Positions 1 through 64,000 of a stretch of 64,000 nt of DNA are shown here, piece by piece. Position numbers and translations under genes: made by a program. The stretch's first letter is position 1. Each line of letters begins with the position of its first letter. The stretch is from an uncultured Arthrobacter sp. Lineage in GTDB: Bacteria > Actinomycetota > Actinomycetes > Actinomycetales > Micrococcaceae. The notes under the pieces were generated by a model, which was not told the origin of the DNA, ran no database searches, and saw nothing but the letters and a program-made list of their open reading frames with translations. The stretch is taken from positions 1 through 64,000 of the forward strand of contig NZ_CADCTE010000156.1 in the NCBI RefSeq assembly GCF_902805515.1, given 5' to 3'.

Positions 1-168
1 TTGGTTCCCCCGCCTCTGCCATGCGAATTGTGCGGACGGACCTCAGGCAATGGCAGAGCTAGGCGATTTGCTTGAGGGCGCCGAATCTATAACGATTTGG
101 CACGAGTAGTACCGTACCTCACATCTATCACAATTGTCACATTCAGATCACGACAAGTGTTTCGTCCC

Positions 169-948
169 TTAAAGCCAGCCCATTGGGTCGACCGGACGCC
201 CGCTAATTAGGACCTCAAAATGGAGGTGGCATCCGGTGGAGGAGCCGGTGCTGCCGCTGGTTCCGACCAAGGCCCCCCGCTGGAGGACGTCCCCCTTGGC
301 AATCTCCATCGAGGCGAGGTGGTTGTAGGTCGTCTCGAGGCCGTTGCCATGGTCGAGGACGACCCGGTTGCCGCCGCCGTAGGGGTGCCAGCCGGCGGAC
401 ACCACGGTCCCGTCGGCGGCGGCCCGAACCTCTGTGCCGCAGGCGGCGCTGAAGTCCTGCCCCGAGTGGAATTCCCCGGCAAGGCCCGTCATCGGGCTGA
501 CGCGGTGGCCGAACCCGGAGGTGCCCTTCAGGGTCTTGAGCGGCCGGGTCAGGGAGCCCTTCACGCCCAGCGGCACCCCCGGCCGGTCGGAGGCGGCAAC
601 GATGGCCCGGAGCTGGGTGTCGAAGTCCTGGGAACCCCGAACGGGAACGGGGGTGAAGGTGATGCTTGCCGATTTCGGAGCGCGGACCTCCTGCCGGGCC
701 GGCATGGTTCCGGCGGCCGAGGCCGAGGTGCCTGCGGCCGTAGTCGGCAGGGCCGCCATCAGGACCAACCCCGACACGGCCGCGGCCATGGCCAGCTTCT
801 GTCCGACCCGGTCCGGTGAGCCGCCGGTCCACCGGCCGTTGCGGCGCCGGCTGGTCCGGTGCGCGTCCCGCGGCCGCGGCGCGGGCTGGGCGGGTTCCGC
901 GCGGCGGCGGCCCGAGACCCGGTGTTTCGGCATGCTGTCCCCTTTCAC
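169..948 (-). CDS. M23 family metallopeptidase (secreted, LytM/peptidoglycan hydrolase-like)
   Basis: Translation has N-terminal TM/signal and C-terminal GFGHRVSPMTGLAGEFHSGQDFSAACGTEVRAAADGTVVSAG...HLHFEV motifs of M23 peptidases. Start may be the ATG at 933 (MPKHRV). Confidence 0.93.
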   Translation of the reverse strand: MKGDSMPKHRVSGRRRAEPAQPAPRPRDAHRTSRRRNGRWTGGSPDRVGQKLAMAAAVSGLVLMAALPTTAAGTSASAAGTMPARQEVRAPKSASITFTPVPVRGSQDFDTQLRAIVAASDRPGVPLGVKGSLTRPLKTLKGTSGFGHRVSPMTGLAGEFHSGQDFSAACGTEVRAAADGTVVSAGWHPYGGGNRVVLDHGNGLETTYNHLASMEIAKGDVLQRGALVGTSGSTGSSTGCHLHFEVLISGRPVDPMGWL

Positions 949-1313
949 TGCCGATGCCCGCCCAACGCCGGGCAGGCCGCACCGAGGGCGCCGCAGCGGC
1001 GGACGCGTCCCGGGAGCGAAAATGCTGTGCGCTCCTGCGGGCCGGCGCCGAGGGCGGGCTTGTCCCCGCGGCTGCGCGGGGATCAGGAGACGATCGGGAA
1101 CAGTCTCACAGCATCATGCCCCGGCGGCAAAACGGGGCAGCAAACGCCGCCAGCAAACCCCGTCAAGCCGGGTCGGTAAACGGGTCGTCAAGCCGGGTCG
1201 GCGGCCCTGGCGGCACGACGGGGTGCACACGGAGCGGCACAGGCCGCGCAACAGATCGGCGGAACGCCCGAGGGCCCGCCCCCGATGAGCCGACGGCGGA
1301 AGGCCCCTTTGCG

Positions 1314-2009
1314 CTAGGCGACGGCGACGAAGACGTGTGCGGCGACCTCGGGCGGCAGTTCAAGGGCGCCCTCGACGCCGGGAACCCGGACCGAGACGTA
1401 CCCGCCCACGGACTCGAGGTTGAGTGAAGCCCCGGGGCGCAGGCCGCCCTCGGCCAGTTGCGAGAGCAGTTCCGGGTCGACCTGGATCGGCTCGGCGAGG
1501 CGCAGCAGGGTGACCGAGGAGCCCGGCCGGTAACCGTCCATTGCCGCAAGCAGCGTCGTCATACCGTCGGTCGTGGACTCGGAGGCAACTCCTCCGATGG
1601 CTTCAAGGCCGGGGATCGGGTTGCCGTAGGGCGACTGGGAGGGCTGGCCGAGCAGTTCGTAGAGCCGCCGTTCGACCCGCTCGCTCATGACGTGTTCCCA
1701 CCGGCAGGCCTCTTCGTGCACGTACGCCCAGTCGAGGCCGATGACGTCGCTCAGCAGCCGTTCGGCCAGCCGGTGCTTGCGCATCACCCCGGTGGCGCGG
1801 CGCCGGCCGAGCTCGGTCAGTTCGAGGTGGCGGTCTCCCGAGACGACGACGAGCCCATCGCGTTCCATCCGCCCGATCGTCTGGGACACCGTCGGACCGG
1901 AATGGCGCAGCCGTTCGGCGATGCGGGCCCGGAGGGCAACGATGTTCTCTTCCTCGAGCTCAAGGATGGTCCGCAGGTACATCTCGGTGGTATCGATGAG
2001 ATCCGTCAT
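1314..2009 (-). CDS. DtxR/MntR-family metal-dependent transcriptional regulator
   Basis: MTDLIDTTEMYLRTILELEEENIVALRARIAERLRHSGPTVSQTIGRMERDGLVVV...GVMRKHRLAERLL is a typical DtxR N-terminus and dimerisation region. Start placed at the internal Met. Confidence 0.93.
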   Translation of the reverse strand: MTDLIDTTEMYLRTILELEEENIVALRARIAERLRHSGPTVSQTIGRMERDGLVVVSGDRHLELTELGRRRATGVMRKHRLAERLLSDVIGLDWAYVHEEACRWEHVMSERVERRLYELLGQPSQSPYGNPIPGLEAIGGVASESTTDGMTTLLAAMDGYRPGSSVTLLRLAEPIQVDPELLSQLAEGGLRPGASLNLESVGGYVSVRVPGVEGALELPPEVAAHVFVAVA

Positions 2010-2185
2010 AACCGTTCGGCTCCTAGGTGCGGCACAGTGCGGGGCAGGTAAGGAAAGCGCGTGCTGCAGCACGTCCGGGTGGGGCCGACCGCGTCCCTAC
2101 GCCCCCTCAGGTTAACCCATGCAGCTTGCGCCCCGGCAATCCAGTGAGCCCCCGCACCCAGGGCCGTGCCGTTCTTCACAAATAA

Positions 2186-3403
<1,218 letters not shown>

Positions 3404-3426
3404 GGCCGGCGCGGATGTGCCGCAGG

Positions 3427-4701
3427 TCAGTCCCCGGGGGCCTGCGGCGCCTCGTGCGTGATCCGCAGCCGCCGGGGAGCGGAACGGTCGTACCGGATCC
3501 GGACCTCGTGGTACCGCCAGGCCCAGAACAGCCCGGCGGCCGCCGCCACCAGCCCTGAGGCTGCGGCGACACCGAGGCTCCAGCGCGGCCCGAAGGCATC
3601 CGAGACCCAGCCGACGACTGGCGCCCCGAGCGGCGTCCCGCCCAGGAAGATCGCCAGGTACAGCGCCATCACCCGCCCGCGCATCACCTGCTCCGTGGTG
3701 GTCTGCACGTAGGCGTTGGCACTGGTGAGAAGCGTGAGGGCGAACAGGCCGACGGGGACCAGGGCGAGGCCGAACAGGATCAGGTTCGGTGCGAGCGCCG
3801 CCAGGACACATGCCGCGCCGAAGGCTCCGGCGGCACCAAAGACGAACCGCAGCCGGGGCTGCTCCCGCCGGGCCGACAGCAGCGCACCGACGACCGATCC
3901 GATCGCCATGACCGAGGACAGCACCCCGAACACCCCGGCGCCCTGTCCGAACTCGGTGCGGGCCATGGCGGCAATGAACACTGCGAAGTTCAGGCCGAAG
4001 GTACCGACAAGGAAGATCGTGAGCAGCACCATCATCAGGTCGGGCCGGCCCCGCACATAACGGAAGCCCTCCCGGATGCGCCCCTTGCCCGGTGTCGATT
4101 TGGGTTGGACCTGCAGGTCGGGCGTGCGAAGCACCAGCAGGGTGTACACCATGGCGCCGAAGGTGAGCGCGTTGATCAGGAACACCCACCCGGGCCCGAC
4201 GGCGGCGGTCAGAAGCCCGGCGACGGCGGGGCCGACGAGGCGGGCGGCGTTGAAGGAGGCGCTGTTGAGGGCCACGGCGTTGGGCAGGTACTCATCGCGC
4301 ACCAGCTCCGAGGTGAAGGTCTGCCTCGCCGGCGCGTCGAAGGCGGACACGACGCCGAGGGCGAGGGCGAAGGCGTAGACGTGCCAGAGTTCGGCCATGC
4401 CAAGCACGACCAGCAGTCCGAGCCCGACGGCGAGCACCGCCATGAGGACCTGCGTCGCCTGCAGCAGCTTCCGGCGGTCAACCGTGTCGGCGACCAGCCC
4501 GGCCAGGGGCGAGATCAGCAGCTGCGGGCCGAGCTGGAGGGCCAGGACGATGCCGAGGGCGGAGGCGTTCTGGTCGGTCAGGATGTCGTAGACGAGCCAG
4601 TCCTGGGCCGTGCGCTGCATCCACGTCCCGATATTGGAGATCGAGGCGCCGATGAACCACCGGCGGTAGTTCGGGATGCGCAGCGACCGGAACGTGCTCA
4701 T
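3427..4701 (-). CDS. MFS transporter (enterobactin exporter EntS-like family)
   Basis: MSTFRSLRIPNYRRWFIGASISNIGTWMQRTAQDWLVYDIL... typical N-terminus; multi-TM. Confidence 0.9.
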   Translation of the reverse strand: MSTFRSLRIPNYRRWFIGASISNIGTWMQRTAQDWLVYDILTDQNASALGIVLALQLGPQLLISPLAGLVADTVDRRKLLQATQVLMAVLAVGLGLLVVLGMAELWHVYAFALALGVVSAFDAPARQTFTSELVRDEYLPNAVALNSASFNAARLVGPAVAGLLTAAVGPGWVFLINALTFGAMVYTLLVLRTPDLQVQPKSTPGKGRIREGFRYVRGRPDLMMVLLTIFLVGTFGLNFAVFIAAMARTEFGQGAGVFGVLSSVMAIGSVVGALLSARREQPRLRFVFGAAGAFGAACVLAALAPNLILFGLALVPVGLFALTLLTSANAYVQTTTEQVMRGRVMALYLAIFLGGTPLGAPVVGWVSDAFGPRWSLGVAAASGLVAAAAGLFWAWRYHEVRIRYDRSAPRRLRITHEAPQAPGD

Positions 4702-4743
4702 CAGCGCACTCCCGGACCGTCCGGACCCCTCGACGGCAAGGCG

Positions 4744-5571
4744 CTAGTCGTCCCGGCCCGGGGTGGAAGGCTCCGCGAAGCCGGGCCCGGCGGCCTCGGA
4801 CGGCCCCGCTCCGTCCGCTTCGGAAGGTCCGTCAGCGGCGGCGTTGTTAAGCTCCGGCTCCTCGGCGTCGTTCGCGGCCGCAGGTCCGTCGGCGGCGTTG
4901 TTTAGCTCCGGCTCCTCGGCGTCGTTCGCGGCCGCAGGTCCGTCGGCTGCGTTGTTAAGCTCCGGCTCCTCGGCAGCGTCCTCGGCCGCAGGCTTGTCGG
5001 TGGCGCGGTCAGTGGCGTCGGGAGCCCGGTCAGTGCCCGGCTCGACGCTACCGCCGTCGGTTTCCGGAACCGGCTCCGCGGAGGCTGGATCCTGGGCGGT
5101 CGGTTCGGTGGCCGGCTCCGCTGCCGCGGAATCCTGGGCGGCCGACTCGGCGGCGTCCTCATGGTCCTCGGGGCGCACCCGTTCCGACCAGGGCAGCCAC
5201 TGAGGTGCCAGCAGCGCCGTCTCCGAGGGCAGGAGGCCGACCTCGCAGATCGTCGGCTCCTTGCTGCGCGCCACGCGGGCCAGGGTGATGAACCAGTGCC
5301 AGTTCCCGTAGCCGGGGACGAAGGCCTCGAAACGGTGGGTCGTGAGGCGCTCACCCTCGGGGTAGGAGGTGACGTGCCCACCGACCTGCTCGGCCGGGGC
5401 CACCTGGAGGATGCCCTCCCGCGCGAAATCGACGGCGGCCGCGAGCACGGCGTCGGGCTTGGCCTGCCGACGGACGGGCCGGCGTTTCACGGGGGCACCG
5501 GCGTCGACCGCGTCCGTAGCGGGGGCGGTGGCGGGATCGGTCTCCGGGGCGTCGGTGCGGGCGGGGATCAC
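4744..5571 (-). CDS. DUF3027 domain-containing protein with repetitive acidic C-terminal tail
   Basis: AVDFAREGILQVAPAEQVGGHVTSYPEGERLTTHRFEAFVPGYGNWHWFITLARV...; C-terminus has EEPELNNAADGPAAANDA repeats. Confidence 0.85.
   Translation of the reverse strand: MIPARTDAPETDPATAPATDAVDAGAPVKRRPVRRQAKPDAVLAAAVDFAREGILQVAPAEQVGGHVTSYPEGERLTTHRFEAFVPGYGNWHWFITLARVARSKEPTICEVGLLPSETALLAPQWLPWSERVRPEDHEDAAESAAQDSAAAEPATEPTAQDPASAEPVPETDGGSVEPGTDRAPDATDRATDKPAAEDAAEEPELNNAADGPAAANDAEEPELNNAADGPAAANDAEEPELNNAAADGPSEADGAGPSEAAGPGFAEPSTPGRDD
4832..4996. repeat. In-frame ~54-bp tandem repeat (18-aa unit, about 2.7 copies) inside DUF3027 gene
   Basis: gcggcgttgttaagctccggctcctcggcgtcgttcgcggccgcaggtccgtcg recurs; protein unit EEPELNNAADGPAAANDA. 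Confidence 0.85.
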
Positions 5572-5577
5572 GGCGGC

Positions 5578-5961
5578 CTACGCGTCCAGGTCGTCGGCGA
5601 CTGCGCGCAGCACGGCAGCGACCTTCGACGCGTGGGACTTCTCCGGGTAGCGGCCCCTGCGCAGTCCATTGGACACACCGTCGAGCAGTTTGATGAGGTC
5701 CTCGGTGATGACCGCCATATCGTCGGCCTTCTTACGGGTGCCCTTGACCACCGAAGGCGCCGCCTCAAGGATTCGAGCCGAGAGGGCCTGAAGCCCCCGC
5801 CGGCCGTCGGCGACTCCGAATTCGAGTTTCGTGCCGACCTTCACCTCGGTCACGCCGGCAGGCAGGGCGGAAGCGTGGAGGAAGACCTCTTTGCCGTCGT
5901 CGGTGGCGACGAAGCCGAAGCCCTTCTCAGCGTCGAACCATTTCACTTTGCCGATGGGCAC
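5578..5961 (-). CDS. cold-shock domain protein with C-terminal extension
   Basis: GTG start; MPIGKVKWFDAEKGFGFVATDDGKEVFLHASALPAG CSD signature. Confidence 0.92.
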   Translation of the reverse strand: MPIGKVKWFDAEKGFGFVATDDGKEVFLHASALPAGVTEVKVGTKLEFGVADGRRGLQALSARILEAAPSVVKGTRKKADDMAVITEDLIKLLDGVSNGLRRGRYPEKSHASKVAAVLRAVADDLDA

Positions 5962-6115
5962 GTAGTTACCTCTTCTTGGTCTGCTGGGGCGGTGTCCGCC
6001 TGCTGTCTGGGGGAGCCCGGCGCTGCGGCAGGATTCTGCCCTGGCGGCCACTGCCGGGGAGGTCTTTAAGATAAAAGAATATCCCCTCGGCGCTTACTCG
6101 TGTGCGCGGGCGTTC

Positions 6116-6382
6116 TTGTACGCTGTAAGCGTTATGGAAGCCTCTCAGATCCCAACCCCGCCGGCCGCCGCACCGCAGCGCGGGCGCACCGCCCTGATGC
6201 TCGCCGCCGTCAGCTGCGCAGCGCTGGGCCTGGCCTCACTGATTGCGGTCCTGGTGGGAGCCTGGCTGCAGGGATCCGCCTGGCCGGGCTTCGTCTACGC
6301 GGCGTTCATCCTGCTGCCGCTGGGTTTCCTGCTGATGACCGCCCTGATCCTTGGCGCGGTCATCACGCGCCGCAGGAGCTGA
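6116..6382 (+). CDS. small two-TM membrane protein
   Basis: 88 aa, two hydrophobic segments; intergenic placement and codon usage fit a real gene. Confidence 0.7.
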   Translation: MYAVSVMEASQIPTPPAAAPQRGRTALMLAAVSCAALGLASLIAVLVGAWLQGSAWPGFVYAAFILLPLGFLLMTALILGAVITRRRS

Positions 6383-6436
6383 GGTACCGGCCCCTGCCGC
6401 ACCAACGCCTCCCGCCCGCCGGGTAATCTGTAGGTA

Positions 6437-8896
6437 ATGTCCGCAATCCGCGCCCTGGCCGACGAGTTGGCCGCCCGCAGCGACTCCGATCTGCGCAGCC
6501 TCCTTTCGGCACGCCCCGATCTGTCCCTGCCGCCCGTCCCGGACTTCGCCGCCCTGGCCGCCCGTGCCTCAACGCGCGCCAGCCTCCAGCGGGCACTCGA
6601 AAACCTCGCCGAACCGCACCTCCAGGTCCTCGAGGCGGTGCTCATCGCCGCCGAGGACGCCGGCGGCACCGGGGTGGACGCCGCCACGCTGGGCGCCCTC
6701 CTCGGCGGCGCGGAACCTCCGATCCTCGAGCCGTTCCTGGCTCAGCTCACCGCACGGGCCCTGCTACAGGCTCCCCCGGTGCTGCAGGACGGAGCGTCGA
6801 ACGGCCGGGCGCCGGCCGGTCCCTCCTACCGCCCCGTCGGCGCGCTGGCCGAGGCGCTCGGACCCTACCCCGCCGGTCTGGGCCGCCCCCTCGAGACCCT
6901 CGTCCGGGTCCTGCCGGGCTTTGGCGGGCAGCTCGTGGAGGCCGTCGACCGGGTGCGGTCGCTCGGCATCGCCCTGGGTCCGGCCCCGGATCCTGAGACC
7001 GCCGCCCGTGAGCTGTCCGGCGCCGTCGGACGTCCGGCGGACTGGAAACTCCTGCTGGCCGCGGCCCCGACGGGCACCACGGAGCTGCTTGAGCGGCTCG
7101 CCGGAGCACCCGTGGGCGTCGTTCCCGCCGCCGCCCGCGCCGGGTACCGGCCCGGGCACGCCGCGGCTCCGGTGGACTGGCTGCTCGGGCACGGGCTGCT
7201 TGCCCCGCTCGACGTCGCCCACGTCGAGCTGCCCCGCAGCGTCGGCCGGGCGGTGCGCGGGCACCGGGTCGCCGCCTCGCTGCAGGCCGCGCCACCGGAT
7301 CCCGGGCTCCGCCCGGTGCGCCCTGCGGTCCGTGACAACGCCGCCCACAGCGCCCTCGCCGAGACCCTGCGCCTCGTGGATGCCCTGCTGGCCCCCGGCG
7401 GGCCCACCCCCGTGGCCACCCTGCGCTCGGGCGGCGTCGGCGTGCGGGAGGTGAAGCGGCTGACCGAGGCGCTGCAGGTCGAGCCGGCCGCCACGCCGTG
7501 GCTCCTTGAACTGGCCGCCGGGGCGGGCCTGCTCGGGCTCGACGTCGACGACTCACGATGGAAGCCCACCGGAGCGGCCGCAGCCGCCGCTGGCGACCGG
7601 GAGGCGCTGTGGCTGGCGCTGACCGGCGGCTGGCTCGACCTCGAGCGCGCCCCCTCGATGGTGGGGACCAGGTCCCCCGACGGGGCCACCATCAACGCGC
7701 TGGCCGCCGAGGCCTCCCGCCCCGACGCACCCCGCGTGCGCCGGCGGGTGCTCGACGCCGCCGTCGAACTGACCACCGAGCACGACGGCACCGCAGCGGC
7801 GGGCGTCGATGCCCCCTCCCTGACCGCGCGGCTCGCCTGGCACCAGCCGCGGCTTCGACGGCGGTTCGAACGCCTCGTCCCCGGAATCCTGGCCGAGGCG
7901 GAGGCGCTGGGACTCTTCGGCGGTGGTGCCCTGACTCCGATCGGAGAGCTCGTGCAGCAGGACCGCCTGCCCGAGGCCGCCGCAGCGGTCCGGGAAGCCC
8001 TCCCGGCGCCCGTGAGCCATTTTGTGGTTCAGGCGGACCTGACCGCCGTCGCACCCGGGTACCTCGACCCGGCGGTGGCGCGGGAGCTGCTGCTGCTGGC
8101 GGTGCCCGAGGGCCGGGGGCCGGCCACGACCTACCGGTTCTCCCCGGCCTCGCTCCACCCGGCCCTTGACGCCGGGCAGGACGCAGGCTCGATCCTCGCC
8201 TTTTTGACCCGCCATTCGGCAACCGAGCTGCCCCAGGCACTCAGCTACCTCGTCGAAGACACCGCCGCCCGGTACGGGTCCCTTCGAGTGGGAAGCGCGG
8301 GCAGCTACCTGCGCACCGAGGACGACGCCGCCGTCGAGGCCCTGCTTGCCGACCCACGGGCCGCCGCGCTGGGCGTGGTCAAGCTGGCTCCGACCGTCGT
8401 GGCGGCCCGCGCCGGCGCCGACGAGCTCGCGGCGCTGCTGCGGGACCTCGGCTACACGCCCGCCCCCGAGCATCCGGCCGCGCCCGGCGTCGGTGCCCCT
8501 CCCCCGGCCCCCGCCCCACCGTCGACCCCATCGCCGGCCTTACCTGCAGGGCCTACGCGCACCCGGCCCGGCCCCTGGTCGATCACCGAGGAGGAGATCG
8601 CCGCCCAGGTGGATTCCCTCCGGGCCGGCGCCCGGCAGGCACCCGACCGGGCGGCGGGCCCCGAAGGTGAAACCCTGCTCGGACTCGAGACGCTGCGCAC
8701 CGCCATCCGGCAGCGCTCCCCGGTCCGCCTCGGAACCGCCGACAGCCAGGGCAACGCCGTCCGGCAGGTGCTCGTGCCCCTGTCGGTCTCCGGCGGCAGG
8801 GTGCGGGTATTCGATCCGGTGCGGCAGGTGGAGAAGGTTGTCTCGGTGCACCGCGTGATGGACGTTGAAATTATCGAAGGGACCTCCGATGGCTGA
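6437..8896 (+). CDS. helicase-associated/XPB N-terminal-like domain protein (partner of XPB)
   Basis: 819 aa, gene overlaps start of XPB helicase; C-terminus IRQRSPVRLGTADSQGNAVRQVLVPLSVSGGRVRVFDPVRQVEKVVSVHRV resembles WYL-like helicase-partner C-termini. Confidence 0.85.
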   Translation: MSAIRALADELAARSDSDLRSLLSARPDLSLPPVPDFAALAARASTRASLQRALENLAEPHLQVLEAVLIAAEDAGGTGVDAATLGALLGGAEPPILEPFLAQLTARALLQAPPVLQDGASNGRAPAGPSYRPVGALAEALGPYPAGLGRPLETLVRVLPGFGGQLVEAVDRVRSLGIALGPAPDPETAARELSGAVGRPADWKLLLAAAPTGTTELLERLAGAPVGVVPAAARAGYRPGHAAAPVDWLLGHGLLAPLDVAHVELPRSVGRAVRGHRVAASLQAAPPDPGLRPVRPAVRDNAAHSALAETLRLVDALLAPGGPTPVATLRSGGVGVREVKRLTEALQVEPAATPWLLELAAGAGLLGLDVDDSRWKPTGAAAAAAGDREALWLALTGGWLDLERAPSMVGTRSPDGATINALAAEASRPDAPRVRRRVLDAAVELTTEHDGTAAAGVDAPSLTARLAWHQPRLRRRFERLVPGILAEAEALGLFGGGALTPIGELVQQDRLPEAAAAVREALPAPVSHFVVQADLTAVAPGYLDPAVARELLLLAVPEGRGPATTYRFSPASLHPALDAGQDAGSILAFLTRHSATELPQALSYLVEDTAARYGSLRVGSAGSYLRTEDDAAVEALLADPRAAALGVVKLAPTVVAARAGADELAALLRDLGYTPAPEHPAAPGVGAPPPAPAPPSTPSPALPAGPTRTRPGPWSITEEEIAAQVDSLRAGARQAPDRAAGPEGETLLGLETLRTAIRQRSPVRLGTADSQGNAVRQVLVPLSVSGGRVRVFDPVRQVEKVVSVHRVMDVEIIEGTSDG

Positions 8897-10529
8897 TGGA
8901 CCGCTGATCGTCCAAAGCGACAAGACCCTCCTGCTGGAGGTCGACCACCCGCAGGCCGACGAGGCGCGCCACGCCATTGCGCCCTTCGCCGAGCTGGAGC
9001 GGGCCCCCGAACACGTCCACAGCTACCGCCTGACCCCGCTGGGGCTGTGGAACGCGCGCGCCGCAGGCCTTGACGCCGAGCAGGTCCTCGACACCCTGCT
9101 GACGTACTCCCGCTTCCCCGTCCCCCACTCCCTGCTGATCGACATCGAGGACACAATGTCCCGCTACGGGCGGCTCCGGCTGGAGAAGGACCCCCAGCAC
9201 GGGCTGGTCCTGCGCACCACCGATTACCCGGTGCTTGAGGAGGTCCTGCACGCCAGGAAGATCGCCCCCCTGCTCGGCCCGCGCATCGACGGCGAAACCG
9301 TCGTCGTTCACTCTTCGCAGCGCGGCCAGCTCAAGCAGCTGCTGCTCAAGCTGGGCTGGCCGGCCGAAGACCTCGCCGGCTACGTCGACGGCACCCCCCA
9401 CCCGATCGCCCTGACCGAGGACGGCTGGTCGCTGCGCCCCTACCAGAAGCTTGCGGCCGACAATTTCTTCTCCGGCGGGTCCGGGGTGGTGGTGCTGCCC
9501 TGCGGCGCCGGCAAGACCATCGTCGGGGCGGCGGCCATGGCCACCAGCCAGACCACCACCCTGATCCTCGTCACGAACACCGTTTCCGCCCGCCAGTGGA
9601 AGGACGAACTCCTCAAGCGCACCTCGCTGACCGAGTCGGACATCGGTGAGTACTCGGGCGCCCTCAAGGAGGTCCGGCCGGTGACCATCGCCACCTACCA
9701 GGTCCTCACCACCCGGCGCGGCGGGCTCTACCCGCACCTCGAGCTGCTCGATAAGAACGACTGGGGGCTGATCGTCTATGACGAGGTCCACCTGCTCCCG
9801 GCGCCCATCTTCAAGATGACGGCCGACCTTCAGGCACGCCGCCGCCTCGGCCTCACCGCCACCCTCGTGCGCGAGGACGGCCGGGAGGGCGAGGTCTTCT
9901 CGCTGATCGGGCCCAAACGTTACGACGCCCCCTGGAAGGACATCGAATCCCAGGGGTACATCGCCCCGGCCGACTGCGTCGAGGTCCGCGTCGACCTGCC
10001 CCGGGACGAACGCGTCGCCTACGCCATGGCCGAGGACGGCGACAAGTACCGGCTGTGCGCGACGTCGGATACCAAGTCCGGCGTCGTCGAGAAGCTCGCC
10101 GCCGCCCACAAGGGCGAACAGCTGCTGGTCATCGGGCAGTACCTTGACCAGCTCGATGACCTCGGCGAACGGCTGAACGCGCCGGTGATCAAGGGTGACA
10201 CCTCCGTGAAGGAGCGCCAGCGGCTCTTCGCCGCCTTCCGCAGCGGGGAGATTTCGACCCTTGTGGTGTCGAAGGTGGCCAACTTCTCGATCGATCTGCC
10301 CGAGGCCTCGGTCGCCATCCAGGTCTCGGGCTCCTTCGGCTCCCGCCAGGAGGAGGCCCAGCGGTTGGGCCGGCTGCTGCGGCCCAAGGCCGACGGGCGC
10401 GCCGCCCGCTTCTATACGGTCGTCGCCCGCGACACCCTCGACCAGGACTTCGCCGCCAAGCGGCAGCGCTTCCTCGCCGAGCAGGGCTACGCCTACCGGA
10501 TCCTCGACGCCGCCGGACTCGCCGGGTGA
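8889..10529 (+). CDS. DNA repair helicase XPB (ERCC3-like)
   Basis: Walker A PCGAGKTIVGAAAM, DEVHLL, GLTATLVREDGREGEVFSLIGPKRYDAPWKDIE typical of bacterial XPB. Start at ATG 8889 (MADGPLIVQSDK). Confidence 0.95.
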   Translation: MADGPLIVQSDKTLLLEVDHPQADEARHAIAPFAELERAPEHVHSYRLTPLGLWNARAAGLDAEQVLDTLLTYSRFPVPHSLLIDIEDTMSRYGRLRLEKDPQHGLVLRTTDYPVLEEVLHARKIAPLLGPRIDGETVVVHSSQRGQLKQLLLKLGWPAEDLAGYVDGTPHPIALTEDGWSLRPYQKLAADNFFSGGSGVVVLPCGAGKTIVGAAAMATSQTTTLILVTNTVSARQWKDELLKRTSLTESDIGEYSGALKEVRPVTIATYQVLTTRRGGLYPHLELLDKNDWGLIVYDEVHLLPAPIFKMTADLQARRRLGLTATLVREDGREGEVFSLIGPKRYDAPWKDIESQGYIAPADCVEVRVDLPRDERVAYAMAEDGDKYRLCATSDTKSGVVEKLAAAHKGEQLLVIGQYLDQLDDLGERLNAPVIKGDTSVKERQRLFAAFRSGEISTLVVSKVANFSIDLPEASVAIQVSGSFGSRQEEAQRLGRLLRPKADGRAARFYTVVARDTLDQDFAAKRQRFLAEQGYAYRILDAAGLAG

Positions 10530-10605
10530 GGCCGCGGGGTGCGGCAGCTCACGTCGGGCCGGCATCCAGTGAACGTTCAGACAATTTCCAGAAAACGAGC
10601 GGATA

Positions 10606-11325
<720 letters not shown>

Positions 11326-11337
11326 GTAGCGGGGCCC

Positions 11338-12801
11338 TTGATTCGACGGTGGAATTCGGCTTCGCTGCGCTCGCAGCTCGTGGCCATCATGACCCTGCTC
11401 ATGGTGGTGACCGTGGGCATTACCGGGATCGTGACGGTGTCACTGCTGCGCAACGGGCTGATCGAACGCATGGACGGGGACCTGACCGCCAACGCCCAGA
11501 ACGTCTCCAACGCCTTCTTCCACGACCGCAGTGCGACCGACCGCCCGCTCCTGCGCTTCTACGGGGCGCTCCTCGGCCCCGACGGCACCATCCTCGAGAC
11601 CTCACATTCTGCCGCGGAGTCCGACGTTCCCCGGCTTCCGCACCTCACCTCCAAGCAGGTGAACAAGCTCAAGGGTGAGGCGTTCGAGGTGCGCGGCACC
11701 GCCCCGGACAGCCCGGGCTGGCGGGTGAAGGTCCTGGAGTACGAGGACGGGCCGCAGACCCTCGCTATCGCCTCCCCCATGACCACGGTGGACGACTCCG
11801 TTCAGGAGGCCTCCGAAATCATCTTCACGGTGGGCCTGGTGGCGACGATGATCGCCTCGGCCATCGCCTTCGTCGCCGTGACCCGCCAGTTCCGCCCCCT
11901 GGCCCGGGTGGAGCGCACCGCCGCCGCCATCGCGGCCGGGGACCTCTCGCGCCGCGTCGAAGTCGAGCGGCCCGCCACAGAGGTCGGGCGGCTCTCCCGC
12001 TCCCTGAACGCCATGCTTGCCCACATCGAGCGGGCCTTCGCCGCGCGCACCGAATCCGAACGGAAAATGCGCCGGTTCGTCGCCGATGCCTCCCACGAGC
12101 TGCGCACGCCCCTGGTGACCATCCGCGGGTTCTCGGAGCTCTACCGGCACGGTGCGCTGCAGAAGGAGGAGGACGTCGCGGCGGCCATGGGCCGGATCGA
12201 AAGCGAAGCCGTCCGGATGGGCCACCTGGTGGAGGACCTGCTGACCCTCGCACGGATCGACGAGCAGCGGCCGCTCGAGGCCAAGCCCATCGACCTGATG
12301 GTCCTCGGCAACGACGCGGCCCTCGACGCCCGGGCGATCGCGCCCGACCGCACCATCACCGTCACCGGGCTCGACGGTGGTGCGCCGCGTCCGGCGCCCA
12401 CCGTCGGCGATGAGGCCCGCCTGCGGCAGGTGGTGGGCAACCTCATGACCAACGCACTGCGCTACACCCCCGAGGGGACGCCCATCGAAGTCGCCGTCGG
12501 GGTGGCCCCCGTCATCCACGGACGGAGCGACTCGGTGATCGAGGTCCGCGACCACGGTCCCGGGATTTCCGAGGAGGACGCCGCGCGCGTCTTCGAACGC
12601 TTCTACCGCGCCGACTCCTCCCGGCACCGGGAAACCGGAGGAACCGGGCTGGGGCTCGCCATCGTCGCCGCGCTCGTGGCCCAGCACGACGGCACGGTGA
12701 GGCTCGAGGAGACCCCGGGCGGCGGAGCCACCCTGTCCATCCGCCTGCCCCACGCGGTGGACGAGCACCCCCTTGAGTTTTCCTCCACAGACCCCGCCTG
12801 A
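11338..12801 (+). CDS. HAMP-domain sensor histidine kinase
   Basis: TTG start; FVADASHELRTPLVTIRGFSELYR H-box, HAMP region, GGTGLGLAIVAALV G-box; directly downstream of the response regulator. Confidence 0.95.
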   Translation: MIRRWNSASLRSQLVAIMTLLMVVTVGITGIVTVSLLRNGLIERMDGDLTANAQNVSNAFFHDRSATDRPLLRFYGALLGPDGTILETSHSAAESDVPRLPHLTSKQVNKLKGEAFEVRGTAPDSPGWRVKVLEYEDGPQTLAIASPMTTVDDSVQEASEIIFTVGLVATMIASAIAFVAVTRQFRPLARVERTAAAIAAGDLSRRVEVERPATEVGRLSRSLNAMLAHIERAFAARTESERKMRRFVADASHELRTPLVTIRGFSELYRHGALQKEEDVAAAMGRIESEAVRMGHLVEDLLTLARIDEQRPLEAKPIDLMVLGNDAALDARAIAPDRTITVTGLDGGAPRPAPTVGDEARLRQVVGNLMTNALRYTPEGTPIEVAVGVAPVIHGRSDSVIEVRDHGPGISEEDAARVFERFYRADSSRHRETGGTGLGLAIVAALVAQHDGTVRLEETPGGGATLSIRLPHAVDEHPLEFSSTDPA

Positions 12802-12907
12802 GGCCCGGTTGTCCCCAACCGGACAGGGAGGAGCCCCGCCCGGTCCGGGGTGACCTACAGTTTCCAAACCGGCACCCGCCGGGAGGGACCCTGCCCGGGA
12901 GGACTTC

Positions 12908-13198
12908 ATGGCACAGTTCAACGTCGACACCGACAGTCTTGCCGCTCGCAGCGCGCAGGTGCAGGGAACCATCGGCAGGCTGCAGGCCGAGGTCGACTCC
13001 ATGCAGGCCGGGCTGAGGGAACTCGAGGCGTTGTGGACCGGCCAGGCCGCCGCCAACTTCCAGGCACTCGTCGCCCAGTGGCGGGGAACGCAGGCGAGGG
13101 TCGAGGAATCCCTGGCAGCCATCAACGAGGCACTCGCGGCCGCGGGCCGCCACTACGCCGAGGCGGAATTGAACAACGCTCGAATGTTCCTGCCCTGA
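12908..13198 (+). CDS. WXG100-family (ESAT-6-like) protein
   Basis: 96 aa helical protein with LWTGQAA WxG motif between two predicted helices. Confidence 0.88.
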   Translation: MAQFNVDTDSLAARSAQVQGTIGRLQAEVDSMQAGLRELEALWTGQAAANFQALVAQWRGTQARVEESLAAINEALAAAGRHYAEAELNNARMFLP

Positions 13199-13345
13199 CC
13201 ACCCGGTCACCGGAGTACCCACCCGCCCTCACCGGAGCCGGTGGACTGCTGGCCCGGGACCCGCCCTTCCGCGGCCGGCTCGACTCCAGTCCCGGAATCC
13301 GCTCGGCGGTGACCGTCGTGCTGCCGCAGCCGTTCGTTAACGCGA

Positions 13346-13381
13346 AGGAGCGGCACCCCCTCGAAAGGGGATGCCGCTCCT
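13346..13381. terminator. hairpin downstream of groL (and WXG100 gene)
   Basis: AGGAGCGGCAcCCCC-tcgaaa-GGGGaTGCCGCTCCT near-perfect stem. Confidence 0.75.
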
Positions 13382-13410
13382 GGTCGGCTGGAGAGCCGGA
13401 GGTTTGGGGA

Positions 13411-15045
<1,635 letters not shown>

Positions 15046-15199
15046 TTAGGTCCTTTCGGGGACAGTTATGCATTTCAGCAAACGAGTGGTCACCAGCCTG
15101 CGGTGCCCGCGACGGACGGGCTTTCCCGGAAACGATCTCTTTACGCTCCGGGTGCACCCTCACCACAGTGGTATGCCTGCTTTGCTCGATGCCCATGAC

Positions 15200-15226
15200 T
15201 TAGCAGTCAGCGGGTTCGAGTGCTAA
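15200..15226. promoter_or_regulatory. CIRCE element 1 (HrcA operator)
   Basis: TTAGCAGTC-agcgggttc-GAGTGCTAA; one mismatch to CIRCE TTAGCACTC-N9-GAGTGCTAA; upstream of groL. Confidence 0.88.
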
Positions 15227-15234
15227 GTCAATAA

Positions 15235-15261
15235 TTAGCACTCCCACCGCATGAGTGCAAG
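15235..15261. promoter_or_regulatory. CIRCE element 2 (HrcA operator)
   Basis: TTAGCACTC-ccaccgcat-GAGTGCAAG; perfect left arm, two mismatches in right arm. Confidence 0.82.
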
Positions 15262-15384
15262 CCGCCGGAACCCGAACGGCCGGGGATGACCCTGAAAGGC
15301 GCGGGCCGGATCCGGGGTTCTACCTGATGCGCAGCCGTTCGCCCGGGCATAGCGTAGAAGCAGCACCAACAACCAAGGAGAAAT

Positions 15385-16098
15385 GTGTCAACGACCCCAG
15401 ACCAGCCCCGCTCCGAATCGGACCCTGTGCCGGACGCAGCGGCCCCGCAGCCAGACGGGTACCCTCTGTCGGGCGGAGCGCGGAAGCACGACGATACCGC
15501 CGTGGACCCGCAGGCCCAGCTGTTCGAGCGGAAGGACAACCTGCCGGACGACGGCGACGCCTACCGCGAGCCCGCAGCGCCCTCAGGCCCCCGCCAGGAT
15601 CCCTACTCCCAGGACCTGTACTCCCAGGATCCCTACGCCCAGGGTTCTTCCACCCAGGATCCTTCCCGGCCGGCCCCGTACGGTGAGTATCAGCCGAGCC
15701 CCTACGAGCAGAACCCGTATCAGGGGAGCCAGTACCCGCAGGGACAGTTCCAGCAGGGCCCGCCCCCGGGCGGGCAGTATCCCGCGGGTCAGTTCCAGGG
15801 CCAGTTCCAGGGCCAGTACCCGCAGGGCCAGCCGTACGGCGTCCCCGGCTATCCGTATGGCTCGGGCTATCCCGAGCAGAAGTCGCGGCTGGTGGCCGGA
15901 CTTCTTGGGATCCTGCTCGGTTCGCTGGGCATCCACAGGTTCTACCTCGGATATGTGGGCATCGGCATCGCCCAGATCGCCGTCACCATCGTGACGTTCG
16001 GGTTGGGGGCCGTCTGGGGCTTCATCGAGGGCATCATGATCCTCGTGGGCGCCGAGTCCTTCCGGCGGGATGCCAAGGGCGTGCCCCTCAAGGAGTAA
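15385..16098 (+). CDS. TM2 domain-containing protein with Q/P/Y-rich N-terminal region
   Basis: GTG start; C-terminal KSRLVAGLLGILLGSLGIHRFYLGYVGIGIAQIAVTIVTFGLGAVWGFIEGIMIL is a TM2 domain; repetitive YSQDLYSQDPYAQ and QFQGQFQGQY tracts. Confidence 0.92.
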   Translation: MSTTPDQPRSESDPVPDAAAPQPDGYPLSGGARKHDDTAVDPQAQLFERKDNLPDDGDAYREPAAPSGPRQDPYSQDLYSQDPYAQGSSTQDPSRPAPYGEYQPSPYEQNPYQGSQYPQGQFQQGPPPGGQYPAGQFQGQFQGQYPQGQPYGVPGYPYGSGYPEQKSRLVAGLLGILLGSLGIHRFYLGYVGIGIAQIAVTIVTFGLGAVWGFIEGIMILVGAESFRRDAKGVPLKE

Positions 16099-16105
16099 GG
16101 CAGCA

Positions 16106-16132
16106 GGCCGGCCGGCATTGAACCGGCCGGCC
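16106..16132. terminator. bidirectional hairpin between TM2 and LytR_C genes
   Basis: GGCCGGCCGG-cattgaa-CCGGCCGGCC perfect 10-bp stem between convergent genes. Confidence 0.78.
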
Positions 16133-16141
16133 GTCACCGGA

Positions 16142-16777
16142 CTACTGGAACTCGGGGCCGATGACCACCGTGAGGTCCGGCGACACACCGGTACCGTCCT
16201 GCACCGCAGCGATCCCCAGTGCGGAGGCCACGGCTTCGGCACCGGCCCGCTGCTCTGCCCCGTTATAGAAGACGACCGACCCCTCAAGCGGAGCGCCGGC
16301 CCAGTTTCCGGGCGACGCGCCGGTCCAGCCGTCGGCGGTCAGGCGCCCGGCCACCGTCCCGGCGAGCCCGGGGACGCCGGTGCTGTTGAGCACGTTGACC
16401 TTCTGCGCCTTATCGACGGTCGACTCCGGGTCCTGCGAAGCTGTCGACGTCGCCGGCGCGGACGGTGCCGCTGTGCCGGTGGCCTCCGCGGATCCCGGTT
16501 CCGGCGAGCGCAGCCTGTCCGTCGCCGATCCGGTGGGCGCAGGGCTGCTGTCGGCGGCCGCGCCGGCATTGGCCGCGGAGGCGGACCCTGCCCCGCCCAT
16601 TTCGAGCCGCGGGAGCAGGAAGTAGGCGGCAACGCCCACAAGCAAGGCAAGGACTCCCACGGCGATCTTCAACCCGAGGCCGCTTCCCCGGACGGCGACG
16701 AGCCGCTCCCGGTGCACCCCCTGGCGCGACGCCGTCTCAGGGATGCGGTCAAACTCGTCCTGGGGGTACTTGCTCAT
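16142..16777 (-). CDS. LytR C-terminal domain-containing protein
   Basis: Single TM, then KVNVLNSTGVPGLAGTVAGRLTADGWTGASPGNWAGAPLEGSVVFYNG typical LytR_C. Confidence 0.88.
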   Translation of the reverse strand: MSKYPQDEFDRIPETASRQGVHRERLVAVRGSGLGLKIAVGVLALLVGVAAYFLLPRLEMGGAGSASAANAGAAADSSPAPTGSATDRLRSPEPGSAEATGTAAPSAPATSTASQDPESTVDKAQKVNVLNSTGVPGLAGTVAGRLTADGWTGASPGNWAGAPLEGSVVFYNGAEQRAGAEAVASALGIAAVQDGTGVSPDLTVVIGPEFQ

Positions 16778-16801
16778 GCGGTGAAGGGATCCTTGCGTTG
16801 G

Positions 16802-17098
16802 TCAGATGTCGGCGCCGAGGCGGCGGGCGGAGCGTGCACGCTGGCGCGATGTCCGCAGCCTGCGCAGCCTCTTCACGAGCATCGGGTCGTGGGCGAGGGC
16901 CGCTTCCGAATCGATCAGCGCATTGAGAACCTGGTAGTAGTGGGTGGCGGACATGTTGAAGAGGTCCCGGATGGCCTGTTCCTTGGCACCGGAGTACTTC
17001 CACCACTCACGCTCGAGCGCCAGCATCTGCTGTTCCCGCTCGCTGAGGACGCCCCGGCTGCCGGGGGCCGGGGCAGGTGCCCCCGCTGGCTCGCTCAC
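16802..17098 (-). CDS. DUF3263 domain-containing protein
   Basis: LSEREQQMLALEREWWKYSGAKEQAIRDLFNMSATHYYQVLNALIDSEAALAHDPMLVKRLRRLR. Confidence 0.92.
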   Translation of the reverse strand: MSEPAGAPAPAPGSRGVLSEREQQMLALEREWWKYSGAKEQAIRDLFNMSATHYYQVLNALIDSEAALAHDPMLVKRLRRLRTSRQRARSARRLGADI

Positions 17099-17140
17099 GC
17101 GCCGCTCCTCGTTCTAGGTAATGCTTCCGCACCCATGGTA

Positions 17141-17170
17141 GTTGCGAATGACATACCTGTCATTCGCAAC
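17141..17170. promoter_or_regulatory. 30-bp perfect inverted repeat in divergent DUF3263/ung promoter region
   Basis: GTTGCGAATGACA-tacc-TGTCATTCGCAAC (13-bp arms). Confidence 0.75.
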
Positions 17171-17224
17171 ACCGCCCCTCACACACGTTCCCGGAGCCCC
17201 GCGCCGATCGGCCAGAATGAGGGA

Positions 17225-17995
17225 ATGCGCTACGAGGATGTCCCCCTGTTTCCCCTGCCCCCGGCGCCGGAGGCCACCGGGCCCGGTGGAGCCGCAGGCA
17301 CGCCCGCTTTCCCGTTCGCCGCCCCCGTACCGGTCGCGGCGGTCGTCGCCCCTGACTGGGCGCCTGTCCTGGCACCCCTTGAACCGACAGTCCACCGCCT
17401 GGCCGCGCGGCTCGAGGAGGACCGCCGCGCCGGGCACCTGATCCTTCCACAGCCCGCAAATGTCCTCCGGGCCTTCAGCGTCCCCCTGACCGGGGTGAAG
17501 GTCGTCATTGTGGGCCAGGACCCCTACCCGACGCCCGGTCATTCGGTCGGGTTGGCATTTTCGGTCGATCCGGCAACCCGGCCGCTGCCCCGGAGCCTCG
17601 TCAATATCTACAAGGAACTTTCGGAGGACCTCGGCGTCACCGCCCCCGCCACGGGGGACCTCTCGGGGTGGACCCGGCAGGGCGTCCTGCTGATGAACCG
17701 CGTACTGACGGTGCGGGCGGGCGAACCCGCGTCGCACCGCGGCTGGGGCTGGGAGGACGTCACCGACGCGGCGCTGCGCGCGCTTGCGGAACGGGGAGGC
17801 CCGCTGGTCGCCGTCCTGTGGGGCCGGGACGCCCTCAAGCTCAAGCCCGTGTTCACCGGTGTGCCCACGGTGGAGTCGGCGCACCCCAGCCCGCTCTCCG
17901 CCTCCCGCGGCTTCTTCGGGTCACGGCCCTTCAGCCGGGTCAACGCCCTCCTGCGGCAGCAGGGTGCGGACCCGGTGGACTGGCTGGCGGGCTGA
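17225..17995 (+). CDS. ung: uracil-DNA glycosylase
   Basis: VVIVGQDPYPTPGHSVGLAFSV active site; LLMNRVLTVRAGEPASHRGWGWE; HPSPLSASRGFFGSRPFS. Confidence 0.96.
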   Translation: MRYEDVPLFPLPPAPEATGPGGAAGTPAFPFAAPVPVAAVVAPDWAPVLAPLEPTVHRLAARLEEDRRAGHLILPQPANVLRAFSVPLTGVKVVIVGQDPYPTPGHSVGLAFSVDPATRPLPRSLVNIYKELSEDLGVTAPATGDLSGWTRQGVLLMNRVLTVRAGEPASHRGWGWEDVTDAALRALAERGGPLVAVLWGRDALKLKPVFTGVPTVESAHPSPLSASRGFFGSRPFSRVNALLRQQGADPVDWLAG

Positions 17996-17997
17996 GG

Positions 17998-19731
17998 CTA
18001 CCGTCGGCGGTTCCGCCGCCGCTCGTTGCTGCCCAGACCGCGGGTGAGCGGCCGGGCGAGGTTGTCGCCGAGCACCACCCCGCCGGCGACCGCGAGGATG
18101 ACGGTGAACGCGTTGAACAGCCCCAGGGCGCCGGCGCTTGGAATGCCGGTGTTGGTGGTCAGCATGTACATCGAACGGAAGATGGAGAGGCCCGGGTAGA
18201 GGAACATGACCGCCGGCACCGCCAGCACCAGCTGAGGTGCGCCCATGCGCAGCGCCACGATGCGTGACAGCGCGCCGATCAGTACGGCCGCCAGCGCCGG
18301 CGCCAACCGGTACCCCACCCCCGCATTGATCGCCGAGATCCACAGGACGTAGCCGGCCGTGCCCACCAGGGCCGTGGGAACCACAAGGGAAAGGTCCGTC
18401 TGCTCGGTGACGGCGAACATCGCCACGGCAATGAAAATCAGCACCGCGATCACCGGCCAGGGGTACGGCGACGCCGGGGCCGCGAGCAGCTCGAGGTCCG
18501 GGATGCCGATGGCCGCACCGAACACCAGTGCGACGGCGATTCCCGAGACCACCCCACCGAAAATCAGCAGTGCCGACAGGAACCGTCCCGCCGCGGTGAC
18601 CGGGAACCCGTTGATGGCGTCCTGGGTGGCCGAAACCAGCCGGCCGGCGGGCAGGAGCAGCAGGATGCCGCCGACCACCACCAGCGACGGCGCGATCGGC
18701 ACCTCGAGCCACCAGAACAGCATGGCGATCAGGGTGGCCATCGCCGAGGACGTGGCGACGGAGAAGAACTCCGGCACCCTCCACCGGCCGAGCTGTCTCG
18801 AGACAAGGTCGACCAGGATACAGCTGCCCAGCCCGATCAGGGCCCCAAGCACTCCCCCGCCGATGAAGGCGACGATGGCTGCACCGAAGATCCCGAACGC
18901 GGCGGTGACCATCCAGCGCGGGAACGGCTTGGGCCGCCGGGTGATCTGTTCGAGGCGCTGGGCCGCTTCGATGCGCGAGACACCGCCGGCGGCGATATCG
19001 GAGACGAGCTGGTGGATCGCCGTCAGTCCCGCATAGTTGTTGGTCCAGGACCGCACCACGCGCAGCACCGTGGTGGGCGTCTGGTCCTTGGCCGAGTAGT
19101 TGATCACCACCGACTGGTTGGTGATGTCCACCTCGATGTGCTCAAGGCCCAGGGCCGCGGTGACGGCGATAATGCTTGTCTCGACCTCAAGGGCGCCGGC
19201 GCCGTAGCGGAACATCGTCTCGGCCAGGCTGAGGGCGAAGTCGAGGGTCTTGCGGGCGCTGGCATCCGGTCCCCCCACCTGGATGGTCGGGTTGGCGTAG
19301 GGGCTGCCGGCGAGCCGCTCGACGATGCTCATCGCCTGGGTCGGCGGCTCCTCCCCCTGGACGAGCCGGCGGAGTACGTTCCGCGCCGCAGCGTTCGAGC
19401 GGTCCGGGCGCACGGTGCGCGGCGTCGTCGGCAGCGCGTCCGTGGGCGACGGCGCCCGTGAGGGACGCCGGGCGGGCCGCGGGCGGGGCTTGGCACCCGG
19501 CGTCGAGGGCTGCACGGGGCCCGGTGCGGCCGGCTGCTTGGCACCGGAGACAGCCGGTCGTTGGGCGCCCTGCGCCGGAGGCGACGGGTCGCCGCCGGGC
19601 TTTCGTGCGACCGACGGACTTTCGGCCGACGGCGGACGGACGGGTCGCTGGATCACCGGCAGCGGGCCCGCCGCTGGTGAGGGATTGGTTTCGGGCTTCC
19701 GGCCCCCGTTCGGGCCGGCCTTGTCATCCAC
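17998..19731 (-). CDS. threonine/serine exporter family protein (ThrE-like), long low-complexity N-terminus
   Basis: TMFRYGAGALEVETSIIAVTAALGLEHIEVDITNQSVVINY and multiple TM segments; P/A/R-rich N-terminal ~110 aa. Confidence 0.9.
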   Translation of the reverse strand: MDDKAGPNGGRKPETNPSPAAGPLPVIQRPVRPPSAESPSVARKPGGDPSPPAQGAQRPAVSGAKQPAAPGPVQPSTPGAKPRPRPARRPSRAPSPTDALPTTPRTVRPDRSNAAARNVLRRLVQGEEPPTQAMSIVERLAGSPYANPTIQVGGPDASARKTLDFALSLAETMFRYGAGALEVETSIIAVTAALGLEHIEVDITNQSVVINYSAKDQTPTTVLRVVRSWTNNYAGLTAIHQLVSDIAAGGVSRIEAAQRLEQITRRPKPFPRWMVTAAFGIFGAAIVAFIGGGVLGALIGLGSCILVDLVSRQLGRWRVPEFFSVATSSAMATLIAMLFWWLEVPIAPSLVVVGGILLLLPAGRLVSATQDAINGFPVTAAGRFLSALLIFGGVVSGIAVALVFGAAIGIPDLELLAAPASPYPWPVIAVLIFIAVAMFAVTEQTDLSLVVPTALVGTAGYVLWISAINAGVGYRLAPALAAVLIGALSRIVALRMGAPQLVLAVPAVMFLYPGLSIFRSMYMLTTNTGIPSAGALGLFNAFTVILAVAGGVVLGDNLARPLTRGLGSNERRRNRRR

Positions 19732-19771
19732 GGTGTATTCCCTGCCTTGCTGCCCGCGGGCTGTTCTTCGA

Positions 19772-20896
19772 TCAGTAGAAGGGCTGCTGGTGCCGGCGCC
19801 AGTAGATCTGGCGGGCCACCCGCTCGCCCACGGCGGTCCACAGTCGATACTTCTTCTCGTTCAGGGCGAGGTCCCAGCAGCCGGTGAAGTCGGTGACGAT
19901 CTTGGAGAAGCTCGTCTTGAAGAGGCCGAGGCCGTGGTGCGGGTGGGAGGTGTCCTTGAGCCGGTCGGCGGGCGGGGTTCCGCAGAAGTCGTACTCGCGG
20001 ATGGCGAACTCGTCCTTAAGGTCGTTGATGGCCGTCCACTGCAGCAGGTGGGAGTCCCCGTACTGTGAACGCCCGGGCTTCGACCCGCCGTCCTTGTAGG
20101 TTCCCTTGCTGCCGTAATTGATGATGAAGGCCCCCACCGAGGGCTCGCCGTCCTCGTAGACGAAGTAGAGGCGGCCCTGGCCTGCGGCGGCGAAGTTCCC
20201 CCAGAACCGGCTGTAGTACTCGAAGGAGCGCAGGCGGGCGGCCGAGCGGTCCTCGATGTGGGCCATCAGCCGGTACATGATGCCGAAGTTTTCCTCGGTC
20301 GGCTCGACCCGGCGCACTTCAACGCCTTCCCGCAGGGCCCGGCGCACGGCGTTGCGGCCGCGGGAGGAGAGGTTGCGCAGCAGCTGGTTCGACTCCGGTG
20401 TGGTGTCGAGGAGGGCCGTATGGTCATTCGGCTGCAGGTCGAAGGTCTTGTGCAGGCCGGCGGCGGTGAAGAGCTGGCGGACCTCCGGAGAGTCGACGAT
20501 ATCGGGTTCGATCTTCACCGCGAAGACGTTCAGGCGGGACGCGGAGGTGAAGTCCTTCAGCGCGTCGAGCATGGCCGGCACGTGGGCCGGCTCGGCCGCG
20601 CCCGGGCCCTTGATCAGATACCAGAGCCTGCCAAGGACCGGGAAGGACTTCTCGAGCACGAGGTTGTAGCTGGAGTACTGGGCGGACTCGAAGACCAGGA
20701 ACCGCGGCGTCCACCCGTGATGCGACTTCACCTCGGCGAAAGAGGCCGACTGCAGGACATTTCCGCCGTCCGGGTTGGATGGAACGAGGTCGTCCCACTT
20801 GTCCTGCTCCGCTTTCGTGGCGAAACGCGCGGTGAAGTTGATCAAGTTGCCTTCTCTGCTGGTGGCCCGGAGGTGGCCGGCGGGGTTCCGGCGCAC
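19772..20896 (-). CDS. FemA/FemB-type aminoacyltransferase (peptidoglycan bridge formation)
   Basis: NVLQSASFAEVKSHHGWTPRFLVFE, GRNAVRRALREGVEVRRVEPTEENFGIMYRLM, LLQWTAINDLKDEFAIREYDFCGTPP. Confidence 0.9.
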   Translation of the reverse strand: MRRNPAGHLRATSREGNLINFTARFATKAEQDKWDDLVPSNPDGGNVLQSASFAEVKSHHGWTPRFLVFESAQYSSYNLVLEKSFPVLGRLWYLIKGPGAAEPAHVPAMLDALKDFTSASRLNVFAVKIEPDIVDSPEVRQLFTAAGLHKTFDLQPNDHTALLDTTPESNQLLRNLSSRGRNAVRRALREGVEVRRVEPTEENFGIMYRLMAHIEDRSAARLRSFEYYSRFWGNFAAAGQGRLYFVYEDGEPSVGAFIINYGSKGTYKDGGSKPGRSQYGDSHLLQWTAINDLKDEFAIREYDFCGTPPADRLKDTSHPHHGLGLFKTSFSKIVTDFTGCWDLALNEKKYRLWTAVGERVARQIYWRRHQQPFY

Positions 20897-21002
20897 GGAT
20901 TTACCCGCCCAAGTCTAACTGTTGCGCCGAAGACGGACCGCATGACGCGACGCGGGAACCGCTTTGGCCCGCAGGAGCATTCGACCTCGGTAGCATCGGG
21001 AC

Positions 21003-22007
21003 ATGGACTTTCGATACCTCGGCAACAGTGGACTGAAAATCTCCGAAATCACCTACGGGAACTGGCTGACCCACGGGTCGCAGGTGGAAAACGATGTGGC
21101 GATGCGGTGCGTCCGCGCCGCGCTCGACGTCGGCATCAGCACGTTTGACACCGCCGACGCCTACGCGAATACGGCGGCGGAGACGGTGCTGGGCGAGGCG
21201 CTGAAGGGCGAGCGCCGGGAGACCCTCGAGATCTTCACCAAGGTCTACTGGCCCACCGGGTCCAAGGGCCACAACGAGGTGGGGCTGTCCCGCAAGCACA
21301 TCCGGGACTCCATCGACGGCTCCCTGCGCCGCCTGCAGACGGACTACGTCGATCTGTACCAGGCGCACCGGTACGACAGCGAGACCCCGCTTGAGGAGAC
21401 GATGCAGGCCTTCGCCGACGTCGTCCGCCAGGGCAAGGCCCTCTATATCGGGGTCAGCGAATGGACGGCGGACCAGATCCGCGCCGGGCACGCCCTGGCC
21501 CGGGAGCTGGGAATCCAGCTGATCTCCAACCAGCCGCAGTACTCGATGCTGTGGCGGGTGATCGAGGAGGAGGTCGTACCGGCCTCCGAGGAGCTGGGCC
21601 TGTCCCAGATCGTCTGGTCCCCGATCGCCCAGGGCGTCCTGACCGGCAAATACCTGCCGGGAAGGGAACCCGAAGCGGGGACCCGCGCCGCGGACGAGAA
21701 GGGCGGCGCCGCAGTGATCAAGCGCTGGATGGAGGACGACGTCCTTACCGGCGTGCAGCGGCTGAAGCCGATCGCCGACGGCGTCGGACTCACGATGGCC
21801 CAGCTGGCCATCGCCTGGGTGCTGCAGAACCGCAATGTCGCCTCCGCCATCATCGGCGCCTCCCGGCCGGAGCAGGTTGAGTCAAACGCCGCGGCCTCCG
21901 GCGTCGTCCTTGAGGCGGACGTTATGGCGGCCATCGATGAAACGCTCGGCGCACTCGCCGAACGGGACCCGGCCCGCACGCAGTCCCCCGAGAAGCGGCC
22001 GGCCTGA
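21003..22007 (+). CDS. aldo/keto reductase (Kv-beta-like)
   Basis: MDFRYLGNSGLKISEITYGNWLTHGS...DTADAYANTAAETVLGEAL...YIGVSEWTADQI. Confidence 0.95.
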   Translation: MDFRYLGNSGLKISEITYGNWLTHGSQVENDVAMRCVRAALDVGISTFDTADAYANTAAETVLGEALKGERRETLEIFTKVYWPTGSKGHNEVGLSRKHIRDSIDGSLRRLQTDYVDLYQAHRYDSETPLEETMQAFADVVRQGKALYIGVSEWTADQIRAGHALARELGIQLISNQPQYSMLWRVIEEEVVPASEELGLSQIVWSPIAQGVLTGKYLPGREPEAGTRAADEKGGAAVIKRWMEDDVLTGVQRLKPIADGVGLTMAQLAIAWVLQNRNVASAIIGASRPEQVESNAAASGVVLEADVMAAIDETLGALAERDPARTQSPEKRPA

Positions 22008-22861
22008 TGGGCAGCTCACGCATCGCCGTCACGGGCGCATCGGGGAAGCTGGGCCGCAGCGTGGTGCGCGGCCTGCGGGAGGCGGGCCACACGGTCCTCG
22101 AACTCGACCAGCACGGCGAGCGCGGCGACGGTTTCCTGCGGATCGACCTGCGCGACTACGGGCAGGTGCTCGACGCCCTGCTCGGCGTGGACGGCGTACA
22201 CGATGGCTTCGACGCCGTGGTGCACCTTGCGGCGATCCCCGCCCCGGGGATCACGGCGGACGCGGCGACTTTCGCGAACAACATGGCGTGCACCTACAAC
22301 GTCTTCCAGGCGTGCCGGCGCGCCGGCATCCGGCGGATCGTCTACGCCTCGAGCGAGACCGTCCAGGGCCTGCCCTTCGACACGGATCCCCCGTACCTGC
22401 CCGTCGACGAGGAGTATCCCGCACGCCCCGAGAGCACCTATTCCCTGGTGAAGCACCTCGAGGAGCAGATGGCCGCCGAGCTCGCCCGGTGGGATCCCGC
22501 CCTGAGCATCACGGCCCTCCGCTTCTCCAATGTGATGGACCCGGAGGACTACGACGAATTCCCCTCCTTCGACGCCGACGCCCGGCTGCGGAAGTGGAAC
22601 CTGTGGGGATACATTGACGGCCGCGACGGCGCGCAGGCGGTGCAGAAGGCACTCGAGCATGCCGGGCCGGGCTTCGACACCTTCCTGATCGCCGCCGCCG
22701 ATACGGTGATGACCCGCTCCAGCGCGGAGCTGGCCGCCGAGGTGTTTCCGGCGGTGGAGTTCCGCAGGGACGTCGACGGGAACGGAACGCTGCTCTCCAT
22801 CGATAAGGCGCGCCGGGTGCTCGGCTTCGAACCCCGGCACAGCTGGCGGGACCCCCGGTAA
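22007..22861 (+). CDS. NAD(P)-dependent epimerase/dehydratase (SDR extended)
   Basis: RIAVTGASGKLGRSVVRGLREAGH, DAVVHLAAIPAPG, YSLVKHLEEQM; overlaps upstream stop. Confidence 0.93.
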   Translation: MGSSRIAVTGASGKLGRSVVRGLREAGHTVLELDQHGERGDGFLRIDLRDYGQVLDALLGVDGVHDGFDAVVHLAAIPAPGITADAATFANNMACTYNVFQACRRAGIRRIVYASSETVQGLPFDTDPPYLPVDEEYPARPESTYSLVKHLEEQMAAELARWDPALSITALRFSNVMDPEDYDEFPSFDADARLRKWNLWGYIDGRDGAQAVQKALEHAGPGFDTFLIAAADTVMTRSSAELAAEVFPAVEFRRDVDGNGTLLSIDKARRVLGFEPRHSWRDPR

Positions 22862-22889
22862 GGGCGGCGACTACCGACAGGGAAAAAAG

Positions 22890-22907
22890 ATCAGTAGGCT
22901 TACTGAT
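22890..22907. promoter_or_regulatory. TAAG-N3-GCTTA-like motif site a (ATCAGTAggctTACTGAT palindrome)
   Basis: 46 nt upstream of ATG 22949; one mismatch to the shared motif. Confidence 0.55.
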
Positions 22908-22948
22908 GAAGGATGGACAGTGCGCCCACCGCAACGAGAGGTGAAACC

Positions 22949-23365
22949 ATGACCGAAGAGAACCTCCCCGACGAGGACCTCACCATCATCACCGACGACG
23001 AGCTCGAAGTGGAGGAAAGGTCGCTGGCCGACCTGGATCCGCTGACCGGGGAGGACGCTGACCTGTACCCGGGCGCGGCGGAGGACAACCCGGACCGGTG
23101 GCAGGAGGACCCGCTGCTCCAGGGCGAAGGGTACGACGAAGAGGATGACTCGCGGCTCACCGACCAGATCCTCCGCGACGAAACTGCGCGGGCACGGTGG
23201 GAGCACGGTGACGAGCAGATCCCTCCGGACGTCCCCACGCTGGGAGAGGCCTCCGACGACGTCGACTTCGGCATCGGCGAGGACGACGAGGTGGACTCGA
23301 GCGACGATCCCTCCAACAGCGGCGGATCGCCGCTGAGCCATCTCGACGACAAGGACCTCCAGTAG
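22949..23365 (+). CDS. small acidic hypothetical protein
   Basis: MTEENLPDEDLTIITDDELEVEERSLADLDPLTGEDADLYPGAAEDNPDRWQEDPLL..., RBS agagg upstream. Confidence 0.8.
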   Translation: MTEENLPDEDLTIITDDELEVEERSLADLDPLTGEDADLYPGAAEDNPDRWQEDPLLQGEGYDEEDDSRLTDQILRDETARARWEHGDEQIPPDVPTLGEASDDVDFGIGEDDEVDSSDDPSNSGGSPLSHLDDKDLQ

Positions 23366-23388
23366 GCATCCAGTCGAGTTGCCCGCGC

Positions 23389-23425
23389 GACGGCGGCCGC
23401 CCCTTTGGAGAGGCGGCCGCCGTCG
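23389..23425. terminator. GC-rich hairpin between convergent genes
   Basis: CGACGGCGGCCGCC-cctttggag(a)-GGCGGCCGCCGTCG. Confidence 0.75.
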
Positions 23426-23441
23426 TCGTTCCGGAGCGGGA

Positions 23442-23858
23442 TTAGTACGAAATCAGTTCGACGAGGTCGCCCACCCGGTCCTCCGGGTAGTTGCGGGCGA
23501 TGTCGGCCTGGCTGATCACCCCGACGAGGTCGTGCCCGTCGATCACGGGCAGCCGCCGGACCTGATGGTCCTGCATGGTGCGGATCGCCTCCTCAACGGT
23601 GTCGTCGGCGCCGATGGTCACCGGCTTGCCCTGAGCGAGGTCACCGGCCGTGACACTGGCTGGGTCGCCTCCGTCCGCCAGGCACCTCACCACGATGTCG
23701 CGGTCCGTCAGCATGCCCTTGAGCCGGCCGTCCTCGCCGCAGATCGGGAGCGACCCAACATCGAGGTCCCTCATCTTCACTGCCGCCTGCTGCAGGGTGT
23801 CCTTCTCGCCCACGCATTCGACGCTGCCGGTCATGATGTCTCGCGCTGTAGTTGGCAT
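23442..23858 (-). CDS. CBS-domain pair protein
   Basis: MPTTARDIMTGSVECVGEKDTLQQAAVKMRDLDVGSLPICGEDGRLKGMLTDRDIVVR... two CBS domains. Confidence 0.95.
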   Translation of the reverse strand: MPTTARDIMTGSVECVGEKDTLQQAAVKMRDLDVGSLPICGEDGRLKGMLTDRDIVVRCLADGGDPASVTAGDLAQGKPVTIGADDTVEEAIRTMQDHQVRRLPVIDGHDLVGVISQADIARNYPEDRVGDLVELISY

Positions 23859-23925
23859 AACGCTCTCCTTCCTGCTTGGGTGCGCCGCGCCGGTGGACGC
23901 GGCCGCGGGCTCCGGAAACGAACCG

Positions 23926-23938
23926 TAAGCCTGCTTAG
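23926..23938. promoter_or_regulatory. TAAG-N3-GCTTA motif site b (minus: CTAAGCAGGCTTACGG)
   Basis: Upstream of CBS protein start. Confidence 0.55.
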
Positions 23939-24015
23939 CAGTATCCGCCCACCCGCGTCCGAAGCAAAGAAGTCCGAGGGGTTTTCCTTCGAGCGGCGGC
24001 TCCGTAGACTGACCA

Positions 24016-24028
24016 TAAGGGAGCTTAC
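24016..24028. promoter_or_regulatory. TAAG-N3-GCTTA motif site c (ATAAGGGAGCTTACTT)
   Basis: 36 nt upstream of ATG 24065. Confidence 0.55.
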
Positions 24029-24064
24029 TTTCTTCCTTCTTCATCGAAAGGACCGGTAGCGGCT

Positions 24065-24232
24065 ATGTCAGATTCCCCCGATCAGGAACGCGCCCACACC
24101 GAGGAGCCCGCTGAAGGCGACCTTGGGTCCGACTCCACGGACATCCGCCAGCGGGCGCAGGATGCAGCCGAAGGAGAGGATTCGGCCGAGGAGTATTCCG
24201 GTGGGGGCAGCGCCGGCGCGGCGGATTCCTGA
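24065..24232 (+). CDS. 55-aa acidic small protein
   Basis: Not in supplied ORF list; ATG with upstream gaaaggac; MSDSPDQERAHTEEPAEGDLGSDSTDIRQRAQDAAEGEDSAEEYSGGGSAGAADS. Confidence 0.65.
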   Translation: MSDSPDQERAHTEEPAEGDLGSDSTDIRQRAQDAAEGEDSAEEYSGGGSAGAADS

Positions 24233-24393
24233 AAAGGCCGGCCTGGGGCGCTGCCTTCGACCGGCGCCGGTCTTAAAGCTCCATCCGCCCGTCATTCTTG
24301 CGGTCTGCGCTTTCCAGTGCCCGGCCGCGATGGTAAACCGTACGTACCTCCCGCAGGCTGCGCCGGGGACGGCGCACGAGCACACAGAGAAAG

Positions 24394-25560
24394 GTGCTGC
24401 CAATGACCCACGCACTGAAGGACCACGCCAACCTCTACAAGCTCCCCGGACCGTGGACCACGATCTACGTTGACGGAAGCACCGGCACAGTCGACTCTTT
24501 CGCGAGTGACGACATCCTCCCCCGCAGTGTCGCGGATGCGATGGAGCAGGCGGGCGCGCCGAAGGAAGATATCAAGGCAGCCACAGCGGCTCTTTCGAAA
24601 ACGGCAAAAGGCCTCCCCGATCCTGTCTCCCGGTTTATCCTGGTTCACGGCGGCGAGGCAGCCATCGACGATTTCCTCCCCGGCGGACTTGTCACCGGCG
24701 AGCCGGTGATTGCCGTGGGACCGATCCCTGACCTGAGTCCGCTCCTCCGACACTGCCCTGAAGGATTCCCCTACGTCGTCGCCGAGGTGGGCCGGGACGG
24801 CGGGGAGGTCTACCTGAGGCATGCCGACAGGACCTGGGGCGGGCCGAACCGCGGCGAACCAGTGGCCCACATCGAAGGCGACACCGAACACATGCGCAAG
24901 GTCCACGCCGGCGGCTGGGCCCATGGGCGGTACCACCACCACGCGGAAAAGGTTTGGAAATCCAATGCGGCTGAGGTGGCAGCCGAAATCGACACGGTGG
25001 TCTCCGCTACCCGGGCGAAACTTGTCGTAGTCTCCGGGGACATCAGGGCCCGCCAGCTCGTTGCTGACCAGGTCTCCGAAGAAACCCGGTCACTGCTGAG
25101 CGTCGTCGACAGCCACACGCGCACGGGCGGATCCGACAATGAAACGTTCGCCCTCCAGGTGGACCAGCTCGTCACGAGGGTCATGGCCGACCGCCAGCAT
25201 CAGCTGCTGGAGCGGCTCGCCGAACAGGAAGGACAGGCGACCAGGACCTCAGCCGCAGGAATTGGCGCTGTTGTTGCGGCACTCCAGCAGGCCCAGGTCG
25301 AAACGCTACTGCTCGAATCGACGGCCTGGGACAACCGCACACTGCTCGCCCTCGACGCCGCTCCGTGGGTAACGACGTCCCCGGAGGAGACCGCCGGAGC
25401 GTCGGTGCTCGGCTCGGTGCCCGCCCTTGCCGCGATCCTCCGCGCAGCGGCGCTCACCGACGCAGACACGGTGCTCTACCCTCCGGGCGCGCTCGATTCG
25501 AAGCCGATCGCAGCCCTGCTGCGCTGGCCCACCGGGCCGGCCGTCCCTGCGGCGACCTAG
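24394..25560 (+). CDS. baeRF2-type release-factor/peptidyl-tRNA hydrolase-like protein (Vms1/Rv2629-like)
   Basis: 388 aa; PYVVAEVGRDGGEVYLRHAD, GGWAHGRYHHHAEKVWKSNAAEVAAEID, LVVVSGDIRARQLVADQV. Confidence 0.85.
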   Translation: MLPMTHALKDHANLYKLPGPWTTIYVDGSTGTVDSFASDDILPRSVADAMEQAGAPKEDIKAATAALSKTAKGLPDPVSRFILVHGGEAAIDDFLPGGLVTGEPVIAVGPIPDLSPLLRHCPEGFPYVVAEVGRDGGEVYLRHADRTWGGPNRGEPVAHIEGDTEHMRKVHAGGWAHGRYHHHAEKVWKSNAAEVAAEIDTVVSATRAKLVVVSGDIRARQLVADQVSEETRSLLSVVDSHTRTGGSDNETFALQVDQLVTRVMADRQHQLLERLAEQEGQATRTSAAGIGAVVAALQQAQVETLLLESTAWDNRTLLALDAAPWVTTSPEETAGASVLGSVPALAAILRAAALTDADTVLYPPGALDSKPIAALLRWPTGPAVPAAT

Positions 25561-25571
25561 GTTCAGGGCCC

Positions 25572-25619
25572 ACACACAGCGGGACTCCCCAGCATCGGCT
25601 GGGGAGTCCCGCTGTGTGT
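25572..25619. terminator. strong hairpin after baeRF2-like gene
   Basis: Perfect 22-bp stem ACACACAGCGGGACTCCCCAGC, loop atcg, GCTGGGGAGTCCCGCTGTGTGT. Confidence 0.9.
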
Positions 25620-25664
25620 CGTCCGACTGCGTGTCGTCCGGCGTAGTTAGTCAGGCACCTACCT

Positions 25665-25777
25665 GCCGCTGCCGCGGCCGAACCTATTTGCCGCTGTCGC
25701 GGCCGAACCTATTTGCCGCTGCCGCGGCCGAACCTATTTGCCGCTGTCGCGGCCGAACCTATTTGCCGCTGTCGCGG
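25665..25777. repeat. 25-bp tandem repeat (about 4.5 copies)
   Basis: gccgctg[c/t]cgcggccgaacctattt repeated at 25665, 25690, 25715, 25740 and partially 25765. Confidence 0.95.
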
Positions 25778-26136
25778 CGGCGGGTGTCGACGTCAGGATC
25801 GAGCTCGTCGGCCTTGCGGGCGTGGTTCATCGTTTCTTCCCGCAGGCCCTGGGCGTCCGTCTGGCGCTCCGAGGCCTGACGGCGGAGCCGCTCGGCCTCC
25901 ACCTCGGCACGCTGCGCCTCGGCCTCAGCCATGGTTGCCTTGGCTTCGCGTTCACGCGCCTCGAGTTCCGTCTCCTGGGCCTGCTCCCGAATTTCGGCTG
26001 CCTGCCGTCGGCCCTTTTCCTTCTGTCGCTCAACGTGGGCCTGCCGGCGTTTCCGGCTCAGCGCTACCACCACTCCGATCACCGCCAGCACGACGATGAT
26101 CCCAACAATGATCCAGATCAGTTGACTTGTCTCCAC
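25759..26136 (-). CDS. single-TM protein with charged coiled-coil cytoplasmic region
   Basis: METSQLIWIIVGIIVVLAVIGVVVALSRKRRQAHVERQKEKGRRQAAEIREQAQETELEAREREAKATMAEAEAQRAEV...; its stop codon lies in the tandem repeat. Confidence 0.85.
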   Translation of the reverse strand: METSQLIWIIVGIIVVLAVIGVVVALSRKRRQAHVERQKEKGRRQAAEIREQAQETELEAREREAKATMAEAEAQRAEVEAERLRRQASERQTDAQGLREETMNHARKADELDPDVDTRRRDSGK

Positions 26137-26205
26137 TGCCCGTTCACCTTCCCTGTCGCCTTTGACGTGCGCGGTGCCTCATTCAATGTGCTGGAGCCCG
26201 GCGGA

Positions 26206-26409
26206 TTAACCGCCGAGGCCACCAAGACCGCCAAGACCGCCGGGCAGCTTGCCCAGGAGGTCCTGCGGATCGATGCCGAGCTTGGCGAGGAGTCCCGCGT
26301 GCTGCTCGGTGTCTACAGTGTCGGGTAGCTCGGACTCGGCCTGGCCCGCCTTATCCGAATTGCCCTGCGACTTCAACAGCTCAATGATTTGTGATTTATC
26401 GATGTTCAT
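26206..26409 (-). CDS. 67-aa hypothetical protein with LGGLGGLGG tail
   Basis: MNIDKSQIIELLKSQGNSDKAGQAESELPDTVDTEQHAGLLAKLGIDPQDLLGKLPGGLGGLGGLGG; RBS ggagg. Confidence 0.8.
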   Translation of the reverse strand: MNIDKSQIIELLKSQGNSDKAGQAESELPDTVDTEQHAGLLAKLGIDPQDLLGKLPGGLGGLGGLGG

Positions 26410-26467
26410 AGTTCCTCCGTTGCTCGGACGTCCAGACCTTGGACGCCGGTTCGAAAAACTGGAATAC

Positions 26468-26480
26468 TAAGCACGCTTAC
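26468..26480. promoter_or_regulatory. TAAG-N3-GCTTA motif site d (CTAAGCACGCTTACTG)
   Basis: Upstream of the 26409 minus-strand gene. Confidence 0.55.
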
Positions 26481-26549
26481 TGAGAGCATTGCACACCCCC
26501 TGCTGATTGTCACGGGCGTCAACCCTTCGAAGCTGGCACAATTCCTGCC

Positions 26550-27056
26550 ATGCCAACCTCCCTGTTGATCCTTTCGGACACCCATATCCCCTCCCGCGCG
26601 AAAACCCTTCCCGAAGGCCTCTGGCCCGCGGTCGAAAGCGCCGACCTCGTGGTTCACGCCGGAGATTGGACGGACATTTCATTCTTCGAAGAACTTCGCG
26701 ACCGCTCCCGGCGCCTCCTGGGCTGCTACGGCAACAACGACGGCGACGCCCTGCGGGCCAAACTGCCGCTCGTGGCACGGGAAGAGATCGAGGGGCTCCG
26801 CTTCGCCGTCGTCCATGAGACGGGCGCAAAGACCGGGAGGGAACAGCGGATGGACCGCGAATTCCCCGGAACGGACGTGCTGGTCTTCGGTCACAGCCAC
26901 ATTCCATGGGATACCGTCACCGGTGCCGGCATGAGACTGCTGAACCCGGGATCCCCGACCGATCGACGGCGGCAGCCGCACTGCTCGTACCTGACGGCAA
27001 CCGTCGACGGCCACCGGCTCGACGTCGACCAGCACCTCCTGCCGGTCCGGGCCTGA
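26550..27056 (+). CDS. YfcE/MJ0936-type metallophosphoesterase
   Basis: LILSDTHIPSRAKTLPE, VHAGDWTD, GCYGNND, VFGHSHIP, LLNPGSPTDRR. Confidence 0.95.
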   Translation: MPTSLLILSDTHIPSRAKTLPEGLWPAVESADLVVHAGDWTDISFFEELRDRSRRLLGCYGNNDGDALRAKLPLVAREEIEGLRFAVVHETGAKTGREQRMDREFPGTDVLVFGHSHIPWDTVTGAGMRLLNPGSPTDRRRQPHCSYLTATVDGHRLDVDQHLLPVRA

Positions 27057-27106
27057 CCCGCCGGACGGGCCTCCGCAAGCGCTGCCGGGCATGGCACACT
27101 GGCCCT

Positions 27107-27949
27107 ATGATCCTGCTTGGCTGGAATCCCGACCGGGGTGATGACCCCTTTGGCGGGTACCGGTCGGCTGGAGACGAGGTCACCGGGGCCGGGTTTTTCC
27201 GCTGCAGGTGGCTCCTTCCTCCCCTCCAGGCAACAGCAGGAACCGAGGTGTGGCTGTTCAGCCAGGGAAGCCGCGACCGCGGCGTTCTGGGCCACGGCAG
27301 GGTCGCCTCGCTCCCCGATCCCGAACCGGCCGGCCGGGGCGGGGCGCCGGGCATCGTCGAGTTCGATGCGCTGAGGCCCCGGGGAGACTCGATTCCCCTG
27401 GACCTGCTGACCCTGCGTGTCCCGGGCATCGCCTGGGGGGTGAACCGTCCCTCCCGCCGGATCCCAGCCGCGGCCGGGCCGGCCCTGCGGACCCTGTGGG
27501 CCGAGACCAGCGCCCCTGAAGAGGCAGACCCCCTCCTTCCGCCCCCCGGCACCCTCCCCCCGGACGCGCTGGCCCAGGCCCGGGTCAACCGGTACGAAAG
27601 GGACCCCTCCGCTCGCCGCGTCTGCCTCGCCCACCACGGGACCTCCTGCGCGGTCTGCGGCTTCTCCTTCGAGGAGGCCTTCGGACCGCCCGGTCGGGAC
27701 TTCGTGCACGTGCACCACCTCGTCCCGGCCGCCCGCCTCGGGGCGGGCTATGAACTCGACCCGATCGCCGATCTTGTCCCGCTGTGCCCCAACTGCCACT
27801 CCATGGCACACCGGCGCCTCCCGGACCCCTACTCGCCGGCCGAACTGCGCGCGCTGAGGTCCGCCGCAGGGTTTATGCCGGGGACAGCACTGAGCCCGGA
27901 GCAGCTGACGGCCCAGGCTGACGCTGTGCGGATCCTGGGAGCACGCTAG
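27107..27949 (+). CDS. HNH endonuclease with N-terminal EVE/PUA-like domain (McrA-like type IV restriction candidate)
   Basis: N-term EVWLFSQGSRDRGVLGHGRVASLP...IVEFDAL...NRPSRRIPAAAGPALRTLWAE; C-term CAVCGFSFEEAFGPPGRDFVHVHHLVPAARLGAGYELDPIADLVPLCPNCHSMAHRR. Confidence 0.85.
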   Translation: MILLGWNPDRGDDPFGGYRSAGDEVTGAGFFRCRWLLPPLQATAGTEVWLFSQGSRDRGVLGHGRVASLPDPEPAGRGGAPGIVEFDALRPRGDSIPLDLLTLRVPGIAWGVNRPSRRIPAAAGPALRTLWAETSAPEEADPLLPPPGTLPPDALAQARVNRYERDPSARRVCLAHHGTSCAVCGFSFEEAFGPPGRDFVHVHHLVPAARLGAGYELDPIADLVPLCPNCHSMAHRRLPDPYSPAELRALRSAAGFMPGTALSPEQLTAQADAVRILGAR

Positions 27950-28053
27950 GAGGGCCGTGGTCAGATCCGCAGAAGCCCTCATATACTGCGGATACGTCAC
28001 GAGCCGAATGTCGAAGGCTGGTGCTGGGGCCCCTTCAATGACAAGAGGTAACG

Positions 28054-29985
28054 ATGGTCCGTGTCTTCGGGATAGCGGCTGCAGTGATTGCTGTTCTCGC
28101 CCTTCTGGTTGGAGGCTTCCTTCTGCTCAACCGCGACGGGGACGGTGAGCGCAAGCCGGCGGCCGCAATCCACTTCACCGCGGCAGGGGACTTCGCCGCC
28201 TCGGGCGAAGCAGCGGCCGTCCTGACCAAGAATGCCTCGCTGTCCCCGGAATTCACCCTGGCCCTGGGGGACCTGTCCTACGGGCGTCCGGGCGGGGAAC
28301 AGGAATGGTGCGACTTCGTCACGAGCAAGGTGGGTACAGCCTTCCCTTTCCAGCTGATCGCCGGCAACCATGAGAGCGATGGCAGTGACGGGAACATCAA
28401 CGACTTCTCCGCCTGCCTGCCCAACCGGCTGCCCGGACTGGTGGGGACCTACGGGCGCGAGTGGTACGTCGATGTGCCGGCCGAGGACCCGATCGCCCGC
28501 TTCGTGATGATCTCCCCGGGCCTGGTCTTCCCCGAAAGTGAAACGTCCTGGGATTACCGTCCCGGCTCGGACCACTACGCCTGGACGGAGTCGGCGATCG
28601 ACGGTGCCCGCGACAGCGGCATCCCGTGGGTGATCGTTGGAAACCACATGCCGTGCCTGTCGCTGGGCGAGTACAGCTGCTCGGCGGGCGAAGAGCTCAC
28701 CAACCTGCTGATCAGCAAGAAGGTCGACCTCGTACTCAACGGCCACGAGCACCTGTACCAGCGCACCTACCAGATCGGGCATGGGGACGGCTGCGCCGCA
28801 ATCGTCCCCGACGCCTTCAATGAGGAGTGCATCACCGACACCGACACTTCACTCGCCCAGGGCCCGGGCACGGTGTTCGCGACCATCGGCACTGGTGGAA
28901 TCGGCCTCCGCGACGCCAACCCCGCCGATCCGGAGGCCGGTTACTTCGCGGCCCGGACGGCCACCAACGCCAATCCCACTCACGGCCTGCTCGATGTCTC
29001 CGTCACCGAACGCTCAATCTCGGCCGAATTCGTTCGGGCGGCCGGCGGAACCTTCGAAGACTCCTTCACCATCCGGGGGAAAGCGGGAGGCCGGGATGGC
29101 GAGGCCTCCTTCACCGAGGACTGCGCAGGCCTCGGCTGCGCCTTTGACGCCTCCACGCCCCTGCCCGCGCAGGGGAACCGCACCTACACGTGGGACTTCG
29201 GGAACGGCGAAACCGCCACCGGGGTCCGGCCGACCGTCACCTATGACGCTCCGGGGGACTATGAGATCTCCCTGACCGTCAAGGACAAGGCAGGCAGTGA
29301 AACCGTCTCCAAACAGGTTTCGGTGGGCGAAGGGGCGGCTTCGACCTTCTCGGACCCGTTCGAGCGCACCACGGAAACCGGCTGGGGCGACGCCGAGGAA
29401 GGTGGGGCCTGGACTGACAGCGGCGAACCGGGCGCCTTCAGTGTGGCGGACGGGAGCGGGATCATGCAGCTTGCCACACCGGCATCGGGAGCGTCCGCGT
29501 CCCTGGACGCGGTGAACAGCTCTCGAACGGACCTGCGAGCCGCCCTCGGGGTGGATCGGCGCCCGGCCGGAGGAAGCCTGTATCTGCGCTTGATCACCCG
29601 ACAGACCGACCGCGCCGGGGCCTACCGAACGGTCCTTAGATTCTCGCCGGAGGGCGAGATTTCCTTCCTGATCGACCGGGTCAACAGGGACGGCGCCGAG
29701 GTGCAGATCGGGCCTGTTGTTATAGTCCCCGACCTCACGGTCGCCGGAGGCGAGATCGTCAATGTGCGGGCCCAGGCCACCGGCACGAGTCCGACAACCC
29801 TGCGCGCCAAGGTCTGGAAGGCAGGAGAACCCGAACCCTCGGAATGGCAGATCGACACCAGCGATTCCGCCCCCGGGCTCCAGACCCCCGGGGCCGCCGG
29901 CATCAACACCTACCTCTCATCGGGGGCGACCAACGCCCCGGTCACCATCAAGGTCGACGAGATCACCGGCACCCTCGCGGAATAA
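28054..29985 (+). CDS. membrane-anchored metallophosphoesterase with PKD domain
   Basis: N-terminal TM; AAGDFAASGEA...LALGDLSYGRPGGEQEW...AGNHES...NGHEHLYQR; PKD YTWDFGNGETATGVRPTVTYDAPGDYEISLTVKD. Confidence 0.93.
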   Translation: MVRVFGIAAAVIAVLALLVGGFLLLNRDGDGERKPAAAIHFTAAGDFAASGEAAAVLTKNASLSPEFTLALGDLSYGRPGGEQEWCDFVTSKVGTAFPFQLIAGNHESDGSDGNINDFSACLPNRLPGLVGTYGREWYVDVPAEDPIARFVMISPGLVFPESETSWDYRPGSDHYAWTESAIDGARDSGIPWVIVGNHMPCLSLGEYSCSAGEELTNLLISKKVDLVLNGHEHLYQRTYQIGHGDGCAAIVPDAFNEECITDTDTSLAQGPGTVFATIGTGGIGLRDANPADPEAGYFAARTATNANPTHGLLDVSVTERSISAEFVRAAGGTFEDSFTIRGKAGGRDGEASFTEDCAGLGCAFDASTPLPAQGNRTYTWDFGNGETATGVRPTVTYDAPGDYEISLTVKDKAGSETVSKQVSVGEGAASTFSDPFERTTETGWGDAEEGGAWTDSGEPGAFSVADGSGIMQLATPASGASASLDAVNSSRTDLRAALGVDRRPAGGSLYLRLITRQTDRAGAYRTVLRFSPEGEISFLIDRVNRDGAEVQIGPVVIVPDLTVAGGEIVNVRAQATGTSPTTLRAKVWKAGEPEPSEWQIDTSDSAPGLQTPGAAGINTYLSSGATNAPVTIKVDEITGTLAE

Positions 29986-30020
29986 CACCGCCCAAGTCCC
30001 CCGCTGGTGCCGGCGGGGGG

Positions 30021-30611
30021 TCACCGGGGAAAGGCGGCCAAGGCGCGTTCCGCCACCCGGGCCAGGTCGGGACGGGACGCCCCGGCCGAGGCCTGGACGG
30101 CGAGCCCTGCCGTGACCGTGGCAAGATACCGCGCCAGCTCGGCGGGGTCCTCGGATGCGGAAAGATCGCCCTCGTCGATGGCCTGCTGGAAGCGGCGGAC
30201 GAACCGGGCCTCGCCGGCGCCGCGGCTCTCGTTCAGGAAATCGACAATCCGCTGGTCGGTGGGATGGCCGGAGAGCCCGCCCTGGATGGAGAGGCATCCG
30301 CGGGGTCGATCGGGCAGCGTGATCGAGACAACGTTGGAGCGCAGGTAATGCTCCGCCACCGCGCGCGCGGTGGGCATGGCAAGGGCTGCATCGATGTAGG
30401 ACATCTCGACCCGTGCGTACCGGCCGATCGCCTGCCGGAACGTGCCTTCCTTGTTGCCGAAGGCCGCGTACAGGCTCGGGCGGCTGATGCTCATCGCGTT
30501 CGTAAGGTCCTCAAGGGTCGTGCCCTCATACCCTTGGCGCCAGAAGACGTCGACCGCGCGCTCAAGGGCCTCATCGACATCGAACTCACGGGGCCTGCCT
30601 CGAGCCGCCAT
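30021..30611 (-). CDS. TetR/AcrR-family regulator
   Basis: MAARGRPREFDVDEALERAVDVFWRQGYEGTTLEDLTNAMSISRPSLYAAFGNKEGTF. Confidence 0.95.
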   Translation of the reverse strand: MAARGRPREFDVDEALERAVDVFWRQGYEGTTLEDLTNAMSISRPSLYAAFGNKEGTFRQAIGRYARVEMSYIDAALAMPTARAVAEHYLRSNVVSITLPDRPRGCLSIQGGLSGHPTDQRIVDFLNESRGAGEARFVRRFQQAIDEGDLSASEDPAELARYLATVTAGLAVQASAGASRPDLARVAERALAAFPR

Positions 30612-30797
30612 CAGCCTCACCCTCCTGCCATCGAACGCATCCGTGGAAATCAACGGACGAGCCGCAGCCGGAATTCCATCAATTCTCCCATGGACCAGCA
30701 CTCGGACCGAGTGTCGGCACCACCCCTATCCCAGGGTGCCGGAGGCCCGGGGTACGCGGGCGACAGGCCGGACGCCGGCAGGAAGTACGCGCAGGGC

Positions 30798-30822
30798 CTT
30801 ACTTGACGGTAAGGTCAATAAG
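30798..30822. promoter_or_regulatory. inverted repeat, candidate TetR operator
   Basis: CTTAcTTGAC-ggtaag-GTCAATAAG, just upstream of divergent SnoaL-like gene. Confidence 0.5.
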
Positions 30823-30838
30823 CACCATTCTTGAACGT

Positions 30839-31252
30839 ATGGTAAATAACGACTCATCCCTCGAGAGCCTCGTCACCCGTTTCCTTCAGGCCCTGGGAAA
30901 TAAGGACGCCGAAGGCGTCGAAGCCCTGTTCGCCGACGACATCGACTGGTACGTCCCCGGCCACCCGGACCTGCCGTGGACGGGCATCCGCTCCAAGGGA
31001 TCCCAGGTCGCTGAATACTTCACCACGATGTGGCCGCACTTCGACTCCGATAAGAGCAGCGTTCAACTCGACAAGCTCGTCCTCTCGGGAGAGGACGCCG
31101 TCATCTTCGCCACCTTCGCGCATACAGCCCGCAGCACCGGCCGCTCCTTTGTGACCCCGGCCGTCCTCCACCTCGTTGCCGCCGACGGCAGGTTCATTCG
31201 GATGCATCTCTCCGAAGACACCGAGGCTGTGGCCAAGGCATTCTTCGACTGA
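30839..31252 (+). CDS. SnoaL-like/NTF2-family protein
   Basis: LVTRFLQALGNKDAEGVEALFADDIDWYVPGHPDLPWTGIRSKGSQVAEYFTTMW. Confidence 0.9.
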   Translation: MVNNDSSLESLVTRFLQALGNKDAEGVEALFADDIDWYVPGHPDLPWTGIRSKGSQVAEYFTTMWPHFDSDKSSVQLDKLVLSGEDAVIFATFAHTARSTGRSFVTPAVLHLVAADGRFIRMHLSEDTEAVAKAFFD

Positions 31253-31463
31253 GCCGCCTCCACCGCTCTTCCGGCCCCGCGGAGTCCAGAAAGGCCCCCT
31301 CCCGTGCCTTTACACCACCATCGGCAACGGAGGCGAGTGATAGTGCGCACCCCTTCCATTCCGGCCACCGGTCCGCAGGGGCCATAGGATCGAGGAGAAC
31401 GGCGTTGCATACTGCAGCGCGCCCCGCACCAGCGGGATACGTCAGCAAGGAAGGTACGCAACA

Positions 31464-31724
31464 GTGATTGGATTCATCATTGCCGGGCTCATCATCGGCG
31501 CACTCGCGCGGCTGATCAAGCCGGGCAAGCAGCACCTCGGGCTGGTCGCCACCCTGCTGCTGGGCCTCGTTGGCTCGGTCATCGGGGGCTCGATCGCCAG
31601 CCTCCTGGGCACCGGGGACATCTTCGAACTCAATGTCCTTGGCTTCATCGTCTCGGTCATCGCCGCCGTCCTGCTGATCGGCGTCGCCGAAGGCGTGGCC
31701 GGGCGCCGCCGCGTCACCCGCTGA
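31464..31724 (+). CDS. GlsB/YeaQ/YmgE family stress-response membrane protein
   Basis: IGFIIAGLIIGALARLIKPGKQHLGLVATLLLGLVGSVIGGSIASLLG. Confidence 0.94.
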   Translation: MIGFIIAGLIIGALARLIKPGKQHLGLVATLLLGLVGSVIGGSIASLLGTGDIFELNVLGFIVSVIAAVLLIGVAEGVAGRRRVTR

Positions 31725-31787
31725 CCCCGGGCATCGTGCGGGGCCGGCGCCCGCCGGCCCCGCTCTGACCTGCCGGGAAGATGCCGG

Positions 31788-32363
31788 TCAGGTGCGGCGG
31801 AGCCGGGCGAGCCGACGGACGGCGGCGAACCCCAGTCCGCCGGCTATCAGCCACGGACCACCCACGAGAATGGGGTCGATCCACTGGTGGTTCAGATCCG
31901 CGCGCTTCTTTCCGAACCGCGACGTAACCCCATGGCGTGAAAACTCACTCAATACGCCGGTTTCGGTGATCGGATTGTCCGGGCGGAGGCTTCCGAACGA
32001 AGCCAGGTGCTGCTCCCACGCATCCACCCGGTCCGCGGCGAGCAGCAGCAGCCAGTGCGCCGCACGACCTTCGCTGTATTTCTTGTACGAGTATTTCCGG
32101 ATCACTCCGGAAACCCCCCTGGGCGGCGCCGAGGTCCCGAAGACGGGGGTAAGGAACTTGTGCTCGATTGAGCGCTCCCGGGGCCATTTCTCCGGCTGGC
32201 GCTCCGGGAAGTCCCAGCGGGCGCCGTTGAGGCCCGGGTCGAACTGTTCCTTTGGCACCGAGGGGCGGTCCTTCGGGTCGAGGTCCGCCCCCCAGCCGGG
32301 AATAGCGGCGCGCAGTTCATCGCTCGACCTCGCCCGGCTCGGCTTATTGGCTGTGTATGGCAC
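31788..32363 (-). CDS. conserved hypothetical protein with C-terminal TM segment
   Basis: 191 aa; WGADLDPKDRPSVPKEQFDPGLNGARWDFPERQPEKWPRERSIEHKFLTPVFGTSAP; C-term hydrophobic helix. Confidence 0.8.
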   Translation of the reverse strand: MPYTANKPSRARSSDELRAAIPGWGADLDPKDRPSVPKEQFDPGLNGARWDFPERQPEKWPRERSIEHKFLTPVFGTSAPPRGVSGVIRKYSYKKYSEGRAAHWLLLLAADRVDAWEQHLASFGSLRPDNPITETGVLSEFSRHGVTSRFGKKRADLNHQWIDPILVGGPWLIAGGLGFAAVRRLARLRRT

Positions 32364-32375
32364 GGTGCTTTCCTC

Positions 32376-33524
32376 TCAGTTGGCGCCGGGGATGATCAGC
32401 GGCTTGATGCAGTTATCGAGCTTGGCCGAGAAGATGTGATACCCCTCGGCGATGTGCTCAAGCGGAATCCGGTGCGTGACGATATCGCTGGGCTTGAGGT
32501 AGCCGTTGCGGATGTGTTCGAACAGACGCGGCCACTGGCGCTTCACGGGGGCCTGGTTCATGCGAAGCGTGAGCCCTTTGTTGAGCGCGTCGCCGAACTT
32601 CACGGCACTGAACATCGGGCCGTAGGCCCCCACCACCGAGACGGTCCCGCCCTTGCGCACGGCATCGATGGCCCAGTTCAGCGCGATCGGCGAGCCGCCC
32701 TGGAGCTTGAGCTTGGCGGTGGTGACGTGCTGGAGGAAATTGCCGTCCGCTTCGGCTCCGACCGCGTCGATGACGACGTCGGCGCCCAGGTAGTCCGTTG
32801 CCTTCTTCATCTCGACGACGATGTCGTCGTACTCGGCGAAGTTGTAGGTCTCGGCGTGGGCGAAAGTGCGGGCCTTCTCCAGGCGGTACTCGAGGTGGTC
32901 GATGACGATCACCCGCCCGGCGCCCATGAGCCAGGCGGACTTCGCGGCGAACAGGCCGACCGGCCCGGCACCGAAGACGACGACGGTGTCCCCTTCGACG
33001 ATGTCCCCGAGCTGGGCGCCGAAGTAGCCGGTGGCGAGGGCATCGGTGAGCAGAACGGCGTCCTCCTCATCCATCCACTCGGGAATGATGCTCGGCCCGA
33101 TATCGGCGAACGGCACCCGGACGTATTCGGCCTGGCCGCCGTCGTACCCGCCGCAGGTATGCGAGTACCCGTAGATGCCGCCGACCGCAGTGGCGTTGGC
33201 GTTGACGTTGTGGCAGTTGGAGTACAGCCCGCGAGCGCAGAAGTAGCAGGTGCCGCAGTACACGTTGAACGGAACCATCACCCGGTCGCCGGGTTTGAGG
33301 TTCTGCACCGAGGAGCCGACCTGCTCGACGACGCCGACGAACTCATGGCCGAAGGTCATTCCCACCCGCGTGTCGGGCATCATGCCGTGGAAGAGGTGGA
33401 GATCCGACCCGCAGATGGCCGCAGTGGTCACCCGGACGATCGCGTCGTTGGGGTGCTCGATCGGTGGGATGTCCTTTTCCTCAACCCGGATCTTGTACGG
33501 TCCGCGGTAGACCATTGCTCGCAT
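32376..33524 (-). CDS. zinc-dependent alcohol/formaldehyde dehydrogenase family protein
   Basis: MRAMVYRGPYKIRVEEKDIPPIEHPNDAIVRVTTAAICGSDLHLFHGMM...GHEFVGVVEQVG. Confidence 0.94.
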   Translation of the reverse strand: MRAMVYRGPYKIRVEEKDIPPIEHPNDAIVRVTTAAICGSDLHLFHGMMPDTRVGMTFGHEFVGVVEQVGSSVQNLKPGDRVMVPFNVYCGTCYFCARGLYSNCHNVNANATAVGGIYGYSHTCGGYDGGQAEYVRVPFADIGPSIIPEWMDEEDAVLLTDALATGYFGAQLGDIVEGDTVVVFGAGPVGLFAAKSAWLMGAGRVIVIDHLEYRLEKARTFAHAETYNFAEYDDIVVEMKKATDYLGADVVIDAVGAEADGNFLQHVTTAKLKLQGGSPIALNWAIDAVRKGGTVSVVGAYGPMFSAVKFGDALNKGLTLRMNQAPVKRQWPRLFEHIRNGYLKPSDIVTHRIPLEHIAEGYHIFSAKLDNCIKPLIIPGAN

Positions 33525-33705
33525 CAGTGCCGCCTTTCAGGGCAGTTCGAGGGTTGCTTGGTAGCGTTCCACGGCCGCGGAAAGAGGGTCAAGATTTTTG
33601 TCGGACGCACCCCGCCGAGCGTGATGGCCCGGTTGATGCTAGCGGGCCCGGGCGGCTCACCGCCCTGCCCGAACCCCGCGCAGCGAGACGGCAGACACCA
33701 AATGA

Positions 33706-33744
33706 AGGCCGCTGCCGGATCGATGGATCCCGGCAGCGGCCTTC
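33706..33744. terminator. hairpin terminator downstream of coiled-coil gene
   Basis: AAGGCCGCTGCCGGATC-gatg-GATCcCGGCAGCGGCCTT. Confidence 0.8.
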
Positions 33745-33767
33745 TGTAGTTGAGTGCTGTCCTGGTA

Positions 33768-36101
33768 TCAGGCCACGCAGCCGCCGAGAGCGATCTGGTT
33801 GTCGATCGAGGCGATCTTGGTCTGGACGGCTCCCAGCTGGTCCTGCAGCGAGTTGACAGTGGCCTTCTGCGCGGTGATGGCCGCCTTGTTCGTCTTCTTC
33901 TGCGCCTCAAGGTTCCGAAGGACCGCGTGCGCGTCGGTGACCTGCTTGTCGAGGGTGGTCAGCTGGCCCTGGAGGGTCTTCAGTGCCGCTTCCGCAGCGC
34001 TGATTTCCCCGTTGAGGCTGTTGAGCTGGGTCAGGAGGGGCGCCACCTGGTTCTGCAGCCCGAGGACCGCGGCCTCCTTGGCAGCGATCTGCCCGTTCAG
34101 CCCCGCGAGATCCGCCACCAGCTTGTCCATGTCGGCGTTCAGCTTGGAGATTTCGACCCGCTTGGCAGCGGCCGCCGCGGCCGCGCTGTCTGCGGCTGCC
34201 TGCAGTGCCGGCAGCCGGTCCTGCAGCCCGGTCAACTCCGCGTTCTTGGCGTCGACGGCCGCATCCGCAGCTGCGAGCGCGTCCTCGGCGTCCGCAAGGT
34301 CACCCTGCAATTCCTCGAGCACCGCCCGCTCGGCGGAGATGGCCGCCTCGGCCTCTGCGGCTCCCTCGGTGAGTGCCGGCAGGCCGGCTTCGAGGTCGGC
34401 GACAACCTTCTCCTGGGCGCTCACTGCACCGGCGGCTGCGGCTGCGGCGTCCTCGAGGGCCGGCAGCTTCCCCTGCAGGGCAGCCAGTTCTTCCTGCTTG
34501 GCGGCCACTGCGGCGTTGGCCTCGGTCAGTGCCGTTCCAAGGGCGGGCAGCTGGCCCTGGAGGCCCAGGATCTCTGCCTCCTTGGTGGCAACCGCGCCCT
34601 GGGCCGTTGCCAGCGCGGCCTGCAGCGGGGCTGCCTGACGCTGCAGGGTGCTGCTTTCGCCCTGCTTGGCGACCAGTTGAGCGTTGAGTGTGTTGACCTG
34701 GTTCTGCAGCGTGGAGAGGTCGCCCGAAAGGCCAGCAATGATGCCGGACTTCTGGGTGATTTGGTTCGTCACGGAAGTGAGCTCGGCCTGCTTGGTGTTA
34801 CGCAGGGCGATCAGTTCGTCCTTCTTCTTGCCATTGCCCTTGATGGCTTCGATCTCGGCGTTGAGGGCGTTGATCTCGTCCTGCAGCTGGGTCTGCCGGG
34901 CCTGCAGCGCCGTCCGCTCGGACTGAGCCGCAGTGAGCTGGGTCTGCTTCGTCGAGATCGTGGTACCGAGAGCCGCAATGTCGTTCTGAAGGGTGGTGAT
35001 CTGCCCGTTGATCAAGGTGGTGGCTGCGGCATTTGCGGCGACGGCGTCGGCGGCCTTCGCTGCGTCGGCCTTCAGGGCCGGGAGCTGATTCTGGGCGGCT
35101 GCAATCTCAGTGTTCTTCGCCGTGACGGCGTCCGCAGCCTTCTTGGCATCGGCCTGAAGTACGCCAAGTTCGCCCTGTGCGGTGGTGATCTCGGCGTTCT
35201 TCACGGTGACGGCGTCCGCGGCCTTGTTGGCGTCGGCCTGGCGCGTGGCGAGGGCGGTCTTCGCCTCCTCGATCCGGACCGCCTGGGCATCGAGCTCGGC
35301 CTGCGCGGCGATGCCGGAGTCGACGAGGCGCTGAAGCTCGGCCTCGGACTCGAAGACGGCCTGCTCCGCGGCGGTCACCGCGGCAGCGGCGTCCTGCGCA
35401 GTCGTCGTCAGCGAAACAAGTGCTGTCTCGGCGGCGGCGATCGCCTCGATCTGCGCGGCGAGGGCACCTGAGGCGTTGGCGGCCGCTGCGTCAAGCAGGG
35501 CCAGCTCCCCGGTGGCGGTGTTCAGCACTTCCTGGTGGGCCGCCAGGTTCGCGTCCACGTCCGCCGCCTGCTTCTTCAGGCTCTCCGAGTCGGCCTGCGC
35601 GGCGGTCAGCTGCTCTTGAAGGGGCGCGAGTGCGGCAGCCGTATCCGCCTGCCGCACCTTGAGGTCGGCCAGCGCCTTCGTAGCTTCCTCGATCGACGTG
35701 GCCACGCTCGCCTGGTCCGCAGTCAGGGCTGCGAGTTCCGCGGTGGCGGCCTTCTCGTCGATGGCCAACTGCGCGGCCTCGGCGTCGAGGGCGGCGATTG
35801 CCTTCTCCGTGTCGGCGATCTGGGTGTTGAGGGTGGCAGCGGACGTCTGGAGCGCGGTCCGCTCGGCCTGCAGTTTGGAAATCTGCTCCGCGTTCTTCTT
35901 GGCGGCGGCCCGGAGCAGGTTTTCCTGCACGCCTCCGCGGTGCGCCGTCTGGTTGACCACCCCGTTGCAGATGCCCGACGTCGGGCCGGTCGTCGCCGAG
36001 GCCTGCGGGGCGAACACCAGCATGCTTGTCAGGATGCCGGGCAGGATCACTGCGCTTGCAACACGGCGGGTAAGGACGGATGTCGCGTGCGAGTCGCGCA
36101 T
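33768..36101 (-). CDS. very long secreted coiled-coil protein (777 aa)
   Basis: Signal-like N-terminus TRRVASAVILPGILTSMLVFAPQASA; ~700 aa of A/L/E/Q/K heptad-like sequence; Cys near both ends (SGICNG, LGGCVA). Confidence 0.88.
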   Translation of the reverse strand: MRDSHATSVLTRRVASAVILPGILTSMLVFAPQASATTGPTSGICNGVVNQTAHRGGVQENLLRAAAKKNAEQISKLQAERTALQTSAATLNTQIADTEKAIAALDAEAAQLAIDEKAATAELAALTADQASVATSIEEATKALADLKVRQADTAAALAPLQEQLTAAQADSESLKKQAADVDANLAAHQEVLNTATGELALLDAAAANASGALAAQIEAIAAAETALVSLTTTAQDAAAAVTAAEQAVFESEAELQRLVDSGIAAQAELDAQAVRIEEAKTALATRQADANKAADAVTVKNAEITTAQGELGVLQADAKKAADAVTAKNTEIAAAQNQLPALKADAAKAADAVAANAAATTLINGQITTLQNDIAALGTTISTKQTQLTAAQSERTALQARQTQLQDEINALNAEIEAIKGNGKKKDELIALRNTKQAELTSVTNQITQKSGIIAGLSGDLSTLQNQVNTLNAQLVAKQGESSTLQRQAAPLQAALATAQGAVATKEAEILGLQGQLPALGTALTEANAAVAAKQEELAALQGKLPALEDAAAAAAGAVSAQEKVVADLEAGLPALTEGAAEAEAAISAERAVLEELQGDLADAEDALAAADAAVDAKNAELTGLQDRLPALQAAADSAAAAAAAKRVEISKLNADMDKLVADLAGLNGQIAAKEAAVLGLQNQVAPLLTQLNSLNGEISAAEAALKTLQGQLTTLDKQVTDAHAVLRNLEAQKKTNKAAITAQKATVNSLQDQLGAVQTKIASIDNQIALGGCVA

Positions 36102-36321
36102 GATTACTCCTGAGACCGAAAAAGATGATGTAGCTGCCTCAAGGAATCTATGGACATTGGTTGCGTCAGGACACAGTAACCACTACTCGAAAACCGTTTG
36201 GACTACTTGGTCAGCGGGCGCTGAACTACCTGCTGACCCATCGCCGGTCGGGGCAGCGGCATCGTCGGGGTGCCGGGCCGGTGGACACCGGCGTGCCGGC
36301 AGGCGGCCGCCGACCCGGGCG

Positions 36322-36780
36322 CTACTGGCCCGACTCGCCCATCTGCTCCACGAGGCCGGCGCGCCAGGCGGGAGGGTCGAAGGGTTTGGCGTAGTAGCGG
36401 GTGTCACGCAGGATCCGGCCCTGCCCGTCGAACTCGAGGATCACGACGACGTTCCAGAGCTCTCCGCCGCCGTAGTCATTGACTCCCTCGATCACCCAGA
36501 CCGTCGCGGCGCCTGTGACCCGCCGGACGGTGATGTCGGGGGGCGCCGGGAATTGCTCCTGCATGGACCGCATCGCGTCCCGCCCGCGGATCCGTTCCCC
36601 GGATTGCGGCATTTCCATCACGTAATCGGGATGCCGCAGTTCGTATTCGGCCTCGGGCGAGAGCGAATCGTGGCCACCGCCGATCAGGCGCAGGAATGCC
36701 TCGCGCATCACCGATGCGTCACCGGTGTCCATCGCCCGCCGGATGAGAGTCCCGATTTCAGGCTCAGCCATGGCGGTCAT
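36322..36780 (-). CDS. SnoaL-like/nuclear transport factor 2 family protein
   Basis: AEYELRHPDYVMEMPQSGERIRGRDAMRSMQEQFPAPPDITVRRVTGAATVWVIEGVNDYGGGELWNVVVILEFDGQGRILRDTRYYAKPFDPPAWR. Confidence 0.85.
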   Translation of the reverse strand: MTAMAEPEIGTLIRRAMDTGDASVMREAFLRLIGGGHDSLSPEAEYELRHPDYVMEMPQSGERIRGRDAMRSMQEQFPAPPDITVRRVTGAATVWVIEGVNDYGGGELWNVVVILEFDGQGRILRDTRYYAKPFDPPAWRAGLVEQMGESGQ

Positions 36781-36924
36781 GCTACGCCGCCCGGCCGTGA
36801 CCGGCCAGAGGTTGATGCCCCCGGGACGCATCCTCCCGAGGCGGCCTCCCGCCCCCGCCGTACCGGGAATTCCCGACCCCGGCCCGCGGTTGAGAGAAGG
36901 TAGTTACCTATCCCTGGAGGAAGA

Positions 36925-37755
36925 ATGAGCACCCCCGAAAATGCCCAGCTGGAGCGATGGCTTCGCTTCCGCAACAGCCGGAACACCGCTCTCGCCAAGG
37001 AGCACGGCTGGCTGACGCTCACCTCGCTGCAGTGGCTTCCGGCCGAGCCCTCCCCGCTGGAGTCGGTTCCGGGGCTGTGGTCCACGGACGGCGCCAAGGC
37101 AGTCCTCACGGCCGCCGCCGCGGACGGGTTGACGCTTGTGGAGACGGGCGAGCCCGTCGAAGGAGCCCTCACCGCCAGCCTCGACAATGAGGAATCCCTG
37201 ATGTGGGTCGCCTTCGGCGGCGAGGACGGCCGGCGCGTTGTGGTCGAGCTTGCCGTCCGGGGCAACAAGTACGCCATCCGCACCCGCGATTCGCACTCCC
37301 CGGTGTTCACCGCGTTTGAGGGCGTTCCGACCTTCGACTACCGCCCGGAACTCGCCGTCCTTGCCCGCTTCGAGCGTTACCCGGAGCCGGTCGAGGTGCC
37401 GATCGGAACCGCCAACCCGCTCGTGGACGGGGTGCACCGCAGCGCCGGTGAGCTCGTGTTCCGGCTGCCCGGCATCGACCACGAGTACCGGCTGCAGGCC
37501 GAGGAAGGGAAACTCGGCGCCCTGACGGTGACCTTCCACGACAAGACCAACGGCGAAACGACGGACGACTGGCGGAAGGTGGAGACCGGCCGGCCCCGTC
37601 CCGACGGCACAGTGGTTCTCGACTTCAACCGCGCTATCAACTATCCGAGCGCCTTCACCCCCTACGGCACCTGCGCCATGCCGGTGAGGAACAACAGCCT
37701 CGACGTGAAGGTTGAGGCCGGGGAAAAAGCCGTCGACATCCAGCCTGCCGGCTGA
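36925..37755 (+). CDS. DUF1684 domain-containing protein
   Basis: FLD-type C-terminus VLDFNRAINYPSAFTPYGTCAMPVRNN characteristic of DUF1684. Confidence 0.93.
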   Translation: MSTPENAQLERWLRFRNSRNTALAKEHGWLTLTSLQWLPAEPSPLESVPGLWSTDGAKAVLTAAAADGLTLVETGEPVEGALTASLDNEESLMWVAFGGEDGRRVVVELAVRGNKYAIRTRDSHSPVFTAFEGVPTFDYRPELAVLARFERYPEPVEVPIGTANPLVDGVHRSAGELVFRLPGIDHEYRLQAEEGKLGALTVTFHDKTNGETTDDWRKVETGRPRPDGTVVLDFNRAINYPSAFTPYGTCAMPVRNNSLDVKVEAGEKAVDIQPAG

Positions 37756-37758
37756 GGA

Positions 37759-40335
37759 TCACCCCGGCCGAACGGCGTCCATCCCCTGGCGGATGGACGC
37801 CGTTTCCGTCGTCGGGGCCTTGAGAGGCTGCCGTGCCCGGCGGGCCCTTAGACGACCGGCGACGCCGGCGATGCGCTGCGTCAGCGCCCAGTACGCCACG
37901 CCGGCCACCAAGGAGGCGCCCACTGCGAGTGCCGGGCTGAAGGGTTCAAGCAGGGGAAAGACCAGCCAGTGGGTCAGGTAGGCGTACAGCGAGGAACTGG
38001 CGAGGACCCCGACCGGCCGGTGGAGCTTCCGCGGCAGCGGGATGGCAGGAAGCCAGGTCAGCAGCAGGAGCCCTCCGAGCAGGGTCGCTTCCCGGGCCGC
38101 GTCGTCGAAGAAGCCGGGCACGCTCAGCGCCGCAATGGCCGTCACCACCGACCGCTGGAGGACGGTCCGGGACCGGGCCATCAGCCAGCCCAGGCCAACG
38201 AGCCAGAGCACGGGTGCGGTGTGCGGCACGCTGATGTGCGGGATGTCGTAGCGGCCCAGCATGCCCAGTGCTGTGAGGGCGAGCGGGAAGACAAACGGTG
38301 CGCCCCGCTCGGCCCGGTCCACCCACGGCACCGCGAGCAGCGCCAGCAGGAAGACCAGGACATACACGAGCACTTCGACGAACCAGAACTGCCACTCCGC
38401 GGTCACATGCCGGGGCCCGATCAGGGAATTCAGGAGCACGATGTTCGCCAGGGAGTACCGGTCGGTCACCAGGTAGGCGAAGGCGATAAAGGCCACGCTG
38501 GGCACCACGATCCGTCCGAGGCTCCGTAGCTGGCGCCGCAGGCGGGCGACCCGCACCCCCGCGAGCTGGAACCGGGCGAAGTTGTAGCCTGCCACGGCCA
38601 TCAGTACATGGGCGGTTCCCGGCCACGTGAACAGGCCCACGTGGGTGCTGATGATGAAGATGATGGCAACGGCCCGCAGGACGATGCTCGTCTCGAGCGG
38701 GGCGAGGAAACGCCGCGCCGGCCGTGCCTTCCGGGCCGGCCGGGCGAGGTCCCCGACCCTCATCAGGTGCCAGTCGGCAGGGAGGGCTCCAAGAACCTTT
38801 TCGAGCCGGACTGACAGCGCCACGTAGGACAACGAATCCCCGCCGAGGGAGACAAAGGTGTCCTCGTCCCGGACGGCGCCGCACTCAAGGTGCTCCGCGT
38901 AGATCCTCCGAAGGTCCTCCGGCCCGTCTCCGGCTGGGGCCTCCTCCGCTACCGCCCTGACCGGTGCCGCCGCCAGGGCGAGCACGGCCGGATAGTCGGG
39001 CTTGCCGCTGGACAGGCGCGGGAGCTGGTCGACGCCGTGGACCTCGACGGCGGCCCGGGGCAGTCCCAGCCGCTGGGCGAGGACCTTGCCGAGCAGCCGC
39101 GCATCAATTCCGCCCTCGACCGCGACCACGAGCCGTTCGTCGGTTCCGGCACTGAAGGCGCGCACGCCGAGGCCGTCGAGAATAAGTTCGACCTGGCCGA
39201 GGTCGACGCGCAGCCCGACGATCTTGAGGAACCTGCTGCGCCTCCCCACCACCTCGTACAGGCCGTTGGGGTGCCGTCGCGCCAGGTCCCCGGTGCGCAG
39301 CTCCTGAACGGTCCGGCCCAGTGCCAGGTCGGCCGGCACCTCGGCGTAGCCAAGCATGACGTTCGGTCCGGTGTACACGAGTTCGCCGTCGTCGAGCCCG
39401 GGCACCGGGTCGATGCGGAAGGCTCCGCCCGGCACCGCGATGCCGATGGTGCCCGGGTGCGCGGCCGCCAGGTCCGGGGGCAGGTAGGCCATCCGGGCGG
39501 TAGCCTCCGTGGCGCCGTACATGACGAACAGGTCCCAGCCGCGCTCAGCGCCCAGCGCGGCGTACCGGCGCACCTGCTCGGGCGCGAGCCGCCCCCCGGC
39601 CTGGGTGATGTACCGCAGGGAAGGAAGCTCAAGGTCGGCGAAGCCCACCCGTTCAAGGAGTTCGAAGGTGTAGGGCACGGCGGCGAAGGAGCTTACCCCG
39701 TGGGCGCGGACCTGCTCCCAGAAGCAGGGGTCGACGACGGACAGGTCGGTGAGCACGAGGCCCGCCCCCTGCAGCAGGTGGCTGTTGATCACCGACAGTC
39801 CGTAGCAGTAGGACAGGGGAAGCGTCGTCGCGGCACGGTCCTCGGGCCCGATCGCCAGGTACTCGGCGATGGACTCGGCGTTGGACTGGAGGTTCTCGTG
39901 GGAGAGCCTCACCAGTTTTGGGGAACCGGTTGAGCCGGAGGTGCTGACCAGCAGGGCAAGCTCGGGGTGCAGTTCGTGCGCGGTGCCGGGGCGCCGCTCC
40001 TCGAAGGAGGGAAAACCGCCGGAGCGCAGGACGACGTCGGGGTCGTACGCCGCCACGATGGAGTCAAGGGCCGCCGGCTTGTCGGCTGGAACGAGGATGA
40101 GGGGATGGCCGGACGAGAGCGCCGCGAGGTAGGCGATGAGCGAATCGAGATCGTTGGCGGCCGCGAGCGCCACCAACCGCCGCTGGGTTCCCAGGCGGGC
40201 AGCGAAGGCCTCGACGCGGCCGGCCAGTTCACGGTAGCTGAGGGTCGAACCGTCGATCAGCACAGCCGGGCGGTCCCCGTGGTGGGCGAGATCGGCGGCG
40301 AAGGAGGCACGCGTGAGGTTCAAGTGCGAGGTCAC
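37759..40335 (-). CDS. adenylation domain - carrier protein - acyltransferase-3 membrane domain fusion (NRPS-like)
   Basis: LLVSTSGSTGSPKLVRLSHENL (A3), VMYGATEATARMAYLPP, TGDLARRHPNGLYEVVGRRSRFLKIVGLRVDL, carrier motif FVSLGGDSLSYVALSVRLE, then ~330 aa acyltransferase-3-like multi-TM domain. GTG start. Confidence 0.92.
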   Translation of the reverse strand: MTSHLNLTRASFAADLAHHGDRPAVLIDGSTLSYRELAGRVEAFAARLGTQRRLVALAAANDLDSLIAYLAALSSGHPLILVPADKPAALDSIVAAYDPDVVLRSGGFPSFEERRPGTAHELHPELALLVSTSGSTGSPKLVRLSHENLQSNAESIAEYLAIGPEDRAATTLPLSYCYGLSVINSHLLQGAGLVLTDLSVVDPCFWEQVRAHGVSSFAAVPYTFELLERVGFADLELPSLRYITQAGGRLAPEQVRRYAALGAERGWDLFVMYGATEATARMAYLPPDLAAAHPGTIGIAVPGGAFRIDPVPGLDDGELVYTGPNVMLGYAEVPADLALGRTVQELRTGDLARRHPNGLYEVVGRRSRFLKIVGLRVDLGQVELILDGLGVRAFSAGTDERLVVAVEGGIDARLLGKVLAQRLGLPRAAVEVHGVDQLPRLSSGKPDYPAVLALAAAPVRAVAEEAPAGDGPEDLRRIYAEHLECGAVRDEDTFVSLGGDSLSYVALSVRLEKVLGALPADWHLMRVGDLARPARKARPARRFLAPLETSIVLRAVAIIFIISTHVGLFTWPGTAHVLMAVAGYNFARFQLAGVRVARLRRQLRSLGRIVVPSVAFIAFAYLVTDRYSLANIVLLNSLIGPRHVTAEWQFWFVEVLVYVLVFLLALLAVPWVDRAERGAPFVFPLALTALGMLGRYDIPHISVPHTAPVLWLVGLGWLMARSRTVLQRSVVTAIAALSVPGFFDDAAREATLLGGLLLLTWLPAIPLPRKLHRPVGVLASSSLYAYLTHWLVFPLLEPFSPALAVGASLVAGVAYWALTQRIAGVAGRLRARRARQPLKAPTTETASIRQGMDAVRPG
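37771..37804. terminator. hairpin overlapping 3' end of the A-PCP-AT3 gene
   Basis: AACGGCGTCCATC-ccctggcg-GATGGACGCCGTT. Confidence 0.7.
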
Positions 40336-40409
40336 TGCGTAACCTTATGAGGAAGGGTTACCTAAGTAAAAACGGCGCCGCGTCGGTTGCCGAAGCCGGA
40401 CCGGTCCGG

Positions 40410-40880
40410 TCAGCCGGCTGCGGGAAGGCCTTCCCTCGCCGGGGAGGACTGGACCTGATCCCGTCCCGCGAAGCGGATTCCCGCCGAGGTGGCAATAATG
40501 TCCTCGAGGGTGCGCCGCACCCACTCCGCCGCCGAACTGTTGGCAACCCGCAGGTCCCGGTCGGCAATTCCTGCCGACGAAGACTGGGCGAGGCGGACGA
40601 TGCAGTAATCGAGCTCTGCGGCCAGCCCCTTGATGGACTGAAGCAGCTCGTCAGGTCCGGCGTCGGCGGTATCGAGCACCACGTCGATCAGGGAAGGGCC
40701 CTCGGCAGGTCCGCAGTCCACGAGGTTTCCCGTCCACCTTTCGGGGTCCCGTTCAGCGCCGCTTCGATGCCTCAGTGTGCTGCGGGCCGGCAGGGGTCCG
40801 GTCCCGGAATCGTAATCCGGAGCCGCACTCACGCGGTGCGCCTGAATCGTGCGGAGCGGGCGGCCCGATGGGCGGTCTGA
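40410..40880 (-). CDS. hypothetical protein (possible; start uncertain)
   Basis: C-terminal half GPSLIDVVLDTADAGPDELLQSIKGLAAELDYCIVRLAQSSSAGIADRDLRVANSSAAEWVRRTLEDIIATSAGI looks protein-like; N-term does not. Confidence 0.4.
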   Translation of the reverse strand, partial: SDRPSGRPLRTIQAHRVSAAPDYDSGTGPLPARSTLRHRSGAERDPERWTGNLVDCGPAEGPSLIDVVLDTADAGPDELLQSIKGLAAELDYCIVRLAQSSSAGIADRDLRVANSSAAEWVRRTLEDIIATSAGIRFAGRDQVQSSPAREGLPAAG

Positions 40881-41137
40881 GCGGCGTCCGCCGCAATCCG
40901 GGCGAACCCGTGGTGTGCACATGGCATGGTGAGACCCTCGCTGTTCGGCGGCCGATCTGCCTTCGCAGGCCCCGGCTCCGCGACACTTAAATGCGTCGGT
41001 TGCGCATCAGTCGACCGAGAAAGTTGGCGACATTACCGGAGCGTAACATGCAATTTCCGCGTGGCACGCAATTCGGAAAAGGGCAATCCCGCGCGTGTCT
41101 GGAGGGGTCGAAGCTGCCCGAATCGTTCCGCATCGCC

Positions 41138-42133
41138 CTAGGACTGGCACCCGATTCCGTCGCCGTCCCGGTCGAACGAGGCGTCCCACCCCGGGTCCGC
41201 CGGGGTGATCGGCGCGGCGCCGGCCGCCTCGACGTCCGAGCAGCTCCCGTAGGTCACCTCCCCCGTTGGCGGCATGCTCTCCTGTCCACCGGGTCCGCCG
41301 GAAGGCGGGGTTTTCCCGGGTGTGCCGGCCGGGGCGCCGGCGGGCGGAGCGGTGGTTGCATCGGGAAGCGGCTGGCCCGGGCAGGACCGAAGGATCCGCT
41401 CGATCGCGCCTCGTTCGGCGGCCGTCACCCATAGGCGGTACTTGAGCTTGACCGCCGTCTGCCGGGCCACGTAGTCGCACCGGAACGATGCGTTCGGCGG
41501 CAGCCACGTCGCGGCATCGGCGTCGCCCTTCTGCCGGTTGGCCGGCCCGTCGACGGCGAGGAGGTTCAGCGGGTCGTTGGCGAAGCGCAGCCGGTCCTGG
41601 TCCGAAAGCTGCTGGGCGCCCGTCTCCCAGGCATTGCCCAGCGCCACGACGTGATCGATGTCGACAAGGGCATCCCCACCCTTGACGAACGATATGGTCG
41701 CCGCCGTGTAGGGGTCCTTCAAGACACCGGCCTGCACCACGCAGTTCCGGGTGCGGGGCTTGAAGGCTTCCTCCGAGAGATCCTTGGCAAGGATGTCGTT
41801 GCGGGTATCGCAGCCGTTCCGATCGACGTCGGCCCAGGCCGGCCCAAACTTCTCCCGGTCGTAGCCGGTCTTCGGTGCCCGCCCCTTGACGGCGAGCGCC
41901 TCGAGGCCGGCGAGCGCCGTCCCGGCCGGCGGCGCCGGGGCGGCCGGCATTGACGCGTCCGGGACAGGATCTGCGGGTCCGTCCGGCCCCTTGACCGTCG
42001 GGGTGGCTGTCGGGGCGGGTGCCACCGACGGCACGGGCGCCGGGGCGCCCTGCAGTGCGGGCGAGCAGCCGACGACGCCGGCCGCGAGGACGGCCCCAAG
42101 CAGGACGGCGGCTCTCGTAGTGCGAAGGTGCAT
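41138..42133 (-). CDS. secreted lipoprotein nuclease: DUF1524/GmrSD-like HNH domain plus excalibur Ca-binding motif
   Basis: Lipobox VVGCSP; DIDHVVALGNAWETGAQQLSDQDRLRFANDPLNLLAVDGPANRQKGD; C-term DRDGDGIGC. Confidence 0.9.
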   Translation of the reverse strand: MHLRTTRAAVLLGAVLAAGVVGCSPALQGAPAPVPSVAPAPTATPTVKGPDGPADPVPDASMPAAPAPPAGTALAGLEALAVKGRAPKTGYDREKFGPAWADVDRNGCDTRNDILAKDLSEEAFKPRTRNCVVQAGVLKDPYTAATISFVKGGDALVDIDHVVALGNAWETGAQQLSDQDRLRFANDPLNLLAVDGPANRQKGDADAATWLPPNASFRCDYVARQTAVKLKYRLWVTAAERGAIERILRSCPGQPLPDATTAPPAGAPAGTPGKTPPSGGPGGQESMPPTGEVTYGSCSDVEAAGAAPITPADPGWDASFDRDGDGIGCQS

Positions 42134-42288
42134 GGTTCCCAGGGGTGTGATGGTGCAAATTTGCTGAGCCTCGACCCTACCGCCCGGGCACGCCCGCTTA
42201 TCGGCGGCCCGCCGTACGGTGAACGGTTTGGTCTCGACACCACCGGAAGGGAGCGGACTCCGGGCGGGGAGTGCGGCACAATAGCAGC

Positions 42289-42996
42289 ATGTGCGGACGT
42301 TTCGTGATCGCGGGAAACAAGGCGGCAATGCTGGATGCGTTCAACGTGGACGAGTCGTTCGAGGACGAAATGAACCCGTCCTGGAATGTGGCCCCGATGA
42401 CAGGGATCCCCTTCGTTTCGGAACGACTCAGCGATGGCACCCTGACCCGCCGGCTCGACATCGCCCGCTGGGGCCTTGTCCCAGTGTGGGCGAAGGACCC
42501 CAAGATCGGCTCCCGGATGATCAATGCCCGCGCCGAATCGGTCCTCGACAAGCCCTCCTTCCGCACGGCGGCCGCCAAACGCCGGGCCCTGGTCCCCGCG
42601 AACGGCTACTACGAATGGCAGAAGAATCCCGACGGAACGAAGACTCCCACCTACCTCCACCCCGAGCGGGAGGACGACCTGATCGCCTTCGCCGCCCTGT
42701 ACGAGTTCTGGCCGGATCCGGAGAAGGCGGATGGAGATCCAGAGAAGTGGCTGACCACGGCGACCATCCTGACCACGGACGCCACCGACAGCCTCGGGCA
42801 CATCCACGACCGCTCCCCGCTGATCGTCCCGAAGGACCTCCAGGCGGACTGGCTCGATCCGGCGGTGACCTCAAAGAAGGACGTACTGGAACTGATCGAC
42901 GCGATCCCTGAACCCGTCCTCGTCCCCCGCGTGGTGGGCAAGGAGGTGGGATCCGTCCGCAATGACGGGCCGCACCTCATCGAACCGGCCGAATAG
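42289..42996 (+). CDS. SOS response-associated peptidase (YedK/HMCES family)
   Basis: MCGRFVIAGN catalytic Cys2; NARAES; ALVPANGYYEWQKNPDG; HDRSPLIVP. Confidence 0.96.
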   Translation: MCGRFVIAGNKAAMLDAFNVDESFEDEMNPSWNVAPMTGIPFVSERLSDGTLTRRLDIARWGLVPVWAKDPKIGSRMINARAESVLDKPSFRTAAAKRRALVPANGYYEWQKNPDGTKTPTYLHPEREDDLIAFAALYEFWPDPEKADGDPEKWLTTATILTTDATDSLGHIHDRSPLIVPKDLQADWLDPAVTSKKDVLELIDAIPEPVLVPRVVGKEVGSVRNDGPHLIEPAE

Positions 42997-44313
42997 CCCC
43001 GCCCGCTGCCCGCTGCCCCCGTGCCAGTTGGCGGTTGCCCCAAGAAGTTGCCGAGCAGGCAGCCGTTCCACCCGGATCCCTGCACTCAGGGACCAGGTGA
43101 TCGACCCGCCCTGAAAGGCCTGGCGGACTCCGCCGAAAATCGGCGTGGGATTGGACGTCGGATAGCCCAACCGGCCCGTCCGGGCCTCCGCCAGATAGAG
43201 GTTGTGGATCAGGCCCGTGGAGATCCGGGCACCGGTCGCACGGGAGTAGTAGACCGCCCCGCCCTCGAACGTCTGGAAAACCCCGCCGTTTCCGCCCATC
43301 TCATCCGACGTCGGATACCCCAGGGCTCCCTGCTCCCGGCCCGACCGGTCATAGGCGCCCCGGATCACACCCCGGACGACGTGCGCCCCGCCCTCCGGTG
43401 ACCACCGGAGGGTCCCCCGCTCGAAATCCTGGGAGCTTCCGCCACGCGTCAGCCCCGTGACCTCATTACCCACGGGCCCGCCCAATGCCACCCGCCCACC
43501 GGCCACCGTGTACTTGCTGGTGATCGGACCGGTCGGGTCGGCGGAGTAGGGGGTGAAGACATCACCCACCGCGCCCATGATGACCCGGTCACCGGGCACC
43601 GCATCCTTGAGATAGCGGGTGACCAGCGCCTCGGGCAACGCGATGCATCCCGCCGTCGGCGCCGGATTCGAATGCATAAAGATTGCGAATCCGGCACCCT
43701 CCCGGATGGGAGAATCCGGTGGCCTGTTGTAATTCAGGACCACGCCCTGCCGGTAATCTCCGGTCGGGCGCGTCGCGAAATCCCACATGTCTTCGTCGGG
43801 GAAGTCGTGGGAACTCGATTCGAAATATCGATTGTAATCGGACGAATATTCTCCGCCGCCGCCCCAGCGGGATCGACTGTTGAGAATCCGGAACCGGAGC
43901 CGGGTGCCCGGGTTCCACAGCCCGAAGCCTTCGGTGACCGAATAGGAGCCCGTTGGGGAATACTCCGCCGCCGTGTGGCCGCTTGGGACACCGGGCGCTC
44001 GAAACCCATTCCGTCCCACGTTTCCGGGGCTCTGCCAGTCCTGCGCGTAGCGCTCACCCGACCTCACGCAGGTGGTGATCAGGGCATCACTGCTGCTGCG
44101 GTGGGCCGTGGTCGCGAACGTGACCCGGTTTGCCCCGTACCCCGGATACAGCACCTGGCCTGCGTTCAACCGTTCGCAGGGGTTCGTCTCCTGGATTGCC
44201 TCCCGGATGTCGGCCCGTGCCGCGGGCGCTTGTTCGAGGAGGCCGCCGTCCAGTATGCCGGCCACGGCAAGTACCGCGGCGATGGTCCGCAGCCCCGCGG
44301 ATCGTGTTTTCAT
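42871..44313 (-). CDS. L,D-transpeptidase-like (YkuD) protein with C-terminal LGFP repeats
   Basis: IFMHSNPAPTAGCIALPEALVTRYL; LGFP-type GALGYPTSDEMGGNGGVFQTFEGGAVYYS and GRLGYPTSNPTPIFGGVRQAFQGGSITWS. C-terminal ~40 aa run antisense through the yedK-like gene. Confidence 0.88.
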   Translation of the reverse strand: MKTRSAGLRTIAAVLAVAGILDGGLLEQAPAARADIREAIQETNPCERLNAGQVLYPGYGANRVTFATTAHRSSSDALITTCVRSGERYAQDWQSPGNVGRNGFRAPGVPSGHTAAEYSPTGSYSVTEGFGLWNPGTRLRFRILNSRSRWGGGGEYSSDYNRYFESSSHDFPDEDMWDFATRPTGDYRQGVVLNYNRPPDSPIREGAGFAIFMHSNPAPTAGCIALPEALVTRYLKDAVPGDRVIMGAVGDVFTPYSADPTGPITSKYTVAGGRVALGGPVGNEVTGLTRGGSSQDFERGTLRWSPEGGAHVVRGVIRGAYDRSGREQGALGYPTSDEMGGNGGVFQTFEGGAVYYSRATGARISTGLIHNLYLAEARTGRLGYPTSNPTPIFGGVRQAFQGGSITWSLSAGIRVERLPARQLLGATANWHGGSGQRAGLFGRFDEVRPVIADGSHLLAHHAGDEDGFRDRVDQFQYVLL

Positions 44314-44907
44314 GAATACCTTTTGCGCAAAGTGAAGGGAGGAATTACCGCAGGGAGGACCGCCGGAGCGCGCGACGAAGCACGCGGGCAGAGCGCTGGA
44401 GTCAGCGGAGGGTGGGTTGCGGAAGGGCCGCTTCCGGGTGCCTCAGGCGGTTAACCGCGGGGGTTTCCCGGAAAGGACAGTGCAGAAACGTCATTACCCA
44501 CTTGTTGCGGTCGGCGGTGATGTTGCCACGCCAAACGATGATTTCATCATCCCAAATCCCCCCAAATTAAACCTGATCACCGGAGCGTATCGGATTCACG
44601 GGGAGCCGCAAAGTTCCCGGTAGATCCTGTGGCCGAATGGTTATCCATCCCGGATTCCGTCAATGGCCCACCGTGCCGGCCGAAAGCCGGACGGCTATTC
44701 AGCGCCAATGGACGCCAATTCCGATGCCGATGCGGTGCCGCAGCCGCGCGCCAACAAAGCCGTGACGAGGGGCAGTCAGCGGGATTGCGGCTCTGTTAGG
44801 CTGGCACCCCGCAGCGCGGCCGGGCCGCCGTCGATGGACAGGGCAGGCGGAACCGGGCCGTCCCGTGGACAAGCACTCCGATATCCCAATTCTTCGAGGA
44901 GGCAGCA

Positions 44908-45435
44908 ATGACCCGCGACCCCTACGCCGATCTGCCGGTGGTGGCCGAGTTCGAGGTGACCAGTGACGATGTCGAGAATCTTCAGCCGCTTCGGATGCAG
45001 CAGGCCTCCGGCGTCTTCGGTGCGGGCGGCGAAGACGTGTCACCGCAGCTCTCCTGGCGGGGTTTCCCCGAGGGGACGAAGAGTTTCGCCGTCACCGCCT
45101 ATGACCCGGATGCACCCTCGGCCAGCGGATTCTGGCACTGGGGTGTGTTCAATATTCCGGCCGATGTCACGTCCCTGCCCGCAGGCGCAGGATCCGAGGA
45201 CGGATCGCTGCTGCCCGAAGGTGCCATCCAGCTGCGCAACGACGCCGGATTCAGGGGATACGTCGGCGCCGCGCCACCTCCCGGCCACGGCACCCATCAC
45301 TACCATTTCGTGGTTCACGCGGTCGATGTCGAGCGGCTTGAGCTGCCCGCCGACGCCGGTGTCGCGTTCCTGGGCTTCAACCTGTACCCGCATACGCTGG
45401 GCCGGGCACGGGTGATCGGTACGTTCGAGCAGTAG
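44908..45435 (+). CDS. YbhB/YbcL (PEBP/Raf kinase inhibitor-like) protein
   Basis: [45 protein letters not shown]. Confidence 0.96.
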
Positions 45436-45498
45436 CCCGGCGCGACGGCGAGGGCCCTCCGCGCAGGGTCCGACTGCCGATCTGGCGACCCGTACGCC

Positions 45499-46182
45499 TT
45501 ACCCACTATGCGGCTGAAGGCGTCGCCGCCGGGCACTATGCACAGCGGTCCAGGCAATCCAGCCGCCGGCAACGGCCGCCAAAAGGGCACCGACCGGCTG
45601 GGTGGGCAGGCTGCTGCCGGTGGTCACCATTCCGAGCACGACCCCCAGCGGGTAGAAGATCACCGCGGCGGCGATCCACAGGGCCCCGGCACCCTTGGGG
45701 AGGACATCCGAGCGCCACACGGCCACCCCGAGGAGCACCTGGCCGGCGAAGGCGAGCAGGAGCCCGAGCAGGAAAGTGCCCATCATCGAAGCAGGGAATT
45801 CGAGCTCCATGGCCTCCGGTATCCCCGCCAGATAGGCGTGGCCGACCGCCGGCGTGACGAACGTTGAGATGACCGAAGGCACCAGCAGCAGGGTCTGGGC
45901 GAAGACCGCGGTGACCATTGCGGGCACCGCGAGCCGGGCGGCCCTCCCGCCGGCGAGGTATATGCCCAGGGCGAGGAATCCGAACATGCCCAGGATCGTG
46001 CCGCCGGTGCTGCCGATCAGGTGACTGGTGAGGTATATCGGAGTGGTGACGAACTCCGCCCACGCCTGGGGGTCCTTTTCCTGATCGGGCTGTGGTTTAA
46101 GCGTGGACAGGGCGGTCATCAGCGCGGAGACGGGCAGGGCGATCAATCCGGCACCGACCCAGCGGGTGAGATAGGGGGTCAT
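45499..46182 (-). CDS. multi-TM membrane protein
   Basis: 227 aa, about 6 hydrophobic segments. Confidence 0.82.
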   Translation of the reverse strand: MTPYLTRWVGAGLIALPVSALMTALSTLKPQPDQEKDPQAWAEFVTTPIYLTSHLIGSTGGTILGMFGFLALGIYLAGGRAARLAVPAMVTAVFAQTLLLVPSVISTFVTPAVGHAYLAGIPEAMELEFPASMMGTFLLGLLLAFAGQVLLGVAVWRSDVLPKGAGALWIAAAVIFYPLGVVLGMVTTGSSLPTQPVGALLAAVAGGWIAWTAVHSARRRRLQPHSG

Positions 46183-46491
46183 CGGAGGTTCCTTTCTCGT
46201 CGGGAGCCCGGCTGGGCTTCCTCTTCGAGATTAAGAAGTGCCGGACGCTGCGGCATAGGGCCGATGTGCCGTCCCGAGCGCCATGGTGGTACCACGGTCC
46301 GAGGCCTACCGGCCGGGGGACAGTGGGGCGGGAATGGTTGCGCGCCGCACTGCAACGAAACCGCTCTACGGGCCGTCCGCTCGAGCGACGGACCGCCGGG
46401 AGATGAGGATGACTATGGACAACGAATCCCCGCCGATCCGGCGTTGAAAGAAACATAGACACCACGACTATAGATAGTTACAGTATCCGTT

Positions 46492-47121
46492 ATGAAGATC
46501 TCGCAGCTGAGTGCCGCCAGTGGCGTCTCCCAGCCCACGATCAAGCTGTACCTGCGCGAGGGCCTTCTCCCGCCGGGAGCCAAGACCCATGCCAACCAGG
46601 CGACCTACTCGGAAGCCCACGTGCGGCGCCTCGGAATCATCCGCACGCTCACCCAGGTGGGCGGGCTCTCGGTCGCTTCGGCCAAGACCGTCCTTGACGC
46701 CATCGATTCCGACCTGCCGCTGAACTGGACCTTCGGCCTCGCCCAGCGCGCGGCCTCACCCGACGTCGACGGAACCGACCTGAGCGACGCCGATCTTGCC
46801 CGCGCCGACGATTTTCTCGCCGGCCTGACCTACCACGACGGCCCCGGCCGTTTCGGCGTGGCGAAAACACTCCGGGCGATGGCCGAGGCCGGGCTTGAGG
46901 CCGACGGCGCGTGGCGGGACAGTTACCGCAAAGCGGCCGAGATCATCGGCGAAGCAGACATCGACCTAATCGACCGCCGGGAGGGCCGGCTGGCGAAAGC
47001 CGAGACCGTCGTGATCGGCACCGTGCTCGGCGATGCCCTCCTCGCCGCCCTCCGCCGCGCTGCGCAGGAGCACTTCTCCAGCCAGCGCTACCCCTCCAGG
47101 AGCACCGAAACCGCTCCCTAA
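46492..47121 (+). CDS. MerR-family transcriptional regulator
   Basis: MKISQLSAASGVSQPTIKLYLREGLLPPGAKTHANQATYSEAHVRRLGIIRTL. Confidence 0.95.
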   Translation: MKISQLSAASGVSQPTIKLYLREGLLPPGAKTHANQATYSEAHVRRLGIIRTLTQVGGLSVASAKTVLDAIDSDLPLNWTFGLAQRAASPDVDGTDLSDADLARADDFLAGLTYHDGPGRFGVAKTLRAMAEAGLEADGAWRDSYRKAAEIIGEADIDLIDRREGRLAKAETVVIGTVLGDALLAALRRAAQEHFSSQRYPSRSTETAP

Positions 47122-48113
47122 TGCATCTTCCTGATCACCTTGGAGACATCATGGAACTGCTCATCCCGGATTCCCAGCGTCCCACCCGTGCCGCGCTGAC
47201 GTGGCACCGCCCGCTGCTTGTCCTCGCCGGGGCCATGGCCCTGCTTGCCGTCATCAGCCTGCTGGGGCTGATCTTCGATCCCCGCGAGATCACCGGTGCT
47301 CCAGCGTGGGCCAAACCGCTGAAGTTCGCCCTCTCGATATTCATCTACGCCTTCACCCTTGCCTGGCTCACGAGTCTTCTCACCCGCGGCCGGAGACTCG
47401 CCTGGTGGATGGGCACCGTGGCGGCCGCCGCGCTCGTCATTGAAATGGTAGTCATCGTCGGCGCCGTGCCCTTCGGCACCACCAGCCACTTCAACGTCTC
47501 GACCCCGCTTCACGCCACCCTGTGGGGGGTGATGGCGCTGTCGATCGTAGTGGTCTGGCTTGCAACGTTGATTGTCGGCGTCCTCCTTGCCCTCAGTCGG
47601 CTCGGCGACCGGGCGGTCTCCTGGGCGGTCCGGGCCGGGGTCGTCCTCGGTCTGGCCGGCATGGGTGTTGCGTACTTCATGACCTCACCCACCAGCGCCC
47701 AGCTTGAGGACTTCCAGGGTGTGGCCGGAGCCCATGCCGTCGGCGTGCCCGACGGCGGTCCCGGGCTGTTCCTGCTGGGCTGGAGCACCGTGGGCGGCGA
47801 CCTGCGGGTCCCGCACTTCGTGGGAATGCACGCCCTGCAGCTGCTGCCGATCGCGGCGCTCGCGCTGGCGTGGGCTGCCCGCAGGTTCCCGGTTCTCCGG
47901 CCTGAGGGGGTGCGGCTGGGTATCGTCATCGTCCTGTCGCTGCTGTACGCCGGGATGCTTGTGGTGCTGACACTTCAGGCCCTTGCCGGTGAATCGATTG
48001 TCCAACCGAGTCCGGTGACCGCCACCGCCGCCACGGGGCTGTTCGTCGCAGCGGCAGCAGCAATCATCGTCATCCTTCGGTCCGGCCCGGCCTCTCCGGT
48101 CCGAACCACCTAG
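47121..48113 (+). CDS. multi-TM membrane protein, coupled to MerR regulator
   Basis: TAATG overlap with MerR stop; start at 47121 or 47151 (MELLIPDSQRPTRAAL). Confidence 0.85.
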   Translation: MHLPDHLGDIMELLIPDSQRPTRAALTWHRPLLVLAGAMALLAVISLLGLIFDPREITGAPAWAKPLKFALSIFIYAFTLAWLTSLLTRGRRLAWWMGTVAAAALVIEMVVIVGAVPFGTTSHFNVSTPLHATLWGVMALSIVVVWLATLIVGVLLALSRLGDRAVSWAVRAGVVLGLAGMGVAYFMTSPTSAQLEDFQGVAGAHAVGVPDGGPGLFLLGWSTVGGDLRVPHFVGMHALQLLPIAALALAWAARRFPVLRPEGVRLGIVIVLSLLYAGMLVVLTLQALAGESIVQPSPVTATAATGLFVAAAAAIIVILRSGPASPVRTT

Positions 48114-48199
48114 GAGCCCATCCGCCGTCCGGTCCCCCGCCGTCCGGTTCCCCAGCCCGCAGGCGCTAGGCTGACCGGGATGAATAGGCGGGCGGGCGG

Positions 48200-48928
48200 T
48201 TGAGCACCTTCGGTGAATGGTTTTTGGGCACCTTTGCGCGAGGTGAGGCTCCGGTCGTGACGTCGATCGAACTGGGACTCATCCTCGCCGGAGCGGCAGC
48301 GCTGTCGGTTCCGCGGGCCACCTGGCGGTGGTTCGGCCTGGTGTCGACGGTCGTACACGAACTCGGGCATGCGTTTTCCGCCCTGATGGTGGGGCACAGA
48401 ATCACAGGCATCACCCTGAGGCTCGACCACTCCGGCAGAACCACCTCCTTTGGCCGGAGCGGGCTCCGGACGGTGTGGTCCGGGTTCTGGGGCTACCCCG
48501 TTCCGGCGGTGGTCGGGGCCGGCCTCGTCTGGGCCGGCCTTACCGGGTGGGGGCCGGCCGCGATGTCGGCCGGAGCCCTCGTCCTTGTGCTGACCGTCCT
48601 TTTCATCCGGAATGCCGGGGGCCTGCTCATCCTCCTGGGCACGATCGCCGCCGTCGTCGGGCTGATGCTCTTCGTCCCACCGGTGTTCACCGGGCACCTC
48701 GTCGTCGGTCTCGGGCTGGCCCTTCTGGTGGGCTCGGTCCGCGACCTGCTCAATGTCACCATGGTCCATCTCCGGCACCGGCACCGGCTTGAAACCTCGG
48801 ACGCGTATCTGCTCTCCCGGCGCACCGTCGTCCCCTCCGCGGTGTGGCTGTTCCTTTTCACGGCGGTGATCGGCGGTTCCTGGTTCCTCGCCGGGCGAGC
48901 CGTCGGGATGGTGGTGGCAGCGCTCTAG
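48200..48928 (+). CDS. M50-family membrane metallopeptidase
   Basis: TTG start; STVVHELGHAFSALMVGHRITGITLRLDHSGRT HExxH in TM context. Confidence 0.9.
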   Translation: MSTFGEWFLGTFARGEAPVVTSIELGLILAGAAALSVPRATWRWFGLVSTVVHELGHAFSALMVGHRITGITLRLDHSGRTTSFGRSGLRTVWSGFWGYPVPAVVGAGLVWAGLTGWGPAAMSAGALVLVLTVLFIRNAGGLLILLGTIAAVVGLMLFVPPVFTGHLVVGLGLALLVGSVRDLLNVTMVHLRHRHRLETSDAYLLSRRTVVPSAVWLFLFTAVIGGSWFLAGRAVGMVVAAL

Positions 48929-49026
48929 TTCCTCGGCCGGCTTCTCAGCTGGTCCCCGTGGGAGCCCACGCCGCAGGCACCGGGACTACCAGAGCAGGCG
49001 GGACAGGAACCTCCGGGGTTTCGCGC

Positions 49027-50208
49027 TCATTCTGCGCCAAGGACCGGGGCCGGGGCGTCGATGACGTTGGGGACGAAGCGGCAGAAGTAGTCGGTGATGT
49101 ACCCGTCCGATTCGCGGATGCCCACGCCGACCGCTTCTCCGTCGACGATCCAGGAGCCGAGGACCGGGTGATTGCCGTCGAAGTCAGGCAGGGGGCTCCA
49201 GGCCTGGTAGCACCAACCTTCGGCGCCGTAGTCCCCAGGCTGCTCGAGCTCGATCCCCTTCGCATGGATGCGGATATTGTCCCCTTCGCGTCCATGAAGG
49301 GGTTTGGCTACCCACTCCTCCATCCCGTGAGGGCCCTCCAGATAGGACGGCAGGAGGTTGGGGTGCCCTGGGTAGAGATGCCAGAGTGCGGCAAGGAGCG
49401 CCTTGTTCGAGAGGAACATTTTCCACGCTGGTTCATACCATCGGGTCATCACCGGCCAATCCCGGATGTTCCTGCCGAAGTCCTCCTTCATCATGTGTTC
49501 CCACGGATACAGCTTGAAGATGCTGCTGATGACGTTCTCATCAAGGTCGACGAACCGCTTGGTGCGGGCGTTCCAGCCGATGTCGCTCATGTTGATGCCG
49601 ACGGTCTCCCACCCTGCCTGGTTGGCGACATCGAGCATGTAGGCGGCGGTCATCCAGTCTTCGCCCGACTCTTCGACTTCGGTGTGGGCCACATGCAGCC
49701 TTGCTCCATCGAGGCCCCCACGCTGCTTCTCCCACGCCCGGACAAGGGCTTCGTGGATGCCGTTCCACTGGTCCTTGTGGGGCATCACGTCCTGCAGCCA
49801 GTACCACTGGGCGATCGACGCCTCGATCAGCCCGGTGGGGGTATCGCCGTTGTATTCGAGCATTTTGGGCGGGTTCACGCCGTCGTAGGCGAAGTCGAAG
49901 CGCCCGTAGACGGCGGGTTCGCTGCGCGCAAGGGAACTCGCTGCCAGCTTCAGGGCTTCCGGACCGATGCCGATGGTGCCCATCGCCCCGGTGGCGAGGT
50001 ACCGGGCGGCCTCGATGCACATGCCATGCAGTTCCTCGGTGACCTTTTCGAGCATTTCCACTTCGACAAGGTCGAACTGGTAGAAGGCACTTTCGTTCCA
50101 GTACTCGATTGAGGAGCCATCGGGCAGGACCGTCGTCGAAAAGACGAGGCCCTGGCTTTCGATCTTCTGTTTCCAGTCGGGGCGCGGAACGGAGGGAATG
50201 CGCTTCAC
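49027..50208 (-). CDS. glutathionylspermidine synthase-like ATP-grasp protein (YgiC/YjfC-like)
   Basis: KRIPSVPRPDWKQKIESQGLVFSTTVLPDGSSIEYWNESAFYQFDLVEVEMLEKVTEELH...KMLEYNGDTPTGLIEASIAQWYW...KPLHGREGDNIRI. GTG start immediately after upstream gene stop. Confidence 0.94.
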   Translation of the reverse strand: MKRIPSVPRPDWKQKIESQGLVFSTTVLPDGSSIEYWNESAFYQFDLVEVEMLEKVTEELHGMCIEAARYLATGAMGTIGIGPEALKLAASSLARSEPAVYGRFDFAYDGVNPPKMLEYNGDTPTGLIEASIAQWYWLQDVMPHKDQWNGIHEALVRAWEKQRGGLDGARLHVAHTEVEESGEDWMTAAYMLDVANQAGWETVGINMSDIGWNARTKRFVDLDENVISSIFKLYPWEHMMKEDFGRNIRDWPVMTRWYEPAWKMFLSNKALLAALWHLYPGHPNLLPSYLEGPHGMEEWVAKPLHGREGDNIRIHAKGIELEQPGDYGAEGWCYQAWSPLPDFDGNHPVLGSWIVDGEAVGVGIRESDGYITDYFCRFVPNVIDAPAPVLGAE

Positions 50209-50209
50209 C

Positions 50210-50656
50210 TCAGCCACCCATGCTTCCCGAGCGGCCGCCGCTGCCCGACTTGGCACTGTCGCCGAAACCGCCCCGGCTTACCGCCGAAGACCCCGAGGCG
50301 GGCAGGCCGCTCCGGGTCGAAGCACCCGCCGGAACCGTGGTGACGCCGCCGGAAAGCGTTGACCCGACGGGAGGAATGGACCTGCTGATAGCCGCGCTGC
50401 GCGCCCCCATGGCGAAAAAGTACCACCCGTAGACGCCGGAGGACCGGCCTTCCTCGCTGCACTTGCTGTCCTCGACCCGCTCCTGCGTGGTGCGGTCCTG
50501 GCAGACCTGGGCGTAGTCGGCGTCGATCACCTCGCCCGAGGGGGAGCATCCGGTGAGCACGGCGCTTGCAAGAAGCGCCGTCACACCAATGGAAAGGGAC
50601 GCACTTCGGCGGCTTCGATTCCGATCGCCCGCTGATGGGGCTTGGATATCGGTCAT
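50210..50656 (-). CDS. DUF1190/YgiB-like lipoprotein
   Basis: MTDIQ... TM/lipobox VLTGCSPS; C-terminus SRGGFGDSAKSGSGGRSGSMGG resembles the RGGFGxS...SMGG end of E. coli YgiB/YjfM. Start near 50656 (MTDIQAPSAG). Confidence 0.75.
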   Translation of the reverse strand: MTDIQAPSAGDRNRSRRSASLSIGVTALLASAVLTGCSPSGEVIDADYAQVCQDRTTQERVEDSKCSEEGRSSGVYGWYFFAMGARSAAISRSIPPVGSTLSGGVTTVPAGASTRSGLPASGSSAVSRGGFGDSAKSGSGGRSGSMGG

Positions 50657-50910
50657 GGTCGGCTTCCGGTCGCTGGGATGATGAATGAATCCGGGCCCTC
50701 TGCTGGTACGTACGAGGTGTCCGCTCAGCGGCAAGGCAGGCGGCCTGGTGGAACGGCGGGGTGCTGGCCCGAAGTGAATCCCCGGACCGTTGGTCCTGAC
50801 GCTTGAAAAGTACTGTAACCCACCAGCAGGAGTGCTCCGCCAGAATTGGCTGTGGCGGCGTCGCCCGAAGGTAGTGAGCGACGGGCGCGGTGCGCCCTAT
50901 GATCTTCTCC

Positions 50911-51309
50911 ATGGCGGCACTCGGAAAGGTTTCGTACTGGTCGGCCGAGCACGGATGGGGAGTGATTTCTTCGGCGGAGACCCCCGGCGGATGCTGGGTA
51001 CACTTCAGCGCGGCCGCCGAAGGCGGTCTCCGGGACCTGGCTGAGGGCCAGATCATCGAAATGGACTTCGAAAGGGCCGAGCAGGACGGGTATCACTTCA
51101 GCGCCACGCGGGTGTGGCCCCCGGGTGCCCGGCCCGACCGAATCCCGGACGGCGGAGCGTCAATACATCGGTCCGTTGAGGAAGAGCTGCGGTTCACGAC
51201 CGGCGACGACGATCCGATGCAAACGCGCACCCGGGGGCTTCCGATAAGCCGCGCCTACGAAAGCCACCTGCACATCACCTTCGACGACGATGGACCGGCC
51301 TCGCCCTAG
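50911..51309 (+). CDS. divergent cold-shock-like OB-fold protein
   Basis: MAALGKVSYWSAEHGWGVISSAETPGGCWVHFSAAAEGGLRDLAEGQIIEMDFERAEQDGYHFSATRV matches CSD topology (GxVxxxxxxxGWGxI...WVHFS). Confidence 0.8.
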   Translation: MAALGKVSYWSAEHGWGVISSAETPGGCWVHFSAAAEGGLRDLAEGQIIEMDFERAEQDGYHFSATRVWPPGARPDRIPDGGASIHRSVEEELRFTTGDDDPMQTRTRGLPISRAYESHLHITFDDDGPASP

Positions 51310-52088
51310 GCAACCGAAAAGGCCACGAGCGTGACCACCGCGTTGTTCACCGCGTGAAGCAGAACGGGCGCCCAGAGGTTCCGGTGGAACCGTTGAAGGA
51401 GGGCCAGGGCCACTCCGAGCGCGAAGAGATAGACGAAGGTCAGCAGCACGAGGTGGACTGCGGCGAAGAGAACAGCCGAGAGCACGACGGCCGCGGAAGG
51501 TCGGAACCGCCTCAGGAAACCGCTGAGGAAGGCGCCCCGGAACAGCACCTCCTCCCACAGCGGAGTGAGGACGGCGATGACGAGAAATGCGATGACAAAC
51601 ACCGGGGCGGGCACCGCGGTGATGACCTCGGAAAGGGGGTCATCAGACGAGCCAGCCGATGAAGTGTCAACGCCCAACGGAGCCAACACAGCAAGGAAAA
51701 GTCCCTGCAGCACTCCGGCGGCCAGCATCGAGACGGGGATCTGCCAGAGCAGGTGGAACATCCGGCGCGTCGGCCGGCGGAACCCAAGATCACGGAGACT
51801 TAGGCGGTTCCGCCGGAAGAGATGGACGTACAAGGCAAGGATGACGGCGGCGGTCACGCCGCAGAGGCTGATAACCACAACGGCTGCGACGGAATCGATG
51901 AGGCCGAGCAGCCCGGCTGCCAGCACGGCAGCAAAGAAGGCAGCGGCATAGATCACTACGAACAGCAGTGCCCAGCCGGCCTGTTTCAGGGTCACTCCCG
52001 GAGCCCCCTGCATTCGGTCCAGCGAACGGGCGCCTGCGCCACCGGCACCTGGATTCGGGCTTCCACCGTGGTCCATCATTTGCCCCAT
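51306..52088 (-). CDS. CPBP-family intramembrane metalloprotease (CAAX protease/bacteriocin processing)
   Basis: PLWEEVLFRGAFLSGFLRRF (EExxxR), later HLVLLTFVYLFALGVALALLQRFHRNLWAPVLLHAVNN. Confidence 0.94.
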   Translation of the reverse strand: MGQMMDHGGSPNPGAGGAGARSLDRMQGAPGVTLKQAGWALLFVVIYAAAFFAAVLAAGLLGLIDSVAAVVVISLCGVTAAVILALYVHLFRRNRLSLRDLGFRRPTRRMFHLLWQIPVSMLAAGVLQGLFLAVLAPLGVDTSSAGSSDDPLSEVITAVPAPVFVIAFLVIAVLTPLWEEVLFRGAFLSGFLRRFRPSAAVVLSAVLFAAVHLVLLTFVYLFALGVALALLQRFHRNLWAPVLLHAVNNAVVTLVAFSVA

Positions 52089-52252
52089 CCCGCCATCATG
52101 CCGCAGGCAGCCGGGCTGCCCGCCCCGGTATCCAACAGCAGGACGGCTCCGCAGAAAGTGCCCAGGACGGCGCCGGCACCGAGGCCCTTGAGCAGAATGC
52201 CCATCGCCGGTCCTCCGGGCGCGGTAGGTGCGTCGTCGTCGCTGATCAACAT
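52076..52252 (-). CDS. possible 58-aa single-TM protein upstream of/overlapping CPBP protease start
   Basis: MLISDDDAPTAPGGPAMGILLKGLGAGAVLGTFCGAVLLLDTGAGSPAACGMMAGWGK. Confidence 0.45.
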   Translation of the reverse strand: MLISDDDAPTAPGGPAMGILLKGLGAGAVLGTFCGAVLLLDTGAGSPAACGMMAGWGK

Positions 52253-52369
52253 GCGCCTGAGAGTACTCCCGATTTCCTCAGGCTGCGGCCACCGTCCCGT
52301 GCCGTCACGTGAGCCACAGGCGCGACCGACGGCCTTGTCCGCCGTCGGACCGGGCGGGACAATGTCCCT

Positions 52370-53476
52370 GTGCAGAACGTGCAGCCGTCCCCGGAAACGT
52401 TGGCGAAGGTGGCTGGGTCGGCAGTTGGTGCGGGCCACCCGCTTCCAGTGAGCGACCATGTGCTGGTCCCCCTCGGCGTCCCGCTGTCGAACATGACGAC
52501 CGCCGGACTGTGGCGGCTGCAGGGCACGGCAGGCGAGGGAGAGGACCGACACGCCTTCTCATCGATTCTCAAGGTAATCCATACTCCGCTGCGCTGGTCT
52601 GGGATTGAGCAGATCCCTGAAGAGCTGCGGGGATTCGTCGTCGAACACTACCCCTGGCGCACCGAGGCTGAAGTTTACGCCGGCAGCCTCGGACAGCACC
52701 TGCCCGAAGGGCTGCGGCTGCCGACGGTGCACCACATCGAGGAGCTTGACGAGGACAGTACGGCGATCTGGATGGAGGACGTTCAGCAAGACCCGCACGC
52801 TGAGTGGGACCCCGACCGTTTCGCCCGGACGGCATACCTGCTCGGCCGCATGGCCGGTGCAGCGGGGGCGCCGCGCGGAAACCCTCGCGACCTCGCCGAC
52901 TACGTCTTCGGGCCGGGCGAGCACATCTTCATTCCGCGGCTCCGATCAGGAACATTCCGTTCCCACCCCGCCTTCGAAGGCAGTGTGGATGACCGCCTCG
53001 AGGAGGACTTGGTCGCGTTGACCGGGCAGCTTCCCGCGCTCCTGTCGGAACTGTCGGCCCTCCCCCGTACCCGCGCACACGGCGATGCCTGTCCCCAGAA
53101 CCTTCTGCAGTGCCGCGACGGCGTCGTGGCCATCGACTGGGGCCTCTTCGGCACCGCCCCGGCCGGCTTCGACCTCGGCCAGCTGCTGACCGGACTCGTC
53201 AATGAGGGGCTGCTTCCCGGATCGGCTTTGCCTGAGCTCGCGCCCCGTTGTCTCGATGCCTATCTGTGGGGGCTGCGCGACGAAGGGGCGACGCTACCGC
53301 GGGAACTGGTACGGAGGGGATTCGCCATCTCCACCGCGATCGTCAGTGGGCTCTCCGCGCTGTTCCCCCCTGAGCTGGACGGGCCGGATTCCGAGCACCT
53401 GCACCGGCTGATCGCGGCACGGGCTGATATGGCGCGTTTCCTCATCGCGGAGCTGGCCGCCTCCTCGACGTCCTGA
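52370..53476 (+). CDS. aminoglycoside phosphotransferase/choline-kinase-like protein
   Basis: RTRAHGDACPQNLLQCRDGVVAIDWGLFGTAPAGFDLGQLL (HGDxxxxN, IDW). Confidence 0.88.
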   Translation: MQNVQPSPETLAKVAGSAVGAGHPLPVSDHVLVPLGVPLSNMTTAGLWRLQGTAGEGEDRHAFSSILKVIHTPLRWSGIEQIPEELRGFVVEHYPWRTEAEVYAGSLGQHLPEGLRLPTVHHIEELDEDSTAIWMEDVQQDPHAEWDPDRFARTAYLLGRMAGAAGAPRGNPRDLADYVFGPGEHIFIPRLRSGTFRSHPAFEGSVDDRLEEDLVALTGQLPALLSELSALPRTRAHGDACPQNLLQCRDGVVAIDWGLFGTAPAGFDLGQLLTGLVNEGLLPGSALPELAPRCLDAYLWGLRDEGATLPRELVRRGFAISTAIVSGLSALFPPELDGPDSEHLHRLIAARADMARFLIAELAASSTS

Positions 53477-53517
53477 TCGCAAACGCTGAACCTGCCTGTC
53501 GGCGGAAAGGGAATCCC

Positions 53518-54177
53518 ATGGCGACTTTTGTGCTCCTCCACGGCGGCGGTTCCACTGCTTGGGACTGGCATCTGGTTGGTCCGCTTCTTGAGGGCGCGGG
53601 CCACGACGCCGTTGCCGTGGACCTGCCGATCGAAGATGCCAACGCCGGGCTCGAGCAGTATCTCGCCGTCATCGCCGCCGCTGTGCCGGCCGCACGGCAT
53701 GTCATCGTCGTCGGGCATTCCCTCGGCGGCTTCATCGCACCGCTGGCCTGCGAACATCTCGGCGCGGAAGGCCTCGCCTATCTCGCCGGAATGATCCCGC
53801 TGCCCGGTGAGAGCTTCGCCGACTGGTGGACCAATACTGGGCATGACTCGGAGAGCATCGACGACGACCCGGAGGTTCTCTACTTCAACGGTGTCCCTGA
53901 TGCTCTTGCCCGCGAAGCCCGCGCGCGTGAGCGGGATCAGCAGGGCACCTGGATGTCCGGGCCGTGGCCGGCGGACCGGCACCCCGCGGTACCGACTCTG
54001 GCCATCCTGTGCCGGGAGGACAACCTCTTCCCGGCCTCCTTCATGAGACGCCAGGTGCGGGAGCGGCTGGGGATCGAGCCGGTTGAGATCGACGGCGGAC
54101 ACTATGCCGCCCTCAGCCAACCGGATGCAGTCGCCGCCGCATTGGTTGACTTCGCCGGGCGGTGGGCCGGACCGTAA
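53518..54177 (+). CDS. alpha/beta hydrolase
   Basis: MATFVLLHGGGSTAWDWHLVGPLLEGAGHDAVAVDLP...VVGHSLGGFIAPL. Confidence 0.96.
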   Translation: MATFVLLHGGGSTAWDWHLVGPLLEGAGHDAVAVDLPIEDANAGLEQYLAVIAAAVPAARHVIVVGHSLGGFIAPLACEHLGAEGLAYLAGMIPLPGESFADWWTNTGHDSESIDDDPEVLYFNGVPDALAREARARERDQQGTWMSGPWPADRHPAVPTLAILCREDNLFPASFMRRQVRERLGIEPVEIDGGHYAALSQPDAVAAALVDFAGRWAGP

Positions 54178-54260
54178 TGCTGTCCCCCTGAGCCCGACCG
54201 GAACCCGCCAGACCGTGGACCTGGCAGCCTTGACGACCCCGTGACGGCGTCGACGCGCGG

Positions 54261-54312
54261 CCGGCGCACCCGATTGCGACCGGCGCACCTCATTGCGACG
54301 AACGCACCCGAT
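54261..54312. repeat. 19-bp imperfect tandem repeat, about 2.7 copies, intergenic
   Basis: ccggcgcacccgattgcga / ccggcgcacctcattgcga / cgaacgcacccgat. Confidence 0.8.
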
Positions 54313-54476
54313 AAACCGGGCGCCGCCGTCGTTTTCGGGCGCCCGGGACGCAAGCCGCAGCACATCGCGCCGTCCCTCGCAATGTGACGAAGCCAATACG
54401 CGCCCGAGGCGGAGAAAACGGTGCCCATCCGGACAATGGAACCTGTGGTGGGGACCGTATCTTGAGGAACGCCGAA

Positions 54477-54737
54477 ATGCAGTGGCTGAATAACAACCGT
54501 GACCTTCTTCCGTCCGCCGGCGCACTGGCGGGCGTGCTCATATTCTGGACCGCTGGAGCGTTCGGCGGCCTAAGGGTGCTGAATGGATTCCGCTCCCCGT
54601 TGGCGGAGTTGATCGGGCTCTACCTGATGTTCATACTCCTGATCGCCTCGGTCGCCGTTGCATACTGGGCCGTCCGCGAACTGCCAAGGCGGCTCGCGCT
54701 CCGACGCCACACCGACCGCTTGCCGCTGCGCCAGTAA
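54477..54737 (+). CDS. small two-TM membrane protein
   Basis: MQWLNNNRDLLPSAGALAGVLIFWTAGAFGGLRVLNGFRSPLAELIGLYLMFILLIASVAVAYWAV. Confidence 0.7.
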   Translation: MQWLNNNRDLLPSAGALAGVLIFWTAGAFGGLRVLNGFRSPLAELIGLYLMFILLIASVAVAYWAVRELPRRLALRRHTDRLPLRQ

Positions 54738-54881
54738 CCAATGCGCTCTACCCGGCAGGCTTCGACTGCTGTCGGACGGGGATTAGGGCCTTCCTGCGCA
54801 CCACAGCGAGGTGAAGAGCAACTCGATGGGCCGCCGGGCCGGTTAGGCTGGGCGGATTCCTTCGCAAAGGCAGGTGGGCCC

Positions 54882-55202
54882 GTGACCGAGTACGCCGACT
54901 TCGCCTCCCGGCTGCGTGACGTGCTGGTTGGCATTGCCACGCTCGAGGTGGACGGCGGCGCAGACTCACGACCCGCCCTGCTGAGTCCGGACGGCCGGAG
55001 GTTCGTCTTCGCCCAGACCCTTGCGCAGATGCACGCCGCCGTCTCGCGGATCGACGGCGAGGTGCTCTCCGATCCGGCCGACTCCTCACCGCTGGAAGGT
55101 CAGTTGAGGCTGTTCTCCGTCCACATCTGGGAGGCCCTGGAAACGGCCGCCGGTGACGCCGGGACACTGCGGATCACTTACTACGGCGTCGTGGCGGAAT
55201 AG
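54882..55202 (+). CDS. hypothetical protein, 106 aa (GTG start)
   Basis: MTEYADFASRLRDVLVGIATLEVDGGADSRPALLSPDGRRFVFAQTLAQMHAAVSRIDGEVLSDPADSSPLEGQLRLFSVHIWEALETAAGDAGTLRITYYGVVAE; C-term homologous to ORF at 62337-62510. Confidence 0.8.
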   Translation: MTEYADFASRLRDVLVGIATLEVDGGADSRPALLSPDGRRFVFAQTLAQMHAAVSRIDGEVLSDPADSSPLEGQLRLFSVHIWEALETAAGDAGTLRITYYGVVAE

Positions 55203-55553
55203 CCGCACCGCCGAGAAGTTAGCGTCGCGAGTAACCCCTTCCAGCGACCTGGGAGGGGTTCCCCGGGCTCTGGGGAAGGTTGCACTAACGACGGCTATCC
55301 CGACGAAGACTTCTGTCTCATTTGAAACATCAGTGCCATTGGTCACATTTCGCGGTAGGGTCAGGAACTGAAATGGGGTAGAGCCGGAGCAAGCCGGAGG
55401 TTCCCGCCGCGGAGGGAACCGACGAGCCGCCCGCCCCGCCTGCGACGTCGTTGACCCCGCGGACCGCAGAACCCACGCCAAAGCCCTCCCGACGCGCCAC
55501 ACGTCCGGTGAACGGCGTCTTCATACCTTCAAAACCCTCGCGATAGGCACACC

Positions 55554-56957
55554 ATGAAGCACCCACGGGAATCGCTGATAGCAATGGCCGCCGCTGCGCT
55601 CCTGCTGCTTGTGGGACTCGGTCCAGCCTGCGCGGGAAGTGGACCCACAAACCTCCGCCAGGACTATGCGGCGAGCTCGTCGACCTCGATCCGGGCAGTA
55701 TGGAACCCGGTTCCCGGCTACAGCGGGGTGTACAAGCACTATCTCGACGGAAGGTTCGTCGTCGGCGCTTCGGACCCCACCACCGGGGAGACGTTCTCGG
55801 GCCTGGCCTCCGGATCGGTTCACACGGTGCAGGTCAGCGCCGTGATCAGCGGCGTTGAATACAAATCGGCTGTCGTGACCATGAAAGCGACCAGGACCCC
55901 GCCGATCGCGCCGGCTCCGCCGACGAATCTGCGGCCGGTGGCTTCAGGAACCACCCAAACCGCGATCAGGGTCGAATGGGACGCACCCGCGGGTTACGCC
56001 GGAAGCTACAAGCACTATGTCAACGGCGTCCACGTCGCTGGACAGGACGACGCCACGAAGGGCGAAACTCTCACCGGCCTCGCTCCGAACACGAGCTACA
56101 CCATCCAGGTATCGGCAACGATCGGAGGGATCGAGAAGAAGTCGGCCGTCCTCACGGCAAAGACCAACGCCGTGCCCCCGGCACCACCTGCCTGGAAGCT
56201 GTACTGGGCGGACGAGTTCAACGGCGCCGCCGTAGACACCACGAAATGGAACGTCCTCGACAACTCAACCTACGGTGACGGCAACGACGAGCTTGCCTGT
56301 CTTCAGAACGAAAACGTCGGTGTGGCGAACGGCAAGCTGACCATCACTGCGCAGAAACTCCCGGCTCCGGTTCTCTGCAACAGCAACGACGGGCGCTTCC
56401 CGAACGGACGGCTGTACACCTCCGGCCACCTGAACACGCTCGGAAAGTTTGAAACGACGTACGGCCGGTTCGAGATGAGTGCGAAGCTCCCTGTTCAGCA
56501 GGGGACCTCGAAGGGGCTCTGGCCTGCCTTCTGGATGCGCCCGGTCGACCGCGGTGTCGGTGAGATCGACATTATGGAAGCCCTCGGTTCCTCGAAGGCG
56601 GAGACCCATGTCCGGGCGAACGAGGTCCACCAAACGATCCACTACGACTACGGCTACACTGCACCCCACGGCATGCAGGACCACGAGTACATTCTGCCGA
56701 ACGGGCGCACTATGGCTGACGGGTTCCACCAGTACGCGGTTGAGTGGGAGCCCGGGGTCATCCGCTGGTACGTCGACGGCGTGAAAACCTACGAGCGGAA
56801 CCGGACGACCACCTCGTGGATGGATGAGAGCTTCAGCCGGAACTTCTTCCTCCGGCTCAACATGGCGGTCGGAGGGGGCTGGCCCGGTGCACCGGATGCA
56901 GACACCCAATTTCCGGCACTCATGGAAGTCGATTACGTCCGGGCCTACAAGCGCTAG
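55554..56957 (+). CDS. glycoside hydrolase family 16 protein with two Fn3-like domains
   Basis: Signal/lipoprotein-like N-term; GEIDIMEALGS catalytic EIDxxE; two Fn3-like repeats with YKHYLDGRFVVGA/YKHYVNGVHVAGQ. Confidence 0.94.
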   Translation: MKHPRESLIAMAAAALLLLVGLGPACAGSGPTNLRQDYAASSSTSIRAVWNPVPGYSGVYKHYLDGRFVVGASDPTTGETFSGLASGSVHTVQVSAVISGVEYKSAVVTMKATRTPPIAPAPPTNLRPVASGTTQTAIRVEWDAPAGYAGSYKHYVNGVHVAGQDDATKGETLTGLAPNTSYTIQVSATIGGIEKKSAVLTAKTNAVPPAPPAWKLYWADEFNGAAVDTTKWNVLDNSTYGDGNDELACLQNENVGVANGKLTITAQKLPAPVLCNSNDGRFPNGRLYTSGHLNTLGKFETTYGRFEMSAKLPVQQGTSKGLWPAFWMRPVDRGVGEIDIMEALGSSKAETHVRANEVHQTIHYDYGYTAPHGMQDHEYILPNGRTMADGFHQYAVEWEPGVIRWYVDGVKTYERNRTTTSWMDESFSRNFFLRLNMAVGGGWPGAPDADTQFPALMEVDYVRAYKR

Positions 56958-56999
56958 AAGCCTGTCAGCAACAGACGCTCCGCTTGCCGGCCCACCGGG

Positions 57000-57284
57000 T
57001 CACTCGGGAAGCGGCTGCCCGTACGGATAGTCCACCCACACCCCCGGTGTACCGTCGCCCGCGACGGCCTCCGCACCGCGGACAACTGCCGAATAGTCAG
57101 CCGGAAAGCGGGCACCCTGCAGCACCGTGCTCAGGTGCACCTCGTGATGCACCGTCCCGTCCGCGAACCGGACGTCGTAGACGATCCCCCTCCGAAGGCG
57201 CGGTCTGCGCAGGATCAGGGAACGGCCCTCCCTGGCCACCCACGTCGCCCTGACGTGGACCGGCATGATGTCGGACATCGACAT
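57000..57284 (-). CDS. hypothetical protein, 94 aa
   Basis: MSMSDIMPVHVRATWVAREGRSLILRRPRLRRGIVYDVRFADGTVHHEVHLSTVLQGARF; directly downstream of nrtR-like gene. Confidence 0.65.
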   Translation of the reverse strand: MSMSDIMPVHVRATWVAREGRSLILRRPRLRRGIVYDVRFADGTVHHEVHLSTVLQGARFPADYSAVVRGAEAVAGDGTPGVWVDYPYGQPLPE

Positions 57285-57291
57285 TCCTCTC

Positions 57292-58050
57292 TCAGCTGTC
57301 GGCTGCGCCCGGACGTTGAGCTGCGGCGGGGCGGGTCAGCGGCGGGCTGATGAAATCCTTGTCCACGCTGAAGACGGTGGCCGGGGCACCCTTGGCACGC
57401 GGCTCCTTCCGGCCGGTGTCGGCAAGCACGGGGGTCATCTTGCGGGTGAAGTTGCCTGGGTCCATGGTGGCCCCCCAGACGGCGTCGTAGACGTGGCGCA
57501 GTTGGGAGAGAGTGAACTCCTCGGGGACGAGCCGGGCGGCCGTCAGGGTGTATTCCATCTTGCCGGCGAGCCGGTCCAGTGCGTCGGTGAGGATGTCTTG
57601 GTGGTCGAACGCGAGTTTCTCGTTGGCGAGCACCGTGTGCACCGGCTGCCACTGGGCGGAGGCGGCGTCGGATCCGGGATTCAGGTCGGGCAGGGTCTTC
57701 CCATCGGTGGCCAGCAGCGCCAAGTGCGCCACGGAGACCACGCGCATGCGCGGATCCCGTTTCGGGTCGCTGTAGGTTGCGAGCTGCTCGACGTGGGCGC
57801 GGTGGGCGCCCAGGTCCAGGCCGGTCTCTTCGGCAAGTTCCCGCCAGGCTGCATGGAGAGCATCCTCGTCGGCCCGGACGAACCCGCCCGGCAGTGCCAG
57901 CGCCCCTTGGAAAGGGTGCCCGCCGCGTCGGATGAGCGCCGCCTGCAGGACACCCCCGGCCACGGCGAAGACGACCAGGTCCACGGCCAGTGCCACCGAG
58001 GGGTACTCCCTGGGCTGGTAGTCCTGGAGGAACTGCTCCTCGGTGCCCAT
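57292..58050 (-). CDS. NrtR-like NUDIX-domain transcriptional regulator of NAD metabolism
   Basis: NUDIX GGFVRADEDALHAAWRELAEETGLDL plus C-terminal winged helix EEFTLSQLRHVYDAVWGATMDPGNFTRKM. Confidence 0.9.
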   Translation of the reverse strand: MGTEEQFLQDYQPREYPSVALAVDLVVFAVAGGVLQAALIRRGGHPFQGALALPGGFVRADEDALHAAWRELAEETGLDLGAHRAHVEQLATYSDPKRDPRMRVVSVAHLALLATDGKTLPDLNPGSDAASAQWQPVHTVLANEKLAFDHQDILTDALDRLAGKMEYTLTAARLVPEEFTLSQLRHVYDAVWGATMDPGNFTRKMTPVLADTGRKEPRAKGAPATVFSVDKDFISPPLTRPAAAQRPGAADS

Positions 58051-59156
58051 CAGGCTCCTGCCAGTACCGTGCGCGTGGCCCAGGGCGGGGAAGTGAAGCG
58101 GGTCCGCTGGGCAATGATCAGGTCAATGATCTCAGTTGCGGTGGCCATGCGCCGCTCCTGATCGCCGGTGACGAGGATCCAGGAGTGGCCCGCGCGGGTG
58201 AGTTCCTCCTTGAACCATTCGGTCATTTCGGCCCTGCGGTGCTCGGCCTCGCGCCAGCCGTCGTCCTCGAAGTCGACGCCGTCGTCGTCGGTGATGAGAT
58301 AGATGTCCCGGTGCGGCAGTTGGGTCAGGGCCAGATAGGAACCATAGCTGCCTTCACCGATGTAGAGGCGTTCAAACAGGGAGGTGGCGAGGCTGTCGGT
58401 GTCGGCGATGACCAGGGGGCAGCGCGCGGCCGCTTCGTTCTCCATCTCGTTCTGTCGCTCACCGATGATGGAGAAGTCCTCCGAAGTCCACACCAGATCG
58501 GACAGGACGGCATCGGGGTTCTCCGCCCGCGCGGCGGCGAACTTGTCGTAGGTGTACTGGCGTCCGTATTCGGGGACGTCGACGAGCTCGGGGTAACGGC
58601 CCCGGTAGTGCTCCATGAGCGCCGTCGTGAGGGTGCTGGTGCCGGTGGATTCCGCGCCGACGAGGATGACGCGCACGGCCAGGTCCTGCCGGGCGGGCTT
58701 GATGATGTTCCGCCACGCCGCAGTGAGATCGTCACGGCACAACGTCCCGCTGACGGGGTACGCGGTGCGGGCGTGGTCGACCATGACATGGACGGCGCCG
58801 AAGTGGGCGGCCAGTTCGGCACCGTATTCCTCGGAGCTGAACACGGCGTCGACCTTAGTGATCCCGCTGACCTTCAGGGCAAGACGGAGGGCCTCGTCGT
58901 GGGCCTTCCAGATGGCGGCGGAGTGGTAGTCCTCCGGGCAGTCGTTGGGCATCCCGATGACGGTGACATTGGTTTCGTCGAACTCTGCCGCTAGCCACCT
59001 GACCCGGTCGGCCACGGTGATGTTCTCGAAGCGGTTGCCCAGGACGACGACGGCGAGCTTCTGGCTCTGCGCGGCTGCGGTCGTGATCAGGTGTCGGTGG
59101 CCGGCGTGGGGCGGGTAGAACTTGCCGATGATTACGCCCTGCGGGTAGAGAGTCAC
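58050..59156 (-). CDS. nadR: NadR-like bifunctional NMN adenylyltransferase/ribosylnicotinamide kinase
   Basis: GVIIGKFYPPHAGHRHLITTAA nucleotidyltransferase; VGAESTGTSTLTTALMEHYRGRYPELVDVPEYGRQY kinase P-loop; GTGA overlap with pnuC stop. Confidence 0.94.
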   Translation of the reverse strand: MTLYPQGVIIGKFYPPHAGHRHLITTAAAQSQKLAVVVLGNRFENITVADRVRWLAAEFDETNVTVIGMPNDCPEDYHSAAIWKAHDEALRLALKVSGITKVDAVFSSEEYGAELAAHFGAVHVMVDHARTAYPVSGTLCRDDLTAAWRNIIKPARQDLAVRVILVGAESTGTSTLTTALMEHYRGRYPELVDVPEYGRQYTYDKFAAARAENPDAVLSDLVWTSEDFSIIGERQNEMENEAAARCPLVIADTDSLATSLFERLYIGEGSYGSYLALTQLPHRDIYLITDDDGVDFEDDGWREAEHRRAEMTEWFKEELTRAGHSWILVTGDQERRMATATEIIDLIIAQRTRFTSPPWATRTVLAGA

Positions 59157-59815
59157 GCTGGCACCTTCTCTGTCTCGACAGCGGGCCCGGCCTGGAGTGC
59201 GCGGGCGCGCTTCCAGTCGACGAGGCCGTAGATGCACAGGGCCAGGAATCCGACGTAGAGGACGGCGGTAAGGGCGAGGCCGCGGCTGTAGTAGAGCGGG
59301 ATGGACACCAGATCGATGACGATCCAGACGTGCCAGTGCTGGAAAATCTTTTTTGCCTGCGCGTAGGTGGCCAGCAGCGATGCGGCGAGAACGAATGCGT
59401 CGGGCCAGGGCACCTGCGAATCGGTGGCGCGGGTGAGGATCATGGCCACTCCGACGGTGGCGGCGACGACTGCCACCAGGCCGATGAGGCCCTCGTTGCG
59501 GGACGCGTCCCGAATGGGCAGGTCACCCTTCACCTCGGTGTCCTTCGCCCCACGGACCCAGTTGTACCAACCGTAGACGGCGACCGAAGCGAACACGATC
59601 TGCAGGACGGTCTCGCCGTACAGTCCGGCGCCCAGGAACAAGATCGTGAAGGCGATGTTGTTCAGGATGCCCACCGGCCAGTTCCAGGCCCGTTGCTTGG
59701 CCACGCCATAGACGCAGGCTGCTCCGGTGACGAAGCCGATAACTTCGATCCAGCTAACAGGGTTATTCAGCAGGGTGAAGGCCGTTGCGTTCATCCAGTC
59801 CAGCACTGCAGTCAT
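59153..59815 (-). CDS. pnuC: nicotinamide riboside transporter PnuC
   Basis: PVSWIEVIGFVTGAACVYGVAKQRAWNWPVGILNNIAFTILFLGAGLYGETVLQIVFASVAVYGWYNWVRG. Start at ATG 59815 preferred (GTG 59839 alternative). Confidence 0.95.
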   Translation of the reverse strand: MTAVLDWMNATAFTLLNNPVSWIEVIGFVTGAACVYGVAKQRAWNWPVGILNNIAFTILFLGAGLYGETVLQIVFASVAVYGWYNWVRGAKDTEVKGDLPIRDASRNEGLIGLVAVVAATVGVAMILTRATDSQVPWPDAFVLAASLLATYAQAKKIFQHWHVWIVIDLVSIPLYYSRGLALTAVLYVGFLALCIYGLVDWKRARALQAGPAVETEKVPA

Positions 59816-59829
59816 GTTGTCCCCCTCAT

Positions 59830-59850
59830 TTATTGTCACTTTGACAATAA
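59830..59850. promoter_or_regulatory. 21-bp palindrome, candidate NrtR operator
   Basis: TTATTGTCA-ctt-TGACAATAA (9-bp perfect arms), 14 nt upstream of pnuC ATG. Confidence 0.72.
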
Positions 59851-60039
59851 TAATGTTACCCGAGAGAAGTCACCGGGGGAACCCCAGCGGGAACCGGCTT
59901 TCCCGAAGACGAGTCACGTCGACCGGAAATAGACGCAGCTAGCCCGGTCCGGACCCGCCCGGACCGACGCGACAGGCAGGGAACCGCCTCCAGGCCGGCT
60001 CATAAGAGCCTTGCACGCCAGGAGCTAGGATGAGGCGTC

Positions 60040-60792
60040 TCACGCATGGAAGCTGGGGAGCCCATAAAGAACACCGCACTCACCTCCGCCGTCCTCCTGC
60101 TGATGCTCACCGGCTGCGCGCCGGAGCCGCAACAGTTTTCCATCGAGGACACCTGCTCGGAACTCAAAGCGATCATCGCCGGCCATTCCGATAGCCCAAG
60201 CGCAGACGAGCGGAAGAACATCGCCGAGAGGCGTTAGGTCACGCGCCCGCCGGCCCGGCGGTCTCTTGCTCGGAAAGATCGCGTTCAGAACAACCCATCT
60301 GTCCTCGGGGATAATTCGCCACCAGACCGATGTGATTGCAACGAGGGCAAAGGCTGCGAGCACTGCTGAGCTGAAGGAAGTGTTCCAGGGTTTGTCCTCC
60401 CAGTCCCCGGGGGATCCCACAGCGATGAGGTGTGACTCCTCCTCGGGGTCCACGACGTACCATACGGGTGCGTACAGTGATTTGTCCGGCAGGACGCCCG
60501 CGTAGTCCAGCACTTCCTTCCGCCCGTCAACCAGCACGTAGTACCGGGTGCCGCCCCGCCGCCGCGGATCCTTGTCGATAATGATGCTCCACTGGTGTTC
60601 CTGGGTTCTGACGGCTTCGCCGGCCCGGTCGAACTCGGCCTCCATGTGGACGCCTAGAAGCACTCCGCTGGGAGCGATGAGCAGTGCGACCAGAGCCGCT
60701 GCAGTCCGGCGCGGGCGAACCGGCCAACCTTCGATACGGTGGGCAAGTTTCCTCCGCTTCTCTCTACTGACTCGCCGCCCCCCGGACCCCAT
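60040..60792 (-). CDS. membrane protein (DUF-type, two TM), C-terminal boundary uncertain
   Basis: TAAALVALLIAPSGVLLGVHMEAEF...TRYYVLVDGRKEVLDYAGVLPDKSLYAPVWYVVDPEEESHLIAVGSPGDWEDKPWNTSFSSAVLAAFALVAITSVWW; last ~60 codons are antisense to the lipoprotein. Confidence 0.65.
   Translation of the reverse strand: MGSGGRRVSREKRRKLAHRIEGWPVRPRRTAAALVALLIAPSGVLLGVHMEAEFDRAGEAVRTQEHQWSIIIDKDPRRRGGTRYYVLVDGRKEVLDYAGVLPDKSLYAPVWYVVDPEEESHLIAVGSPGDWEDKPWNTSFSSAVLAAFALVAITSVWWRIIPEDRWVVLNAIFPSKRPPGRRARDLTPLGDVLPLVCAWAIGMAGDDRFEFRAGVLDGKLLRLRRAAGEHQQEDGGGECGVLYGLPSFHA
60046..60237 (+). CDS. short lipoprotein, possibly C-terminally truncated
   Basis: VLLLMLTGCAPEPQQFSIEDTCSELKAIIAGHSDSPSADERKNIAERR; lipobox; abrupt end. 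Confidence 0.55.
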   Translation: MEAGEPIKNTALTSAVLLLMLTGCAPEPQQFSIEDTCSELKAIIAGHSDSPSADERKNIAERR

Positions 60793-61005
60793 CCGGACAT
60801 CGTAGCGGTGCTGGTGTTCCGGCAGGCGGTCGCCGCGGCACCGGGTTCCTCCGCCGGCCCTTCGGCCCGCCGCACGGGTCGTCATGGTGTCGGTGTGGTC
60901 CAGTCATAGGCGCCGCCTGCGCCGGCATCGGTGGCGGGCGGCCGGGAAGCAGATTATGAGCGCTTAGCCCTGGCCGCCCTCGTCCTTCTCGTTCCCGTTG
61001 GGAAT

Positions 61006-61260
61006 CTACTTCCCACCGGGCTGGGGCCGGCGGGCGTTTTTCCGCGCCTCCCATTCAGCGTCGTAGGCTGCAATCCACTGCTCATACGTCATCGGGGTGG
61101 CGCCTTCGGGCAGCCCCTCGACGTACCGCTCGTACCGGTAGTTGCTGTGTTTGTCCGGGTGCGGCACAGCGGCCAGAAACCCGAACAGGTATCCGTGCAG
61201 AGCACGCATCATGAGCGAACCGCGCTTCATCTTCTCCCCCATCATCGTTATGAGGCGCAT
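61006..61260 (-). CDS. small protein, possibly YbdD/YjiX-like (DUF466)
   Basis: PHPDKHSNYRYERYVEGLPEGATPMTYEQWIAAYDAEWEARKNARRP; weak resemblance only. Confidence 0.55.
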   Translation of the reverse strand: MRLITMMGEKMKRGSLMMRALHGYLFGFLAAVPHPDKHSNYRYERYVEGLPEGATPMTYEQWIAAYDAEWEARKNARRPQPGGK

Positions 61261-61660
61261 CCTACGCGATTGGAATCAATTATTTCCTGAGTACTCGACG
61301 TCGGTTTTGTCCCCGAGCCGGCCTTCGGCTTGGGGTAGCCATGAAAGGGATCCTGATTGCTGTTTCGGGAGGCGTTGATGATTTGGAGGAGGTTGTGGAT
61401 CTTCGTGCTGTCGGTCGACGAGCCCTGATTCAAGCAGTCGGAAAAGCGTTGCGAGACCGTGATCAGAACGGCATCTCTGGAGCTTATTCGCGGATGTAGA
61501 GTCCACCTCATCATCCGGTTTGTGGGGGCAGCCGGGTGCGGTGACGCACATCGTGCGGAGGCCAAAGTGCCCCGATCCCGGTTTCGATGAGCCAAGCCTG
61601 CCACCTGCCCGGTGAGCAGATCTGATTCAAAGCGCCACCCTTCCAGATGAAAGAACGACC

Positions 61661-62347
61661 ATGCCCAAGCTGCCCATCCTCACCCTTTCCCTCGCGGCCG
61701 TGCTGACCGCGGGTTGCTCCACCCCGGCCGTATCCGCTCCTGATGAGCACCCGGCCCCGAGCCCATCGGCAAGCCCGTCCACTTCCCCCATCGCGACGCC
61801 GAAGCCCGCACCCAAGCCGACCCCGACTCCAGCGCCCGCACCGGAAGTGGCACCGCCTGCCCCAACTCCGGTTCCCGCACCCGTCCCGGCGGCTCCGCAG
61901 CCAGCCCCTTTCATCCCGGAGTCCCCGCAACCGGTTGTTCCGGTGGCGCCCGCGGACCCGGCCGTTGCCCCGCTGCCGGTCCACGTCCCCCCGGCCCTGC
62001 CGCACACCGCGTGGACCTACCCGGACCTGGCGCCCGTCCCCGGTCCCGAACCGGTCCGGGTCGAGCGTGTCGCGGGCACCTACTGGAACGTCGTCGGAGA
62101 TGGCTACCCGCCCGGAGCCGAGATTGGCATTATGTTCGGCAAGTGGCAGACCGACACTGACCTGCTCGACATCCCGACCGTCCATGCCGACGCCAACGGC
62201 CACTACTCGGTGCAGATCCACCTCTCCGCGGACTTCACTCCCGGAACCTACGGCTTCATGGTCTGGTACAAGCCCTTCTCCGAAGAGGGCAAGCGGCACG
62301 CCATCGTCGAGGTGCTCCCGCCCGGAACCGGCATGCCTACTCCGTGA
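61661..62347 (+). CDS. lipoprotein with Pro/Ala-rich linker and C-terminal beta-domain
   Basis: MPKLPILTLSLAAVLTAGCSTPAV lipobox; PxP repeats; RVAGTYWNVVGDGYPPGAEIGIMFGKWQTDTDLLDIPTVHADANGHYSVQIHLSADFTPGTYGFMVWYKPFSEEGKRHAIVEV. Confidence 0.88.
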   Translation: MPKLPILTLSLAAVLTAGCSTPAVSAPDEHPAPSPSASPSTSPIATPKPAPKPTPTPAPAPEVAPPAPTPVPAPVPAAPQPAPFIPESPQPVVPVAPADPAVAPLPVHVPPALPHTAWTYPDLAPVPGPEPVRVERVAGTYWNVVGDGYPPGAEIGIMFGKWQTDTDLLDIPTVHADANGHYSVQIHLSADFTPGTYGFMVWYKPFSEEGKRHAIVEVLPPGTGMPTP

Positions 62348-62510
62348 TGACTCCGTAGCTGACCACCCTGGACTTCCTTGCGTCGAGGTCCGCGGATTTC
62401 ACTGTTTCCTGGACATGGACGGAGAACAGCCGCAGTGGGCCCTCCAGGTGCGAGTGGTCGGCCGGATCGGAGAGCACGCCGTCAACCGGGACAAACCCGC
62501 CTGAGGGCAT
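62337..62510 (-). CDS. 57-aa ORF paralogous to C-terminus of the 54882-55202 protein
   Basis: Not in supplied ORF list. MPSGGFVPVDGVLSDPADHSHLEGPLRLFSVHVQETVKSADLDARKSRVVSYGVITE; matches GEVLSDPADSSPLEGQLRLFSVHIWEALE...YYGVVAE. Confidence 0.65.
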   Translation of the reverse strand: MPSGGFVPVDGVLSDPADHSHLEGPLRLFSVHVQETVKSADLDARKSRVVSYGVITE

Positions 62511-62769
62511 CGGCCGCTCCGGAGTTCTGTTGCGTTAGGCCGAAGGCTGCGTCAGCGCTCCGGATTGCCGGGGTTCACAATCATCACGGGTGCCCTCGGG
62601 AGCTGTGCCAGCAACTGACCGACACGGGCCGCGTTCCGGGCCATGGAGGAGAACATCCACGCCGGCCACGAGGCTGAGCTGCCGGAGGCCGCCTGAGCAG
62701 GAACGCACGAAGGGCCGTCCCGGTCGCCGGGGCGGCCCTGTACCGTGCCAGGTGCTCATGTCGCCGGTT

Positions 62770-62985
62770 TCAGGACCCGCTGTCCTCGGCCTTGTCACGG
62801 GCATCGAGTTCGCTGTCGAGCTCATGGTCGCGGAAGGCCGTCTCGGGATGCAGGTCGCCTTCCTTGACATACTCGTGGTCGACCTGGCGTTCCACCTTGC
62901 TGTTGAGATTCTCTACATCGTCGGTGTCCAGCTTGGTCAGGTCTTCCGGGAAATCTTCGTCGGGTCCCAGCTTGCTGTCGGTCAT
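62770..62985 (-). CDS. 71-aa acidic small protein
   Basis: MTDSKLGPDEDFPEDLTKLDTDDVENLNSKVERQVDHEYVKEGDLHPETAFRDHELDSELDARDKAEDSGS; RBS aaggagcg. Confidence 0.75.
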   Translation of the reverse strand: MTDSKLGPDEDFPEDLTKLDTDDVENLNSKVERQVDHEYVKEGDLHPETAFRDHELDSELDARDKAEDSGS

Positions 62986-63115
62986 GGCGCTCCTTGGTGG
63001 CGGACGGATGTTGGCCAAGCGTAACCGTCCGCGGTGAACTGTCGTACCAGTGCCGCACGGACTGGGGCCAGGCACCGGACACCGCCTGGAGTCAAAGGCG
63101 CCACCGTGACGCCCC

Positions 63116-63499
63116 TCAACTCTGGGAGACCCCATAGTCGGGCAACTGCTGAAGGGACCAGGTATTGCCGTCCGGGTCGGAGAAGTATACGAAACTGCCC
63201 CACGGCTGGAAGTCGACTTCGCTCGCCTCAACGCCGTTTTCGAGGAGCATTGAACGGGCCCCGGCCGCGTCCGGCACGACGATCTGGACGCCTTTCTGCG
63301 AACCAGGGGCCATCTCCGTAATCCCCTCCCCCAGAACAATGGAGCAGGCAGAGCCGGGCGGGGTCAATTGTACGAAGCGGACGCCTTCACCCACACGGTG
63401 GTCGTGGTCCAGCACGAAGCCCACCCTGTCGCGGTAGAAGTCAATCGCCCGGTCAACGTCGGAGACCGGGATGGCAACGAGTTCGATTTTCCAGTCCAT
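63116..63499 (-). CDS. VOC (glyoxalase/bleomycin-resistance) superfamily protein
   Basis: MDWKIELVAIPVSDVDRAIDFYRDRVGFVLDHDHRVGEGVRFVQLTPPGSACSIVLGEG. Confidence 0.96.
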   Translation of the reverse strand: MDWKIELVAIPVSDVDRAIDFYRDRVGFVLDHDHRVGEGVRFVQLTPPGSACSIVLGEGITEMAPGSQKGVQIVVPDAAGARSMLLENGVEASEVDFQPWGSFVYFSDPDGNTWSLQQLPDYGVSQS

Positions 63500-63739
63500 G
63501 AGTTTCCTCCTGTGGGTCCTTTTGACTTCAGGGTAGGCCCGATTGCGGACGGAACCGGACCTTGTTCTTTCCGCATGGGGCGGCGGATCCGCGGAATCGT
63601 CTGTAGCTGGAACTGACTGTCGATGGCCGAGCTGGCCGCCCGGTCCGGGTGGTCCGCGGTGAAGGTGAGCACCTGCGCCGGCTCCGCCGGAACTACCGCG
63701 CCGGCCGGCTCAAAGAGGAACTCCGGCCATCCGCGCCGG

Positions 63740-63975
63740 TGAGGTGACAGGCATCTCCGCACACATGGGATCCACACCGGGAATTCCGCGAAGTCGGGAC
63801 CAAGGTCGGATGAGGCCCAATTCGCCATGGTCTTCGGCCTGAGGCCGAGCCACTGTGCTACCTGTGCGCGGGTCAGGAGTTTTTCTGGTTGACCCGCCGC
63901 CGCCGCAAGCGGATCTCTGGGGTTCACTGTCCTGAAGTTGCCTATGCGGCCGAGTCGGTGACGGCCGGCAAACAC
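63740..63975 (-). pseudogene. helix-turn-helix (excisionase/HTH_17-like) remnant
   Basis: GQPEKLLTRAQVAQWLGLRPKTMANWASSDLGPDF followed by non-family sequence and read-through into VOC gene in another frame. Confidence 0.5.
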
Positions 63976-64000
63976 TGTAGCGGCAGCGCCTCAATACCTG

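What the first reader, a model, noticed from the sequence alone, without database searches (positions are those of the whole stretch)
22890..26480. Repeated promoter motif TAAG-N3-GCTTA before four neighbouring small/CBS genes: possible undescribed stress mini-regulon
Seen directly: TCAGtagGCTTACTGA (22891), TAAGcagGCTTACGG (minus strand, 23926-23938), TAAGggaGCTTACTT (24016) and TAAGcacGCTTACTG (26468). Each lies about 36-67 nt upstream of a gene start: acidic protein 22949, CBS protein 23858, 55-aa acidic peptide 24065, and GLGG-tailed 67-aa protein 26409. I did not find the same strict motif in front of other genes while reading the window. Sites a, b and d are near-palindromic (e.g. TAAGC-N2-GCTTA), suggesting a dimeric regulator. 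Inference: these small acidic, CBS and glycine-tail genes are co-regulated, plausibly in stress or stationary phase. I do not recognise the motif as a named regulator box.
Basis: partly seen in the sequence, partly recalled or inferred. Interest (0 to 1): 0.68.

Follow-up and report, generated by a model that had tools for sequence, protein, structure and literature searches.

The report
MarR-type stress regulon in Arthrobacter
The repeated DNA motif is real and is the binding-site-like mark of a genus-wide set of stress-protection genes in Arthrobacter-type soil bacteria, most likely controlled by a self-regulating MarR/SlyA-like protein that nobody appears to have described.

Summary
The motif is real, and it is not a four-gene mini-regulon but the local part of a genome-wide one. 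It is enriched across the genus and in several other Micrococcaceae genera, not elsewhere in the order. The full consensus is a 20-bp dyad, ATAGTAAGC-N2-GCTTACTAT, before general-stress-type genes: CsbD, Mn-catalase, PRC-barrel/DUF2382, GSP39-like dehydrogenase, BrkB/YihY. Tandem copies sit 23-24 bp apart. I propose the regulator: a cysteine-free MarR/SlyA-like protein encoded behind the motif-bearing PRC-barrel gene, with its own motif copy upstream. Its subfamily is present in 26 of 27 family genomes with at least 4 motifs; SlyA's published box TTAGCAAGCTAA differs at one base per half-site. A SigB promoter element is disfavoured. Binding, direction of regulation and signal are untested.

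The parts
22887..22906 (+). site a, AAGATCAGTAGGCTTACTGA, 47-58 nt before the acidic-protein start; weak match (score 13.9)
   Evidence: present in L079 and L080, no site in L246-L248; TCAG class not enriched
22949..23365 (+). acidic 138-aa protein, no Pfam or NCBIfam family
23442..23858 (-). two-CBS-domain protein, 138 aa
   Evidence: PF00571, 9.7e-29
23922..23941 (-). site b, full dyad TAAGCAGGCTTA, about 68-79 nt before the CBS gene start (score 21.5)
   Evidence: unchanged in L079 and L080
24012..24031 (+). site c, TAAGGGAGCTTACTT, 38-49 nt before the 55-aa acidic protein start (score 21.2)
   Evidence: equivalent sites before the homologue in L246-L248; lost in L079 and L080
24065..24232 (+). 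55-aa acidic protein, no family
24403..25560 (+). baeRF family 2 (release-factor-like) protein; no site here, but its homologue has one about 57 nt upstream in L246-L248, and in G076 (L232) a relative of it lies beside an autoregulated MarR gene
26206..26409 (-). 67-aa protein with Gly-rich tail, target of site d
26464..26483 (.). site d, full dyad ATACTAAGCACGCTTACTGA between the 67-aa gene (-) and the phosphoesterase gene (+); score 28.0
   Evidence: dyad arms invariant in five relatives while flanks diverge; same gene has a site in another genus (L082)
26550..27056 (+). metallophosphoesterase, divergent from site d, possibly also controlled
   Evidence: PF12850, 2.6e-27

Best explanation
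The motif is the operator (ATAGTAAGC-N2-GCTTACTAT, often in tandem at 23-24 bp) of a homodimeric winged-helix regulator of the MarR/SlyA kind. The best candidate is the protein I call MarR-A (own genome G000:C1:33305-33721, minus strand), encoded directly behind the PRC-barrel/DUF2382 gene and carrying its own operator. It probably sits on or next to the -10 region of general-stress and envelope genes, including the window genes at 23858, 24065 and 26409, and is released by a small-molecule signal so that the set is switched on together. Shown: motif, enrichment, non-coding location, conservation, tandem spacing, target genes, MarR linkage and auto-site. Inferred: that MarR-A or its paralogues bind the motif, that the effect is repression, that the signal is a ligand, and that stress is the condition.
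For: Enrichment; same genus 430 matches against 159 reversed controls in 25 genomes, other families of the order 6 against 50 (sums). Location: 17 of 19 own-genome places outside gene bodies, and the two called coding by the script lie before known gene starts; reversed control 7 of 20. Targets: CsbD, Mn-catalase, PRC-barrel/DUF2382, SDR, BrkB, cyclase-like, DUF6480, DUF1508, RecQ-type helicase; in relatives also Dps-like and pyridoxamine-oxidase-like proteins (read by eye). Conservation. Tandem spacing 23-24 bp in 18 of 38 close pairs. Regulator: MarR gene behind the motif-bearing PRC-barrel gene in g1 loci and, more distantly, in G047 and G122 of g24; auto-site scoring 22 with its own upstream region in the own genome, orthologous weaker sites in further g1 genomes and independent ones in g19, g24, g46, G005 and G009; 14 of 53 MarR upstreams reach score 10, shuffles rarely. 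Co-distribution: MarR-positive genomes mean 3.49 motifs against 0.37 in negatives (Mann-Whitney 3e-12), 26 of 27 motif-rich genomes positive. Fold: MarR Pfam hit; AlphaFold pLDDT 87 matching DNA-bound MarR, MepR and OhrR. SlyA box.
Against: No binding or expression data. Several genera (g20, g30, g40, part of g17 and g41) have a subfamily member but few motifs. The bcp-linked paralogue MarR-B lacks a good auto-site in most genomes. Species are related, so co-distribution p-values overstate independence. Other transcription-factor families were not profiled. The position relative to the -10 element varies, and part of the TANNNT signal may simply be palindrome extension.
Confidence: 0.72

Rival explanations
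1. The motif is a real operator, but its regulator is a different transcription factor; the MarR genes are only further members of the regulon.
For: Other regulator genes also carry a site in single genomes: a SigB-like factor (L033), TetR-like (L156), ArsR-like (L141), another MarR (L077). Some MarR-positive genera lack the motif.
Against: None of those recurs across the genomes seen, whereas the MarR linkage and auto-site recur in several lineages. The dyad has the layout of a MarR/SlyA box.
Confidence: 0.22
2. The motif is a promoter element read by a SigB/F/G-type sigma factor (general-stress sigma).
For: Target genes resemble SigB regulons (own knowledge); the genome has a SigB-type factor (L190); TA at the 3' end is followed by T at -10 spacing in 53 of 92 sites.
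Against: The motif is symmetric, with one-sided sites in both orientations (35 and 25), unlike a directional promoter. Motif-bearing G069, G166, G157, G141, G072 and G009 lack a strong SigB match, and genus g21 has several SigB-like matches per genome and no motif.
Confidence: 0.04
3. Chance clustering of an AT-rich palindrome.
For: Site a is weak and its class is not enriched.
Against: Shuffle test, reversed-pattern controls, non-coding bias and cross-genus conservation.
Confidence: 0.02

Closest known systems
SlyA regulon (Salmonella/E. coli), MarR family
   Same: 12-bp dyad with 5-bp half-sites around 2 bp: TTAGC-AA-GCTAA against TAAGC-NN-GCTTA; auto-site 22 bp upstream of slyA (PMC5797941); same fold family
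   Different: Second base of each half-site; only remote sequence similarity (E 8.6e-7 to solved SlyA; below the SlyA equivalog cut-off); counter-silencing of H-NS has no known counterpart here; target genes differ
OhrR/MosR/AbfR redox MarR repressors
   Same: MarR fold, among the closest DNA-bound structures, stress genes
   Different: MarR-A has no cysteine, and 46 of 53 subfamily members have none, so a thiol switch is unlikely
SigB general stress regulon
   Same: Kind of target genes (CsbD, catalase, Dps-like, GSP39-like; own knowledge)
   Different: Dyad operator instead of a sigma promoter; distribution does not follow SigB
CrtR of Corynebacterium (PMC5401885)
   Same: Actinobacterial MarR regulator
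   Different: Controls carotenoid genes; only title and abstract seen here

Membership tests
MarR family regulator (protein) | MarR winged-helix domain | tested here: met
   PF01047 5.9e-12, above cut-off; model pLDDT 87, matches MarR/MepR/OhrR
MarR family regulator (protein) | Binds a palindromic operator as a dimer | not testable with these tools
   Dyad symmetry fits; no binding data
MarR family regulator (protein) | Autoregulation | tested here: inconclusive
   Sequence only: site upstream of MarR-A and in several other lineages; absent from most MarR-B genes; no expression test
SlyA (equivalog) | NCBIfam SlyA model above its cut-off | tested here: not met
   36.5 bits against cut-off 120
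OhrR-type thiol switch | Reactive cysteine | tested here: not met
   MarR-A has no cysteine
SigB-type promoter regulon | Motif tracks a SigB/F/G factor | tested here: not met
General stress regulon (function) | Co-induction under stress | not testable with these tools
   Gene content only

The most novel reading that the evidence does not exclude
In Arthrobacter-type Micrococcaceae the general stress response is organised by a family of autoregulated, cysteine-free MarR/SlyA-like regulators acting through one operator, rather than by a SigB-type sigma factor; lineages without the sigma factor keep the operator regulon.
Probability: 0.35. Interest if true: 0.75.

Novelty: new member of a known kind. 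Interest (0 to 1): 0.58.

Why it matters
Arthrobacter and relatives are known for surviving drought, cold and starvation (own knowledge), yet I found no described general-stress regulator for them in the papers searched. A defined operator, a candidate regulator and a gene list make that directly testable, and give many uncharacterised small proteins, including those in this window, a shared context.

Tried and rejected
SigB-type sigma factor as reader of the motif: rejected by distribution. -10 element reading: TANNNT follows the dyad in 53 of 92 sites, but the mirror base is also frequent (40 of 92), so it is at least partly palindrome extension. Single-genome regulators next to sites (TetR, ArsR, other MarR): not recurrent. 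L012 site before an iron-type transporter gene: looks like an overlapping IdeR/DtxR-like box, probably coincidental (by eye). TCAG variant as a full class: not enriched. The genome-contig search with the baeRF protein gave only two loci.

Full report
Observation. The four sites exist as written. In the 64-kb window the pattern is strongly over-represented (6 against 0.36, no shuffle with 6) and all matches fall in the 22.9-26.5 kb cluster. Site a is the odd one out: TCAG instead of TAAG, matrix score 13.9 against 21.5, 21.2 and 28.0 for b, c and d.

Genome and relatives. In the own genome (3.74 Mb, 207 contigs) TAAGNNNGCTTA is found at 19 places, or 24 strand-wise matches, against 6 for the reversed pattern. 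Summed over 25 same-genus genomes it is 430 against 159; over 14 genomes of other families of the order it is 6 against 50. Within the family it is rich in genera g46, g24, g1, g19 and g33, moderate in g22, and near absent in most others. Own-genome places lie outside gene bodies in 17 of 19 cases, and the two exceptions come from over-extended ORF calls (they lie before the RecQ-type and CBS starts); reversed-pattern places in the same genus do so in 7 of 20.

The element. 155 sites give the consensus ATAGTAAGCATGCTTACTAT, with C/G next to the invariant TAAG/CTTA and often only one of the two kept. Both orientations of one-sided sites occur before genes (35 and 25, with 32 symmetric), as for a homodimer. 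Neighbouring sites prefer 23-24 bp spacing, 18 of 38 close pairs, which would put two dimers on about the same DNA face.

Targets. In the own genome: PRC-barrel/DUF2382, Mn-catalase and its divergent partner (two sites), CsbD, SDR of the GSP39 type, BrkB/YihY with a divergent epimerase, polyketide-cyclase-like, DUF6480, DUF6098, DUF1508, RecQ-type helicase, small acidic proteins, and the window genes. Relatives repeat most of these and add Dps-like, pyridoxamine-oxidase-like, DUF2231-like and photolyase-like genes (the last set named by eye). That these are stress genes is established knowledge of the families plus inference; no expression data were available.

Site d: in five relatives TAAGC and GCTTA stay invariant while the flanks diverge, and the same gene has a site in genus g24 (L082). 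Site c: equivalent sites before the homologue in three distant same-genus genomes, but mutated in the two nearest relatives, Arthrobacter crusticola (L079) and Arthrobacter sp. MSA 4-2 (L080). Site b: unchanged in the two nearest relatives, where the flanks vary; I found no CBS homologue in the other three loci. Site a: present in the two nearest relatives only. In the three distant genomes the release-factor-like gene next door (24403 here) has a site as well.

Regulator. Behind the motif-bearing PRC-barrel gene lies a MarR-family gene in the own genome and in other g1 genomes, and a more distant MarR in G047 and G122 (g24). In the own genome a terminator-like hairpin (by eye) separates the two, and MarR-A has its own upstream region with the site ATAATAAGTATGCTTCCTAT about 77 nt before its start (score 22, best of 40 shuffles 2.3). 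That site does not fit the strict pattern used to build the matrix, so it is an independent hit. Orthologous weaker sites occur in further g1 genomes, and sites stand upstream of other subfamily members in g19, g24, g46, G005 and G009. A subfamily member (E below about 1e-28) is present in 59 of 151 family genomes; these average 3.49 AGTAAGNNNNCTTA matches against 0.37 in the rest, and 26 of 27 genomes with four or more matches have it. The genus-level test gives p = 0.004. Genomes are related, so these are indicative, not independent, counts. SigBFG factors do not follow the motif. Weaker relatives of MarR-A occur in other families of the order, where the motif is not enriched.

Mechanism. 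MarR-A is predicted with good confidence as a MarR winged helix, closest to E. coli MarR, MepR and OhrR structures, several of them DNA-bound. It lacks cysteine, which argues against a thiol switch and for a ligand (inference). SlyA's published consensus TTAGCAAGCTAA has the same geometry. Repression is favoured because in RecQ-type, YpfJ-like and L054 promoters the dyad lies so close to the start codon that it must overlap the core promoter or start site (inference), and because MarR proteins are mostly repressors (own knowledge); an activator role at other targets is not excluded.

Novelty. No paper in the searched library describes this regulon; subscription literature is mostly missing. 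As a kind of system it is ordinary: a MarR-type regulon. As a biological finding it is a large, conserved, apparently undescribed stress-type regulon with a candidate master regulator.

Noticed in passing
L190 (own genome C96); L186: A bcp peroxiredoxin gene, a divergent MarR-B and a SigB-type sigma factor form a locus; MarR-B is 58% identical to MarR-A.
   Followed up: partly
L226:2435-2890: A third paralogue, MarR-C (68% identical), with a weaker dyad about 99 nt upstream.
   Followed up: partly
L033: A SigB-like sigma gene has two motif copies 99 bp apart upstream, hinting that the regulon may feed into a sigma factor in that genome.
   Followed up: no
L217, L220, L221: In genus g30, which has MarR-B but no TAAG motif, the MarR-B promoter carries a TCAG-N4-CTGA dyad next to a -10-like box: possible drift of the operator.
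   Followed up: partly
window 26484-26550; L246-L248: A 10-mer TTGTCACGGG between site d and the phosphoesterase start is conserved or nearly so in five relatives; perhaps a second element.
   Followed up: no
window 25660-25780: Several tandem copies of a roughly 30-bp unit (gaacctatttgccgctgtcgcggcc) at the end of the 125-aa membrane/coiled protein gene.
   Followed up: no
G094, G069, G151, G135: Genus g46 genomes show many AGTAAGG-type sites (AGTAAGGTCCCTTA and the like), a possible genus-specific variant of the half-site.
   Followed up: no
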